64,000 bases of DNA, taken from NCBI RefSeq assembly GCF_000310185.1, contig NZ_AMXD01000003.1, forward strand, positions 1 to 64,000. Direction: 5' to 3'. Position 1 is the first letter of the stretch. Every line of letters starts with the position of its first letter. Source of the DNA: Thauera aminoaromatica S2 (lineage in GTDB: Bacteria > Pseudomonadota > Gammaproteobacteria > Burkholderiales > Rhodocyclaceae). Made by a program: the position numbers and the translations under genes. Under the pieces are notes generated by a model that saw only the letters and a list, made by a program, of their open reading frames with translations, did not search any database and was not told where the DNA came from. Shown here one piece after another: positions 1-64,000 of the stretch.

Positions 1-1677
1 GTCGAGCGCGCGCGCGCGGGCCGTCGCGGGCGCTGCGCGCTCGGGGGCAGTCACGGCCGCCGCCGCCGTGGGCAGCACGAAGCGCACGTGCGTGCCGCGC
101 CCCGGCGTGCTGAGGATGCGGATGTTGCCGCCCGACTGGCGTACGAAGCCATACACCATCGACAGGCCCAGCCCGCTGCCGCTGCCGAAGTCCTTGGTGG
201 TGAAGAAGGGCTCGAACACGCGCTGCAGCACGGCCGGCTCGATGCCCTTGCCGGTATCGCCGACGTCGATCTGCACGTAGTCGCCGGCCGCCACCTCGAC
301 CACCCCTGCGAGGGCCTCGTCGAGCTGGCGGCGACTCACGCCGATGGTCAGCTCGCCGCCCACGGGCATGGCGTCGCGTGCGTTGATCGCGAGGTTGAGG
401 ATCGCGTTTTCGAGCTGGTGCGGGTCGACCAGCGCGTGCACCGGCTCGCCGGGCAGGCGCAGATGGATGCGGATGGTTTCGCCCAAGGTGCGCGCGAGCA
501 GGTGCGTCATGTTGTGCACGAGCGCGCCGACCTCGACCGCGGTGGGGGCGAGCGACTGCCGGCGCGAGAAGGTGAGCAGGCGGCGGATCAGCTCGGCGCC
601 GCGCCGTGCCGCCTGCAGCGAGGGATCGACGAACTCCGCCCCCGGCCCGGCGCCGATGCGCTGCTGCAGTGCGGAGAGGTTGCCGATGATGATGGTGAGC
701 AGGTTGTTGAAGTCGTGCGCCAGCCCGCCGGTGAGCTGGCCCACCGCCTCCATCTTCTGCGCCTGCACCAGCGCGGCCTGGTTGGCCTTCTGTTCCGTGA
801 TGTCGGTGGTCATGACGAAGAAGCCCACCACCGTGCGCCCGTCGGTGCCGATCTCGGGCACCACCACGCTGCGTGCATGCAGCGTGCGACCGTCGGTCCC
901 GACGCGACTGTATTCGTAGCACACACGCTCGCCGGTGCGCGCGCGCTCGACCTGCGAGCGGATCTGGGCGTAGGCGTCCTCGCCGACCACCTCGCGAATG
1001 CTGCGGCCGACGATCTCGTCCTTCGGATAGCCGAACCATTCGGCGTAGCCGCGGTTGGCGAAGCGGTAGATCTCGCCGCCGTCCACATACGCGATCAGCG
1101 CGGGGATGGAGTCGATGATCAGTTGCAGGCGGTGTTCGCTGCGACGCAGCGCGCCGGCGATCTGGTCGATCTCGCTGTTGGCCTGCTCCAGCTCCGCCGT
1201 GCGCTCGCGCACGCGCGCTTCGAGCTGCGCGTTCTGCTGCTGGATCAGCGCCTCGTAGCGACGCTGCTCGGTGATGTCGGTCCATAGCGACACGAAACCG
1301 AGGTTGGGAATCGGCACCCCGCGTACCGCCAGCACCGTGCCGTTGGGCCGTGCGCGTTCGACGTAGTGCGGCAGGAAGGCCCGTGCCGCCGCCATGCGCT
1401 TCGCGACCAGGGTTTCGATGTCGCCTTCGCCGTATTCACCGCGTTCGGCGTTGAAGCGCACGAAGGCCTCGAACGGCGTGCCGACGCGCACCAGCGCCTC
1501 AGGGAAATCGAGCAGGCGCACCAGGGCCTTGTTCCAGGTGACGAGCTTGGGCGTGGTGTCGAACACCGCGATGGCCTGGTCGAGCAGATCGAGGCCTGCC
1601 AGCAGCAGGTCGTGCCGCCGGAGCTGCTCCGGAGTGAAGGCGGCGGGTTCAGCCTGAGGGGAGGGCGATCTTGCCAT
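1..1677 (-). CDS. PAS/PAS sensor histidine kinase, C-terminal end cut by window edge
   Basis: Reads without a stop from an ATG at 1677 to the window edge (559 codons). Residues about 20-135 form a PAS_7-like domain (LLDQAIAVFD, VTWNKALVRLLDFP), followed by a short coiled coil rich in Glu/Arg (QLEARVRERTAELEQ), a second PAS (residues about 180-300, ending in TTDITEQ) and a histidine kinase core. The phospho-acceptor is H321 in GLAHDFNNLL; N, G1 and G2 boxes follow (NAILNLAINARDAMP, DTGKGIEP, GSGLGLSMVYG). The core ends about 20 residues before the edge in an Ala-rich linker, so a receiver domain may follow outside the window. No N-terminal membrane segment is visible, so it is probably cytosolic. 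The start was chosen because a GGAG lies just upstream; upstream ATGs are out of frame. Partner and signal are unknown. Confidence 0.9.
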   Translation of the reverse strand, partial: MARSPSPQAEPAAFTPEQLRRHDLLLAGLDLLDQAIAVFDTTPKLVTWNKALVRLLDFPEALVRVGTPFEAFVRFNAERGEYGEGDIETLVAKRMAAARAFLPHYVERARPNGTVLAVRGVPIPNLGFVSLWTDITEQRRYEALIQQQNAQLEARVRERTAELEQANSEIDQIAGALRRSEHRLQLIIDSIPALIAYVDGGEIYRFANRGYAEWFGYPKDEIVGRSIREVVGEDAYAQIRSQVERARTGERVCYEYSRVGTDGRTLHARSVVVPEIGTDGRTVVGFFVMTTDITEQKANQAALVQAQKMEAVGQLTGGLAHDFNNLLTIIIGNLSALQQRIGAGPGAEFVDPSLQAARRGAELIRRLLTFSRRQSLAPTAVEVGALVHNMTHLLARTLGETIRIHLRLPGEPVHALVDPHQLENAILNLAINARDAMPVGGELTIGVSRRQLDEALAGVVEVAAGDYVQIDVGDTGKGIEPAVLQRVFEPFFTTKDFGSGSGLGLSMVYGFVRQSGGNIRILSTPGRGTHVRFVLPTAAAAVTAPERAAPATARARALD

Positions 1678-1905
1678 GCTCGCGGCAGTCTCCGGTGTGG
1701 CGAGTTTCGAGGATCATGAGCGCGATGTTTGCACATCTCGCGTCGCGATGCCTGTGGCGTTCACCGCGGTGGGCGACAAGGCTCCGCGACCTTGTGCCGG
1801 GCGGCCTCTCCTCGGCGCGGGCGCGAAAGCTTGACTATCATGGGAATGCATCCGATTCGCCGGCGGGCGGGGCGCGGATGCGAACCGGAAGCGCGGGAGG
1901 ACGTC

Positions 1906-2235
1906 ATGGTCGTGATCGTATTCCGCACGCGCCTGCGCGCGGGCGTCGACGAGGCGGAACTCGAAGGTGTGGGCGCCCGCATGTTCCAGGTGGCCGCATC
2001 CATGCCGGGCTACGTCTCGTACAAGGATTTCGCGGCGGACGATGGCGAGTTCGTTTCCATCGTCGAGTTCGACTCGCTGGAGACCCTCGCCGCATGGCGC
2101 GACCACCCCGAGCACCGGGAGATCCAGGCGCGGGGCCGCAGTCGGTACTTCAGCGATTACCGGGTACAGGTGTGCACGACCGTGCGCGAGTACGCCTTCA
2201 CGCTGGACGGCGGGCGGGTCGAAGGGGCTTTGTGA
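1906..2235 (+). CDS. Small ABM-fold (antibiotic biosynthesis monooxygenase-like) protein
   Basis: A 109-residue protein. MVVIVFRTRLR, ARMFQVAASMPGYVSYKDF, EFVSIVEFDSLETLAAW and HREIQARGRSRYFSDYRVQV match the ferredoxin-like ABM/DUF4188-type fold (beta-alpha-beta-beta with a conserved W near the end of the third strand and a conserved H). Members oxidise small aromatic molecules or simply bind them; no catalytic set is firm enough here to claim an activity. The start at 1906 is preferred over upstream in-frame ATGs because GGGAGG lies 5 bases upstream and the fold begins at once. Its TGA is followed directly by the ATG of the STAND NTPase, so the two are probably translated in a coupled way. 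Confidence 0.75.
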   Translation: MVVIVFRTRLRAGVDEAELEGVGARMFQVAASMPGYVSYKDFAADDGEFVSIVEFDSLETLAAWRDHPEHREIQARGRSRYFSDYRVQVCTTVREYAFTLDGGRVEGAL

Positions 2236-5214
2236 ATGCCGGCGCCGCCCGAGAATCTTCGCGTCTTCGTCGCCTCGCCAGGTGATGTCGCGGCCGAGCG
2301 CAAGCTGGCGCTCGAGGTCATCAACGGCATGCAGCGGCGCTGGTTCGCGCGCGGAAAGGTGACGCTCGACACCGTCGAATGGGACGACGACCTTGCCCGG
2401 GTGCCGATGGCGGCGTCGGCGACGCCGGAGGATTCGGTCATCGACTACCTGGGCCGGCCGCGGGATTGCGAGCTCACGGTGGTCATCCTGTGGTCCCGCA
2501 TCGGCACGCGCCTGCCGAACTCGTTCCGCCGTGCCGACGGCAGTGCGTTCGAGTCGGGAACCGTCTGGGAACTCGAGGATGCAAGGGATCGCGGTCGCGA
2601 TGTGTGGGTCTACCGCTGCACCCGTCCGCTCGAGATCACGGGTGATGACCTCAAGGCCCAACGCGTCGACGAAAAGCTCGCGCAGTACAGGGCGGTGGAA
2701 GCTTACTTCGTGCGGGCATTCCAGAACCCCGATGGTTCGCTCAAGGGCGGCGTGAACACCTTCGATACGCCGACCAGCTTCGGGAAGGCGCTCGGAGAGC
2801 ACCTCGAGGCCTTCATCACGCGGCGCATCGATGCCCTGCGGGGCGCGAGTCCGCGTGCGCCCGCGGGCGGGGCGGGCGCAGGGGCGAAGCCCTGGCTGGT
2901 GCGCGAGCCCGTGCGCGATTACCACGTGGTGGGGCGCGCGGAGCTCGTCGACCGTGTGTGGCGCAAGCTGCGGGACGGCGTCGACACCAGCCTGCTGTTC
3001 CTGCCCGGCGTCGGCAAGACCACGGTCGCGCAGGAACTGCTGCGCGAGCGCGACAAGATCCTCGGGCATTTCGACGGCGTCTTGTGGGCCAATCTCGGCC
3101 GGCAACACGTCGACAGCGCGGAGCTGCGTGCATGGGGCGAAGCGCTCGGCATCCCGGCCGAGCGCATGAACAGTTTCGACGACAAGGAGCTTTGGCTGCG
3201 TGCGCTGCAGGACGCCATCGGCGACCGCTGCATGCTCGTGGTGCTCGACGACGTGTGGCGCACCGAGGATGCAAGGCGTTTCATGGAGCTGGGTCCGCGC
3301 TGTGTCTTCCTGTCCACCACGCGCTCGAAGACGGTGGCGAAGGAGCTCGGCGCCGGCGAGCTGGTCCCGGAGCTGGACCCGCCGCAGGCCTTCGGCCTCC
3401 TGTGCGAGGTCGCCCCGGGCGCCGTCGAGGCGGATCCGATGGCCGCCAAGGCCCTGCTCGGAACCCTGCAGGGCCTGCCGCTGGCGATCGTGCTGGTGGG
3501 CAAGGTCTTGCGCCGGGCGGCGAGCGAAGCGCATGCCGATCCCGCACGCCTGCGCCGCGCCTACGACGAGGTGGCGCAGGCGGGCCGCCGGCTCGGGCTG
3601 CTGCGTCCTGAAGACCAGCGCACGCTGGGGGAGGTGATCGAACTGTCCTTCGGCGCGCTGCGCAGCGACGCGGCGCGCGACGCGGCGACCGCGCTGTCCA
3701 TATTCCGTCCCAAGCCGAACGCCTTCGGCCGCGACATCGCGCTCGCCGTGGGGGAGGCCGACGAACAGACACTGGAGGACATCGGCGACATCGGGCTGAT
3801 CGAGCAGGTGGGCAAGGACGTGTTCACGATGCACCGCATCATCGCCGAGTACGCGCGCACCCGCTTGCCCCTGCAGTGCTCGCAGGCGCTGCATCGCAAG
3901 GCGCTCGCGTTCTATGCCGAGAAGCTGCGGGGCTCGATCGAGAGCGATCCGGATGCCTATCTGAGCTGGTATCGCCACGAATGGGCGGAGTGGCAGGAGA
4001 CCAAGGACGCCTGCCTGTACCACACCGCCCACAGCGGCGACTCGGTGGCGGGCGTGCTGGCTTTCCTGCGCGTGTTCTTCGATGCGTTCTGGTGGTGGGG
4101 CTACTACCAGCGCTTCCCGTTCTGCGAGCGGCTGGTCGTCGAGTGGAGGCAGCGCGAACTCGACGCGCGGGCGCGTGCCTTGATCGATCAGGTGGCAGCG
4201 TTCCAGGATGCCTACCCGGCGGGCCCCGACAAGCGTGCCGGCGGCGACTGGGTGCGCGCCGAGAGCGCGCTGCTCGGGATACGCAAGGCGCTCGGCCTCG
4301 ATGGCGATGGCCGCCACATCACCGGCGAGGACGCTCGACGGGTGCGTGCCTTCACCGATTTCTTCCTTGCCGAAGCACGGGCCTATGGGCGTGACGAGCG
4401 CGACGAGGCCTTGCGCTTCTACGAGGCGGCGCGCTCGCTGTTTCTCGACGACGGCGTGTCCTGGGTCGCGGCCTGGATCGAGTTCTATGTGGCCCAATAC
4501 CTGCTCGAGCGCGGCGAGTTCGCCGATGCCCGCCCGCATGCCCTGCGTTCCCTGGCCGAGGGCGCCGGCGAGTTTGGCGAGCGGGCGCCGCTCGCGGGGC
4601 GCGACTCCGAACTCATCGCCAACGACTATCGCCTGCTCGGCGATCTCGCGCTGGCTGCCGACGAGGTCGACGCGGCTGCCCGTGCCCATGGTCGGGCCAC
4701 GCTCTACGCCTACGTCTTCCAGGCGATCCCCGAGCCGGTGGACACCTACACGATGGACTTCTATGGCGAGATCGTCGGTCGTGTCGCCGCATCGATCGCG
4801 CGCTGCGGATCGGGTGACCAGCGCGGCCGCGCGCTGGCGCTTGCACTCCACGCCTTCTGGCGGCCTTGGCGGACGCATTGCGGCATCGGCGACGAACGCG
4901 ACGAACTGAATGCAGCGCTGGATGCCGGCGACCCGGGGCGCCTGGCCGCTGCGCTGTTCCCGCCCGCCCCGGCGGTGGACGCGTTCGACTTCATCGACCA
5001 GGCGGCATCCTACAGTCGCGCCGTGCTCGCGGTGGTGCCCTCGTTCGTGCACGAGCTGGGCCCGCTCGACGAGTTCATGGCGGAGGTGGTCAGGACCCTG
5101 GCGGGCGGAGTGGGAGCGGACGGCACAGCGCTTGCTGGGCATGCGCCCCTGTATCGCATCGACGCCCGCAAGGGGCGACTCCAGCTATGCCTCGGTCGGA
5201 CCGAATTCGCGTGA
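2236..5214 (+). CDS. STAND-type NTPase with DUF4062-like N-terminus and NB-ARC domain
   Basis: A 992-residue cytosolic protein. Residues about 8-200 resemble DUF4062 (LRVFVASPGDVAAERK, VVILWSRIGTRLP, SGTVWELEDA), a domain common at the N-terminus of bacterial STAND NTPases. Residues about 235-560 are NB-ARC: LPGVGKTTVAQ (P-loop, 256-266), VVLDDVW (kinase 2, about 335-341), FLSTTRS, GLPLAIVL and MHRIIAEYA (MHD-like, M532-R534). The C-terminal 430 residues are helical with at least one TPR-like unit (YLLERGEFADARPHALRSL). The first P-loop glycine is replaced: the loop reads LLFLPGVGKTT, where family members have G two positions before PGVGKTT. STAND proteins with sensor repeats often act as ligand-triggered switches, including in phage defence; a defence role here is inference. 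Gene starts right after the ABM gene stop. Confidence 0.88.
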   Translation: MPAPPENLRVFVASPGDVAAERKLALEVINGMQRRWFARGKVTLDTVEWDDDLARVPMAASATPEDSVIDYLGRPRDCELTVVILWSRIGTRLPNSFRRADGSAFESGTVWELEDARDRGRDVWVYRCTRPLEITGDDLKAQRVDEKLAQYRAVEAYFVRAFQNPDGSLKGGVNTFDTPTSFGKALGEHLEAFITRRIDALRGASPRAPAGGAGAGAKPWLVREPVRDYHVVGRAELVDRVWRKLRDGVDTSLLFLPGVGKTTVAQELLRERDKILGHFDGVLWANLGRQHVDSAELRAWGEALGIPAERMNSFDDKELWLRALQDAIGDRCMLVVLDDVWRTEDARRFMELGPRCVFLSTTRSKTVAKELGAGELVPELDPPQAFGLLCEVAPGAVEADPMAAKALLGTLQGLPLAIVLVGKVLRRAASEAHADPARLRRAYDEVAQAGRRLGLLRPEDQRTLGEVIELSFGALRSDAARDAATALSIFRPKPNAFGRDIALAVGEADEQTLEDIGDIGLIEQVGKDVFTMHRIIAEYARTRLPLQCSQALHRKALAFYAEKLRGSIESDPDAYLSWYRHEWAEWQETKDACLYHTAHSGDSVAGVLAFLRVFFDAFWWWGYYQRFPFCERLVVEWRQRELDARARALIDQVAAFQDAYPAGPDKRAGGDWVRAESALLGIRKALGLDGDGRHITGEDARRVRAFTDFFLAEARAYGRDERDEALRFYEAARSLFLDDGVSWVAAWIEFYVAQYLLERGEFADARPHALRSLAEGAGEFGERAPLAGRDSELIANDYRLLGDLALAADEVDAAARAHGRATLYAYVFQAIPEPVDTYTMDFYGEIVGRVAASIARCGSGDQRGRALALALHAFWRPWRTHCGIGDERDELNAALDAGDPGRLAAALFPPAPAVDAFDFIDQAASYSRAVLAVVPSFVHELGPLDEFMAEVVRTLAGGVGADGTALAGHAPLYRIDARKGRLQLCLGRTEFA

Positions 5215-6342
5215 TCGCTGCCGTCCGGCGGTGACACGGGGGGTTGGGGCAGGGCGCCTGTCCGGACCGGCAGACGCCGCGGGAAGACCGTCGTTGCCCG
5301 CCAGCCGGTGCCGGAACTGCTCCGGCGACATGCCGCTCCAGGCGACGAAGGCGCGGTAGAAGGTGGACGGGTCGGCGTAGCCGAGCTCGGCCGCGATGCG
5401 GGCGATGGGCTGGCGGGTCTTGGCCAGGCGCGCATAGGCGATGTCGCGGCGGGTGGCCTCCTTGATGTTGCGGAATCCCGAGCCCTCATCCTCCAGCCGC
5501 CGGTGCAGGGTGCGCGGCGACACGTGCAGGCGCTCGGCGACCTCTTCGAGCGAAAGGTTCTGCGGCAGCGCGTCGCGCAGGATGTCGCGCACGCGGAAGA
5601 CCATCTCGCGGTCGCGCCGGTAGAGGGTGGTGATCTTTCCCGGTGCGCCCTCGAGGAAGCCGACCAGCGCCGCCTCGTCGCGGCGCAGCGGCAGCGCCAG
5701 CAGGTTGGCCTGCAGGCGGGCGGCCAGCTGCGGCGCGTCGAAGCTCGAATGCTCGGTGTAGACGAGCGCGTAGTCGTCCGCATGGGCCGGGCGTGCGTAA
5801 GGGAAGGCGACCGCGTCGAGCGCCAGGCCGCGGCCGACGAACCAGCTCGCCACGCCGTGCAGCAGGCGCAGCAGCCATTCGTAGGCGAACACGCGCGCCG
5901 GGGCGTCGAGCCCGGGGCCGAGGCTGCCGCCGTCGTCCAGCAGCAACTCGGCGCGCGCGCCGTCCACCCGCAGCTCAATGCGGAAGGCGGGCAACACGAT
6001 GCGCAGGAAGCGGATCGCGCGCAGCAGGGCCTCGCCCAGCGTGGGCGCGCCGAGCAGTGCGCGGCAGAGGAACTCGAAGCTGCCCGGGCGCATCGGCTCC
6101 GGGAGCAGGCCGAAGGCCTCGTCTTCAAGTGCCTCCACGCACAGGTTGTAGAGCAGGGCGTAGCGCTCGACTGGGATGCGCGTGTCGGTTTCTGCAAGGT
6201 CGATCCCGGCGCGTGCGAGCAGCGGCGCCCCATCGAGTCCGCGCCGCTGCAGCCCGGCCAGCATGCCGGTGACGAAGCCGGGCGCGACCGTGGCGCGGCT
6301 ACGGCGGGGGATCGCTGAAGCGGAAAGGCTGGGAGTCGACAG
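5185..6342 (-). CDS. AraC-family transcriptional regulator (arabinose-binding-like N-terminus)
   Basis: Residues about 15-200 match the Arabinose_bd domain of OruR/ArgR-type AraC regulators (FVTGMLAGLQRRGLDGAPLLARAGI, ERYALLYNLCVEALEDEAFGL). The C-terminal AraC double helix-turn-helix is complete (EEVAERLHVSPRTLHRRL and IARIAAELGYADPSTFYRAF), followed by the usual SPEQFRHR. The start is uncertain. The best ribosome site, AGGAG, precedes a CTG at 6342 at good spacing and gives the family-like N-terminus. ATG at 6441 would add 33 atypical residues, and ATG at 6264 would remove conserved ones. The last 30 bases overlap the 3' end of the STAND gene tail to tail. It may regulate icmF, which lies divergently 310 bases away, but no operator is recognised. 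Confidence 0.85.
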   Translation of the reverse strand: MSTPSLSASAIPRRSRATVAPGFVTGMLAGLQRRGLDGAPLLARAGIDLAETDTRIPVERYALLYNLCVEALEDEAFGLLPEPMRPGSFEFLCRALLGAPTLGEALLRAIRFLRIVLPAFRIELRVDGARAELLLDDGGSLGPGLDAPARVFAYEWLLRLLHGVASWFVGRGLALDAVAFPYARPAHADDYALVYTEHSSFDAPQLAARLQANLLALPLRRDEAALVGFLEGAPGKITTLYRRDREMVFRVRDILRDALPQNLSLEEVAERLHVSPRTLHRRLEDEGSGFRNIKEATRRDIAYARLAKTRQPIARIAAELGYADPSTFYRAFVAWSGMSPEQFRHRLAGNDGLPAASAGPDRRPAPTPRVTAGRQRSREFGPTEA

Positions 6343-6474
6343 GGCGGGCTCCTGGCTTGGGTGGAGGGATCGAGCCGGCGCTGCGCAGAGGCTTCGCGAC
6401 GCTGCGCTGTGCAGGCGCGGCACACGTTGCGATTTCCGCATCCGGTGCCTGCCGTCGTCATCGTCCGCGGTAGC

Positions 6475-6505
6475 GCTGCAATCGCGACTTGCGTCGCTCC
6501 CACGG
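6475..6505. repeat. REP-like element copy upstream of icmF
   Basis: Contains atcgcgacttgcgtcgctcc followed by cacgg. The same unit, or its inverse, recurs three times just after icmF (9926-10031). Short palindromic units with the core GGGAGCGAC...GTCGCGAT are known as dispersed REP-like repeats in beta- and gammaproteobacteria. Confidence 0.7.
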
Positions 6506-6654
6506 GAAAGCGGCAACCGGCAAGCCGCCGAGCGCGCCATCGGTTGCTCGATTTGGCGGATTTTGCACGATCCTCGTCGGCAAGCGCAATGGCAAAGGCG
6601 TGAAGACCCTTCTAATATTGCAGGGATGTTCACACCCACCTGGAGACGAACGAC

Positions 6655-9600
6655 ATGACCGATCTGAGCGTTGCGCACAAGCTGTCGCCCTACAAGCCGA
6701 AGAACAAGGTGCGTTTCGTCACCGCTGCCGCGCTGTTCGACGGCCATGACGCGTCCATCAACATCATGCGCCGCATCCTGCAGTCGACCGGCTCCGAGGT
6801 CATCCACCTCGGTCACAACCGCTCGGTCGGCGAGATCGTCAATGCGGCGCTGCAGGAGGACGTGCAGGGCATCGCGATCACCTCCTACCAGGGTGGTCAC
6901 GTCGAGTTCTTCAAGTACATGATCGACCTGCTGCGCGCCAACGGCGGCGAGAACATCAAGGTCTTCGGCGGCGGTGGCGGCGTGATCGTGCCGGCCGAGA
7001 TCAAGGAACTCCACGAGTACGGCGTCACCCACATCTTCTCGCCCGAAGACGGCGCCAAGATGGGCCTTCAGGGCATGATCAACAGCGTCGTCGAGCGCTG
7101 CGACGTCGACGTCGCCAAGGCCGCGCCGCAGAAGGCCGATGCGGTGCTCAAGGCGCTCGCCGCCGGCGATCGCCGCGCGCTCGCGCAGATCATCACCGCG
7201 CTGGAGAACGGCGGCTACGGCGACGAGGTCAAGAAGGCGCTGATCGAGGCCGCGGCCAAGACCAAGGTGCCGACGCTCGGCATCACCGGCACCGGCGGCG
7301 CGGGCAAGTCCTCGCTGACCGACGAGCTGGTGCGCCGCTTCCGCCTCGACCAGGACGACAAGCTCAAGCTCGCCATCGTCTCCATCGACCCCTCGCGCAA
7401 GCGCACCGGCGGCGCGCTGCTCGGCGACCGCATCCGCATGAACGCGATCGAGCACGCCAACATCTACATGCGCTCGCTCGCCACCCGCGACACCGGCTCG
7501 GAAGTCTCCGCCGCGCTGCCCGAAGTCATCGCCGCGTGCAAGCTCGCGGGCTTCGACCTCGTCATCGTCGAGACCTCCGGCATCGGCCAGGGCAACGCCG
7601 CGATCGTGCCCTTCGTCGATCTGTCGCTGTACGTCATGACCCCGGAGTTCGGTGCCGCCAGCCAGCTCGAGAAGATCGACATGCTCGACTTCGCCGACTT
7701 CGTCGCCATCAACAAGTTCGACCGCAAGGGCGCGCTGGACGCGCTGCGCGACGTTGCCAAGCAGTACCAGCGCAACCGCGAGCTGTTCAACCAGCGCCCC
7801 GAAGAGATGCCGGTGTTCGGCACCATGGCCGCGCGCTTCAATGACGACGGCGTCACCGCGCTCTATCAGGCCGTGCTGCCGGCGCTCGTCGGCAAGGGCC
7901 TCAAGGTCGCCAAGAGCAAGCTGCCGGTGGTCAAGGTGCGCGCCTCGTCCGAAGGTCGCGCCATCGTCCCCGCCGACCGCACGCGCTACCTCGCCGAGAT
8001 CGCCGACACCGTGCGCGGCTACCACAAGCACATCGAGCAGCAGGCTCGCGTCGCGCGCGAGCGCCAGTCGCTGAAGATCGCCAAGGGCCTCTTCGAGCAG
8101 TGCGGCAAGGACGCGGGCTCGTTCGCGGAACTCATCGACTGGAAGGACGGCGAGCTCACCCCGGCCGCGAAGAAGCTGCTCGACATGTGGCCGAAGACGC
8201 GCGAGCTCTACGCCGCCGACGAGTACGTGGTGAAGATCCGCGACAAGGAGATCCGCACCCAGCTCACCAGCACCTCGCTGTCGGGCAGCAAGATCCGCAA
8301 GGTGGCGCTGCCGAATTTCGAGGACGCGGGCGAGACGCTCAAGTTCCTGATGAAGGAGAACGTCCCCGGCTCCTTCCCCTACACCGCCGGCGTGTTCGCG
8401 TTCAAGCGCGAGGGCGAGGACCCCACCCGCATGTTCGCCGGCGAGGGCGATGCCTTCCGCACCAATCGCCGCTTCAAGAAGGTGTCCGAGGGCATGCCGG
8501 CGCACCGCCTGTCCACCGCCTTCGACTCGGTCACCCTGTACGGCTGCGATCCCGACCTGCGTCCGGACATCTACGGCAAGATCGGCAACTCCGGCGTGTC
8601 GATCGCCACGCTCGACGACATGAAGGTGCTGTACGACGGCTTCGACCTGTGCTGCCCGACCACCTCGGTGTCGATGACGATCAACGGCCCGGCGCCGATC
8701 ATCCTGGCCTTCTTCTTCAACACCGCGCTCGACCAGCAGGTGACCAAGTTCAAGGCCGACAACGGCCGCGAGCCCACCGAGGACGAGCTGCAGAAGATCA
8801 AGGAGTGGACGCTGTCGACCGTGCGCGGCACCGTGCAGGCCGACATCCTGAAGGAAGACCAGGGCCAGAACACCTGCATCTTCAGTACCGAGTTCGCGCT
8901 CAAGATGATGGGCGACATCCAGGAGTACTTCGTTCATCACGACGTCAAGAACTTCTATTCGGTATCGATCTCCGGCTATCACATCGCCGAAGCCGGCGCC
9001 AACCCGATCAGCCAGCTCGCCTTCACGCTGTCGAACGGCTTCACCTACGTGGAGTCCTACCTCGCGCGCGGCATGCACATCGACGACTTCGCGCCCAACC
9101 TGTCCTTCTTCTTCAGCAACGGCATGGACCCGGAGTACTCGGTGATCGGCCGCGTCGCCCGCCGCATCTGGGCGGTGGCGATGAAGAACAAGTACGGCGC
9201 CAACGAGCGCAGCCAGAAGCTGAAGTACCACGTGCAGACCTCCGGCCGCTCGCTGCACGCGCAGGAGATGGACTTCAACGACATCCGCACCACGCTGCAG
9301 GCGCTGATCGCGATCTACGACAACTGCAACTCGCTGCATACCAACGCCTACGACGAAGCGATCACCACGCCGACCGAGGAGTCCGTGCGGCGTGCGATGG
9401 CGATCCAGCTCATCATCAACCGCGAGTGGGGCCTGGCCAAGAACGAGAACCCCAACCAGGGCGCCTTCATCATCGAGGAGCTCACCGACCTCGTCGAGGA
9501 AGCCGTGTTGAAGGAGTTCGAGGCCATCGCGTCGCGTGGCGGCGTGCTCGGTGCCATGGAGACCGGCTACCAGCGCGGCAAGATCCAGGAGGAGTCGCTC

Positions 9601-9921
9601 TACTACGAGCACAAGAAGCACGACGGCTCCTACCCGATCATCGGCGTGAACACCTTCCTCAATCCGAAGGGCCAGGCGCAGCAGGAGATCGAGCTCGCCC
9701 GTTCGACCGAGGAGGAGAAGCAGGGCCAGTTGAAGCGCCTTGCCGACTTCCACGCCCGCAACAAGGACCAGGCGCCCAAGTGGCAGGCCAAGCTGCAGCA
9801 GGCCGTCATCGACAACACCAACGTGTTCGAGGTGCTGGTCGATGCGGTGCGCTACTGCTCGCTGGGGCAGATCACCGAGGCGCTGTACAAGGTGGGCGGG
9901 CAGTACCGCCGCAGCATGTAA
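6655..9921 (+). CDS. icmF: Fused isobutyryl-CoA mutase / G-protein chaperone (IcmF)
   Basis: A 1088-residue fusion that interconverts isobutyryl-CoA and n-butyryl-CoA by an adenosylcobalamin radical mechanism. Order: B12-binding domain (residues about 18-150, D29-G-H31-D-A-S with H31 the expected lower cobalt ligand), MeaB-type GTPase (P-loop GTGGAGKSS at 212-220, NKFD base motif), then the mutase barrel (about 560-1088). The two substrate-selecting positions known from Cupriavidus IcmF fall on F594 (RMFAGEG) and Q738 (GQNTCIF), 144 residues apart as in that enzyme. This pair is typical of isobutyryl-CoA rather than methylmalonyl-CoA mutases (Tyr/Arg). The ATG follows GGAG at fitting distance. 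No other B12 enzyme gene is nearby; REP-like repeats flank the gene on both sides. Family members with relaxed specificity can act on pivalyl/isovaleryl-CoA. Confidence 0.97.
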
Positions 9922-9925
9922 TCAC

Positions 9926-10031
9926 GCTGCAATCGCGACTCGCGTCGCTCCTACGGAAAACCTCCGCGCTTCGGGAGGTGGCGGAAGGAGCAACGCGAGT
10001 CGCGATATGTGGGAGCGACGCAAGTCGCGAT
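9926..10031. repeat. Cluster of three REP-like units, two as an inverted pair (REPIN-like)
   Basis: Unit A (9926-9956) reads aatcgcgactcgcgtcgctc. Unit B (9983-10006) is its inverted partner, ggagcaacgcgagtcgcgat. Unit C (10009-10031) is gtgggagcgacgcaagtcgc, directly repeated after B. Between A and B lies a hairpin (cctccgcgcttcgggagg). A and B could fold into one long stem. The cluster starts five bases after the icmF stop and can act as a transcript end or mRNA stabiliser; this is inference. Confidence 0.75.
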
Positions 10032-10078
10032 CGTGCGGTGTGTGACAATGGCGGCCGTCCCCGAACGCGCCCGCAGCC

Positions 10079-10489
10079 ATGAACCTCACCACCCCCGCCT
10101 TGCTCTTCCCGGCGATCTCGCTGCTGCTGCTCGCCTACACCAACCGCTTCCTCACGCTTGCCCAGGTGATCCGCCAGCTCAACGCCTCGCCCGATCGCGG
10201 CGCCGCGCTGGTGCAGTGCCAGCTCCCCGGGCTCAAGCGCCGGATCACCCTCACCCAGTACATGCAAGGCTTTGGCGTGCTGAGCTTCCTGCTCTGCGCG
10301 CTGTCCATGCTCGCGCTCTTCCTCGAGGCCGAGGTGGCCGGCAAATGGATGTTCGGCACCAGCATCGTGACGCTCGCGGTGTCGTTGGTGCTTTCGCTGG
10401 TCGAGGTGTTGTTGTCGACCGAGGCGCTGTCGCTGGTCGTCCGCGACCTGGAGCAGGCGAAGCGGGAAGGGGGGACGCCTTGCTCCTGA
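10079..10489 (+). CDS. DUF2721-type small membrane protein
   Basis: 136 residues with an N-terminal hydrophobic segment (LLFPAISLLLLAYTNRFLTL), a basic cytoplasmic loop (LPGLKRRITLTQYM) and two further membrane segments (about 65-85 and 90-112), ending in a charged tail. This arrangement and the early helix followed by an R-rich loop match DUF2721 proteins, whose function is unknown. It stands alone between the REP-like cluster and the convergent OmpA-like gene. ATG chosen because translation from it begins at once with the first membrane helix. Confidence 0.7.
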   Translation: MNLTTPALLFPAISLLLLAYTNRFLTLAQVIRQLNASPDRGAALVQCQLPGLKRRITLTQYMQGFGVLSFLLCALSMLALFLEAEVAGKWMFGTSIVTLAVSLVLSLVEVLLSTEALSLVVRDLEQAKREGGTPCS

Positions 10490-10528
10490 CGTCGTGCCCC
10501 TGTGCGTCGCCTCCTGCGCGGCATCGCC

Positions 10529-11653
10529 TCACCGGCTTGTCAGCTTGAGCTCGATGCGGCGGTTGCGCGTGTAGGCTTCCTCGGTGCTGCGCGCATCGAG
10601 CGGGTGGAACTCCCCGTAGCCGGTCGCGGCCAGGCGCTCGGGCGGGATGCCCTGGCCGCGCAGGAACTTGACGATGGCGAGGGCGCGGGCGGTCGATAGC
10701 TCCCAGTTCGACGGGAAGCGGGCGGTGGCGATCGGGCGGCGGTCGGTGTGGCCGTCCACCTGCAGGACCCAGGGCAGGTCCTTGGGCATGTCGGCGGACA
10801 GCGTCTTCAGCGTCTCGGCCAGGCGGGTGAGCTGGACCATGCCGTCGGCGCTGACCTCGTCCGAGGCGGAGGCGAACAGCACCTCGCTGGAGAAGACGAA
10901 GCGGTCGCCGACGATCTGCACGTCCTTGCGCTTGCCGAGCACCTCCTGCAGGCGGCCGAAGAACTCGGAGCGGTAACGTGCGAGTTCCTTGACGCGGCCG
11001 GCAAGCGCCAGGTTGAGCTCGCGGCCGAGCTCCTCGAGCTTCAGATCCTTGTCCTTGGCCGCGAGCTTGGCGGCGTCGAGTGCCGCATTGAGCTGCTCGA
11101 GTTGCTCGCGCACCGCGGCGAGCTGGCGATTGAGCAACTCGACCTGGGCGATCGCGGCGGCGGACATCTCCTTGTGTTCCTTCAGGCCGCGCTCCGAGGT
11201 GTCGAGTGCGCTCGCCAGGCGGGCGGCCTCGGCCTCGAGCTCGGTCTTCAGGCGCTGCAGGGCCTCGATGTCGGCAACGATGCGGGTGGCCTCCTCGCGG
11301 CGGCTGCGCGCCTCGTCCTGGGCGGCGTGGAGCTCGTCGCGCGCGGCGAGCAGCTCGTTGCCGCGCGCTTCGCTCTCGCGCCGGGCGGCGCTCAGCGAGG
11401 CCGAGAGCTCGCCGACCTCGGCCTCCGCTCGTTGGCGCGCGCTCTGTTCCAGGCTCAGTGTCCTGGCGAGGGTGGCGAGCTCGGCCTCGAGCTGGGCGAG
11501 CGCGCGGTCGCGGCCGCTCACCGCGTCGGCGAGCACGAACTGGCCGATGACGAAGATCAGGATCACGAACACCATCACCATCAGCAGCGAGGCGAGGGCG
11601 TCGACGAAGCCGGGCCAGAAATCCAGCGGCCGGCGGCGGGCGAGTCGGGCCAT
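10529..11653 (-). CDS. OmpA/MotB-like peptidoglycan-binding stator protein with long coiled coil
   Basis: 374 residues: short basic cytosolic tail, one membrane helix (about 16-40, DALASLLMVMVFVILIFVIG), a long alpha-helical coiled coil (about 45-225, rich in E, A, R, L), and a C-terminal OmpA domain (about 240-374; ATARFPSNWELSTARAL, GYGEFHP, NRRIEL). D18 sits at the cytosolic start of the membrane helix, the position of the proton-binding Asp of MotB and ZorB. It begins three bases after the MotA/ExbB-like gene and certainly works with it, probably as a 5:2 proton-driven motor anchored to peptidoglycan. It is not next to flagellar genes. Related pairs include Zorya ZorA/ZorB and uncharacterised housekeeping stators. 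Confidence 0.87.
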   Translation of the reverse strand: MARLARRRPLDFWPGFVDALASLLMVMVFVILIFVIGQFVLADAVSGRDRALAQLEAELATLARTLSLEQSARQRAEAEVGELSASLSAARRESEARGNELLAARDELHAAQDEARSRREEATRIVADIEALQRLKTELEAEAARLASALDTSERGLKEHKEMSAAAIAQVELLNRQLAAVREQLEQLNAALDAAKLAAKDKDLKLEELGRELNLALAGRVKELARYRSEFFGRLQEVLGKRKDVQIVGDRFVFSSEVLFASASDEVSADGMVQLTRLAETLKTLSADMPKDLPWVLQVDGHTDRRPIATARFPSNWELSTARALAIVKFLRGQGIPPERLAATGYGEFHPLDARSTEEAYTRNRRIELKLTSR

Positions 11654-11656
11654 GGC

Positions 11657-12736
11657 TCAGTCCGCCTTGCTGCCGGCGGCGCCACCGAGCGCGGCGCCGA
11701 TGGTGCGCGACAGCAGGCGCAGCTCGGCGCGCAGGTCCTCGGTGAATTGCGCGCCCTGTGCGGGCTGCTGGGCGAGCTGGCGCAACAGCGCGCGCAGTTC
11801 GTCCTGCGTGGTGGACAGCGTGGACAGGTCGCGTGATTCGCGCCCGATGAGATCGGCCAGGCGGGTGAGCTGGGCGTTGAGCTCGCCGAGGTGCTCGGCG
11901 GTGGCGCGGCGCTCGCGCTCGGATTCGGCCGCCGAGCGCTGCATGCGTTCGATGCCCTCGGCGGTCTGCTCGAGCAGGGCCTGGACGTAGGCGGGCACGT
12001 TGCCCTCGCCCTCGGCGCCGACGCCGGAGGGCAGCTTGGTCATGTGCGAGAGCCAGTCCTCGAGCTCGTTGTAGAAGCGGTTCTGCGCATGCCCGGACTG
12101 CAGATCGAGGAAGCCGACCACGAGCGAGCCGGCCAGGCCGAAGAGCGAGGTCGAGAAGCTGGTGGCCATGCCGCCGAGCGGCGCGTCCAGCTTGGCCTTC
12201 AGCGCCTCGAACATGGCGACGGGATCGCTGCCGACGCTCAGGCTGCCGATGATCTCGCCGATGGACCGGATGGTGGCGAGCAGGCCCCAGAAGGTGCCGA
12301 GCAGGCCGAGGAAGATCAGCAGGCCGATCAGGTAGCGCGAGAGGTCGCGCTGCTCCTCGAGGCGGATCTGCACGCCGTCGAGGATGGAGCGGGTGGAGGC
12401 CGGCGACAGGTGGGCCTGGCCGCGACGGCGGTTGGAGAGCACACGTGCCATCGGGGCGAGCAGCACCGGCTGCAGGCCGGTGGCCGAGCCGCCGCCGGCG
12501 CTGTGCTGGAATTCCTCGATCCACAGCACCTCACGCTGCAGCCGCCACACCTGGCGCAGATTGACTGCGATGCCGACCGCGAGGACGAAGAGGATCACGC
12601 CGTTGAATGCGGCGTTGGCGATGAAGGCGTGCTTGAGTTGCGGGACCAGGGCGGCGGCGAGCGCGGCGACGAGGGCGAGAAACACGGCCATCCAGGTCGT
12701 GACATGGACGGGTCTGGTGAAATCCTTGCGTTCCAT
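11657..12736 (-). CDS. MotA/TolQ/ExbB-like proton channel protein
   Basis: 359 residues. Two N-terminal membrane helices (about 13-35 and 42-60), then two core helices carrying family motifs: IGLLIFLGLLGTFWGLLATI (about 132-155) and GGMATSFSTSLFGLAGSLVV (about 190-212). The final 120 residues are a charged helical tail (EGIERMQRSAAESERERRATAEHL), much longer than in ExbB or TolQ and reminiscent of the cytosolic tail of ZorA. Expected to form a pentamer around a dimer of the OmpA-like protein encoded immediately downstream. The function of the motor is unknown; neither ZorC/ZorD/ZorE-like genes nor ton/tol genes are beside it. Confidence 0.87.
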   Translation of the reverse strand: MERKDFTRPVHVTTWMAVFLALVAALAAALVPQLKHAFIANAAFNGVILFVLAVGIAVNLRQVWRLQREVLWIEEFQHSAGGGSATGLQPVLLAPMARVLSNRRRGQAHLSPASTRSILDGVQIRLEEQRDLSRYLIGLLIFLGLLGTFWGLLATIRSIGEIIGSLSVGSDPVAMFEALKAKLDAPLGGMATSFSTSLFGLAGSLVVGFLDLQSGHAQNRFYNELEDWLSHMTKLPSGVGAEGEGNVPAYVQALLEQTAEGIERMQRSAAESERERRATAEHLGELNAQLTRLADLIGRESRDLSTLSTTQDELRALLRQLAQQPAQGAQFTEDLRAELRLLSRTIGAALGGAAGSKAD

Positions 12737-12924
12737 CGGGTGTTTTTCCGGAGCTTTGGGTGACGAGTGCCCATTCGGGGTCGCGTGGCGACTGCGAGTC
12801 TAGCGCGAACCGCGTTAAATGGCGGAGTCGTGATCCATGTCATGGGATGAGGGGCGGTGGGCTCGCTATCTTCGAGCCTTTTGCTCACTCGGACCCGATC
12901 CGCGATCGGGAGAGGTGTTGCCCG

Positions 12925-14199
12925 GTGTCGACCGTGAGACCCGTTTGCATCGCCGCAATCGCGGCGATGAGCTTATGCCCGACGAGCGCCGCCGCGCTGG
13001 CGGCAGGACGGCCTGTGCAGGCCGACGCCCCGCGCTGGAGCGCGAGCGGCTTCGGCACGCTCGGCGCCGCCTGGCACGACGAGGACGATACGCAGTTCCG
13101 CCGCAGCGTGGACCAGCATCGTGGCACGCGTGCGAACGAACTCGACTTCGGTGTCGACAGCTCGCTCGGCCTGCAGGTGCACGGTGCGTTGACGCCGCAG
13201 TGGTCGGTCATGGCGCAGGCGGTCATGAACCAGGGGCGCCACGGCGAGTGGGGACCGCACCTGGTATGGGGCTTCGTCAAGCACGTGCCCAGCGATTGGC
13301 TCGAACTGCGCGCCGGTCGCCTGGTCACCGATATCTACCTCGACGGCGACTCGCGCCACGTCGGCTACGCCTACACGACGGTGAGGCCGTATGCCGACGT
13401 GTACGGCCGTCTGACCTATGACAACTTCGACGGCCTGGATGCGACCCTCCAGCACGCGCTCGGCGACGGCCTGCTGCGCTTCAAGCTGTTCGGCGGGCGT
13501 ACGCGCGGCAGCGTGTTCCTGAACCGGATGGAGCATCCGGTGCCGATCGGCCGCAGCTTCGGCGTCACCCTGGACTGGATCGGGCCGGAACTGAGCCTGA
13601 AACTGTCCTGGGGCAACATGGTGTCCACGCGCAACGCCATCTATCGGGAGCTGCCGTTCACGCTGCGTCACCTCGCGAGCCTGGCCCCGGGGACGGAATT
13701 CGCAGGGCAGGCCGTGGCCCGCGCATCCGAGATCGCGGGGTCCAACCGGATCGGTTACCTGGGGGCGGCGCTCGGCTGGGAGCGCGGACCGTTCTCGCTG
13801 CAGCTCATGGCCACCGACATGTCGATGTCCGTGTACCCGCGCTTCGAAGGTTGGGGGACGGGGGCGACCGCCGCCTATCGGGTCGGGCGCTGGAAGCCTT
13901 ACCTTACCGGCTCGCGCAGCATCCTCGATCCTGTCGATCGGGCCCTCGACGTGCCGCCGGCGTTGGACCCCGCGGGCCAGCTGCGCGGTTTCTGGCAGAC
14001 CGTCCACGGCTACACCCGCCACGACCAGACCACCATCGGCGTGGGCGTGCGCTATGACTTCGCCGACAACATGGCCTTGAAGCTGCAGTTCGATCGCATC
14101 GACGCGAAGCGTTCCTCCGCGCTGCTCGACGATCGTGGTTTCGTCACCGGCCCGCGCTCGCCGACGGTGTTTTCCGCAACGCTGGATTTCGTCTTCTGA
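12925..14199 (+). CDS. Outer-membrane beta-barrel (porin-like) protein
   Basis: 424 residues from a GTG at 12925, which has GGGAGAGG nine bases upstream; longer readings from 12760 lack a ribosome site and would bury the signal peptide. The N-terminus is a signal peptide (about 28 residues, PVCIAAIAAMSLCPTSAAA). The mature part is an alternation of amphipathic beta strands (SGFGTLGAAWH, FGVDSSLGLQVHGAL, WLELRAGRLV, GYLGAALGWE) and ends in a strand closing with Phe (FSATLDFVF), the BAM recognition signature. No specific porin family is recognised. The next gene, 10 bases downstream, encodes a small PstS-like periplasmic protein, so the pair may serve one uptake or sensing function. Confidence 0.8.
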   Translation: MSTVRPVCIAAIAAMSLCPTSAAALAAGRPVQADAPRWSASGFGTLGAAWHDEDDTQFRRSVDQHRGTRANELDFGVDSSLGLQVHGALTPQWSVMAQAVMNQGRHGEWGPHLVWGFVKHVPSDWLELRAGRLVTDIYLDGDSRHVGYAYTTVRPYADVYGRLTYDNFDGLDATLQHALGDGLLRFKLFGGRTRGSVFLNRMEHPVPIGRSFGVTLDWIGPELSLKLSWGNMVSTRNAIYRELPFTLRHLASLAPGTEFAGQAVARASEIAGSNRIGYLGAALGWERGPFSLQLMATDMSMSVYPRFEGWGTGATAAYRVGRWKPYLTGSRSILDPVDRALDVPPALDPAGQLRGFWQTVHGYTRHDQTTIGVGVRYDFADNMALKLQFDRIDAKRSSALLDDRGFVTGPRSPTVFSATLDFVF

Positions 14200-14209
14200 G
14201 CGTCCGGCC

Positions 14210-14632
14210 ATGCGAATCCATACGCTCGTCGCTGCGCTCCTCGTGCTGCTGCTCCCGACGCACGACGTGGCGGCCGAGGAACTCGTCCTCATCGTCAATC
14301 GCGACAGCGGCATCTCCGCCCTGAGTCGCGAGCAGGCCAGCCATCTCTTCCTCGGGCGCGTGAAGATGCTGCCTTCGGGGGCGCGTGCCAACGTGGTCGA
14401 AGTGGAACCGTTGCGCGCAAGCTTCTATCGCCGCCTGCTCGGGCGCGACATCGCCGAGATCAACGCGTACTGGGCGCGATTGCAGTTCTCCGGGCGGACA
14501 CAACCGCCGCTGCGGGTCGCCGACAGCGCGGCCGCGATTTCGCGGGTCGCCCAGGATCCGGATGCGATCGCGTTCGTCGATCTCGTCCCCGACGATCCCC
14601 GCGCGCGGGTGGTGCTGCGCCTTGGTCCCTGA
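14210..14632 (+). CDS. Small periplasmic PstS-like (PBP-like) protein
   Basis: 140 residues with a cleavable signal (MRIHTLVAALLVLLLPTHDVAA). The mature region ELVLIVNRDSGISALSREQASHLFLGRV resembles the first lobe of phosphate-binding-protein-like domains (motif N-x-x-x-x-x-x-L-s-x-x-x-x-x-x-I-F-L-G). It is about 120 mature residues, roughly half of a full PstS. No transporter genes follow. The start is the first ATG after the barrel gene stop. Such mini-PBP proteins often sit next to porin-like genes; ligand unknown. Phosphate binding should not be assumed. Confidence 0.75.
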   Translation: MRIHTLVAALLVLLLPTHDVAAEELVLIVNRDSGISALSREQASHLFLGRVKMLPSGARANVVEVEPLRASFYRRLLGRDIAEINAYWARLQFSGRTQPPLRVADSAAAISRVAQDPDAIAFVDLVPDDPRARVVLRLGP

Positions 14633-14957
14633 GCCCGCCGTCGGCCGGCCGGTGGGGGGCGGCATCGCCGCGATCGGTAGCGCCAAGCGGGTCGGGCGTG
14701 GCGTCACGCGCGGGATCGGCCGACAGGCCGGCAAGTCGCAGTACGGCTTCGCGTTCCCGGTCTGAGGGCCGGCCGCGGATACGCAGGTGGCCTGCAACAA
14801 TTCAGTACATTCCACAAACAGTTGCGCAAAAGTGGCTTGCCACACTCCAGCCTGAACTGGAACGGACGCGTTCGCGCGTCCCGCCCGGGCCCTGACAAAA
14901 AGCACCAGGGGCCCGGGTGCGGAGACAGACAGGACAAGACCAAAGGAGGAGTGTGGC
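14633..14957 (+). other. Gene-free 325-base leader before the acyl-CoA synthetase module
   Basis: No convincing reading frame. It carries a small palindrome (gtggcttgccac, 14832-14843) and a stable hairpin (see next entry). No good sigma70 or sigma54 promoter is recognised. The palindrome could be a half-site for a regulator; this is only a candidate. Confidence 0.5.
14884..14917 (+). promoter_or_regulatory. GC-rich hairpin in the leader of the acyl-CoA synthetase gene
   Basis: cccgggccc (14884-14892) pairs perfectly with gggcccggg (14909-14917) over a 16-base A-rich loop (tgacaaaaagcaccag). It ends 24 bases before a very strong ribosome site, aaaggagg (14942-14949). There is no T-run, so it is not a simple terminator; mRNA stabilisation or translational control is possible. 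Confidence 0.55.
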
Positions 14958-16943
14958 ATGGACACACGCACGAGCGCGTCCGAGCCCGGACAGGGCGGAG
15001 CAGGGCCGGACACCTTTCCGCGCTGGCTGATGCACCACGCCAAGGCGCGCCCCCAGCAGCCGGCGATGCGCGAGAAGGAATACGGCATCTGGCAGACCTA
15101 TACCTGGGCGCAAGTGGCCGAGAACGTGCGCGCGATCGCCTGCGGGCTGGCGCAGCTCGGCTTCAAGCGCGGCGACCGCCTCGCGGTGGTGGGCGACAAC
15201 CGCCCGCGGCTGTACTGGTCGGTGGCGGCCTGCCAGTGCCTGGGCGGCATCCCGGTGATGATGTACCAGGACGCGGTGGCCCAGGAGATGGCCTACGTGC
15301 TGCAGGACGCCGAGATCAAGTTCGCCGTGGTCGAGGATCAGGAGCAGGTGGACAAGATGGTCGAGATCCAGCCCGATGCGCCGCTGCTCGCGCATGTGAT
15401 CTACGACGACCCCCGTGGCATGCGCCATTACACCCAGACCCTGCTGATGGGCCTGGACGAGCTGCAGGAGATGGGGCGCATCCACGACCGCAACCAGCCT
15501 GACTTCCTCGACGGCGAGATCGACAAGGGCGCCTCCGACGACATCTCGATCATGCTGTACACGTCGGGCACCACCGGCAAGCCCAAGGGCGTGTGCCAGA
15601 CCCACGGCGCCTTCATCGCCGCGGCGCGCGGCGCGATCCAGTTCGACAAGCTCACCGACAAGGAGGACATCCTGTCCTACCTGCCGATGGCCTGGGTGGG
15701 CGACCACCTGTTCTCGTTCGCGCAGGCCACGGTGGCGGGCTTCACGATCAACTGCCCGGAGTCGGGCGAGACGGTGATGAACGATCTGCGCGAGATCGGA
15801 CCCACCTATTACTTCGCCCCGCCGCGCGTGTTCGAGAACCTGCTGACCCAGGTGATGATCCGCATGGAAGACGCCGGCAGCCTCAAGCGCAAGATCTTCC
15901 ATCACTTCATGGACGTGGCGCGGCGCTGCGGCGCCGACATCCTGGATGGCAAGCCGGTGTCGGGTGGCGATCGCTTCCAGTACTGGCTGGGCAACCTGCT
16001 GGTGTATGGGCCGCTGAAGAACGTGCTCGGCATGAGCCGCATCCGCGTGGCCTACACGGCCGGCGCGGCGATCGGGCCCGACCTGTTCCGCTTCTACCGC
16101 TCGATCGGCATCAACCTCAAGCAGCTCTACGGCCAGACCGAGACCTGCGCCTACGTGTGCCTGCAGCCCGACGGCGAGATCAAGCTGGATTCGGTCGGCA
16201 AGCCGGCACCCTTCGTCGAGGTCAAGCTCGCCGACAACGGCGAGATCCTGGTCAAGGGGCCGATGCTGCTCAAGGCCTACTACAAGCGCCCCGACGCGAC
16301 CGCCGAGTCGATCAACGCCGAGGGCTACTTCATGACCGGCGACGCCGGCTTCTTCGACGCCGACGGCCACCTGAAGATCATCGACCGTGCCAAGGACGTC
16401 GGCAAGATGGCCGACGGCACGATGTTCGCGCCCAACTACATCGAGAACAAGCTCAAGTTCTTCCAGCACATCAAGGAGGCGGTGACCTTCGGTGCCGGCA
16501 AGGAATTCGCTACCGCCTTCATCAACATCGACCTCGAGGCGGTGGGCAACTGGGCCGAGAAGAAGGGCATGGCCTACTCCGGCTACACCGACCTCGCCCA
16601 GCAGGCTGCGGTGTACGAGCTGATCCGCGACTGCGTCGAGAAGGTCAACGCCGACCTCGCCGCCGACCCCAACATGAGCGGCTCGCAGATCAAGCGCTTC
16701 CTGATCCTGCACAAGGAGCTCGACGCCGACGACGGCGAGCTCACGCGCACGCGCAAGGTGCGGCGCAATTTCATCGCCGAGAAGTACGGCGTGCTGATCG
16801 AGGCGATGTTCGAAGGCCGCAAGACCCAGTTCATCGAGACTCAGGTCAAGTACGAGGACGGCCGCACCGGCAAGGTCTCGGCCGACCTGCGCATCGAGGA
16901 GGTGAAGACCTTCGCGCCGCAGGCCGGCAAGCGCGCGGCCTGA
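14958..16943 (+). CDS. Long-chain-type acyl-CoA synthetase (AMP-forming)
   Basis: 661 residues, the size of FadD15/ACSL-type synthetases. It activates a carboxylic acid to its CoA thioester through an acyl-AMP. The AMP-binding signature YTSGTTGKPKGV starts at Y201; LYGQTE (adenine site), EGYFMTGDAGFFDADGHLKI and the hinge IDRAKDV follow. A C-terminal Lys-containing segment (TRTRKVRRNFIAEKY) fits the catalytic lysine region. No membrane helices are seen. It is the first gene of the module, followed by livG after 11 bases, so its substrate is probably what the Liv-type transporter imports. Chain length and branching preference cannot be read from sequence. Confidence 0.92.
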   Translation: MDTRTSASEPGQGGAGPDTFPRWLMHHAKARPQQPAMREKEYGIWQTYTWAQVAENVRAIACGLAQLGFKRGDRLAVVGDNRPRLYWSVAACQCLGGIPVMMYQDAVAQEMAYVLQDAEIKFAVVEDQEQVDKMVEIQPDAPLLAHVIYDDPRGMRHYTQTLLMGLDELQEMGRIHDRNQPDFLDGEIDKGASDDISIMLYTSGTTGKPKGVCQTHGAFIAAARGAIQFDKLTDKEDILSYLPMAWVGDHLFSFAQATVAGFTINCPESGETVMNDLREIGPTYYFAPPRVFENLLTQVMIRMEDAGSLKRKIFHHFMDVARRCGADILDGKPVSGGDRFQYWLGNLLVYGPLKNVLGMSRIRVAYTAGAAIGPDLFRFYRSIGINLKQLYGQTETCAYVCLQPDGEIKLDSVGKPAPFVEVKLADNGEILVKGPMLLKAYYKRPDATAESINAEGYFMTGDAGFFDADGHLKIIDRAKDVGKMADGTMFAPNYIENKLKFFQHIKEAVTFGAGKEFATAFINIDLEAVGNWAEKKGMAYSGYTDLAQQAAVYELIRDCVEKVNADLAADPNMSGSQIKRFLILHKELDADDGELTRTRKVRRNFIAEKYGVLIEAMFEGRKTQFIETQVKYEDGRTGKVSADLRIEEVKTFAPQAGKRAA

Positions 16944-16954
16944 GGGGACGAAGA

Positions 16955-17779
16955 ATGGACATGACCGACATGAATTCCGCTGCCACCACCACGCCTTCGG
17001 GCCGTCGCCAGGGCGAGGTCATCCTCGACCTGCAGAACATCTCGCTGCGCTTCGGCGGTGTAAAGGCGCTGACCGACATCAGCTTCAACATCCGCGAGCA
17101 TGAGGTGCGCGCCATCATCGGCCCCAACGGCGCGGGCAAGAGCTCGATGCTCAACGTGATCAACGGCGTGTATCACCCGCAGGAAGGCAGGATCATGTTC
17201 CGCGGGCAGCAGCGCCAGAAGATGGAGCCGCACATGGCGGCCCAGCAGGGCATCGCGCGCACCTTCCAGAACATCGCGCTGTTCAAGGGCATGAGCGTGC
17301 TCGACAACATCATGACCGGGCGCAATCTCAAGATGAAGTGCAACCTCTTCCAGCAGGCGCTGTGGCTCGGCCCGGCGCTGCGCGAGGAGATCGTCCACCG
17401 CGAGAAGGTCGAGGAGATCGTCGACTTCCTCGAGATCCAGCACATCCGCAAGACCCCGGTGGGCGCGCTGCCCTACGGCCTGCAGAAGCGCGTCGACCTC
17501 GGCCGCGCGCTGGCGATGGAGCCGCAGATCCTGCTCCTCGACGAGCCGATGGCGGGCATGAACGTCGAGGAAAAGCAGGACATGTGCCGCTTCATCCTCG
17601 ACATCAGCGACCAGTTCGGCACCACGATCGTGCTCATCGAGCACGACATGGGCGTGGTGATGGACATCTCCGACCGCGTCGTGGTGCTCGATTACGGCAA
17701 GAAGATCGGCGACGGCACACCCGACGAGGTGCGCAACAACCAGGATGTCATCAACGCCTATCTCGGCAGCGGGCATTGA
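16955..17779 (+). CDS. livG: Liv-type ABC transporter ATP-binding protein (LivG-like)
   Basis: 274 residues. Walker A GPNGAGKSS (about 56-64), the Liv-type signature LPYGLQKRVDLGRAL, Walker B ILLLDEPMAGMN and the switch His in LIEHDMGVVMDI are all present, as is the long insertion after the Q-loop (GIARTFQNIALFKGMSVLDNIM) that marks LivG over LivF. The first ATG of two (16955) is used; both are preceded by GGGGACGAAG. It powers uptake together with LivF through the LivH/LivM permeases downstream. Confidence 0.93.
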   Translation: MDMTDMNSAATTTPSGRRQGEVILDLQNISLRFGGVKALTDISFNIREHEVRAIIGPNGAGKSSMLNVINGVYHPQEGRIMFRGQQRQKMEPHMAAQQGIARTFQNIALFKGMSVLDNIMTGRNLKMKCNLFQQALWLGPALREEIVHREKVEEIVDFLEIQHIRKTPVGALPYGLQKRVDLGRALAMEPQILLLDEPMAGMNVEEKQDMCRFILDISDQFGTTIVLIEHDMGVVMDISDRVVVLDYGKKIGDGTPDEVRNNQDVINAYLGSGH

Positions 17780-17791
17780 GCGGAGCGAGTC

Positions 17792-18721
17792 ATGGCATTT
17801 TTCATTGAAACGATGTTGGGCGGGCTGATGACCGGCATGCTGTATTCGCTGGTGGCCCTGGGCTTCGTGCTCATCTTCAAGGCCTCGGGCGTGTTCAACT
17901 TCGCCCAGGGCGCGATGGTGCTGGTCGCCGCGCTGGCGATGGCGCGCTTCTCCGAGTGGAGCAACGCCGCACTGGGCGGCGACAGCCTCTTCCTCGCCAA
18001 CGTGATCGGCATCGTCGGCGCCGGCGCGGTGATGTTTGTGGTGGCCTGGGCGGTGGAGCGCTTCGTGCTGCGCAAGCTGGTGAACCAGGAGGGCGCCACG
18101 CTGCTGATGGTCACGCTGGGCATCGCCTACGTGCTCGAGGGCCTCGGCCAGACCTTCTTCGGCAGCGAGATCTACTCGATCGACGTCGGCATGCCCAAGG
18201 ATCCGGTGATCATGTTCGAAGGCCTCTTCGAGGGCGGCGTGCTGATCAACAAGGAAGACTTCATCGCAGCGGCGCTCGCTGCCGTGCTGGTCGCCGGGCT
18301 CACGGTGTTCTTCCAGAAGACCGCGATCGGCCGCGCGCTGCGCGCGGTGGCCGACGACCACCAGGCCGCGCAATCGGTGGGCATCCCGCTCAACAAGACC
18401 TGGGTGATCGTGTGGTGCGTGGCCGGCCTGGTGGCCCTGGTGGCCGGCATCATCTGGGGCTCGAAGATGGGCGTGCAGTTCTCGCTCGTCACCGTGGCGC
18501 TGCGCGCGCTGCCGGTGGTGATCCTCGGCGGCCTGACCTCGGTGCCGGGCGCGATCGTCGGCGGCCTCATCATCGGCGTCGGCGAGAAGCTCTCCGAGGT
18601 CTATCTCGGACCCTACGTCGGCGGCGGCATCGAGATCTGGTTCGCCTACGTGATGGCGTTGATCGTGCTGCTGTTCCGGCCGCAGGGCCTGTTCGGCGAA
18701 AAGATCATCAACCGCGTCTGA
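17792..18721 (+). CDS. livH: Liv-type ABC transporter permease (LivH-like)
   Basis: 309 residues, nearly all membrane-embedded, about eight hydrophobic helices. The start ETMLGGLMTGMLYSLVALGF, the segment FKASGVFNFAQGAMV and the cytoplasmic coupling loop AIGRALRAVADDHQAAQSVG are hallmarks of LivH permeases. It lies 12 bases after livG and 15 bases before livM. Forms the inner-membrane channel as a heterodimer with LivM. Confidence 0.93.
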   Translation: MAFFIETMLGGLMTGMLYSLVALGFVLIFKASGVFNFAQGAMVLVAALAMARFSEWSNAALGGDSLFLANVIGIVGAGAVMFVVAWAVERFVLRKLVNQEGATLLMVTLGIAYVLEGLGQTFFGSEIYSIDVGMPKDPVIMFEGLFEGGVLINKEDFIAAALAAVLVAGLTVFFQKTAIGRALRAVADDHQAAQSVGIPLNKTWVIVWCVAGLVALVAGIIWGSKMGVQFSLVTVALRALPVVILGGLTSVPGAIVGGLIIGVGEKLSEVYLGPYVGGGIEIWFAYVMALIVLLFRPQGLFGEKIINRV

Positions 18722-18736
18722 CCGGGAGACAACACA

Positions 18737-19813
18737 GTGTTCTATCGCGAAAACGGCCAGTTCAAGACGAGCTACGCGGCCGACCAACAGATCTTCACCA
18801 TCGCCCAGGACAAGTGGTTCGTCTGGGGGCTGATCGCCTTTGCCGCACTCGCCGTGCCGATGCTGGCCGACGAGTACATGTTCCGCGCCATCCTGATCCC
18901 CTTCCTGGTGCTGTCGCTCGCCGCGCTCGGGGTCAATCTGCTGGTGGGCTATTGTGGCCAGATCACCCTGGGGGCGGGGGCCTTCATGGCGATCGGGGCA
19001 TATGCGGCGTACAACTTCATGGTGCGCATCGACGGCATGCCGCTGGTGCTGGCGATGCTGCTGGGCGGCGTGTCGGCTGCAGCCTTCGGCATCCTGTTCG
19101 GCATTCCCAGCCTGCGCGTGCGCGGCCTCTACCTCGCGGTGGCGACGCTGGCGGCGCAGTTTCTGTGCGACTGGGCCTTCCTGCGCATCGGCTGGTTCAC
19201 CAACCATTCGTCGTCCGGCTCGGTGTCGGTCGCCAAGCTGGAGATGCTGGGCTGGGTGATCGACTCGCCGACCGAGAAGTATCTGTTCTGCCTCGCCTTC
19301 GTGATCGCGTTCGCGTTCATCGCCAAGAACCTCACCCGCGCCGCGATCGGCCGCCAGTGGATGGCGATCCGCGACATGGACGTGGCGGCCGAGGTGATCG
19401 GCATCCGCCCGATGTTCGCCAAGCTGTCGGCGTTCGCGGTGAGCTCCTTCTTCGTCGGCGTGGCCGGCGCGCTGTGGGGCTTCGTGCACCTGGGGTCGTG
19501 GGAGCCGGCGGCGTTCTCGGTCGATCGCTCCTTCCAGCTGCTGTTCATGGTGATCATCGGCGGCATGGGCTCGATCATGGGCAGCTTCTTCGGCGCCGCC
19601 TTCATCGTGATCCTGCCCATCTTCCTCAACCAGTTCCTGCCCCTGCTCGGAAGCCTGGTCGGTGTCACCGTGTCGACCGCCGGCATCTCGCATGCCGAAC
19701 TCATCATCTTCGGTTCGCTGATCATCTTCTTCCTGATCGTCGAGCCGCATGGCCTCGCCCGACTGTGGTCGATCGCGAAGCAGAAGCTGCGCCTGTGGCC
19801 GTTCCCGCACTGA
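18737..19813 (+). CDS. livM: Liv-type ABC transporter permease (LivM-like), GTG start
   Basis: 358 residues. After a 30-residue polar N-terminus come about nine membrane helices. LLVGYCGQITLGAGAFMAIG and the coupling loop RAAIGRQWMAIRDMDVAAEVIG are diagnostic for LivM. GTG at 18737 follows CGGGAG at six bases; no better ATG lies near. The extended N-terminus (FYRENGQFKTSYAADQQIF) is also seen in LivM copies of aromatic- or organic-acid uptake clusters, as far as I recall, rather than in the E. coli amino acid permease. Confidence 0.92.
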   Translation: MFYRENGQFKTSYAADQQIFTIAQDKWFVWGLIAFAALAVPMLADEYMFRAILIPFLVLSLAALGVNLLVGYCGQITLGAGAFMAIGAYAAYNFMVRIDGMPLVLAMLLGGVSAAAFGILFGIPSLRVRGLYLAVATLAAQFLCDWAFLRIGWFTNHSSSGSVSVAKLEMLGWVIDSPTEKYLFCLAFVIAFAFIAKNLTRAAIGRQWMAIRDMDVAAEVIGIRPMFAKLSAFAVSSFFVGVAGALWGFVHLGSWEPAAFSVDRSFQLLFMVIIGGMGSIMGSFFGAAFIVILPIFLNQFLPLLGSLVGVTVSTAGISHAELIIFGSLIIFFLIVEPHGLARLWSIAKQKLRLWPFPH

Positions 19814-19864
19814 TGCAGCGCCATTTCCCGCAGTGCCCAAGAAGCCTATAAAAGGAGGAGACTC

Positions 19865-21196
19865 ATGAAATTCCGCAACCTGGCCCTCGCGGCCGCCATC
19901 GCCTCGGTGGGCCTGTCGTCCGCCGTGTTCTCCACCGCCGCGCAAGCTCAGGCGCAGGATCAGTTCTTCCCGGTGCTGGTGTATCGGACCGGCGCCTATG
20001 CCGCCAACGGCAACCCATGGGCGAACGGCTATGTCGATTACCTCAAGCCGATCAATGCCCAGGGCGGCATCAACGGCGTCAAGCTGACCTACGAGGAGTG
20101 CGAGTTCGGCTACGCCACCGACCGCGGGGTGGAGTGCTACGAGCGCTTGAAGGGCAAGAACGCCACCCTGTTCCAGAGCCTGTCGACCGGCGTGACCTTT
20201 GCGCTCACCGACAAGGCCACCGTGGACAAGATCCCGCTGATCACCGCCGGCTACGGCCGCAGCGAGTCGCAGGACGGCTCGGTGTTCACCTGGAACTTCC
20301 CGCTGCTCGGCTCGTACTGGGTGGGCGCCGACGTCGCGATCCAGCATATCGGCAAGCAGGAGGGCGGGCTGGACAAGCTCAAGGGCAAGAAGATCGCGCT
20401 GGTCTATCACGACAGCCCCTTCGGCAAGGAGCCGATCCCGCTGCTGCAGGAGCGCGCGAAGATGCATGGCTTCGAGCTGCAGCTGCTGCCGGTAGCCCAC
20501 CCCGGCGTGGAGCAGAAGGCGACCTGGCTGCAGATCCGCCGCGATCGTCCCGACCATGTGCTGCTGTGGGGCTGGGGCGTGATGAACTCGACCGCGATCA
20601 AGGAGGCCCAGGCTACGGGCTACCCGCGCGAGAAGATGCTCGGCATCTGGTGGGCGGGCGCCGAGCCGGACGTCAAGGACGTCGGCGCGGGTGCCAAGGG
20701 CTACAGCGCCCTGACGCTTCAGCACGGCGCGGAGCCCAACAGCAAGGTCGTCAAGGACATGCTGGCGATGGTGCATGACAAGGGCCAGGGCACCGGCCCG
20801 AAGGAGGAGGTGGGCTCGGTGCTGTACATGCGCGGCCTGATCTCGGCGATGCTGGGTGTCGAAGGGGTGCGGCAGGCGCAGGAGCGCTACGGCAAGGGCA
20901 AGGTCATGACCGGCGAGCAGGTGCGCTGGGGCCTGGAGAACCTCAACCTCGACCAGGGCAAGCTCGATGCGATGGGTTTTGCCGGCGTGATGCGCCCGGT
21001 GCAGACGTCGTGCACCGACCACATGGGCTCGTCGTGGGTGCGCGTGCATACGTGGGATGGCAGCAAGTGGGCGTTCAGCTCCGACTGGTATCAGGCCGAC
21101 GACAAGGTGCTGCGGCCGATGGTGCTCGAGGCGGCCTCGAAGTACGCCGCCGAGAAGAATCTGCAGCGCCGTACCGCGGAGCAGTGCGCGCAGTAA
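19865..21196 (+). CDS. livK: Liv-type periplasmic substrate-binding protein
   Basis: 443 residues, longer than E. coli LivK (about 370). Signal peptide of about 30 residues (LALAAAIASVGLSSAVFSTA, cut near AQAQA). The mature part is a Peripla_BP_6 fold (FPVLVYRTGAYAANGNPWAN, IALVYHDSPFGKEPIPLLQE, PDHVLLWGWGVMNSTAIKEA). It has a strong ribosome site (aaaaggaggag) and is followed by an intrinsic terminator, so it is likely the most abundant product of the module, as usual for binding proteins. Ligand unknown; the gene neighbourhood points to an organic acid rather than an amino acid. Confidence 0.9.
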   Translation: MKFRNLALAAAIASVGLSSAVFSTAAQAQAQDQFFPVLVYRTGAYAANGNPWANGYVDYLKPINAQGGINGVKLTYEECEFGYATDRGVECYERLKGKNATLFQSLSTGVTFALTDKATVDKIPLITAGYGRSESQDGSVFTWNFPLLGSYWVGADVAIQHIGKQEGGLDKLKGKKIALVYHDSPFGKEPIPLLQERAKMHGFELQLLPVAHPGVEQKATWLQIRRDRPDHVLLWGWGVMNSTAIKEAQATGYPREKMLGIWWAGAEPDVKDVGAGAKGYSALTLQHGAEPNSKVVKDMLAMVHDKGQGTGPKEEVGSVLYMRGLISAMLGVEGVRQAQERYGKGKVMTGEQVRWGLENLNLDQGKLDAMGFAGVMRPVQTSCTDHMGSSWVRVHTWDGSKWAFSSDWYQADDKVLRPMVLEAASKYAAEKNLQRRTAEQCAQ

Positions 21197-21217
21197 ATTG
21201 AAACTGAGTTGAAACGT

Positions 21218-21248
21218 GCCTCCGCGCCGCGCGGTGCGGAGGCCTTTT
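21218..21248 (+). terminator. Intrinsic terminator between the binding-protein gene and livF
   Basis: gcctccgc (21218-21225) pairs with gcggaggc (21236-21243); the stem continues inwards to about 11 pairs over a gcgc loop and is followed by cttttcc. It probably terminates part of the transcripts, setting livK expression above livF and the two genes after it. Confidence 0.8.
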
Positions 21249-21261
21249 CCTGGAATCGAAC

Positions 21262-22077
21262 ATGAACGCTCCCAATCCGGCCTTCCTCAGCGTCAACAAC
21301 ATCGAGGTCATCTACAACCACGTCATCCTGGTGCTGAAGGGTGTGTCGCTGTCGGTGCAGGAGGGCAGCATCGTCGCCCTGCTCGGTGGCAACGGCGCCG
21401 GCAAGACCACCACGCTGCGCGCGGTGAGCAGCCTGCTCAAGGGCGAGCGTGGCGAGGTGACCAAGGGCTCGGTGGATTACAACGGCGAACGCGTGGACGC
21501 GCTGACGCCGGCGGACCTCGTCAAGCGCGGTGTCGTCCAGGTCATGGAGGGGCGGCATTGCTTCGGCCACCTCACCATCGAAGAAAACCTGCGCACCGGC
21601 GCCTACACCCGCAGCGACGGCAAGGCCGCGGTCGAAGAGACGCTGGAGAAGGTCTACAACTATTTCCCGCGCCTGAAGACGCGACGGAACAGCCAGGCCG
21701 CCTACACCTCGGGTGGCGAACAGCAGATGTGCGCGATCGGTCGTGCGCTGATGGCCAAGCCCAAGCTGGTGCTGCTCGACGAGCCCTCGATGGGCCTTGC
21801 ACCGCTGATCGTGGAAGAGGTGTTCGAGATCGTCAAGGATCTCAACACCAAGGAAAGGGTGAGCTTCCTGCTCGCCGAACAGAACACCATGGTCGCGCTG
21901 CGCTATGCCGACTTCGGCTACATCATGGAAAACGGCCGCATCGTGATGGAAGGTGCCGCCAAGGATCTGGCCAGCAACGAGGACGTCAAGGAGTTCTACC
22001 TCGGTCTGGCGGGCGAGGGCCGCAAGAGCTTCCGCGACATCAAGCACTATCGCCGCCGCAAGCGCTGGCTGAGCTGA
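21262..22077 (+). CDS. livF: Liv-type ABC transporter ATP-binding protein (LivF-like)
   Basis: 271 residues. Walker A GGNGAGKTT (about 42-50), signature TSGGEQQMCAIGRALM, Walker B LVLLDEPSMGL and switch region LLAEQNTMVALRYAD. VVQVMEGRHCFGHLTIEENL after the Q-loop is the LivF pattern. The C-terminus is about 30 residues longer than usual (GLAGEGRKSFRDIKHYRRRK), basic, and shared with LivF copies of ligase-linked clusters. It is 53 bases before the PaaK-like gene. Confidence 0.93.
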   Translation: MNAPNPAFLSVNNIEVIYNHVILVLKGVSLSVQEGSIVALLGGNGAGKTTTLRAVSSLLKGERGEVTKGSVDYNGERVDALTPADLVKRGVVQVMEGRHCFGHLTIEENLRTGAYTRSDGKAAVEETLEKVYNYFPRLKTRRNSQAAYTSGGEQQMCAIGRALMAKPKLVLLDEPSMGLAPLIVEEVFEIVKDLNTKERVSFLLAEQNTMVALRYADFGYIMENGRIVMEGAAKDLASNEDVKEFYLGLAGEGRKSFRDIKHYRRRKRWLS

Positions 22078-22130
22078 GCGCCACCGCCGCCGCGACATCA
22101 CCCGACAATGCATCGAGCAGGGGAGCCGAG

Positions 22131-23366
22131 ATGAACTTCCACGACACGCGCGAGACCCGCGATCCCGAGGCGCGCGAGCGCGAGCTGCTGAGCCGCCTGC
22201 CGGCGCAGATCGCCCATGCGCGCGCCGCCGCGCCCGCCTTCGGCCGCCTGCTGGCCGACGTCGACCCGGATTCGGTCACCAGTCGCGAGGCGCTCGCCAC
22301 GCTGCCGGTCACACGCAAGTCGGAACTGCTCGAGCTGCAGAAGGCGGCGCGCCCCTTCGGCGGCTTTTCGGCGGTGGGCTGGGGGGCGGCGTGCAGGCGG
22401 GTGTTCGCCTCGCCCGGCCCGCTCTACGAACCCGAAGGCGCACGGCCCGACTACTACCGCCTGGCGCGCGCGCTGTTCGCCGCGGGCTTCCGTGCCGGCG
22501 ACCTGGTGCACAACACCTTCTCGTACCACTTCACGCCCGCCGGCTCGATGATGGAGACGGCCGCGCACGCGCTCGGCTGCACCGTCTTTCCCGCCGGCGT
22601 CGGCCAGACCGAGCAGCAGCTCGCGGCGATCGCCGACCTGCAGCCTAACGCCTACGTGGGCACGCCGTCCTTCCTGCGCATCCTGCTCGACAAGGCGGAC
22701 GAGCTCGGCGTGCGGGTGTCGTTCACCAAGGCCTTCGTCTCCGGCGAGGCCTTTCCGCCCAGCATGCGCGACGCCCTTGCCGCGCGCGGCATCATGGCCT
22801 TCCAGGCGTATGCCACTGCAGACATCGGCCTGATCGCCTATGAGACGCCGGCGCGCGAGGGCATGGTGGTGGACGAGGATGTGCTGCTCGAGATCGTCCG
22901 CCCCGGCACCGGGGACCCGGTAGCGCCGGGCGAGGTGGGCGAGGTGGTGGTGACCACCCTCAACCCCGATTACCCGCTGATCCGCTTCGGCACCGGCGAC
23001 CTCTCCGCGGTGCTGCCCGGGGACTCGCCCTGCGGGCGCACCAACGTGCGCATCAAGGGCTGGATGGGGCGCGCCGACCAGACCACCAAGGTCAAGGGCA
23101 TGTTCGTGCATCCGGGGCAGATCGCGCAGGTTGTGCGACGGCACCCCGAGATCACGCGCGCGCGCTTGGTGGTAGATAATCCCGACCTCGCCGACCGCAT
23201 GACGCTGATGTGCGAGGCGGCCGGTGGCGGCAGCGAGGCCCTCGCCGCTGCCGTTGCCGCCAGCATCCGCGAGCTCACCAAGCTGCGCGGCGAGGTCGCC
23301 TTCCTGCCCGCGGGCGCGCTCGCCAACGACGGCAAGGTCATCGACGACGTGCGCACCTACGAATAG
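22131..23366 (+). CDS. PaaK-like (phenylacetate-CoA ligase family) protein with altered ATP loop
   Basis: 411 residues with the overall PaaK layout: N-terminal helices, AMP-binding core (VGTPSFLRILLDKADELG, KAFVSGEAFP, IRFGTGDLS, RTNVRIKGWMGRADQTTKVKGMFVHP) and a C-terminal swivel domain. The usual glycine-rich loop SSGTTGKPT is replaced by FASPGPLYEPEG (residues 92-103), which lacks the Ser/Thr-rich P-loop. The hinge and Asp (TGD) are kept. It may act on an unusual substrate, use another loop, or be a non-catalytic relative. Start chosen at 22131, eight bases after GGGAG. Confidence 0.8.
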   Translation: MNFHDTRETRDPEARERELLSRLPAQIAHARAAAPAFGRLLADVDPDSVTSREALATLPVTRKSELLELQKAARPFGGFSAVGWGAACRRVFASPGPLYEPEGARPDYYRLARALFAAGFRAGDLVHNTFSYHFTPAGSMMETAAHALGCTVFPAGVGQTEQQLAAIADLQPNAYVGTPSFLRILLDKADELGVRVSFTKAFVSGEAFPPSMRDALAARGIMAFQAYATADIGLIAYETPAREGMVVDEDVLLEIVRPGTGDPVAPGEVGEVVVTTLNPDYPLIRFGTGDLSAVLPGDSPCGRTNVRIKGWMGRADQTTKVKGMFVHPGQIAQVVRRHPEITRARLVVDNPDLADRMTLMCEAAGGGSEALAAAVAASIRELTKLRGEVAFLPAGALANDGKVIDDVRTYE

Positions 23367-23436
23367 CCCCGAGGAGGCCCTGTCCCTGCGTGTCCCGGTG
23401 CCTCCCGCTGGCATACTGCCGTCTTCCCGCAACACG

Positions 23437-24639
23437 ATGGACGCGCACATGAATCCTGCCTCGAACGCTCCCGCACGCGCGCCGCTCGCCGGCGTGCGCA
23501 TTCTCGACCTCACCCGGCTGCTGCCCGGTCCGCTCGCCACCCAGCACCTGGCCGACTACGGCGCCGAGGTGATCAAGGTGGAAGACACCGGTGCCGGCGA
23601 CTACGCGCGCACGATGGGCGCGATGGGGGGCGACACCAGCTGGTTCTACCAACTGGTGAACCGCAACAAGCGCAGCCTGCGGCTCGACCTCAAGCAGGAG
23701 GCGGGGCGTGCGCTGTTCCTGCGCCTGGTGGAAAGCGCCGATGTGGTGGTCGAGGGCTTCCGCCCGGGGGTGATGGAGCGCCTCGGCCTCGGCTACGCCG
23801 TGCTCGCCGAGCGCAATCCGCGCGTAGTGCTTTGCAGCATCAGCGGCTACGGACAGACCGGGCCGTACGCACTGCGCGCCGGCCACGACATCAATTATCT
23901 CGGCTACGCCGGCGTGCTCGACCAGATCGGCTGCGCCGGCGGCGCGCCGGCGCTGTCGAACCTGCAGATCGGCGACCTGCTCGGCGGCACCATGGGCGCG
24001 GTGATGGGCATCTTGGTGGCGCTGTTCGACGCGCGCCGCAGCGGCCGCGGCCGCGAGGTCGACGTGTCGATGACCGACGCCGCGTTCGCGCACATGATCT
24101 TCCCGCTCGCCGAGGTGCTTGCCCACGGTGGCGTGCGGCCGCGCGGCGAGGACCTGCTCACCGGCGGGGTGCCCTGCTACGGCGTGTATGAGACCGCGGA
24201 CGGCCGCTACATGGCGGTGGGTGCGCTGGAGGAGAAGTTCTGGGGGCTGCTGTGCACTACGCTCGGGCGTGCGGACCTGATCCCGGGGCATCTCGCCACC
24301 GGGGCGGACGGAGCACGCGTGCGGGGCGAGCTTGCGACGATCTTCCGCGGACGCAGCCAGCGCGAGTGGGTGGAGGTGTTCGACCCGGTCGATTGCTGCG
24401 TGACGCCCGTGTTGCGCCTGGAGGAGAGCCTGCGCGACCCGCAGCTGCGCGCACGCGGCATGGTGGTGGAGACGAACGGCCTGTGCCACGCCGGCGCGGC
24501 GGTGCGTCTGGGCGGGATGCCGCCGATACCCGACGCGCCGGCACCGGCGTGTGCGGGGGCGGATACGGATGCGATCCTGGAGGCGCTCGGCGTGGATGCC
24601 GAGGAGCTTGCCCGGCTGCGGGGCGCGGGCGTGGTGTAG
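23437..24639 (+). CDS. CaiB/BaiF family protein, alpha-methylacyl-CoA racemase-like
   Basis: 400 residues. Family III CoA-transferase fold (VRILDLTRLLPGPLATQHLADYGAEVIKVED). All three residues known from the Mycobacterium racemase MCR are present with exact spacing: H150 in GHDINYLGYAG (MCR H126), D180 in QIGDLLGG (D156) and E265 in VGALEEKFW (E241), that is 30 and 115 residues apart in both. This favours 2-methylacyl-CoA epimerisation over CoA transfer, as transferases use a single Asp. ATG at 23449 is an alternative start. The enzyme would be needed to degrade 2-methyl-branched acids by beta-oxidation, which only accepts the 2S form. Confidence 0.88.
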   Translation: MDAHMNPASNAPARAPLAGVRILDLTRLLPGPLATQHLADYGAEVIKVEDTGAGDYARTMGAMGGDTSWFYQLVNRNKRSLRLDLKQEAGRALFLRLVESADVVVEGFRPGVMERLGLGYAVLAERNPRVVLCSISGYGQTGPYALRAGHDINYLGYAGVLDQIGCAGGAPALSNLQIGDLLGGTMGAVMGILVALFDARRSGRGREVDVSMTDAAFAHMIFPLAEVLAHGGVRPRGEDLLTGGVPCYGVYETADGRYMAVGALEEKFWGLLCTTLGRADLIPGHLATGADGARVRGELATIFRGRSQREWVEVFDPVDCCVTPVLRLEESLRDPQLRARGMVVETNGLCHAGAAVRLGGMPPIPDAPAPACAGADTDAILEALGVDAEELARLRGAGVV

Positions 24640-24654
24640 CCCGCGGCGGGTCGA

Positions 24655-25086
24655 TTACTTGTCGGTGGCCGGCTTGCGGCGGGTGCCACGCGCGCCTTCC
24701 TTCGCTTCGGCCGGGGTCGCGGGAGCGGGCGTGGCGGCCGCCTGCGCGCCCATCAGGTTCCACGGCCACATCGCCGCCGCGGCGGCGAAGGGATTGGCTC
24801 CAGGCTCGGTCGTGCCGCCGCCTTCGCCTGCCTGCTGGGCCTGTTGGCTCATCGCCTTGACCGCGGCGAGCGCGGCGCGCTGCATCTCGAGTCCCTGGAT
24901 GCTCATCTGCAGCATGTTCAGGTTCATCTTGAGCCAGCCCTCGACCGCGCGCATGTCGGTGATGCGCTTGTCCAGCTCATCGACATCGAGCGTGGGCGTG
25001 ACCATGCCGGGCAGGGAGAAACCCATCTGGTTCCACATGCCGCGCACGAACTCGAGCGGATCCTGGGCGTTCTGGTCATTGGACAT
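24655..25086 (-). CDS. phaM: PhaM-family polyhydroxyalkanoate granule regulatory protein
   Basis: 143 residues. DPLEFVRGMWNQMGFSLPGM, TPTLDVDELDKRITDMRAVE and WLKMNLNMLQMSIQGLEMQ are the PhaM signature known from Ralstonia, where PhaM activates PHB synthase and tethers granules to the nucleoid. The C-terminal 45 residues are Ala/Pro/Lys-Arg-rich (GARGTRRKPATDK), the expected DNA-binding tail, though shorter than in Ralstonia. The start at 25086 has GGAG eight bases upstream. It lies 40 bases downstream of the histidine kinase on the same strand and may be cotranscribed. It indicates PHB/PHA storage by the host. Confidence 0.9.
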   Translation of the reverse strand: MSNDQNAQDPLEFVRGMWNQMGFSLPGMVTPTLDVDELDKRITDMRAVEGWLKMNLNMLQMSIQGLEMQRAALAAVKAMSQQAQQAGEGGGTTEPGANPFAAAAAMWPWNLMGAQAAATPAPATPAEAKEGARGTRRKPATDK

Positions 25087-25126
25087 CGGGCTGCTCCGTT
25101 CGGGGGGTTGAGGTGACGGAACAATA

Positions 25127-27028
25127 TTACCCGATGCCGCTGCCCTGCGCTCCATCGCCGTCGCGCGCGCCGAGCAGGCGGTTCATGAGGGCGCGCAGGC
25201 GCGAGGGGCGCAGCGGACGGGCGAGCAGATGGGCATTCAGGGTGCGGGCGCGATCGCGCTGCTCGTCGGTGCTGTCGACGACGAGCAGGATCGCGGGCAC
25301 GTCGGCCAGGTCGGGGCGCATGCGCAGGGCTGCGAGCAGGACAAGGCCGTCGGCCGTGCCGGCGGGCACCGGCGCGAGGATCAGCAGCTCGGTGCCGTGG
25401 GGGCGGTCGTCCGCCGGCGCCGTGCGGGTGCCGTCGTCCACCGTGCAGCCCCAGTCGGCGAGCAGCTCGGCGGTCGCCTCGAGGGCGGCGGGATCCGCGC
25501 CGGCAAGCTGTACCCGGACCCCTTCGAAGCTGCCCGGCGTATGCGCCCGGGAGGCGCCTTCCGGCTGTGCGGCGGGGACCTCCACCGCGAACACCGTCCC
25601 GTGGCCGGGCCGCGAGCGCAGGTCGAGCGGCAGCCGGAGCAGGGTGCTGAGGCGGCGCACGATCGCCAGCCCGAGCCCGAGGCCCTTGTCCTGGCCGCGC
25701 TCCGGATTGTCGAGCTGGACGAACTCGTGAAAGATCAGTTCCTGCGATTCCGGCGCGATGCCGGGGCCGTTGTCGCGTACCTCCACGCGCAGCCGGTCGC
25801 CGCGACGCCGGCAGGCGACCAGCACGCGGCCGTGCGGGGTGTGGCGGATGGCATTCGACAACAGATTGGCGAGGATGCGGTCGAGGAGCAGCGGATCGGT
25901 GTGGGCGCGACAGGGCGCACAGCGCAGGTGCAGGTCGAGCCCGCGCTCGGCGGCGACGGCCGACTGACCGGCGACCAGACGCTCGAGGCGCGCCTGCAGG
26001 TCGAAGGATTGCGGCACCGGGGTGAGCGCACCCGAATCGAGTCGCGAGATGTCCAGCAGGCTGCCGAGCAGGCCGTCCATGGTCTCGGCCGCGGCCGTGA
26101 TGCGCTCGAGGATCTGCCGGCTGCCCGCGTCGAGCTCGTGCTGGGAGAGCTCGGACACGAACAGCCCGAGCGCATGCAGCGGCTGGCGCAGGTCGTGGCT
26201 GGCGGCGGCGAGGAAGCGCGACTTGGCGATGCTGGCGCGTTCGGCCTCGTCGCGACGTGCGCGCAGCTCGGCGGTCGCCTCTTCGATCTGGCGCGACATC
26301 GATGCGTGCGCGGTGCTCAGGCGCCCGGCCATCTCGTTCACGCCCTCGGCCAGGATGCGCAGCGTGCCACCGCCGACCACCGGGACACGGCGGTCGAGTT
26401 CGCCGCGGCCGATGCGGAGCACGGTGTCCGCGATGTTGCGGATCGGGCCGCTGACGCTGTAGCTCATCCCCCTTGCGAGCGCGAGACTGCCGACGGCGAC
26501 CATCAGCATCCAGCCGGCGGCGATCCACAACAGCTCGGCGCGGCGCTGGTCGAGGCGTTCCAGGGACATCTCGATGATGAGGGTGGCGAGGAGTTCGTCC
26601 GCCGGCACGGGATCGGACACGGCGTCGATCGGCAGCGGGCGCGGGCGGATCGGCTCGACGATGCGCAGGCGACCTGCGCTCCGCGTCGTGCCCGCGACGG
26701 CCGCCTGTGGCGGCGTGGTGTGCTCGAAGCTGCCCGCCCGGGCGATCAGGCTGCGGTCCGGTGCGATGAGCGCGAGTGCCGCCATGTCCTCCTCGAGCAG
26801 CAGGCTGTCGAGCAGCTGCTGCAGGGCGATGTGGTCGCCGATGAACAGCGGGTACTCGCTCGCCACCGCGGTCTGGCGGACGTAGGCCTGAGCGCGTGCG
26901 CGCAAGGCGTTGTCGAGTTCGCCCAGGCGCAGCGTGGTGTGGGTCGCCGTCATCAGGCCGGCCAGGACCAGCATCGGGATGAAGGCGACCAGCGTGACGC
27001 GGGCGCGGATGCCCCAACGGTGGATCAA
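25127..27028 (-). CDS. Membrane sensor histidine kinase with C-terminal pseudo-receiver, TTG start
   Basis: 633 residues from a TTG at 27028, chosen because GAGGAGG lies five bases upstream and the first membrane helix then starts at residue 10; ATGs farther upstream would add an odd R/P-rich tail. Two membrane helices (about 10-27 and 165-185) bracket a 135-residue periplasmic domain. HAMP about 186-240; phospho-acceptor H278 in ASHDLRQPLHALGLF; N box ANLLSNAIRHTP; G1 DNGPGIAP; G2 KGLGLGLAIVRRL. Residues about 510-625 have a receiver-like outline but the phospho-acceptor Asp position is LLILAP, so it cannot be phosphorylated in the usual way. DLRQPLHAL is typical of kinases paired with LuxR-type regulators, and one is divergently encoded. 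Confidence 0.92.
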   Translation of the reverse strand: MIHRWGIRARVTLVAFIPMLVLAGLMTATHTTLRLGELDNALRARAQAYVRQTAVASEYPLFIGDHIALQQLLDSLLLEEDMAALALIAPDRSLIARAGSFEHTTPPQAAVAGTTRSAGRLRIVEPIRPRPLPIDAVSDPVPADELLATLIIEMSLERLDQRRAELLWIAAGWMLMVAVGSLALARGMSYSVSGPIRNIADTVLRIGRGELDRRVPVVGGGTLRILAEGVNEMAGRLSTAHASMSRQIEEATAELRARRDEAERASIAKSRFLAAASHDLRQPLHALGLFVSELSQHELDAGSRQILERITAAAETMDGLLGSLLDISRLDSGALTPVPQSFDLQARLERLVAGQSAVAAERGLDLHLRCAPCRAHTDPLLLDRILANLLSNAIRHTPHGRVLVACRRRGDRLRVEVRDNGPGIAPESQELIFHEFVQLDNPERGQDKGLGLGLAIVRRLSTLLRLPLDLRSRPGHGTVFAVEVPAAQPEGASRAHTPGSFEGVRVQLAGADPAALEATAELLADWGCTVDDGTRTAPADDRPHGTELLILAPVPAGTADGLVLLAALRMRPDLADVPAILLVVDSTDEQRDRARTLNAHLLARPLRPSRLRALMNRLLGARDGDGAQGSGIG

Positions 27029-27287
27029 GGCCGCCTCCTCGGCACGGCATTGCGGGGTTCGGCAGGGCAGGAAGGGGCGGGCATGGCGAGGGCCTCCGGT
27101 GGGGCGGGGCGAGCCGTGGACGGCAAGACCGTTCTGCGAGGCTTGCCGACGGTGGGACTCCGCCCGGGGAGTCGATTTTCCTGCGTTTATCGGCGCCGGC
27201 GTAGCGCTTGCGCTCGCATGGAGCGTGAAGCCCGGCGGCCGCCTCATGCTATGTTCGGTGCGGAAAGAGGCACGCGGAGGGGAGGGT

Positions 27288-27914
27288 ATGACGAAGATCC
27301 TGATCGTGGAAGATCATGCGCTGGTGCGCGAGGCGATGGCGCAGCGCATCGGGCGCCTGGAGCCCGACCTGGTGTGTCTCGAGTCGGCGCGCGCGGACGA
27401 GGCGCTGGCCTTGCTCGAGGCGCATGACGACGTCGATCTGGCGATCGTCGACCTGATGCTGCCGGGGGCGAGCGGGTTCTCGCTGCTCGGCGTGCTGGCG
27501 AAGCGCTACCCCGACCTGCCGGCGATCGTGGTGTCGGCGATGGACGACGACGCCGCGGTGCGCCGCGCCCTCGCGGCCGGCGCCTCTGGCTTCGTCTCCA
27601 AGGCGAGTTCCGGCGAGGTGCTGGCCCAGGCCGTGCGCGAAGTCCTGGAGGGCGGCATGCCGACGCCGCGTGCCAGCCCGTCCGCGACGAGCGCCCGCAC
27701 GCGTCGCTCCGCCGAGCGCTACGGGGTGACCCTCGCCCAGGCCAGGGTGATGGAACTCCTCGCCACCGGGGGCAGCAATCGCGAGATTGCCAGTCGGCTG
27801 GGCCTCACCGAGGGGACGGTGAAGGTGCACATGACGGCGATCTACCGCGCGCTGGGGGTGAGCAGCCGCAGCCAGGCGCTGGTGCTGCTCTCGCGCAGGA
27901 ACGAGGAGTCCTGA
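27288..27914 (+). CDS. LuxR-family response regulator
   Basis: 208 residues. Receiver domain: acidic pocket E8-D9, phospho-acceptor D55 in LAIVDLMLPG, conserved Lys in GFVSKASS. C-terminal LuxR helix-turn-helix (about 145-200: LTxAQARVMELLATGGSNREIA, TEGTVKVHMTAIYRALGV). ATG follows a good ggagg site. The kinase gene diverges from it across 259 bases, the classic layout of a two-component pair, although the kinase carries its own degenerate receiver. Targets unknown; phaM downstream of the kinase makes storage or carbon control conceivable. Confidence 0.93.
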   Translation: MTKILIVEDHALVREAMAQRIGRLEPDLVCLESARADEALALLEAHDDVDLAIVDLMLPGASGFSLLGVLAKRYPDLPAIVVSAMDDDAAVRRALAAGASGFVSKASSGEVLAQAVREVLEGGMPTPRASPSATSARTRRSAERYGVTLAQARVMELLATGGSNREIASRLGLTEGTVKVHMTAIYRALGVSSRSQALVLLSRRNEES

Positions 27915-27941
27915 GAGAATCGTCGTGCCGCGATTCGCGGC

Positions 27942-28649
27942 TCAGTGCGATCGTCGAGCGCCGCCGACCAGGCGCATCGGCATCTCGGCGGGCGACAGGC
28001 GCTCATCCTGCTCTTCGCCGGAGGTGTCCTCGTTGTGGTCGATGAAGTCGATCTCCAGCACTTCCAGCAGTTGGCGCGCGACCGCGCGGCAGGCGTTGGC
28101 GAGCGGGGTCGGCAGCTGCTCGGGCAGTTGCTTCTGCAGCAGCAGCTTGGTGGAGGAGAGCGCGTTGACCGGGCGCAGGATGCGATCGCGGTGCGCGCCG
28201 AGCAGGCGCGCCACGCTGCGGTCGGCGGCCTCGCGCTGCCAGGGGTTGGTGGGCCACTGCGTGGGGATCGCGTAGGCGCGCGGGAACATCTCGAGGTCGC
28301 GCAGCACGGTGCGGATGTCTTCGTGCGACTCGCGGAACGGCAGCAGCACGAGGTCGGAGAGCGCGTAGAGCTTGCGGTCCATCTCGGTGCGGTTGCCGCC
28401 GCCGTCGATGACCCCGATCCAGTTCTCCAGCGTGCGCAGCTTGTCGACCACCTTGGTCAGCGAGTCGCGTGTGCGCGCGTCGGCCAGCACGTAGCGCCGT
28501 CCGGCGGGTACCAGCGGCTCGCGCGACGTGTCGGTGAGCACGCAGGCAGCACGCTGGCCAAGCAGGCCGAGGCCCTGGCACAGCATGTGCGAGAGGGTGG
28601 TCTTGCCGGTACCGCCCTTGTTGCCGATCACGCAGATGATCTCAGCCAT
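27942..28649 (-). CDS. ParA-like P-loop ATPase
   Basis: 235 residues. Deviant Walker A KGGTGKTT with K11 and K16 (GNKGGTGKTTLSHMLCQGLG) marks the ParA/MinD family. GVIDGGGNRTEMDRKLYALS supplies the switch-II region, with an unusual GGGN in place of the D-x-P-P. There is no partner parB and no origin-like repeats nearby, so chromosome segregation is unlikely; orphan ParA proteins position proteins or granules. Its closeness to phaM is suggestive only. It ends 27 bases from the convergent response regulator, across a small palindrome (gccgcgattcgcggc). Confidence 0.85.
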   Translation of the reverse strand: MAEIICVIGNKGGTGKTTLSHMLCQGLGLLGQRAACVLTDTSREPLVPAGRRYVLADARTRDSLTKVVDKLRTLENWIGVIDGGGNRTEMDRKLYALSDLVLLPFRESHEDIRTVLRDLEMFPRAYAIPTQWPTNPWQREAADRSVARLLGAHRDRILRPVNALSSTKLLLQKQLPEQLPTPLANACRAVARQLLEVLEIDFIDHNEDTSGEEQDERLSPAEMPMRLVGGARRSH

Positions 28650-28748
28650 GACGCTTCAGTCCTTTGCATGCAGTCCTTGCATGACGGGGATTATCGACGC
28701 CGCACGCAAGCGGGCGAGCGCGGAAAAGCGCCGCTTCGCGGGGCCAAT

Positions 28749-29504
28749 TCAGCCGCTTCGGCGCTCTCCGCGTGCGCCCATGCGATAGAGGAAGAGGCGC
28801 GTGCCACGGCGGTCGCCGACGTCGATCACCGCGTCCGGCTCGTGGCCGGGCACCTCGAAGCTGTTGCTGACCAGGGTGCTGTCCGGGGGCATCTCGGCGG
28901 ACGCCTTGGCCCAGACCGCCGCCATCGGCACCGGCGAGAGGAAGGCGTACACCAGATCGTAGCCGCTCCAGTCGGCGGAGAAGAGGTCGCCGCGCAGCCA
29001 CTCGATGTTGGCGTGACGGCGCAGCAGCAGGCGTCCGATCGCCCACGTCGCCGGCGCCAGCTCGATGCCGGTGAAGCGGCAGTCGGGACGCGCCTGCGCG
29101 AGCGGGCGCAGCAGCGCACCGGTGCCGGCGCCGATGTCGAGCATCCGCGCCGGATGGGCCGGCAGCAGCTTCCCTACCGCCGCTGCGGTGGCCGGGTTGC
29201 TGAGGTAGAGCGGGACCTGGGTGCGGAAGCTCGTCCAATACACCAGTACGAGGATGACGAAGGCGGCGAGATACCACCCGGGATGGATGCCCGCGCCGTG
29301 CGCGACCACCGCCAGCGGCAAGAAGCCGAGATGGATCGGCAGCCACCAGCGCGCGCTGCGCAAGCCGGCCGCGACCGTCGCCGCGATGAGCGCCTGCACG
29401 CTCACCAGCGGCCACAGTCCGACGAGCGCGCCGGTGCGCGCGAGCGCGACCGCGGCGGCCAGACCGGCGAGCTGGGCGAGGAGGGCCTTCAGGGCGGGGG
29501 GCAT
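28749..29504 (-). CDS. Membrane-anchored class I SAM-dependent methyltransferase
   Basis: 251 residues. The first 95 residues hold three to four hydrophobic segments (LAQLAGLAAAVALARTGALV, LIAATVAAG, LPLAVVAHGAG, LAAFVILVLVYW). After TSFRTQVPLYLSN comes a Rossmann methyltransferase: motif I MLDIGAGTGALLRPL (121-135), acidic loop FTGIELAP, LRGDLFSADWSGYDLVYAFL. The C-terminus is short and basic. The substrate is unknown; a membrane anchor suggests a lipid, quinone or envelope substrate, and it could also be a small-molecule enzyme. Confidence 0.82.
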   Translation of the reverse strand: MPPALKALLAQLAGLAAAVALARTGALVGLWPLVSVQALIAATVAAGLRSARWWLPIHLGFLPLAVVAHGAGIHPGWYLAAFVILVLVYWTSFRTQVPLYLSNPATAAAVGKLLPAHPARMLDIGAGTGALLRPLAQARPDCRFTGIELAPATWAIGRLLLRRHANIEWLRGDLFSADWSGYDLVYAFLSPVPMAAVWAKASAEMPPDSTLVSNSFEVPGHEPDAVIDVGDRRGTRLFLYRMGARGERRSG

Positions 29505-29673
29505 GGCGTGTCTGCCGAAAGGATCCGAACCGGGGGATCATACCGCCCCAGTTCGATGATCCGCCGCCGAGCCGCGTGGGTTGTCGACGCCGGATTCGCG
29601 CCAGCCGCGCCTCCGGCGAAGCGCAGGCGGCGCAGCTCGCACATCGAGGCTCGAAAGTTTTTTTCAAAAGGCT

Positions 29674-29702
29674 TTGACTTCTCCGGGGAAGGCCTCTATA
29701 GT
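29674..29702 (+). promoter_or_regulatory. Sigma70 promoter of the tRNA-Tyr/Gly/Thr-tuf transcript
   Basis: TTGACT (29674-29679), 17 bases, TATAGT (29697-29702), then a GC-rich discriminator (gcgggg), as expected for stringently controlled stable-RNA promoters. An AT-rich tract (aaagtttttttcaaaag) lies just upstream, like an UP element. The tRNA-Tyr 5' end is 17 bases after the -10 box. Confidence 0.85.
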
Positions 29703-29718
29703 GCGGGGCTTCCCGGAC

Positions 29719-29803
29719 GGAGGGATACCCAAGCGGTCAACGGGATCAGACTGTAAATCTGACGGCTCAGCCTTCGAAGGTTCGAATCCTTCTCCCTCCA
29801 CCA
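29719..29803 (+). tRNA. tRNA-Tyr (anticodon GTA)
   Basis: Acceptor GGAGGGA pairs with TCCCTCC; anticodon loop CTGTAAA gives GTA; long variable arm as expected for a class II tRNA; CCA is encoded. First of three tRNAs ahead of tuf. Confidence 0.97.
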
Positions 29804-29916
29804 AGTTTCAGTCGTGCCGTGCTCGTCACGGTCGGCGTGGCAAATGCAGTGTATGGCTGCGAGTTGTGATAGGCGCGGAGTTGCGCGCAGGCAAGAGAAC
29901 ACAGTTGCAGGCGTGT

Positions 29917-29990
29917 GCGGGTGTAGCTCAATGGTAGAGCAGAAGCCTTCCAAGCTTATGACGAGGGTTCGATTCCCTTCACCCGCTCCA
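29917..29990 (+). tRNA. tRNA-Gly (anticodon TCC)
   Basis: Acceptor GCGGGTG pairs with CACCCGC; D-arm TAGCTCAATGGTAGAGC; anticodon loop CTTCCAA gives TCC; T-arm GGTTCGATTCCC; CCA encoded. Confidence 0.97.
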
Positions 29991-30020
29991 GGTTCGCTGC
30001 GGTTTGCCCGAGGTTTCGGG

Positions 30021-30095
<75 letters not shown>

Positions 30096-30179
30096 TCCAT
30101 TTTCTGCCTGGCCTGGGCGGCGGCCAACGAGTGTGGTCGCCGCGCCGGTTTTTATGGTTCTGATTTTAAGGATAGCGAT

Positions 30180-31370
<1,191 letters not shown>

Positions 31371-31390
31371 TTGCTCGATTATTGCCAGAC

Positions 31391-31414
31391 AGGCGCACCC
31401 GCTCGGGTGCGCCT
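31391..31414 (+). other. Perfect hairpin between tuf and tRNA-Trp
   Basis: aggcgcaccc pairs perfectly with gggtgcgcct over a gctc loop (10 pairs). No T-run follows, so it more likely marks an RNA processing or pausing site than a full terminator; tRNA-Trp starts 16 bases later. Confidence 0.6.
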
Positions 31415-31429
31415 TGCAGTGTCCGCTGC

Positions 31430-31505
31430 AGGGGTATAGCTCAACTGGCAGAGCGTCGGTCTCCAAAACCGAAGGTTGGGGGTTCGATTCCCTCTGCCCC
31501 TGCCA
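31430..31505 (+). tRNA. tRNA-Trp (anticodon CCA)
   Basis: Acceptor AGGGGTA pairs with TGCCCCT; anticodon loop CTCCAAA gives CCA; T-arm GGGTTCGATTCCC; CCA encoded. Located between tuf and secE as in many proteobacteria. Confidence 0.97.
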
Positions 31506-31529
31506 ACATTTTCCGGGTGTTCATCCGCA

Positions 31530-31877
31530 ATGGCCGATAAGTTGAAATTTGCGCTGGCGCTGGCACTGTTGGCAGCCGGCGTAGTCGGCTTCTACGTGCT
31601 GTCCGAGCAGCCTCTCGTGCTGCGCGTGCTTTCCGTGCTTGCGGGCCTGGGTGCCGGCATCGCCGTTGCCGCCCTCTCCGAGCCGGGTCGCCGCTTCATC
31701 GGTTTCGCCCGCGAATCGATCACCGAAACGAAGAAGGTCGTCTGGCCGAGCCGCAAGGAAACCACGCAGACCACCGGTCTGGTGTTCGCGTTCGCGGTGG
31801 TGATGGCGCTCTTCCTGTGGCTGACGGACAAGAGCCTGGAGTGGGTCCTGTACGATCTGGTCCTGGGTTGGAAGTGA
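31530..31877 (+). CDS. secE: Preprotein translocase subunit SecE
   Basis: 115 residues with three membrane helices (about 6-24, 29-49 and 83-99), the long E. coli-like form. The conserved amphipathic cytoplasmic segment [17 protein letters not shown] (61-77) precedes the last, essential helix. SecE clamps SecY in the SecYEG channel. nusG begins one base after its stop region, so the two are cotranscribed. The start is the first ATG after tRNA-Trp. Confidence 0.97.
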
Positions 31878-31878
31878 T

Positions 31879-32412
31879 ATGAGCAAGCGTTGGTATGTGG
31901 TTCACGCCTATTCGGGCTTCGAGAAGTCCGTTCAGCGCGCGCTGATCGACCGCGTCAATCGGTCGGGCATGCAGGATAGTTTCGGTCAGATCCTGGTGCC
32001 CGTCGAAGAGGTCATCGAGATGCGCGGCGGCCAGAAGACCGTCACCGAGCGCAAGTTCTTCCCCGGCTATGTTCTCGTCGAAATGGAAATGAACGACGAG
32101 TCCTGGCACTTGGTGAAGTCGACGCCCAAGGTCACCGGCTTCGTCGGCGGTACGGCGAACAAGCCCGCCCCGATCTCCGAAAAGGAGGTCGAGAAGATCA
32201 TGCAGCAGATGCAGGAAGGCGTCGACAAGCCGCGTCCCAAGGTGCTGTTCGAGATCGGCGAGGTGGTTCGCGTCAAGGAAGGGCCGTTCACCGACTTCCA
32301 TGGCAGCGTCGAGGATGCAAACTACGAAAAGAACAAGCTGCGCGTGTCGGTGACCATCTTCGGTCGCGCCACGCCGGTGGAACTCGATTTCGCCCAGGTC
32401 GAGAAGACCTGA
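31879..32412 (+). CDS. nusG: Transcription termination/antitermination factor NusG
   Basis: 177 residues. NGN domain ([39 protein letters not shown]) that clamps RNA polymerase, and a C-terminal KOW domain ([20 protein letters not shown]) that binds Rho or S10. Length and order are those of E. coli NusG. Followed by a hairpin and then rplK. Confidence 0.98.
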
Positions 32413-32418
32413 GCAAGA

Positions 32419-32440
32419 CGGCAGGCCGCGAGGCCTGCCG
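32419..32440 (+). other. GNRA-loop hairpin between nusG and rplK
   Basis: cggcaggcc pairs perfectly with ggcctgccg over a gcga tetraloop (9 pairs). No T-run follows. It separates the secE-nusG part from the rplKAJL part and may be a processing or attenuation site. No strong promoter is recognised in the 89 bases that remain before rplK. Confidence 0.6.
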
Positions 32441-32529
32441 AAGCCCGTGCACTCGGCCGACGAGCGCGGGCACTGCGAGGAGCGCCGGGTTCTCCGGTGC
32501 GCTAGCACTCATCACAGGAGCAAGCCTAG

Positions 32530-32961
32530 ATGGCAAAGAAAATCACTGGCTACATCAAGCTGCAGGTTCCGGCCGGCAAGGCCAACCCCAGCCCCCCGAT
32601 CGGTCCGGCGCTCGGTCAGCGCGGCCTGAACATCATGGAATTCTGCAAGGCGTTCAACGCCAAGACCCAGGGCATGGAGCCCGGTCTGCCGATTCCGGTG
32701 GTGATCACCGCCTTCGCCGACAAGTCCTTCACGTTCATCATGAAGACTCCGCCGGCCACGATCCTGATCAAGAAGGCCGCCGGGATCCAGAAGGGTTCGG
32801 CCAAGCCGCACACCGACAAGGTCGGGAAGATCACTCGTGCCCAGGTCGAGGACATCGCCAAGGCCAAGCAGCCTGACCTCACCGCTGCCGACCTCGAAGC
32901 CGCCGTGCGCACCATCGCCGGTTCCGCCCGCAGCATGGGCATCACCGTGGAGGGCCTGTAA
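32530..32961 (+). CDS. rplK: 50S ribosomal protein L11
   Basis: 143 residues. Binds the GTPase centre of 23S rRNA. N-terminal domain [20 protein letters not shown] with the proline-rich linker [19 protein letters not shown], and the C-terminal RNA-binding domain (GITVEGL end). The ATG has an aggagcaagcctag leader. rplA follows after two bases. Confidence 0.98.
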
Positions 32962-32963
32962 TC

Positions 32964-33662
32964 ATGGCGAAGCTGTCCAAGCGAGTTCAGGCGCTGCGCG
33001 CCAAGGTCGACCGTAACCAGGCCTACCCGGTTGCCGACGCCCTGCGTCTGGTCAAGGAGTGCGCCACTGCCAAGTTCGACGAGTCGATCGACATCGCGGT
33101 CAACCTTGGTGTCGATGCGCGCAAGTCCGACCAGGTCGTACGCGGTTCGGTCGTGCTGCCCGCGGGTACCGGCAAGTCGGTTCGCGTCGCCGTGTTCGCC
33201 CAGGGCGACAAGGCCGAGGCCGCGCGCGCCGCCGGTGCCGAGGTCGTCGGCTTCGACGACCTCGCCGAGCAGGTCAAGGCCGGCAATCTCGATTTCGACG
33301 TCTGCATCGCGACCCCTGACGCCATGCGCGTGGTCGGCCAGCTCGGCCAGATTCTCGGTCCGCGCGGCCTCATGCCGAACCCCAAGGTCGGCACCGTGAC
33401 CATGGACGTCGCCACCGCGGTGAAGAACGCCAAGGCCGGCCAGGTGCAGTACCGCACCGACAAGGCGGGCCTGGTGCACGCCACCATCGGCCGCGCCTCG
33501 TTCGAGGTCGATGCGCTGCAGCAGAACTTGACCGCCTTCGTCGATGCCCTCGTCAAGGCCAAGCCGGCCGCGGCGAAGGGGATCTACCTGCGCCGCATCG
33601 CCGTCTCCAGCACCATGGGTGCCGGCGTGCGCGTGGAGCCGGGCAGCCTCAACCCTGCCTGA
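32964..33662 (+). CDS. rplA: 50S ribosomal protein L1
   Basis: 232 residues. L1-stalk protein and, in E. coli, translational repressor of the L11 operon. [16 protein letters not shown] start, [32 protein letters not shown] and [11 protein letters not shown]-like end ([16 protein letters not shown]) are all typical. A hairpin (cgtccgc/gcggacg, 33672-33690) follows eight bases after the stop, before the L10 leader. Confidence 0.98.
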
Positions 33663-33730
33663 TTGCCGGGACGTCCGCCCAGGGCGGACGCTCCGCCGAA
33701 CTTTGAGCCGTAGCCGCCAGTCCGGGGCTG

Positions 33731-33806
33731 CGGATCGTCAAAGACCGCAGGTGTGGCCCCGGCAAGGTGCCGCTTAAGCATGTGAATGGCCTGCGTAGAC
33801 GGTGTG
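33731..33806 (+). promoter_or_regulatory. L10 leader (autoregulatory RNA upstream of rplJ)
   Basis: cgcagg (33746-33751) pairs with cctgcg (33790-33795), with the conserved tcaaagac just before and tagacggtg just after, matching the widespread L10(L12)4-binding leader. The complex of L10 and L7/L12 is expected to bind here and repress rplJL translation. Confidence 0.75.
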
Positions 33807-33913
33807 CTCAGAACAGGATTTGGCTGGTTCGCCGGCCGCGCTCCTGATCCAGGTCGCCGTAGGTGCGAGCCGCGCGAGCGGTTCGCGTGTTGACTTGAAA
33901 GGAGGAAAGACCT

Positions 33914-34417
33914 GTGGGTCTCAATCTCGATGACAAGAAAGCCGTAGTGGCTGAGGTGTCGGCACAAGTGGCCAATGCCCAGACGATCGCGGTGGCCGAG
34001 TATCGCGGCATTGCGGTGGGCGACCTCACCGCGCTGCGTGCCAAGGCCCGCGAGTCTGGCGTGTACCTGCGCGTGCTGAAGAACACCCTGGTCCGTCGTG
34101 CGATCGCCGGCACCCCGTTCGAGGGGCTGGCGGGCGATCTGACCGGTCCGCTGATCTATGGCATTTCGGCCGATCCGGTCGCTGCAGCCAAGGTGCTGAA
34201 CGACTTCGCCAAGGGCAACGACAAGATCGTGCTGCGCGCCGGTTCCTACGCGGGCAAGACGCTCGACAAGGCCGCCGTGCAGGCGCTCGCCTCGATCCCG
34301 AGCCGCGAAGAGCTGCTCGCCAAGCTGCTGGGCGTCATGCAGGCGCCGGTGTCCGGTTTTGCCGGTGCGCTCGCCGCCCTCGCCAAGAAGCGCGAGGAAG
34401 AAGGCGCTGCCGCCTGA
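33914..34417 (+). CDS. rplJ: 50S ribosomal protein L10, GTG start
   Basis: 167 residues. Anchors L7/L12 dimers to the ribosome. [40 protein letters not shown] and the C-terminal helix ([16 protein letters not shown]) that holds L7/L12 are present. The GTG has a strong aaaggagg site. rplL follows after 57 bases. Confidence 0.97.
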
Positions 34418-34474
34418 CCGCAGCCTTCCGCTACGAAAATTTTCGCAAGATTATCGATTCTGGAGTGATTTGAA

Positions 34475-34849
34475 ATGGCAATCAGCAAAGAAGACATCCT
34501 GGAAGCCGTCGCCGGCATGACCGTGATGGAACTGAACGACCTGGTCAAGGCGTTCGAAGAGAAGTTCGGCGTGTCCGCGGCCTCGCTGGCCGTGGCCGCT
34601 CCGGGCGCCGGTGCCGCCGCCGCCCCGGTGGAAGAGAAGACCGAATTCGACGTCGTGCTGCTCGAAGCCGGCGCCAAGAAGGTCGAGGTCATCAAGGTCG
34701 TCCGTGCCGCCACCGGCCTGGGCCTGAAGGAAGCCAAGGACGTGGTCGACGGCGCGCCGAAGACCGTCAAGGAAGGCGCTCCGAAGGCCGACGCCGAGGC
34801 GCTCAAGAAGCAGCTGGAAGAAGCTGGCGCGAAGGTCGAAATCAAGTAA
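34475..34849 (+). CDS. rplL: 50S ribosomal protein L7/L12
   Basis: 124 residues. N-terminal dimerisation domain ([20 protein letters not shown]), Ala/Gly-rich hinge ([16 protein letters not shown]) and C-terminal factor-binding domain ([37 protein letters not shown]). Recruits translation GTPases. The strong attenuator that follows allows it to be made in excess over RpoB. Confidence 0.98.
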
Positions 34850-34866
34850 TATTCGGCTTCCCAGCG

Positions 34867-34897
34867 GGGCTGGCACTCTTCGGAGTGCCGGCCCTTT
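34867..34897 (+). terminator. rplL-rpoB attenuator hairpin
   Basis: gggctggcactc pairs with gagtgccggccc over a ttcg loop: twelve pairs including one G-T, then tttcgtgctttg. A partial terminator in this position is established for E. coli, where it lowers rpoBC relative to ribosomal genes. Confidence 0.8.
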
Positions 34898-35059
34898 CGT
34901 GCTTTGTAATCGAGATTGCGGGTCGAGCCGCACTTCTCGATGGCAGGCCAGAGCGTTTGCCGATCGTCCGGCCGGGCTTGCAGTCAGGCTGCAGGCTGCC
35001 GGAGCCGCCCGAACGTTGTGTCCTGTCTTTCCGATGTTAGCCCTCTAGCCGGAGCATCC

Positions 35060-39193
<4,134 letters not shown>

Positions 39194-39278
39194 GCGTCGC
39201 GATTTCCTTCCCGTCCCCTGCCTGCGATTGAATCCCGGGGCCGCCGCCCACGACGCGGCGGCCCGGATGGAGTGAACC

Positions 39279-43549
<4,271 letters not shown>

Positions 43550-43553
<4 letters not shown>

Positions 43554-43579
43554 CTTTTCGGACAGTCTCGGACTAAACT
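43550..43579 (+). promoter_or_regulatory. Sigma70 promoter of the str operon, overlapping the rpoC stop
   Basis: TTGACT (43550-43555), 18 bases, TAAACT (43574-43579). The TGA stop of rpoC lies inside the -35 box. A small inverted repeat (cgga/tccg) around the -10 box followed by six T may at the same time act as the rpoC terminator. Confidence 0.7.
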
Positions 43580-43636
43580 CCGGCCTCTTTTTTGTGGGCT
43601 GACCAATCGTAGTCAGTCTCAGCCGGAATAATCCGC

Positions 43637-43665
43637 CCGCGGCGGCCCATGGTGGGCTGCCGCGG
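43637..43665 (+). promoter_or_regulatory. Thirteen-pair hairpin in the rpsL leader
   Basis: ccgcggcggccca (43637-43649) pairs with tgggctgccgcgg (43653-43665), one G-T pair, over a three-base loop, ending 22 bases before the rpsL ATG. The ribosome site of rpsL is weak, so the hairpin may influence its translation; it may be an S7-independent control of the first gene. Confidence 0.6.
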
Positions 43666-43687
43666 TCTTATGGGAAATTCTTAAGCT

Positions 43688-44065
43688 ATGCCAACAATCA
43701 ATCAGCTTGTTCGCAAGCCGCGCCAACTGGAAGTTGCCAAGAGCAAGGTTCCGGCACTCGAGGCTTGTCCGCAGAAGCGCGGCGTTTGCACCCGCGTCTA
43801 CACCACGACCCCGAAGAAGCCGAACTCGGCGCTGCGTAAGGTCGCCAAGGTGCGCCTGACCAACGGTTTCGAGGTCATCTCGTACATCGGCGGTGAAGGT
43901 CACAACCTGCAGGAGCACTCGGTCGTGCTGATCCGCGGCGGTCGTGTGAAGGACCTTCCGGGTGTGCGCTACCACATCGTCCGCGGTTCGCTCGACCTTC
44001 AGGGCGTCAAGGATCGCAAGCAGTCGCGCTCGAAGTACGGTGCCAAGCGCCCGAAGAAAGCCTGA
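43688..44065 (+). CDS. rpsL: 30S ribosomal protein S12
   Basis: 125 residues, decoding-centre protein. [13 protein letters not shown] start; [19 protein letters not shown] carries the streptomycin-relevant lysines (K43, K44) in wild-type form, and [12 protein letters not shown] keeps the second resistance site, so sensitivity is expected at these positions. First gene of the str operon; rpsG follows after 33 bases. Confidence 0.99.
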
Positions 44066-44086
44066 TTGTTGGTCAAAGAAATTTAG

Positions 44087-44569
<483 letters not shown>

Positions 44570-44590
44570 TCTTCCTTGGTGGCGGTATCT

Positions 44591-44620
44591 CGGGCCCTGT
44601 GAAGGGCTCGATTGTTTTCT
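44591..44620 (+). terminator. Possible attenuator between rpsG and fusA
   Basis: cgggccct pairs with agggctcg (one G-T) over a gtga tetraloop, followed by attgttttct. The T-run is interrupted, so only partial termination is expected. Confidence 0.5.
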
Positions 44621-44676
44621 AACGCAAGAATTCGTTCAGCGTGCCAAAAGCGCGCACAACAGAAGGCAGGTATAAC

Positions 44677-46776
<2,100 letters not shown>

Positions 46777-46824
46777 CCCAGACCGCAACCTTATTCAGCA
46801 ACCTCAACTCAAGGACCCGAGAAC

Positions 46825-48015
<1,191 letters not shown>

Positions 48016-48026
48016 TCGCTCGATCC

Positions 48027-48072
48027 GGGGCGGCTCTCGCGGAGCCGCCCCATCGCTCTTTGCGCTCTTTTT
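48027..48072 (+). terminator. Intrinsic terminator of the str operon
   Basis: ggggcggctc (48027-48036) pairs perfectly with gagccgcccc (48042-48051) over a tcgcg loop. The T-rich tail (ctctttgcgctctttttt) starts six bases after the stem, so termination may be partial and allow readthrough into rpsJ. Confidence 0.75.
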
Positions 48073-48102
48073 TCGCAGTATCAGCTCTTTAGGAAATACA
48101 TC

Positions 48103-48414
48103 ATGCAGAACCAGAAGATCCGCATCCGCCTGAAAGCCTTCGACTATCGCCTGATCGATCAGTCGGCCCTCGAGATCGTCGATACCGCCAAGCGCACCGG
48201 CGCCGTGGTCCGTGGTCCCGTGCCGCTGCCGACCCGCATCGAGCGTTTCGACCTGTTGCGTTCGCCGCACGTCAACAAGGCGTCGCGCGACCAGATGGAG
48301 ATCCGCACTCACCAGCGTCTGATGGACATCATCGATCCGACCGACAAGACGGTCGACGCGCTGATGAAGCTGGATCTGCCCGCGGGCGTGGATGTCGAGA
48401 TCAAGCTCCAGTAA
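48103..48414 (+). CDS. rpsJ: 30S ribosomal protein S10
   Basis: 103 residues. [20 protein letters not shown] start; [20 protein letters not shown] and [20 protein letters not shown] are standard. Also the NusE partner of NusG in antitermination. First gene of the S10 operon; 112 bases separate it from rplC, with a second promoter in the gap. Confidence 0.98.
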
Positions 48415-48425
48415 GCAAGCCCTGC

Positions 48426-48455
48426 TTGCGGAAGTTTGGAACAGGCCGGTATAAT
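48426..48455 (+). promoter_or_regulatory. Candidate promoter upstream of rplC inside a palindrome
   Basis: TTGCGG (48426-48431), 18 bases, TATAAT (48450-48455). The -10 box is the exact loop of a perfect inverted repeat: ggccgg-TATAAT-ccggcc (48444-48461), followed by tttgtg. The same DNA could form a terminator-like hairpin for rpsJ transcripts. Confidence 0.6.
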
Positions 48456-48526
48456 CCGGCCTTTGTGCCTTCTGGCGCATTAATTGTGACCCCCGGTCAA
48501 TCGCAACCGGGATTCAGGAGAAGAAA

Positions 48527-49165
48527 ATGAGTCTAGGCCTTGTTGGACGCAAGGTCGGCATGACTCGCATCTTCGCCGAGGATGGCAAGACCATCCCGGT
48601 GACGGTGCTTGACGTGTCGGATAATCGTGTGTCCCAGATCAAGACGATCGACACCGACGGCTACGCCGCGGTGCAGATTGCGTATGGCAAGCGCCGCGCC
48701 AGCCGGATCACCAAGCCGGTCGCGGGTCATCTTGCAAAGGCGGGCGTCGAGCCCTGCCGCGGCATCAAGGAATTCCGCGTCGAGGCCGAGCAGGCCGGCA
48801 GCATGAATGCCGGCGATGCGGTCGGTGCGGATCTCTTTCAGGTCGGTCAAAAGGTTGACGTTACGGGTGTGACGATCGGCAAGGGCTTCTCGGGTCCGAT
48901 CAAGCGTCACAACTTCTCGTCGAACCGCGCCTCGCACGGTAACTCGATCTCGCACAACTCCCCCGGCTCCATCGGCATGGCCCAGGATCCGGGTCGTGTG
49001 TTCCCCGGCAAGCGCATGGCGGGCCAGTACGGCAACGTCCAGCGCACCACGCAGGGGCTGGAGATCGTTCGTGTGGACGTCGAGCGCCAGCTCCTTCTCG
49101 TGAAGGGTGCGGTGCCGGGTGCCAAGGGTGGCGACGTCGTCGTCCGTCCGGCGGTCAAGGCCTGA
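48527..49165 (+). CDS. rplC: 50S ribosomal protein L3
   Basis: 212 residues. [20 protein letters not shown] start, [20 protein letters not shown] and the loop [20 protein letters not shown] that reaches the peptidyl transferase centre; the Gln methylated by PrmB in E. coli is conserved. A hairpin (cccggt/accggg) precedes its aggag ribosome site. Confidence 0.98.
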
Positions 49166-49175
49166 GGAGCGCGCA

Positions 49176-49796
49176 ATGGAATTGAAACTCTTGAATGATC
49201 AGGGTCAGGCTGCGTCGACGCTCGAAGCGTCGGACGTGCTGTTCGGCCGTGACTACAACGAAGCCCTGGTGCACCAGGTCGTGACCGCCTACCTTGCGAA
49301 CGCCCGTTCCGGCAACCGCAAGCAGAAGGGTCGCTCCGAGATCGCCAAGTCGACCCGCAAGCCGTTCCGTCAGAAGGGCACGGGCAACGCCCGTGCAGGC
49401 ATGGCGTCGAGCCCGCTGTGGCGTGGTGGCGGCAAGATCTTCCCGAGCTCTCCCGACGAGAACTTCAGCCAGAAGGTCAACCGCAAGATGTACCGCGCCG
49501 GTGTGGCCGCGATCCTGTCGCAGCTCGCTCGCGAGGACCGTCTTGCGGTGGTCGAGAACTTCAGCGTCGAAGCGCCGAAGACCCGCCTGCTGTCGCAGAA
49601 GCTCAAGGGGATGGGCCTGGATTCGGTCCTGGTCATCACCGACGAAATCGACGAGAACCTGTTCCTGTCCTCGCGCAACCTTCACCAGGTCCTGGTGCTG
49701 GAAGTGAGCGAGGCGGATCCGGTGTCGCTCGTGCGTTTCCCCAAGGTGCTGGTCACCAAGGGCGCGCTGGCGAAGATGGAGGAAGCGTGGCAATGA
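49176..49796 (+). CDS. rplD: 50S ribosomal protein L4
   Basis: 206 residues. [20 protein letters not shown] and [20 protein letters not shown] form the extended loop lining the exit tunnel. In E. coli L4 also represses the S10 operon. The start has tgaggagcgcgca upstream. Its stop overlaps the rplW start (ATGA). Confidence 0.98.
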
Positions 49797-50098
49797 GCGC
49801 GATCAGTCAGGAACGTCTGCTGCAGGTGCTGCTCGCCCCGCAGATCTCCGAAAAGGCGACTTTCGTCGCCGACAAGAACGAGCAAGTGGTGTTCAAGGTT
49901 GCGTCCGATGCGACCAAACCCGAAGTGAAGGCGGCGGTCGAGTCGCTCTTCAAGGTCGAGGTGAAGTCGGTGCAGATCCTGAACGTGAAGGGCAAGTCCA
50001 AGCGCTTTGGCAAGACCATGGGTCGCCGCAAGGACTGGAAGAAGGCCTTCGTGTGCCTGAAGCCCGGCCAGGAAATCAACTTTGCGGCCGGGGAGTGA
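49793..50098 (+). CDS. rplW: 50S ribosomal protein L23
   Basis: 101 residues. [20 protein letters not shown] and [20 protein letters not shown]; sits at the tunnel exit and docks trigger factor and SRP. The ATG overlaps the rplD stop by four bases, which shows translational coupling. Confidence 0.98.
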
Positions 50099-50104
50099 TA
50101 GATC

Positions 50105-50932
50105 ATGGCAATCGTTAAACTGAAGCCTACGTCTGCCGGCCGCCGTGCCCAAGTCAAGGTGGTCAACCCCGATCTGTACAAGGGTCGTCCGGTCGATGCG
50201 CTGATCGAGAAGCAGACCAAGAACGCCGGCCGTAACAACTACGGTCGCGTGACGATGCGCCACCAGGGTGGCGGCCATAAGCAGCACTACCGCCTGGTGG
50301 ATTTCCGTCGCAACAAGGACGGCATTCCGGCCAAGGTCGAGCGCATCGAGTACGACCCGAACCGCTCCGCGCACATCGCGCTGCTGTGCTATGCCGATGG
50401 CGAGCGCCGCTACATCATCGCGCCGCGCGGCGTAGAGGTCGGCCAGCAACTGATCAGTGGCGCGGAAGCGCCGATAAAGGCGGGCAACGCCCTGCCGATC
50501 CGCAACATCCCGGTCGGCTCGACGATCCACTGCATCGAGATGGTTCCCGGCAAGGGTGCGCAACTCGCGCGCGCCGCCGGCACTTCGGTGCAGCTGCTCG
50601 CCCGCGAAGGCTCGTACGCCCAGCTCCGCCTGCGCTCCGGCGAGATCCGCCGTGTGCACGTCGAGTGCCGCGCCACCATCGGTGAAGTCGGTAACGGCGA
50701 GCATGGCCTGCGCAAGATCGGCAAGGCTGGCGCGAACCGCTGGCGCGGTATCCGTCCGACCGTTCGCGGTGTGGCGATGAACCCGGTGGATCACCCGCAT
50801 GGTGGTGGCGAAGGCCGCACCGGCGAGGCGCGCGAACCGGTCAGTCCGTGGGGCACGCCGGCCAAGGGCTATCGGACGCGTTCGAACAAGCGCACCGACG
50901 GCATGATCGTGCAGCGTCGTCACAAGCGTTAA
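50105..50932 (+). CDS. rplB: 50S ribosomal protein L2
   Basis: 275 residues. [20 protein letters not shown] start, [20 protein letters not shown], and the conserved [20 protein letters not shown] with the His thought to matter for peptidyl transfer. The basic C-terminus ([20 protein letters not shown]) is complete. Confidence 0.98.
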
Positions 50933-50942
50933 GGGGTAAGAG

Positions 50943-51218
50943 ATGGCACGTTCTATCAAGAAAGGCCCGTTCATCGACGCGCACCTGCTCAAGAAGGTCG
51001 ACGCGGCTCGGACGAGCAACGACAAGCGCCCGATCAAGACCTGGTCGCGCCGCTCCACGATCCTCCCCGATTTCATCGGCCTGACGATCGCGGTGCATAA
51101 CGGCAAGCAGCACATTCCTGTATTCGTGACCGAGAACATGGTCGGGCACAAGCTGGGCGAATTCGCGCTGACGCGGACCTTCAAGGGTCACGCCGCCAGC
51201 AAGAAGGCCAAGCGTTAA
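50943..51218 (+). CDS. rpsS: 30S ribosomal protein S19
   Basis: 91 residues. [20 protein letters not shown] start, [20 protein letters not shown] and the end [13 protein letters not shown]. Located in the 30S head next to S13. Ten bases after rplB. Confidence 0.98.
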
Positions 51219-51227
51219 GGGGACGAC

Positions 51228-51557
51228 ATGGAAACCAAAGCTATTCTCCGTGGCGTTCGGCTGTCGGCCCAGAAGGGCCGTCTGGTGGCCGACCTGGTCC
51301 GCGGCATGCCCGTCGGCCGCGCGCTCGACACCCTGGCCTTCTCTCCCAAGAAGGGCGCGAAGATCATCCGCAAGGTGCTCGAGTCGGCGATCGCCAACGC
51401 CGAGCACAACGACGGTGCCGATATCGACGCGCTGAAGGTCAAGACCATTCACGTGGAAGAGGGTATGACGCTCAAGCGCTTCACCGCGCGTGCGAAGGGT
51501 CGTGGCAACCGCATCCTGAAGCCCACCTGCCACGTCTACCTGACCGTTGGCGAGTAA
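51228..51557 (+). CDS. rplV: 50S ribosomal protein L22
   Basis: 109 residues. [20 protein letters not shown] start and the tunnel-lining hairpin [20 protein letters not shown], without visible macrolide-resistance insertions or deletions. Confidence 0.98.
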
Positions 51558-51566
51558 GGAGTAAAC

Positions 51567-52337
51567 ATGGGTCAGAAAATCCATCCTACCGGGTTCCGCC
51601 TCGCCGTCACGCGTGACTGGGGCTCGCGCTGGTTCGCCAACAGCAAGGACTACGCCGGCATGCTGCACGAGGACCTCAAGGTCCGCGATTACCTGAAGAA
51701 GCGCCTCGCGCACGCTTCGGTGGGTCGCGTGGTCATCGAGCGTCCCGCCAAGAACGCCCGCGTAACCCTGTACAGCGCCCGCCCGGGCGTCGTCATTGGC
51801 AAGAAGGGCGAGGACATCGAGGCGCTCAAGCGTGATCTGCAGAAGATCGTTGGCGTTCCGGTCCACGTCAATATCGAGGAAGTGCGCAAGCCCGAACTCG
51901 ATGCCAAGCTGATCGCCGACTCGATCGCCCAGCAGCTCGAGAAGCGCATCATGTTCCGTCGCGCCATGAAGCGTGCGATGCAGAACGCCATGCGTCTCGG
52001 TGCCCAGGGCATCAAGATCATGAGCTCCGGCCGCCTCAACGGCGCAGAGATCGCCCGCACCGAGTGGTATCGCGAAGGGCGTGTGCCGCTGCATACCCTG
52101 CGCGCCAACATCGACTACGGTGTCTCCGAGGCCAAGACGACCTATGGTGTCATCGGGATCAAGGTCTGGGTGTTCAAGGGCGAGATGCTGGGGCGCAACG
52201 AGCAGCCCGTGGCTGCGGAGCCCGAAGCCGACAACCGTCGCGGTCGTCGTGGCGCCCCGCGTGACGGCGAGGGCCGTCCGGGTCGTCGTCCCGCCCGTCG
52301 TGGCGAAGGCCGGCAAGAAGAAAGCAGGAGCGAATGA
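51567..52337 (+). CDS. rpsC: 30S ribosomal protein S3
   Basis: 256 residues, longer than the E. coli protein (233). [20 protein letters not shown] start, KH domain ([20 protein letters not shown]) and [20 protein letters not shown]. The extra C-terminal 40 residues are a low-complexity Arg/Gly tail ([20 protein letters not shown]). Such tails are seen in other betaproteobacterial S3. The TGA overlaps the rplP start. Confidence 0.97.
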
Positions 52338-52753
52338 TGCTGCAGCCGACTAGAAGGAAGTATCGGAAGGAGCAGAAGGGCCGCAACACCGGCGTCGCCA
52401 CGCGCGGCGCCAAGGTGTCGTTCGGCGAGTATGGTCTGAAGGCCATTGGTCGCGGTCGGCTGACTGCCCGCCAGATCGAGTCCGCCCGTCGTGCGATGAC
52501 CCGTCATATCAAGCGTGGCGGCCGCATCTGGATCCGGATTTTCCCGGACAAGCCGATTTCGAAGAAGCCGGCCGAGGTCCGCATGGGTAACGGCAAGGGC
52601 AACCCGGAATATTGGGTTGCCGAGATCCAGCCGGGCAAGGTGCTGTACGAGATGGACGGGGTTGACGAGGCCCTGGCGCGCGAGGCGTTCCGCCTTGCGG
52701 CTGCCAAGCTGCCGATCGAGACCGTGTTCGTCACCCGACTGATTGGGGGTTGA
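52337..52753 (+). CDS. rplP: 50S ribosomal protein L16
   Basis: 138 residues from the second of two adjacent ATGs (52334 and 52337); the second gives the standard [17 protein letters not shown] and overlaps the rpsC stop (TGATG). [20 protein letters not shown] and [20 protein letters not shown] are conserved, including the Arg hydroxylation region. Confidence 0.97.
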
Positions 52754-52755
52754 AC

Positions 52756-52950
52756 ATGAAGGCAACGGAACTCCGCGCCAAGAGCGCCGACGAGTTGAAC
52801 AAGGAACTGATCGAGCTGCTGAAGGCCCAGTTTTCGCTGCGCATGCAGCACGCCACGCAGCAACTCGGCAACACGAGTCAGATCGGGAAGGTCCGCCGCG
52901 ACATCGCGCGCGTGCGCACCATCCTGCGTGAGAAGGCGGGTCAGCAATGA
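52756..52950 (+). CDS. rpmC: 50S ribosomal protein L29
   Basis: 64 residues, two-helix protein near the tunnel exit. [20 protein letters not shown] and [16 protein letters not shown]. The ATG at 52756 is preferred over a TTG at 52750 for family fit. Its end overlaps the rpsQ start by four bases. Confidence 0.97.
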
Positions 52951-53216
52951 GCGAGAACGTCGAGAAGGTTCGCCGCGCGCTGGTTGGGCGTGTGGTGAGT
53001 GACAAAATGCAGAAGACGGTGACCGTTCTGGTCGAGCGCCGGGTCAAGCACCCGCTCTACGGCAAGATCATCACCCGTTCGGCGAAGTACCACGCGCACG
53101 TCGAGGACGGCGTCGCGGCCCAGGGCGACCTGGTCGAGATCGAGGAGTGCCGTCCGATCTCGCGCACCAAGACCTGGCGTGTGGCCAAGGTGCTCGAGAA
53201 GGCGACGATCATCTGA
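52947..53216 (+). CDS. rpsQ: 30S ribosomal protein S17
   Basis: 89 residues. [40 protein letters not shown] and the OB-fold end [20 protein letters not shown]. Last gene of the S10 operon; overlaps rpmC by four bases. A hairpin-promoter region follows. Confidence 0.98.
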
Positions 53217-53251
53217 TCGGAGTTGGAAGCAGCGAGCAGTAAACAAACAGC

Positions 53252-53280
53252 TTGGCACCCAGGTGCCAGGCTGTTATAAT
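53252..53280 (+). promoter_or_regulatory. Sigma70 promoter of the spc operon with a hairpin across its -35 box
   Basis: TTGGCA (53252-53257), 17 bases, TATAAT (53275-53280), a near-consensus promoter 93 bases before rplN. The -35 box lies in an inverted repeat of about ten pairs (gcttggcacc...ggtgccaggc, 53250-53271) followed by tgttataatttt, which could also terminate S10-operon transcripts. Confidence 0.8.
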
Positions 53281-53372
53281 TTTGCCTCTTTGCTCCGGGG
53301 CTCGCTCGGGGCATCCTACCCTGACGGGTTCCAAGACTGTCCGCAAATGCGGGATAAGTTGGAGATACTTTC

Positions 53373-53741
<369 letters not shown>

Positions 53742-53752
53742 GGAGTCCAGAG

Positions 53753-54070
53753 ATGAACAAGATCCGCAAGGGTGACGAAGTTTTGGTGCTGACGGGCAAG
53801 GATCGTGGTCGTCGCGGCACCGTGCTGCGCCGCGTCGATGACGAGCGCGTCGTGGTCGAAGGCGTGAACCGGGTTAAGAAGCACGTGCGCCCGAATCCGC
53901 TGAAGGGTGAAGTGGGTGGCATCGTCGAGAAGGAGATGCCGATCCATGTGTCGAACGTCGCGCTGTTCAATCCCGCCACCCAGAAGGGTGATCGTGTCGG
54001 GATCAAGACGCTTGAAGACGGCCGCAAGGTCCGTTTCTTCAAGTCGAACGGCGAGCTGGTGAACGCCTAA
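53753..54070 (+). CDS. rplX: 50S ribosomal protein L24
   Basis: 105 residues. [20 protein letters not shown] (KOW motif) and [20 protein letters not shown]. Early assembly protein of the 50S subunit. Ribosome site aggagtccag. Confidence 0.98.
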
Positions 54071-54079
54071 GGAGTGACG

Positions 54080-54619
54080 ATGGCTCGCTTGCAACAGGTT
54101 TACAAGGACGAAGTTGCGCCGGCGCTGCAGCAGCAGTTCGGCTACAAGTCCGTCATGGAAGTGCCGCGCATCACCAAGATCACCCTCAACATGGGTGTCG
54201 GTGAGGCTGTCGGCGACAAGAAGATTCTCGAGCACGCCATTGGCGACATGACCAAGATCGCGGGTCAGAAGCCGGTTTCGACCAAGGCGCGCAAGTCGAT
54301 CGCGGGTTTCAAGATCCGTGACGGCTATCCGATCGGCTGCATGGTGACCCTGCGTGGTCCGCGCATGTTCGAATTCCTCGATCGCCTCATCACGATCGCG
54401 CTGCCGCGCGTTCGCGACTTCCGCGGTATCGCTGCCAAGGGTTTCGACGGTCGTGGCAACTACAACCTCGGCGTGAAAGAGCAGATCATCTTCCCCGAGA
54501 TCGAGTACGACAAGATCGACGCGCTGCGCGGGATGAACATCAGCATCACGACGACGGCCAAGACCGACGAGGAAGCCCGTGCTCTCCTCGGTGCGTTCAA
54601 GTTCCCGTTCAAGAATTGA
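54080..54619 (+). CDS. rplE: 50S ribosomal protein L5
   Basis: 179 residues from the ATG at 54080; a GTG two codons upstream (54074) is less likely because it overlaps the ggagtgacg ribosome site. [40 protein letters not shown] and [20 protein letters not shown] are conserved. Binds 5S rRNA. Confidence 0.98.
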
Positions 54620-54626
54620 GGGTGAT

Positions 54627-54932
54627 ATGGCGAAACTCGCTCTGATCAACCGCGAAGCGAAGCGTGCGATGCTGGTGGAGAAGTATGCCTCCAAGCGCGC
54701 GGCTCTGATCGCGAAGGTCAAGGACACCAGTCTGTCCGAAGAAGAACGCATGGCTGCCCGCCTGGCCCTGCAGCAACTGCCGCGCAATGCTAACCCGACT
54801 CGCCAGCGCAACCGCTGCGCGCTGACCGGTCGCCCGCGTGGTGTCTTCCGCAAGTTCGGTCTGTGCCGCAACAAGCTGCGCGAGATCGCTTTCCGCGGCG
54901 AAGTGCCTGGCATGACCAAGGCGAGCTGGTAA
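54627..54932 (+). CDS. rpsN: 30S ribosomal protein S14
   Basis: 101 residues, the long form without zinc ligands (only C residues in [20 protein letters not shown] remain, no four-cysteine knuckle). [20 protein letters not shown] start. Starts seven bases after rplE. Confidence 0.98.
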
Positions 54933-54945
54933 GGAGAATTCGAAG

Positions 54946-55341
54946 ATGAGTATGTCCGATCCGATCGCCGACATGCTGACGCGCATCCGCAACGGCCAGC
55001 AGGCCCAGAAGGCTTCGGTGTCGATGCCTTCGTCCAAGCTGAAGGTTGCGATCGCCAAGGTGTTGCAGGACGAGGGTTACATCGACGGCTTCGCCGTCCG
55101 TGACGAGGCTGGCAAGGCTTCGCTCGACGTCACCCTCAAGTATTACGCCGGTCGTCCGGTCATCGAGCGCCTGGAGCGCGTGAGCCGTCCCGGCCTGCGC
55201 ATCTACAAGGGTAGCGACGATCTGCCGCGCGTGATGAACGGCCTCGGCGTGGCTATCGTTTCCACGCCGCGTGGCGTGATGACCGACCGCTCGGCGCGTG
55301 CGAACCGCGTCGGTGGCGAAGTCATCTGCCTCGTCGCCTAA
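54946..55341 (+). CDS. rpsH: 30S ribosomal protein S8
   Basis: 131 residues. [20 protein letters not shown] start, [20 protein letters not shown] and [15 protein letters not shown]. In E. coli S8 represses the spc operon by binding the rplE start region; I did not recognise that RNA structure here. Confidence 0.98.
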
Positions 55342-55351
55342 GGGGGATACG

Positions 55352-55885
55352 ATGTCTCGTGTAGCCAAGAATCCGGTGGCGATCCCGCAGGGCGTGGAAG
55401 TGATGATTTCCGACGCCGAGATCGCAGTGAAGGGGCCTCTGGGTACCCTGCGCCAGCCGCTGAGCGGCGAGGTCAGCGTGGTCCGCGAAGGTGACGCGGT
55501 GGTGTGCAAGGCGCGTGAGGGCGCCGAGAACGCCCGTGCCATGTCCGGCACCGTGCGCGCTCTGGTGAATAACATGGTGACGGGCGTGACCAAGGGCTTC
55601 GAGCGCAAGCTCACCCTGGTCGGCGTGGGTTATCGCGCGCAGGCTCAGGGCGACAAGCTCAACCTGTCGCTCGGTTTCTCTCACCCGGTGGTTCACCAGA
55701 TGCCGGAAGGCGTGAAGGTCGAGACGCCGACCCAGACCGAGATCGTGATCAGGGGTTCCGACAAGCAGAAGGTCGGCCAGGTCGCTGCCGAGGTGCGTGC
55801 CTACCGCGCTCCCGAGCCCTATAAGGGCAAGGGCGTCCGTTACTCGGACGAGGTGGTGGTGCTCAAGGAAACCAAGAAGAAGTAA
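55352..55885 (+). CDS. rplF: 50S ribosomal protein L6
   Basis: 177 residues. [20 protein letters not shown] start, two similar RNA-binding halves, and the signature [20 protein letters not shown]. Ten bases after rpsH. Confidence 0.98.
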
Positions 55886-55896
55886 GGCGGTTCGTC

Positions 55897-56250
55897 ATGA
55901 ACAAGAAAGAAACTCGTCTTCGCCGTGCGCGCAAAACTCGCGCCAAGATTGCGGAGCTCAAGGCGGTTCGCCTGACGGTGTTCCGGTCCAACTGCCACAT
56001 CTACGCCCAGATCATCTCCGGTTGCGGTTCCCGCGTGCTCGCGGCGGCTTCCACCGTGGAGCCGGACGTCCGTGCCCAGGTCGCCAACGGCGGCAACAAG
56101 GCCGCGGCCGAAGCGGTCGGCAAGCTGATTGCCGAACGCGCCAAGGCTGCCGGCGTCGAGCAGGTGTCCTTCGACCGCTCGGGCTTCCTGTATCACGGCC
56201 GCGTGAAGGCGCTGGCCGAGGCCGCCCGCGAAGGCGGTCTCAAGTTCTAA
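55897..56250 (+). CDS. rplR: 50S ribosomal protein L18
   Basis: 117 residues. [20 protein letters not shown] start, [20 protein letters not shown] and the end [20 protein letters not shown]. Binds 5S rRNA with L5. Confidence 0.98.
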
Positions 56251-56262
56251 GCGAGGAATCGT

Positions 56263-56787
56263 ATGGCCAAGCAGCAAACCAAACGTGCGCAAGCCTCCGA
56301 CGAGCGCGATGACGGCCTGAAGGAAAAGATGGTCGCGATCAATCGCGTGACCAAGGTCGTCAAGGGCGGTCGTATCCTCGGCTTCGCCGCGCTGACCGTG
56401 GTCGGTGACGGCGACGGTGCGATCGGCATGGGCAAGGGCAAGTCCCGCGAAGTGCCGGTGGCGGTGCAGAAGGCGATGGATGAAGCGCGTCGCAAGATGC
56501 GCAAGGTCTCGCTCAAGAACGGCACCCTTCAGCATACCGTGATGGGCAAGCATGGCGCCGCTTCGGTGCTCATGCAACCCGCTCCGGCCGGTACCGGCAT
56601 CATCGCCGGCGGTCCGATGCGCGCCGTGTTCGAAGTCATGGGCGTTACCGACGTGATCTGCAAGTGCATCGGTTCGGCCAATCCGTACAACGTCGTCCGT
56701 GCCACGATCAACGGCCTGATGGCGATCAACACCCCGGCGGAAATCGCTGCGAAACGCGGCAAGTCCGTCGAAGAGATCCTGGGGTAA
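56263..56787 (+). CDS. rpsE: 30S ribosomal protein S5
   Basis: 174 residues. [20 protein letters not shown] (the dsRNA-binding domain and spectinomycin site, wild type in outline) and [20 protein letters not shown], then the C-terminal S5 domain ([20 protein letters not shown]). Confidence 0.98.
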
Positions 56788-56790
56788 GAG

Positions 56791-56973
56791 ATGTCGGACA
56801 AGAAAATCAAGGTGACGCTCGTCAAGAGCGTGATCGGCACCAAGCAGTCCCACCGCGCCACCGTGCGCGGCCTCGGTCTGCGTCGGCTCAACCATTCGGT
56901 CGAGCTGGCGGATACCCCCGAGGTGCGCGGGATGATCAACAAGGTGTCCTACCTGGTCAAGTGCGAGGGTTGA
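56791..56973 (+). CDS. rpmD: 50S ribosomal protein L30
   Basis: 60 residues. [20 protein letters not shown] and [20 protein letters not shown]. Three bases after rpsE; rplO starts one base after its stop. Confidence 0.98.
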
Positions 56974-56974
56974 A

Positions 56975-57412
56975 ATGCGCCTGAATAGCATCAAGCCCGG
57001 TGAGGGTTCGAAGAAGGAAGCGCGCCGAGTCGGCCGTGGCATCGGCAGCGGCCTGGGCAAGACCTGCGGCCGCGGCCACAAGGGTCAGAAGTCCCGCGCC
57101 GGTGGCTTTCACAAGGTCGGCTTCGAGGGCGGTCAGATGCCGCTGCAGCGCCGTCTGCCGAAGCGTGGATTCGTGTCGCTGACGCGAGCCCGCAACGTCG
57201 AGGTACGCCTGTCCGAGCTCGACAAGCTGCCGGTCGATGAAGTCGATCTGCTGACGCTGAAACAGGCCGGGGTTATCGCCGCCGACGCGCTGTCGGCGAA
57301 GGTCGTGCTGTCCGGTTCGATCAGCCGCAAGGTGGTTCTGCGCGGCGTCGGCGCCACCCAGGGTGCGAAGGCGGCGATCGAAGCCGCTGGCGGCTCCGTG
57401 GCGGCCGAGTAA
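56975..57412 (+). CDS. rplO: 50S ribosomal protein L15
   Basis: 145 residues. [20 protein letters not shown] start, the Gly/Lys-rich [20 protein letters not shown] and [18 protein letters not shown]. Precedes secY as in most bacteria. Confidence 0.98.
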
Positions 57413-57427
57413 CAAAAGGAAACGGTT

Positions 57428-58753
57428 GTGGCGAATCCTGCTGCCACGCTGGGAAGCCCCGGACGGTTCGGTGATCTCAAGCGACGCCTGCTGTTCCTGG
57501 TGGGCGCGCTGATCGTTTATCGGATTGGTGCGCATATCCCGGTTCCGGGAATCGACCCGCAGGGGCTGGCCGAGCTGTTCCAGTCCCAGCAGGGTGGCAT
57601 CCTGGGCGTGTTCAACCTGTTCTCGGGCGGTGCGCTGTCGCGCTTCACCATCTTTGCGCTGGGCATCATGCCCTACATCTCTGCGTCCATCATCATGCAG
57701 TTGATGACCGTGGCGGTGCCTTCGCTGGAGGCGCTAAAGAAGGAAGGCGAGGCGGGGCGACGCAAGATCACGCAATACACACGCTATGGAACCCTTGTGC
57801 TCGCGCTTGCGCAGGCGCTGGGGATCGCGATCGCGCTGGAAGGACAGGCTGGCCTGGTGCTCGAGCCGGGACTGATGTTCCGCTTCGTGACGGTGGCGAC
57901 CTTGGTGACCGGGACGATGTTCCTGATGTGGCTGGGTGAGCAGATCACCGAGCGAGGCATCGGCAACGGCATCTCGATGATCATCTTCGCAGGCATCATT
58001 GCCGGCTTGCCGGCTGCGATCGGTGGCTTGTTCGAACTGGTGCGGACCGGTGCCATGCATCCCTTCACCGCGCTCTTCATCTGCATCCTCGTGGTGCTGG
58101 TGACGGCTTTCGTCGTGTTCGTCGAGCGTGGCCAACGCAAGATCCTGGTGAACTACGCGAAGCGGCAAGTCGGGAACAAGGTGTATGGGGGGCAAAGCTC
58201 GCATCTGCCGTTGAAGTTGAACATGTCGGGCGTGATCCCGCCGATCTTTGCATCGAGCATCATCCTGTTTCCGGCGACGCTGGGGCAGTGGTTCGGTTCC
58301 TCGGAGGGCATGTACTGGTTGCGCGACATCGCATCCACACTGTCTCCCGGTCAGCCGATCTATGTGATGTTGTATGCGGTGGCGATCGTGTTCTTCTGCT
58401 TCTTCTACACGGCGCTGGTGTTCAATGCCCGCGAAACGGCGGACAACCTGAAGAAGAGCGGGGCCTTTGTGCCCGGGATCCGTCCCGGCGACCAAACCGC
58501 GCGCTATATCGACAAGATTCTCATGCGGCTGACGCTGGCCGGGGCGATCTACATCACCCTCGTCTGCCTGCTGCCGGAGTTCCTGATCCTGAAGTGGAAC
58601 GTACCGTTCTATTTCGGCGGCACCTCGCTGCTGATCCTCGTGGTGGTCACGATGGACTTCATGGCCCAGGTCCAGGCGTTCGTGATGTCGCACCAATACG
58701 AGAGTCTGCTGAAAAAGGCGAATTTCAAGGGGGCGGGTCTGCCCGGCAGGTGA
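57428..58753 (+). CDS. secY: Preprotein translocase subunit SecY, GTG start
   Basis: 441 residues with ten membrane helices. [20 protein letters not shown] (TM1), the plug [54 protein letters not shown] and the cytoplasmic loop [20 protein letters not shown] are conserved. The GTG has aaggaaacggtt upstream. Codon use around 57430-58700 is slightly less G/C-ended than in the neighbours. It forms the SecYEG channel with secE at 31530. Confidence 0.98.
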
Positions 58754-58757
58754 GCGC

Positions 58758-58976
58758 ATGACGAAGGAAGATGTCATCGAGATGCAAGGTGAGGTCACTG
58801 AGAACCTTCCCAATGCAACGTTCCGCGTCAGGCTCGAAAACGGTCACATGGTCCTTGGACACATCTCCGGAAAGATGCGGATGCACTACATCCGGATCCT
58901 CCCCGGGGACAAGGTGACCGTGCAGCTCACCCCCTATGACCTGACCAAGGGCCGGATCGTTTTCCGGACCAAGTGA
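58758..58976 (+). CDS. infA: Translation initiation factor IF-1
   Basis: 72 residues, an OB fold. [20 protein letters not shown] start, [20 protein letters not shown] and [14 protein letters not shown] end. It starts two bases after secY ends plus spacer gcgc; placement between secY and rpmJ is the common betaproteobacterial order. Confidence 0.98.
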
Positions 58977-59001
58977 AGCTTAAAGAAACAGGAGCAAGAC
59001 C

Positions 59002-59115
59002 ATGAGAGTCCAGGCCTCAGTCAAGCGGCTCTGCCGCAACTGCAAGATCATCCGCCGCAAGGGTGTGGTTCGCGTCATTTGCAGCGATCCGCGGCACAAG
59101 CAACGCCAGGGTTGA
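59002..59115 (+). CDS. rpmJ: 50S ribosomal protein L36
   Basis: 37 residues: [20 protein letters not shown], then [17 protein letters not shown]. The zinc ribbon is intact (C11, C14, C27, H32), so it is the zinc-dependent form. The ribosome site caggagcaagacc lies just upstream. It closes the spc operon; the next promoter starts just before its stop codon. Confidence 0.97.
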
Positions 59116-59140
59116 TCTACTCGACCGCAGGCATTAGAAT
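59112..59140 (+). promoter_or_regulatory. Sigma70 promoter of the alpha operon
   Basis: TTGATC (59112-59117), 17 bases, TAGAAT (59135-59140), 28 bases before the rpsM ATG. The -35 box overlaps the rpmJ TGA, the second case in this window of a promoter overlapping the preceding stop codon. Confidence 0.7.
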
Positions 59141-59168
59141 TTAACGTTTTTCGTTTCGGGGTATACGG

Positions 59169-59531
59169 ATGGCCCGTATTGCTGGGGTAAACATTCCCAA
59201 TCACAAGCATGCCGAGATCGCGCTGACCGCCATCTATGGGATCGGCCGTTCGCGTGCTCAGAAGATTTGCGACGCTGCCGGCATCGTTCGCTCGGTGAAG
59301 ATCAAGGATCTCACCGAGTCCGACATGGAGAAGCTGCGTGATGAAGTCGCGCGCTTCGTGGTCGAAGGCGACCTGCGTCGTGAAGTCACGATGAACATCA
59401 AGCGACTGATGGACCTGGGCTGCTACCGCGGCGTCCGTCACCGTCGTGGCCTGCCGCTTCGCGGTCAGCGCACCCGCACCAATGCCCGTACCCGCAAGGG
59501 TCCGCGCAAGCCGATCGCCGGCAAGAAGTAA
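59169..59531 (+). CDS. rpsM: 30S ribosomal protein S13
   Basis: 120 residues. [20 protein letters not shown] start, [17 protein letters not shown] (helix-hairpin-helix) and the tRNA-contacting tail [20 protein letters not shown]. Confidence 0.99.
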
Positions 59532-59543
59532 TAGGATCCGATA

Positions 59544-59933
59544 ATGGCTAAGACTGGAACCAAGGTTCGCAAGAAGGTCAAGAAGAACGTCGCCGAAGGT
59601 ATCGCGCACGTTCACGCGAGCTTCAACAACACCATCATCACCATCACCGACCGCCAAGGCAACGCCCTGTCGTGGGCGACTTCGGGTGGCGCCGGCTTCA
59701 AGGGTTCGCGCAAGAGCACGCCGTTTGCCGCGCAGGTTGCGGCCGAAGCTGCGGGCAAGGTGGCGCAGGAATGTGGCATCAAGAATCTCGAGGTTCGCAT
59801 CAAGGGCCCCGGCCCGGGCCGCGAATCCTCGGTTCGTGCGCTCAATGCGCTGGGGATCAAGATTTCCAGCATCACGGACATCACCCCCATTCCGCACAAC
59901 GGCTGCCGTCCGCCGAAAAAGCGCCGTATCTGA
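59544..59933 (+). CDS. rpsK: 30S ribosomal protein S11
   Basis: 129 residues. [40 protein letters not shown] and the end [18 protein letters not shown]. The Asn-Gly pair near the C-terminus, which in E. coli can isomerise, is kept. Confidence 0.99.
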
Positions 59934-59947
59934 CAAGGAGTTGATAA

Positions 59948-60577
59948 GTGGCTCGTAATCTCGATCCCAAGTGCCGTCAGTGCCGTCGCGAAGGCGAAAA
60001 GCTGTTTCTGAAGGGCGAAAAGTGCTTTACCGACAAGTGCTCCATCGAGCGTCGCGCCTACGCGCCCGGCCAGCATGGCCAGCGCTCCGGCCAGCGCCTG
60101 TCGGGCTACGGCGTCCAGCTGCGTGAGAAGCAGAAGATCCGCCGCATCTACGGCGTGCTCGAGCGCCAGTTCCGCAAGGTGTATGCCGAAGCCGACCGCC
60201 GCCGCGGCCAGACCGGCGAGAATCTTCTGCAGCTGCTCGAAGGTCGCCTGGATGCCGTCGCGTATCGCATGGGCTTCGGTGCCTCGCGTGCAGAGGCGCG
60301 CCAGGTGGTGCGTCACAACGGCGTGCTGGTCAATGGCAAGCGCGTCAACATTCCGTCGTATGTGGTTCGTCCGGGCGACGTGGTGGAGCTGACTGAGCGT
60401 GCGCGTGGTCATCTGCGCGTCAAGGCCGCCCTCGAGGCCGCCGAGTCGCGTGGCTTCCCCGAGTGGCTCGAGGTGGACGCGAAGGCCGGCAAGGGCACGT
60501 TCAAGGCCTATCCGGTGCGCAGCGAACTGCCCCCGACGATCAACGAAGGCCTGGTCGTGGAACTGTACTCCCGCTGA
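59948..60577 (+). CDS. rpsD: 30S ribosomal protein S4, GTG start, zinc form
   Basis: 209 residues. N-terminal zinc finger C9, C12, C26, C31 ([21 protein letters not shown]), which the E. coli protein lacks. S4 RNA-binding domain [37 protein letters not shown]. In E. coli S4 represses the alpha operon; the mRNA pseudoknot was not sought in detail. GTG with acaaggagttgata upstream. Confidence 0.98.
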
Positions 60578-60616
60578 GCGGGGGGCTGATCCTCTTCTAG
60601 TTCCGAGGAAATGCTG

Positions 60617-61597
60617 ATGCAAAGCAATGCACTGCTGAAACCGCGCATCATCGACGTCCAGAGCACCTCGCCCGTTCAGGCGCGGGTGACGATGGAGCCG
60701 TTCGAGCGCGGTTTCGGTCACACGCTGGGGAATGCGCTTCGGCGCATCCTCCTGTCGTCGCTTCCCGGCCATGCGCCGACCGAAGTGACGATCGAAGGGG
60801 TGCTTCACGAGTACTCCACGCTCGACGGCGTCCGCGAGGACATCGTCGATCTGCTGCTCAACCTGAAGGGCGTGGTGTTCAAGCTCAACGGGCGCAGCGA
60901 GGTCACCGTCCGTCTCGCCAAGGCAGGCGAGGGTGTGGTGACTGCGGCCGACATCGAGGTCGGTCACGACGTCGAGATCATCAATCCCGACCACGTGATC
61001 GCCCACCTCGCGCCGGGCGGCAAGCTCGACATGCAGATCAAGGTCGAGGAAGGCCGCGGCTACGTGCCGGGCAATTCGCGTCCCGAGAACGCGGAGAGCA
61101 AGTCCATCGGTCGCGTCGTGCTCGATGCCTCCTTCGGTCCCGTGCGTCGCGTCAGCTACCTTGTCGAGAGCGCTCGCGTCGAGCAGCGTACCGACCTGGA
61201 TCGCCTGATCATCGACATCGAGACCAACGGTGCGGTCGACCCGGAAGAGGCGATTCGCTACGCCGCCCGGGTTCTCATGGACCAGCTTTCCGTGTTCGCC
61301 GACCTCGAGGGGACGGCACCGGAGCGCGTCGAGGCGGCTTCGCCGACCATCGACCCGGTGCTGCTGCGCCCGGTCGACGATCTGGAGCTCACGGTGCGCT
61401 CGGCCAACTGCCTGAAGGCCGAGAACATCTACTACATCGGCGACCTGATCCAGCGTACCGAGACCGAGCTGCTGAAGACCCCGAACCTGGGCCGCAAGTC
61501 GCTCAACGAGATCAAGGAAGTGTTGGCCTCCCGCGGGCTGACGCTTGGCATGAAACTGGAAAACTGGCCGCCGGCCGGGCTTGAAAAGCTCGGTTGA
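60617..61597 (+). CDS. rpoA: DNA-directed RNA polymerase subunit alpha
   Basis: 326 residues from the ATG at 60617, six bases after gaggaa; another ATG at 60611 abuts this site too closely. N-terminal assembly domain ([20 protein letters not shown]) and C-terminal DNA/activator-binding domain ([33 protein letters not shown]). Completes the core polymerase gene set of the window. Confidence 0.98.
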
Positions 61598-61622
61598 GTC
61601 GCCGGGCAAGTGAGGAATTGAA

Positions 61623-62021
61623 ATGCGTCACCGTAATGGTCTTCGCAAGCTGAACCGTACCAGCAGCCACCGCCAGGCGATGTTCCGCAACATGGCCAAC
61701 TCGCTGCTGCGTCATGAGCTGATCAAGACGACCCTTCCGAAGGCGAAGGAACTTCGCCGCGTGGTCGAGCCGATGATCACCCTGGGCAAGAAGCCCAGCC
61801 TCTCCAACCGCCGCCTGGCCTTCAACCGCCTGCGCGATCGCGACATGGTCGTCAAGCTCTTCGACGAGCTGGGTCCGCGCTACGCCACCCGCAACGGCGG
61901 CTACCTGCGCATCCTGAAGTGTGGTTTCCGCGATGGCGACAACGCCCCGATGGCCTACGTCGAGTTGCTCGACCGTCCGGACGTGGAAGCGGTGGAAGTC
62001 GAGGAAGCCGAGGCCGCGTGA
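61623..62021 (+). CDS. rplQ: 50S ribosomal protein L17
   Basis: 132 residues. [20 protein letters not shown] start, [20 protein letters not shown] and [15 protein letters not shown], with a short acidic tail ([11 protein letters not shown]). Last gene of the alpha operon, followed by a strong terminator. Confidence 0.99.
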
Positions 62022-62041
62022 AACGCGCGACTCGTACGAAG

Positions 62042-62067
62042 AACCGGGCTCAGGCCCGGTTTTTTTT
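62042..62067 (+). terminator. Intrinsic terminator of the alpha operon
   Basis: aaccgggc pairs with gcccggtt over a tcag loop, followed directly by an uninterrupted T-run. It is the cleanest terminator in the window and ends the ribosomal supercluster. Confidence 0.95.
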
Positions 62068-62131
62068 CGCCTGTGCGTGCTAGGGTCGAGCGCAGCGCGC
62101 CCGCGGGCGGACAGGACAGGAGGATGGAACG

Positions 62132-63154
62132 ATGGCAGTGACCTTGGTGACCGGCGGTGCGGGCTACATCGGCTCGCATACCTGCGTCGAGTTGCTCGGC
62201 GCCGGGCAGGACGTGGTGGTGGTGGACGACCTCTCCAACGCGTCCTTCGAGGCGGTGCGGCGGATCGAAGAGCTCGGAGGCAAGCCGCTGACCGGCTTCG
62301 TGGAGGGCGACGTGCGGGACCATGGCGTGCTCGCGCGGGTCTTCGGCGAGCACGAGGTGGCGGCGGTGATCCACTTTGCCGCCAAGAAGGCCGTGGGCGA
62401 GTCGGTGTCCCAACCGCTGGCCTATTACGACAACAACCTGCATGGACTGCTGTCGGTGCTGCAGGCCATGGACGCAGCGGGATGCCGGCGCATGGTGTTC
62501 AGTTCGTCGGCGACGGTGTATGGCGACCCGGCCTCGGTGCCGATCCGCGAGGATTTCCCGACTACGGCGACCAATCCTTACGGCTGGACCAAGCTCATGG
62601 GCGAGCAGATCCTGCGTGATCTCGCCGCCTCGGATCCACGCTGGAACGTGGTGCTGCTGCGTTACTTCAACCCTGTCGGGGCACACGCGAGCGGTCGGAT
62701 CGGCGAGGATCCCGACGGCCTGCCCAACAACCTGATGCCTTTCGTCAGTCAGGTCGCGGTCGGCCGCCTGCCGCGCTTGCGCGTTTTCGGCGACGACTAC
62801 GCGACGCCGGACGGAACCGGGGTGCGCGACTACATCCACGTGGTCGACCTGGCGCTCGGCCATTTGCGCGCGCTCGAGCGCATCGACGAACTCCCCGGCG
62901 TGACGACGCTCAACCTCGGCACCGGGCGCGGCTACAGCGTGCTGGAGATGGTGCGCGCCTTCGAGGCGGCGAGCGGGCGACCGGTCCCCTACGACATCGT
63001 CGCGCGCCGTCCGGGCGATATCGCCGCGTGCTGGGCGGACCCTGCGCGCGCCGAGCAGGTGCTCGGCTGGAAGGCGCAACGAGACCTGCAGGCGATGTGC
63101 GTGGATGCGTGGCGCTGGCAGAGCGGCAACCCGCAGGGCTACGAAGCCGGTTGA
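62132..63154 (+). CDS. galE: UDP-glucose 4-epimerase
   Basis: 340 residues. NAD-binding TGGAGYIGSHTC (7-18), the substrate-side FSSSATVYG, and the catalytic pair Y150/K154 in NPYGWTKLMGEQ. HFAAKKAVGESV and the sugar-binding end RPVPYDIVARRPGDIAACWA are standard. It interconverts UDP-glucose and UDP-galactose for envelope sugars. Ribosome site acaggagg; it has its own transcript after the terminator. Confidence 0.97.
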   Translation: MAVTLVTGGAGYIGSHTCVELLGAGQDVVVVDDLSNASFEAVRRIEELGGKPLTGFVEGDVRDHGVLARVFGEHEVAAVIHFAAKKAVGESVSQPLAYYDNNLHGLLSVLQAMDAAGCRRMVFSSSATVYGDPASVPIREDFPTTATNPYGWTKLMGEQILRDLAASDPRWNVVLLRYFNPVGAHASGRIGEDPDGLPNNLMPFVSQVAVGRLPRLRVFGDDYATPDGTGVRDYIHVVDLALGHLRALERIDELPGVTTLNLGTGRGYSVLEMVRAFEAASGRPVPYDIVARRPGDIAACWADPARAEQVLGWKAQRDLQAMCVDAWRWQSGNPQGYEAG

Positions 63155-63224
63155 GTAACTCGCGGCGCACCGCTCGGGCGCCGCAAAGGGGCGCGGAAGC
63201 CCGGTGGGGTGGATCGGCCGGGGC

Positions 63225-64000
63225 TCAGCCCCCGAGCACCCTGCGCAGGTGCAGGCCGGTATGACTCGCCGGATGCGCGGCGACCTCTTCGGGCGTGCCG
63301 CAGCACACCACCATGCCGCCACCGCCGCCGCCCTCCGGGCCCATGTCGATCAGCCAGTCGGCGGTCTTGATCACGTCGAGATTGTGCTCGATCACGATGA
63401 TCGTGTTGCCGTGCGCGCGCAAGCGCTGCAGCACTGCGATCAGCATCTCGATATCCTGGAAATGCAGGCCGGTGGTCGGCTCGTCGAGGATGTACAGGGT
63501 GCGCCCGGTATCGCGGCGCGACAGCTCGAGCGCGAGCTTGACGCGCTGCGCCTCGCCGCCCGACAGGGTGGTGGCGCTCTGGCCGAGGCGGATGTAGCCC
63601 AGGCCGACGTCCATCAGCGTCTCCAGTTTGCGCGCCACGTTCGGCACCGCGGAGAAGAAACCCAGGGCCTGCTCGACGGTCATCCCCAGCACCTCGTCGA
63701 TCGTCCGCCCCTTGTAGCGGATCTCGAGGGTCTCGCGGTTGTAGCGGCGACCGTGGCAGACGTCGCAGGGCACGTACATGTCGGGCAGGAAGTGCATCTC
63801 CACCCTGACCAGGCCGTCGCCCTGGCAGGCCTCGCAACGCCCGCCGCGCACGTTGAACGAGAAGCGCCCCGGACTGTAGCCGCGCGCGCGGGCCTCGGGC
63901 ACGCCGGCGAAGAGCTCGCGGATCGGGGTCAGCAGGCCGGTGTAGGTCGCCGGGTTGGAGCGTGGGGTGCGCCCGATCGGCGACTGATCGACGTCGATCA
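63225..64000 (-). CDS. uvrA: Excinuclease ABC subunit A, 3' part (start beyond window)
   Basis: 258 codons of the C-terminal part. C-terminal zinc finger ([19 protein letters not shown]), the ABC signature [18 protein letters not shown], Walker [14 protein letters not shown] and the switch His in [12 protein letters not shown] are present. The final part reads [20 protein letters not shown], with two extra glycines where most UvrA have D/S and E, and CC in place of the usual small residues. UvrA scans DNA for damage and loads UvrB. It converges on galE across a small hairpin (gcggcgc/gcgccgc, 63162-63184). Confidence 0.97.

What the first reader, a model, noticed from the sequence alone, without database searches (positions are those of the whole stretch)
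2236..5214. STAND NTPase with an altered P-loop, a candidate sensor or defence protein
The NB-ARC core keeps GKTT, LDDVW, the GLPLA motif and an MHR in place of MHD, yet the first glycine of Walker A is missing (LLFLPGVGKTT, where relatives have HGxPGVGKTT). Either a few codons were lost or ATP binding is changed. DUF4062-like N-termini and STAND cores occur in recently described anti-phage proteins (Avs and related), but this exact arrangement is not one I can match to a known system.
Basis: partly seen in the sequence, partly recalled or inferred. Interest (0 to 1): 0.6.

Follow-up and report, generated by a model that had tools for sequence, protein, structure and literature searches.

The report
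ABM–STAND operon with NADase-like head
This gene encodes a bacterial relative of plant and animal immune receptors that probably kills its own cell by destroying NAD when it senses a threat; its odd ATP-binding loop is shared by its whole family, and a small partner protein and interchangeable killing modules go with it.

Summary
The ORF is real (2236-5214 +, 992 aa): a DUF4062/TIR-like domain, an NB-ARC core and C-terminal TPR-like helices. The missing first Walker A glycine is neither an error nor a deletion. It is replaced (F, Y, V, L or H) in all 12 family members found, while nearly all other NB-ARC proteins checked keep Gly. Lys-Thr and Walker B are intact, so nucleotide binding is probably retained.

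A 109-aa ABM-fold protein (1906-2235) abuts it; close homologues lie directly upstream of the STAND operon in 11 of 12 loci and were not found elsewhere in the genomes sampled. The output is swapped within the family. Five members carry a fused DUF4062 domain (a family with published NADases) and one a weaker TIR-like domain. The other six instead have a separate BELL-like protein (decayed in one) whose C-terminal motif matches its own STAND N-terminus, as in bacterial amyloid signalling (BASS). At this locus the operon is absent from 21 genus-mates.

Best explanation: an NLR-like abortive-infection system with NADase output and an ABM partner of unknown role. New variant of a known kind; nothing was tested at the bench.

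The parts
1906..2235 (+). ABM-fold (PF03992) partner protein, 109 aa; its stop codon abuts the STAND start codon
   Evidence: Pfam 34.1 bits against cut-off 23.1; sequence; close homologue upstream of the STAND operon in 11 of 12 loci
2236..5214 (+). STAND gene, 992 aa: DUF4062/TIR-like - NB-ARC - TPR-like
2236..2850 (+). N-terminal DUF4062/TIR-like domain; candidate catalytic Glu E112 (codon 2569-2571) in ESGTVWELEDA
   Evidence: Pfam DUF4062 in 7 of 7 aligned members; TEP1 TIR-like match E 3e-4; model pLDDT 80, DNPH1/NDT/TIR Z 10-13
2941..3516 (+). NB-ARC core
   Evidence: Pfam PF00931
2998..3024 (+). Walker A FLPGVGKTT with F255 at the place of the first Gly
   Evidence: family alignment, controls
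3244..3258 (+). Walker B LDDVW
3829..3837 (+). MHR motif (MHD position)
3868..4980 (+). C-terminal helical, TPR-like region (limits approximate) with invariant core of FFDAFWWWGYY at 4075-4107; presumed sensor
   Evidence: model and TPR-protein matches, TPR_12 in relative L027, alignment

Best explanation
The window carries a two-gene, NLR-like conflict operon. The STAND protein is thought to rest with nucleotide in its NB-ARC core and its TPR-like C-terminus holding it closed. A trigger, probably a phage product or an infection-caused change, opens it and it oligomerises. That clusters the N-terminal DUF4062 domains into an active NAD(P) hydrolase; NAD falls and the cell dies or stalls before phage is released. 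The co-encoded ABM-fold protein is a dedicated component, most likely on the input or regulatory side, because it stays the same while the output module changes. The loss of the first Walker A glycine is a family trait and the loop probably still binds nucleotide. Shown by sequence: architecture, operon, family-wide P-loop change, output swapping, insertion at a site empty in relatives. Inferred: NADase activity, oligomerisation, phage trigger, ABM role.
For: DUF4062 by Pfam in 7 of 7 aligned N-domains, TEP1 TIR-like match and NDT/TIR fold; published DUF4062 NADases including an antiphage one (PMC13174449). NB-ARC, plant-NLR-like fold of the core and TPR-like helices. ABM upstream in 11 of 12 loci and its strong hits only beside the STAND operon. 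Outputs swapped to BELL-like plus paired motifs in relatives. The same N-domain is fused to SIR2 in the same genome. Absent from the locus in 21 genus-mates.
Against: No experiment. The window's own DUF4062 match is weak alone (E 0.037). No known defence gene was recognised beside the operon in the neighbours tested. The core model has low confidence. The ABM function is unknown and one relative (L026) lacks it.
Confidence: 0.6

Rival explanations
1. It is a stress or self-damage death switch rather than an antiphage system: the ABM protein senses or makes a small molecule (quinone, haem, reactive species) and triggers the STAND NADase.
For: ABM-fold proteins are often small-molecule enzymes or binders (established knowledge); the ABM gene is more conserved (55-92% identity) than the STAND core (34-93%) and constant across output types; no known defence neighbours recognised.
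Against: Patchy, inserted distribution and the output types used (DUF4062, BELL-like) are typical of conflict systems (PMC13174449, PMC7889193).
Confidence: 0.2
2. It is an ordinary MalT-like STAND regulator or metabolic sensor with an inert N-terminal domain.
For: STAND-TPR proteins include transcription regulators such as MalT (established knowledge; PMC4381067); the neighbouring genes in the window are ordinary.
Against: No DNA-binding domain was found; the conserved Glu motif of the N-domain is kept; relatives swap the domain for BELL-like partners.
Confidence: 0.12
3. The P-loop is dead and the protein works as a nucleotide-independent scaffold, or is decaying.
For: Non-Gly, mostly bulky residues at the first Walker A position in all 12 members, against Gly in nearly all controls.
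Against: GK[TS], Walker B Asp-Asp and GLPxA are kept across cores only 34% identical, which argues for selection on nucleotide binding; the ORFs are intact.
Confidence: 0.07

Closest known systems
DUF4062 TIR-like NADases: Swarozyc and TEP1 of the vault (preprint PMC13174449)
   Same: N-terminal DUF4062 fold with an aligned conserved Glu; the preprint discusses DUF4062-STAND layouts in human TEP1, NWD1, NWD2 and NPHP3
   Different: Swarozyc joins DUF4062 to a portal-binding auxiliary domain, not to NB-ARC-TPR, and no ABM partner is mentioned in the parts read
BELL/BASS amyloid NLR pairs (Dyrka et al. 2020, as reviewed in PMC7889193)
   Same: Relatives of this same core have a small BELL-like protein and a STAND protein sharing a motif at C- and N-terminus
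   Different: The window's member has no such protein or motif; it carries a fused DUF4062 domain instead. The review places BASS mainly in filamentous bacteria; these loci are from a betaproteobacterial group
Bacterial AP-ATPase/TPR conflict proteins (NCBIfam FxSxx_TPR; PMC7159879)
   Same: NB-ARC followed by TPR; weak match 55.6 bits over residues 226-571
   Different: Far below the 300-bit cut-off; no FxSxx peptide system or vWA partner seen; no first Walker A Gly
Avs (AVAST) antiphage STAND proteins
   Same: STAND core with N-terminal effector and C-terminal repeat sensor, by analogy
   Different: No PADLOC Avs model matched at E<=1; the only hit was PDC-S60, on the N-domain
ABM family protein YqjZ of B. 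subtilis (2go8)
   Same: The partner gene product matches at E 2e-10
   Different: Other ABM genes examined stand alone or in unrelated contexts; this subfamily is tied to the STAND operon

Membership tests
STAND / NB-ARC (AP-ATPase) | NB-ARC domain over the curated cut-off | tested here: met
   78.3 bits against 23.5
STAND / NB-ARC (AP-ATPase) | Canonical Walker A, [AG]xxxxGK[ST] | tested here: not met
   First position is F255, family-wide never Gly or Ala; GKTT kept
STAND / NB-ARC (AP-ATPase) | Nucleotide binding and nucleotide-driven oligomerisation | not testable with these tools
   Needs purified protein
DUF4062 TIR-like NADase | DUF4062 domain with TIR/NDT fold | tested here: met
   7 of 7 members match PF13271, best E 1e-4, though the window alone is below the gathering score; TEP1 match E 3e-4; fold Z 10-13
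DUF4062 TIR-like NADase | Conserved candidate catalytic Glu | tested here: met
   E112 invariant in A3 and A4, aligned with a Glu of TEP1; identity with E1008 not verified
DUF4062 TIR-like NADase | NAD hydrolysis | not testable with these tools
   No assay
Swarozyc | C-terminal portal-binding auxiliary (HTH/winged) domain directly after DUF4062 | tested here: not met
   NB-ARC and TPR-like region follow instead
Avs (AVAST) | Match to an Avs profile | tested here: not met
   PADLOC scan to E 1 gave only PDC-S60
BELL/BASS amyloid NLR pair | Adjacent small effector sharing a C-terminal motif with the NLR N-terminus | tested here: not met
   Absent in the window (ABM abuts the STAND start); present in relatives L007, L008, L026, L032, L033
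BELL/BASS amyloid NLR pair | Amyloid formation by the shared motif (relatives) | not testable with these tools
   Only motif similarity was measured
ABM family (partner gene) | PF03992 over the curated cut-off | tested here: met
   34.1 bits against 23.1

The most novel reading that the evidence does not exclude
A dedicated ABM-fold protein is the input or licensing partner of a distinct NLR family whose P-loop lacks the first glycine. The family keeps sensor core and ABM while exchanging its executioner between a fused NADase and an amyloid-coupled BELL-like protein: a plug-in immune receptor platform in betaproteobacteria.
Probability: 0.35. Interest if true: 0.75.

Novelty: new variant of a known kind. 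Interest (0 to 1): 0.55.

Why it matters
One homologous NLR core that uses either a TIR-like NADase or an amyloid-linked BELL-like partner would let both output modes be compared on the same sensor. The constant ABM gene points to an unstudied input component. DUF4062-STAND-TPR also mirrors the layout that the vault preprint discusses for TEP1 and related human proteins, in bacteria where genetics is easier.

Tried and rejected
Base-call error or codon deletion at the P-loop: rejected, family-wide and in register. Avs: no PADLOC match. Phage or plasmid carriage: no phage match; plasmid matches cover only parts of the protein. Viral contigs: none for the core; five for the DUF4062 domain, in other architectures. 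Spread: a class sample (369 genomes) gave no other full-length member and an order sample (399) only G593, already known. Defence island: the neighbours tested gave no convincing hit; the UvrD-like hit in L027 and the Mot-like pair in the window look generic. Haem-oxygenase role for ABM: considered from memory, not tested. Papers: no report of an ABM-STAND pair in the library searched; most subscription papers are not held. The core structure model is too weak to judge P-loop geometry. The BELL-like proteins matched no Pfam family convincingly, and the two of them that were scanned matched no PADLOC family.

Full report
Observation. The ORF 2236-5214 (+) is intact and encodes 992 aa. Pfam places NB-ARC at 236-427 (E 7e-22). 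It is the only NB-ARC match in its genome.

P-loop. I collected 11 relatives that align over the core: nine in genomes of the same family or genus and two Thiobacillus MAGs. Pairwise core identity ranges from 34 to 93%. The residue six before the Walker A Lys is F in five members, Y in three, L in two, V in one and H in one, never Gly or Ala, with no gap in the loop. Controls: 7 of 7 other Pfam NB-ARC hits from the phylum have Gly there; among eight plasmid NB-ARC genes seven have Gly and one has Ser. So the change is real, old and family-defining, though not absolutely unique. GK[TS], Walker B and GLPxA persist, which suggests that nucleotide binding is still under selection (inference).

N-terminal domain. 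Each of seven aligned N-domains, including two from DUF4062-SIR2 fusions (one in the window's own genome), matches Pfam DUF4062; the best E is 1e-4, the window alone 0.037. A profile of the window domain with five viral-contig relatives finds the solved TEP1 TIR-like domain at E 3e-4, aligning E112 with a Glu in SGRSVTEMEV; I did not check that this is the published catalytic Glu, E1008. AlphaFold2 gives pLDDT 80. The model matches DNPH1, MilB, nucleoside deoxyribosyltransferases and the RPS4 TIR at Z 10-13. A 2026 preprint shows that DUF4062 proteins hydrolyse NAD and that one, Swarozyc, is an abortive antiphage system triggered by phage portal (PMC13174449). NADase activity here is inferred.

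Core and C-terminus. The core model is of low confidence overall (pLDDT 59), but its NB part matches the plant NLRs NRC and ZAR1 at Z about 13, and its C-terminal helices match TPR proteins. Such Z values are common for helical repeats, so the TPR reading rests partly on the TPR_12 match in relative L027.

Partner gene. The ORF directly upstream (1906-2235) is an ABM-fold protein whose TGA abuts the STAND ATG. A close homologue lies just upstream in 11 of 12 family loci, next to the STAND gene or to the BELL-like gene between them; L026 is the exception. In 299 family genomes the eight strong ABM hits (58% identity or more) all lie beside family STAND operons; in 29 genus genomes ABM occurs only in the two that have the STAND gene. 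Weaker ABM homologues (36-47%) sit elsewhere. ABM and STAND distances correlate (r 0.66, none of 10,000 permutations as high). One exception is telling: the ABM proteins of the window and of L027 are 82% identical while their STAND cores are 37%, so the STAND gene may have been exchanged behind a constant ABM (inference).

Swapped outputs. Five members, one clade with 98/98 support, carry the fused DUF4062 domain. L027 carries a weaker DUF4062/TIR-like domain. Six have no fused enzyme. Five of those six have a separate protein of about 130 aa beginning MDPV or MDPI with small hydrophobic residues, just upstream of the STAND gene; in L034 it is truncated. Its last 45 residues match the N-terminus of its own STAND protein (scores 47-60, shuffle p at most 0.0006), and this exceeds the scores with other operons, except between the near-identical L007 and L008. 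That is the published arrangement of BELL proteins and BASS amyloid motifs (PMC7889193). I call them BELL-like from layout and motif pairing only; no Pfam family matched them convincingly, and amyloid formation is untested.

Mobility. In 21 genus-mates the histidine-kinase gene (window 1-1677) and the AraC-type gene (about 5290-6310) are neighbours, within a few hundred bases, without the operon. In the window they are about 3.6 kb apart. The operon is therefore an insertion here, or was lost many times. The relative in G017, a genus-mate, lies at a different place. Target-site repeats were not tested.

Mechanism and verdict. The most economical reading is an NLR-like conflict system: NB-ARC/TPR sensor, NAD-depleting output, and an ABM partner on the input or regulatory side, with confidence 0.6. 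It is a new variant of a known kind: its parts are known, but the ABM-STAND pairing, the family-wide P-loop change and the exchange of outputs on one core were not found in the papers searched. That library holds open-licence papers only.

Noticed in passing
G000:C21:32119-32706 (L006, L035) and L005/L036: The same DUF4062-like N-domain (47% identical) is fused to a SIR2-like domain in a 528-aa protein of the window's own genome and of a genus-mate; it also hits ThsA and SIR2 defence models weakly.
   Followed up: partly
L059:4891-7349: A 39%-identical ABM gene lies upstream of a protein with an N-terminal AMPFG (TIR/NDT-like by eye) region and Pfam TPR-S; possibly an independent ABM partnership.
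   Followed up: partly
L027:12938-16579, L007:4726-8024, L008:7637-9444: In G017 and two Thiobacillus MAGs the operon sits beside the same RoxA-like cytochrome c genes although the STAND cores are only 34-35% identical; the cytochrome genes occur without the operon in other genus members, the window's genome among them.
   Followed up: partly
L034:7663-10405: The BELL-like gene appears truncated and out of frame, with a BASS-like stretch left just ahead of the STAND start: a decayed or fused operon.
   Followed up: no
window 10529-12736 (-): Gene pair like MotB/OmpA and MotA/ExbB with weak Zorya ZorA/ZorB matches; no other Zorya gene was looked for.
   Followed up: no
window 6655-9921 (+): Fused B12-binding, MeaB-like GTPase and mutase protein of IcmF type, ordinary.
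   Followed up: no
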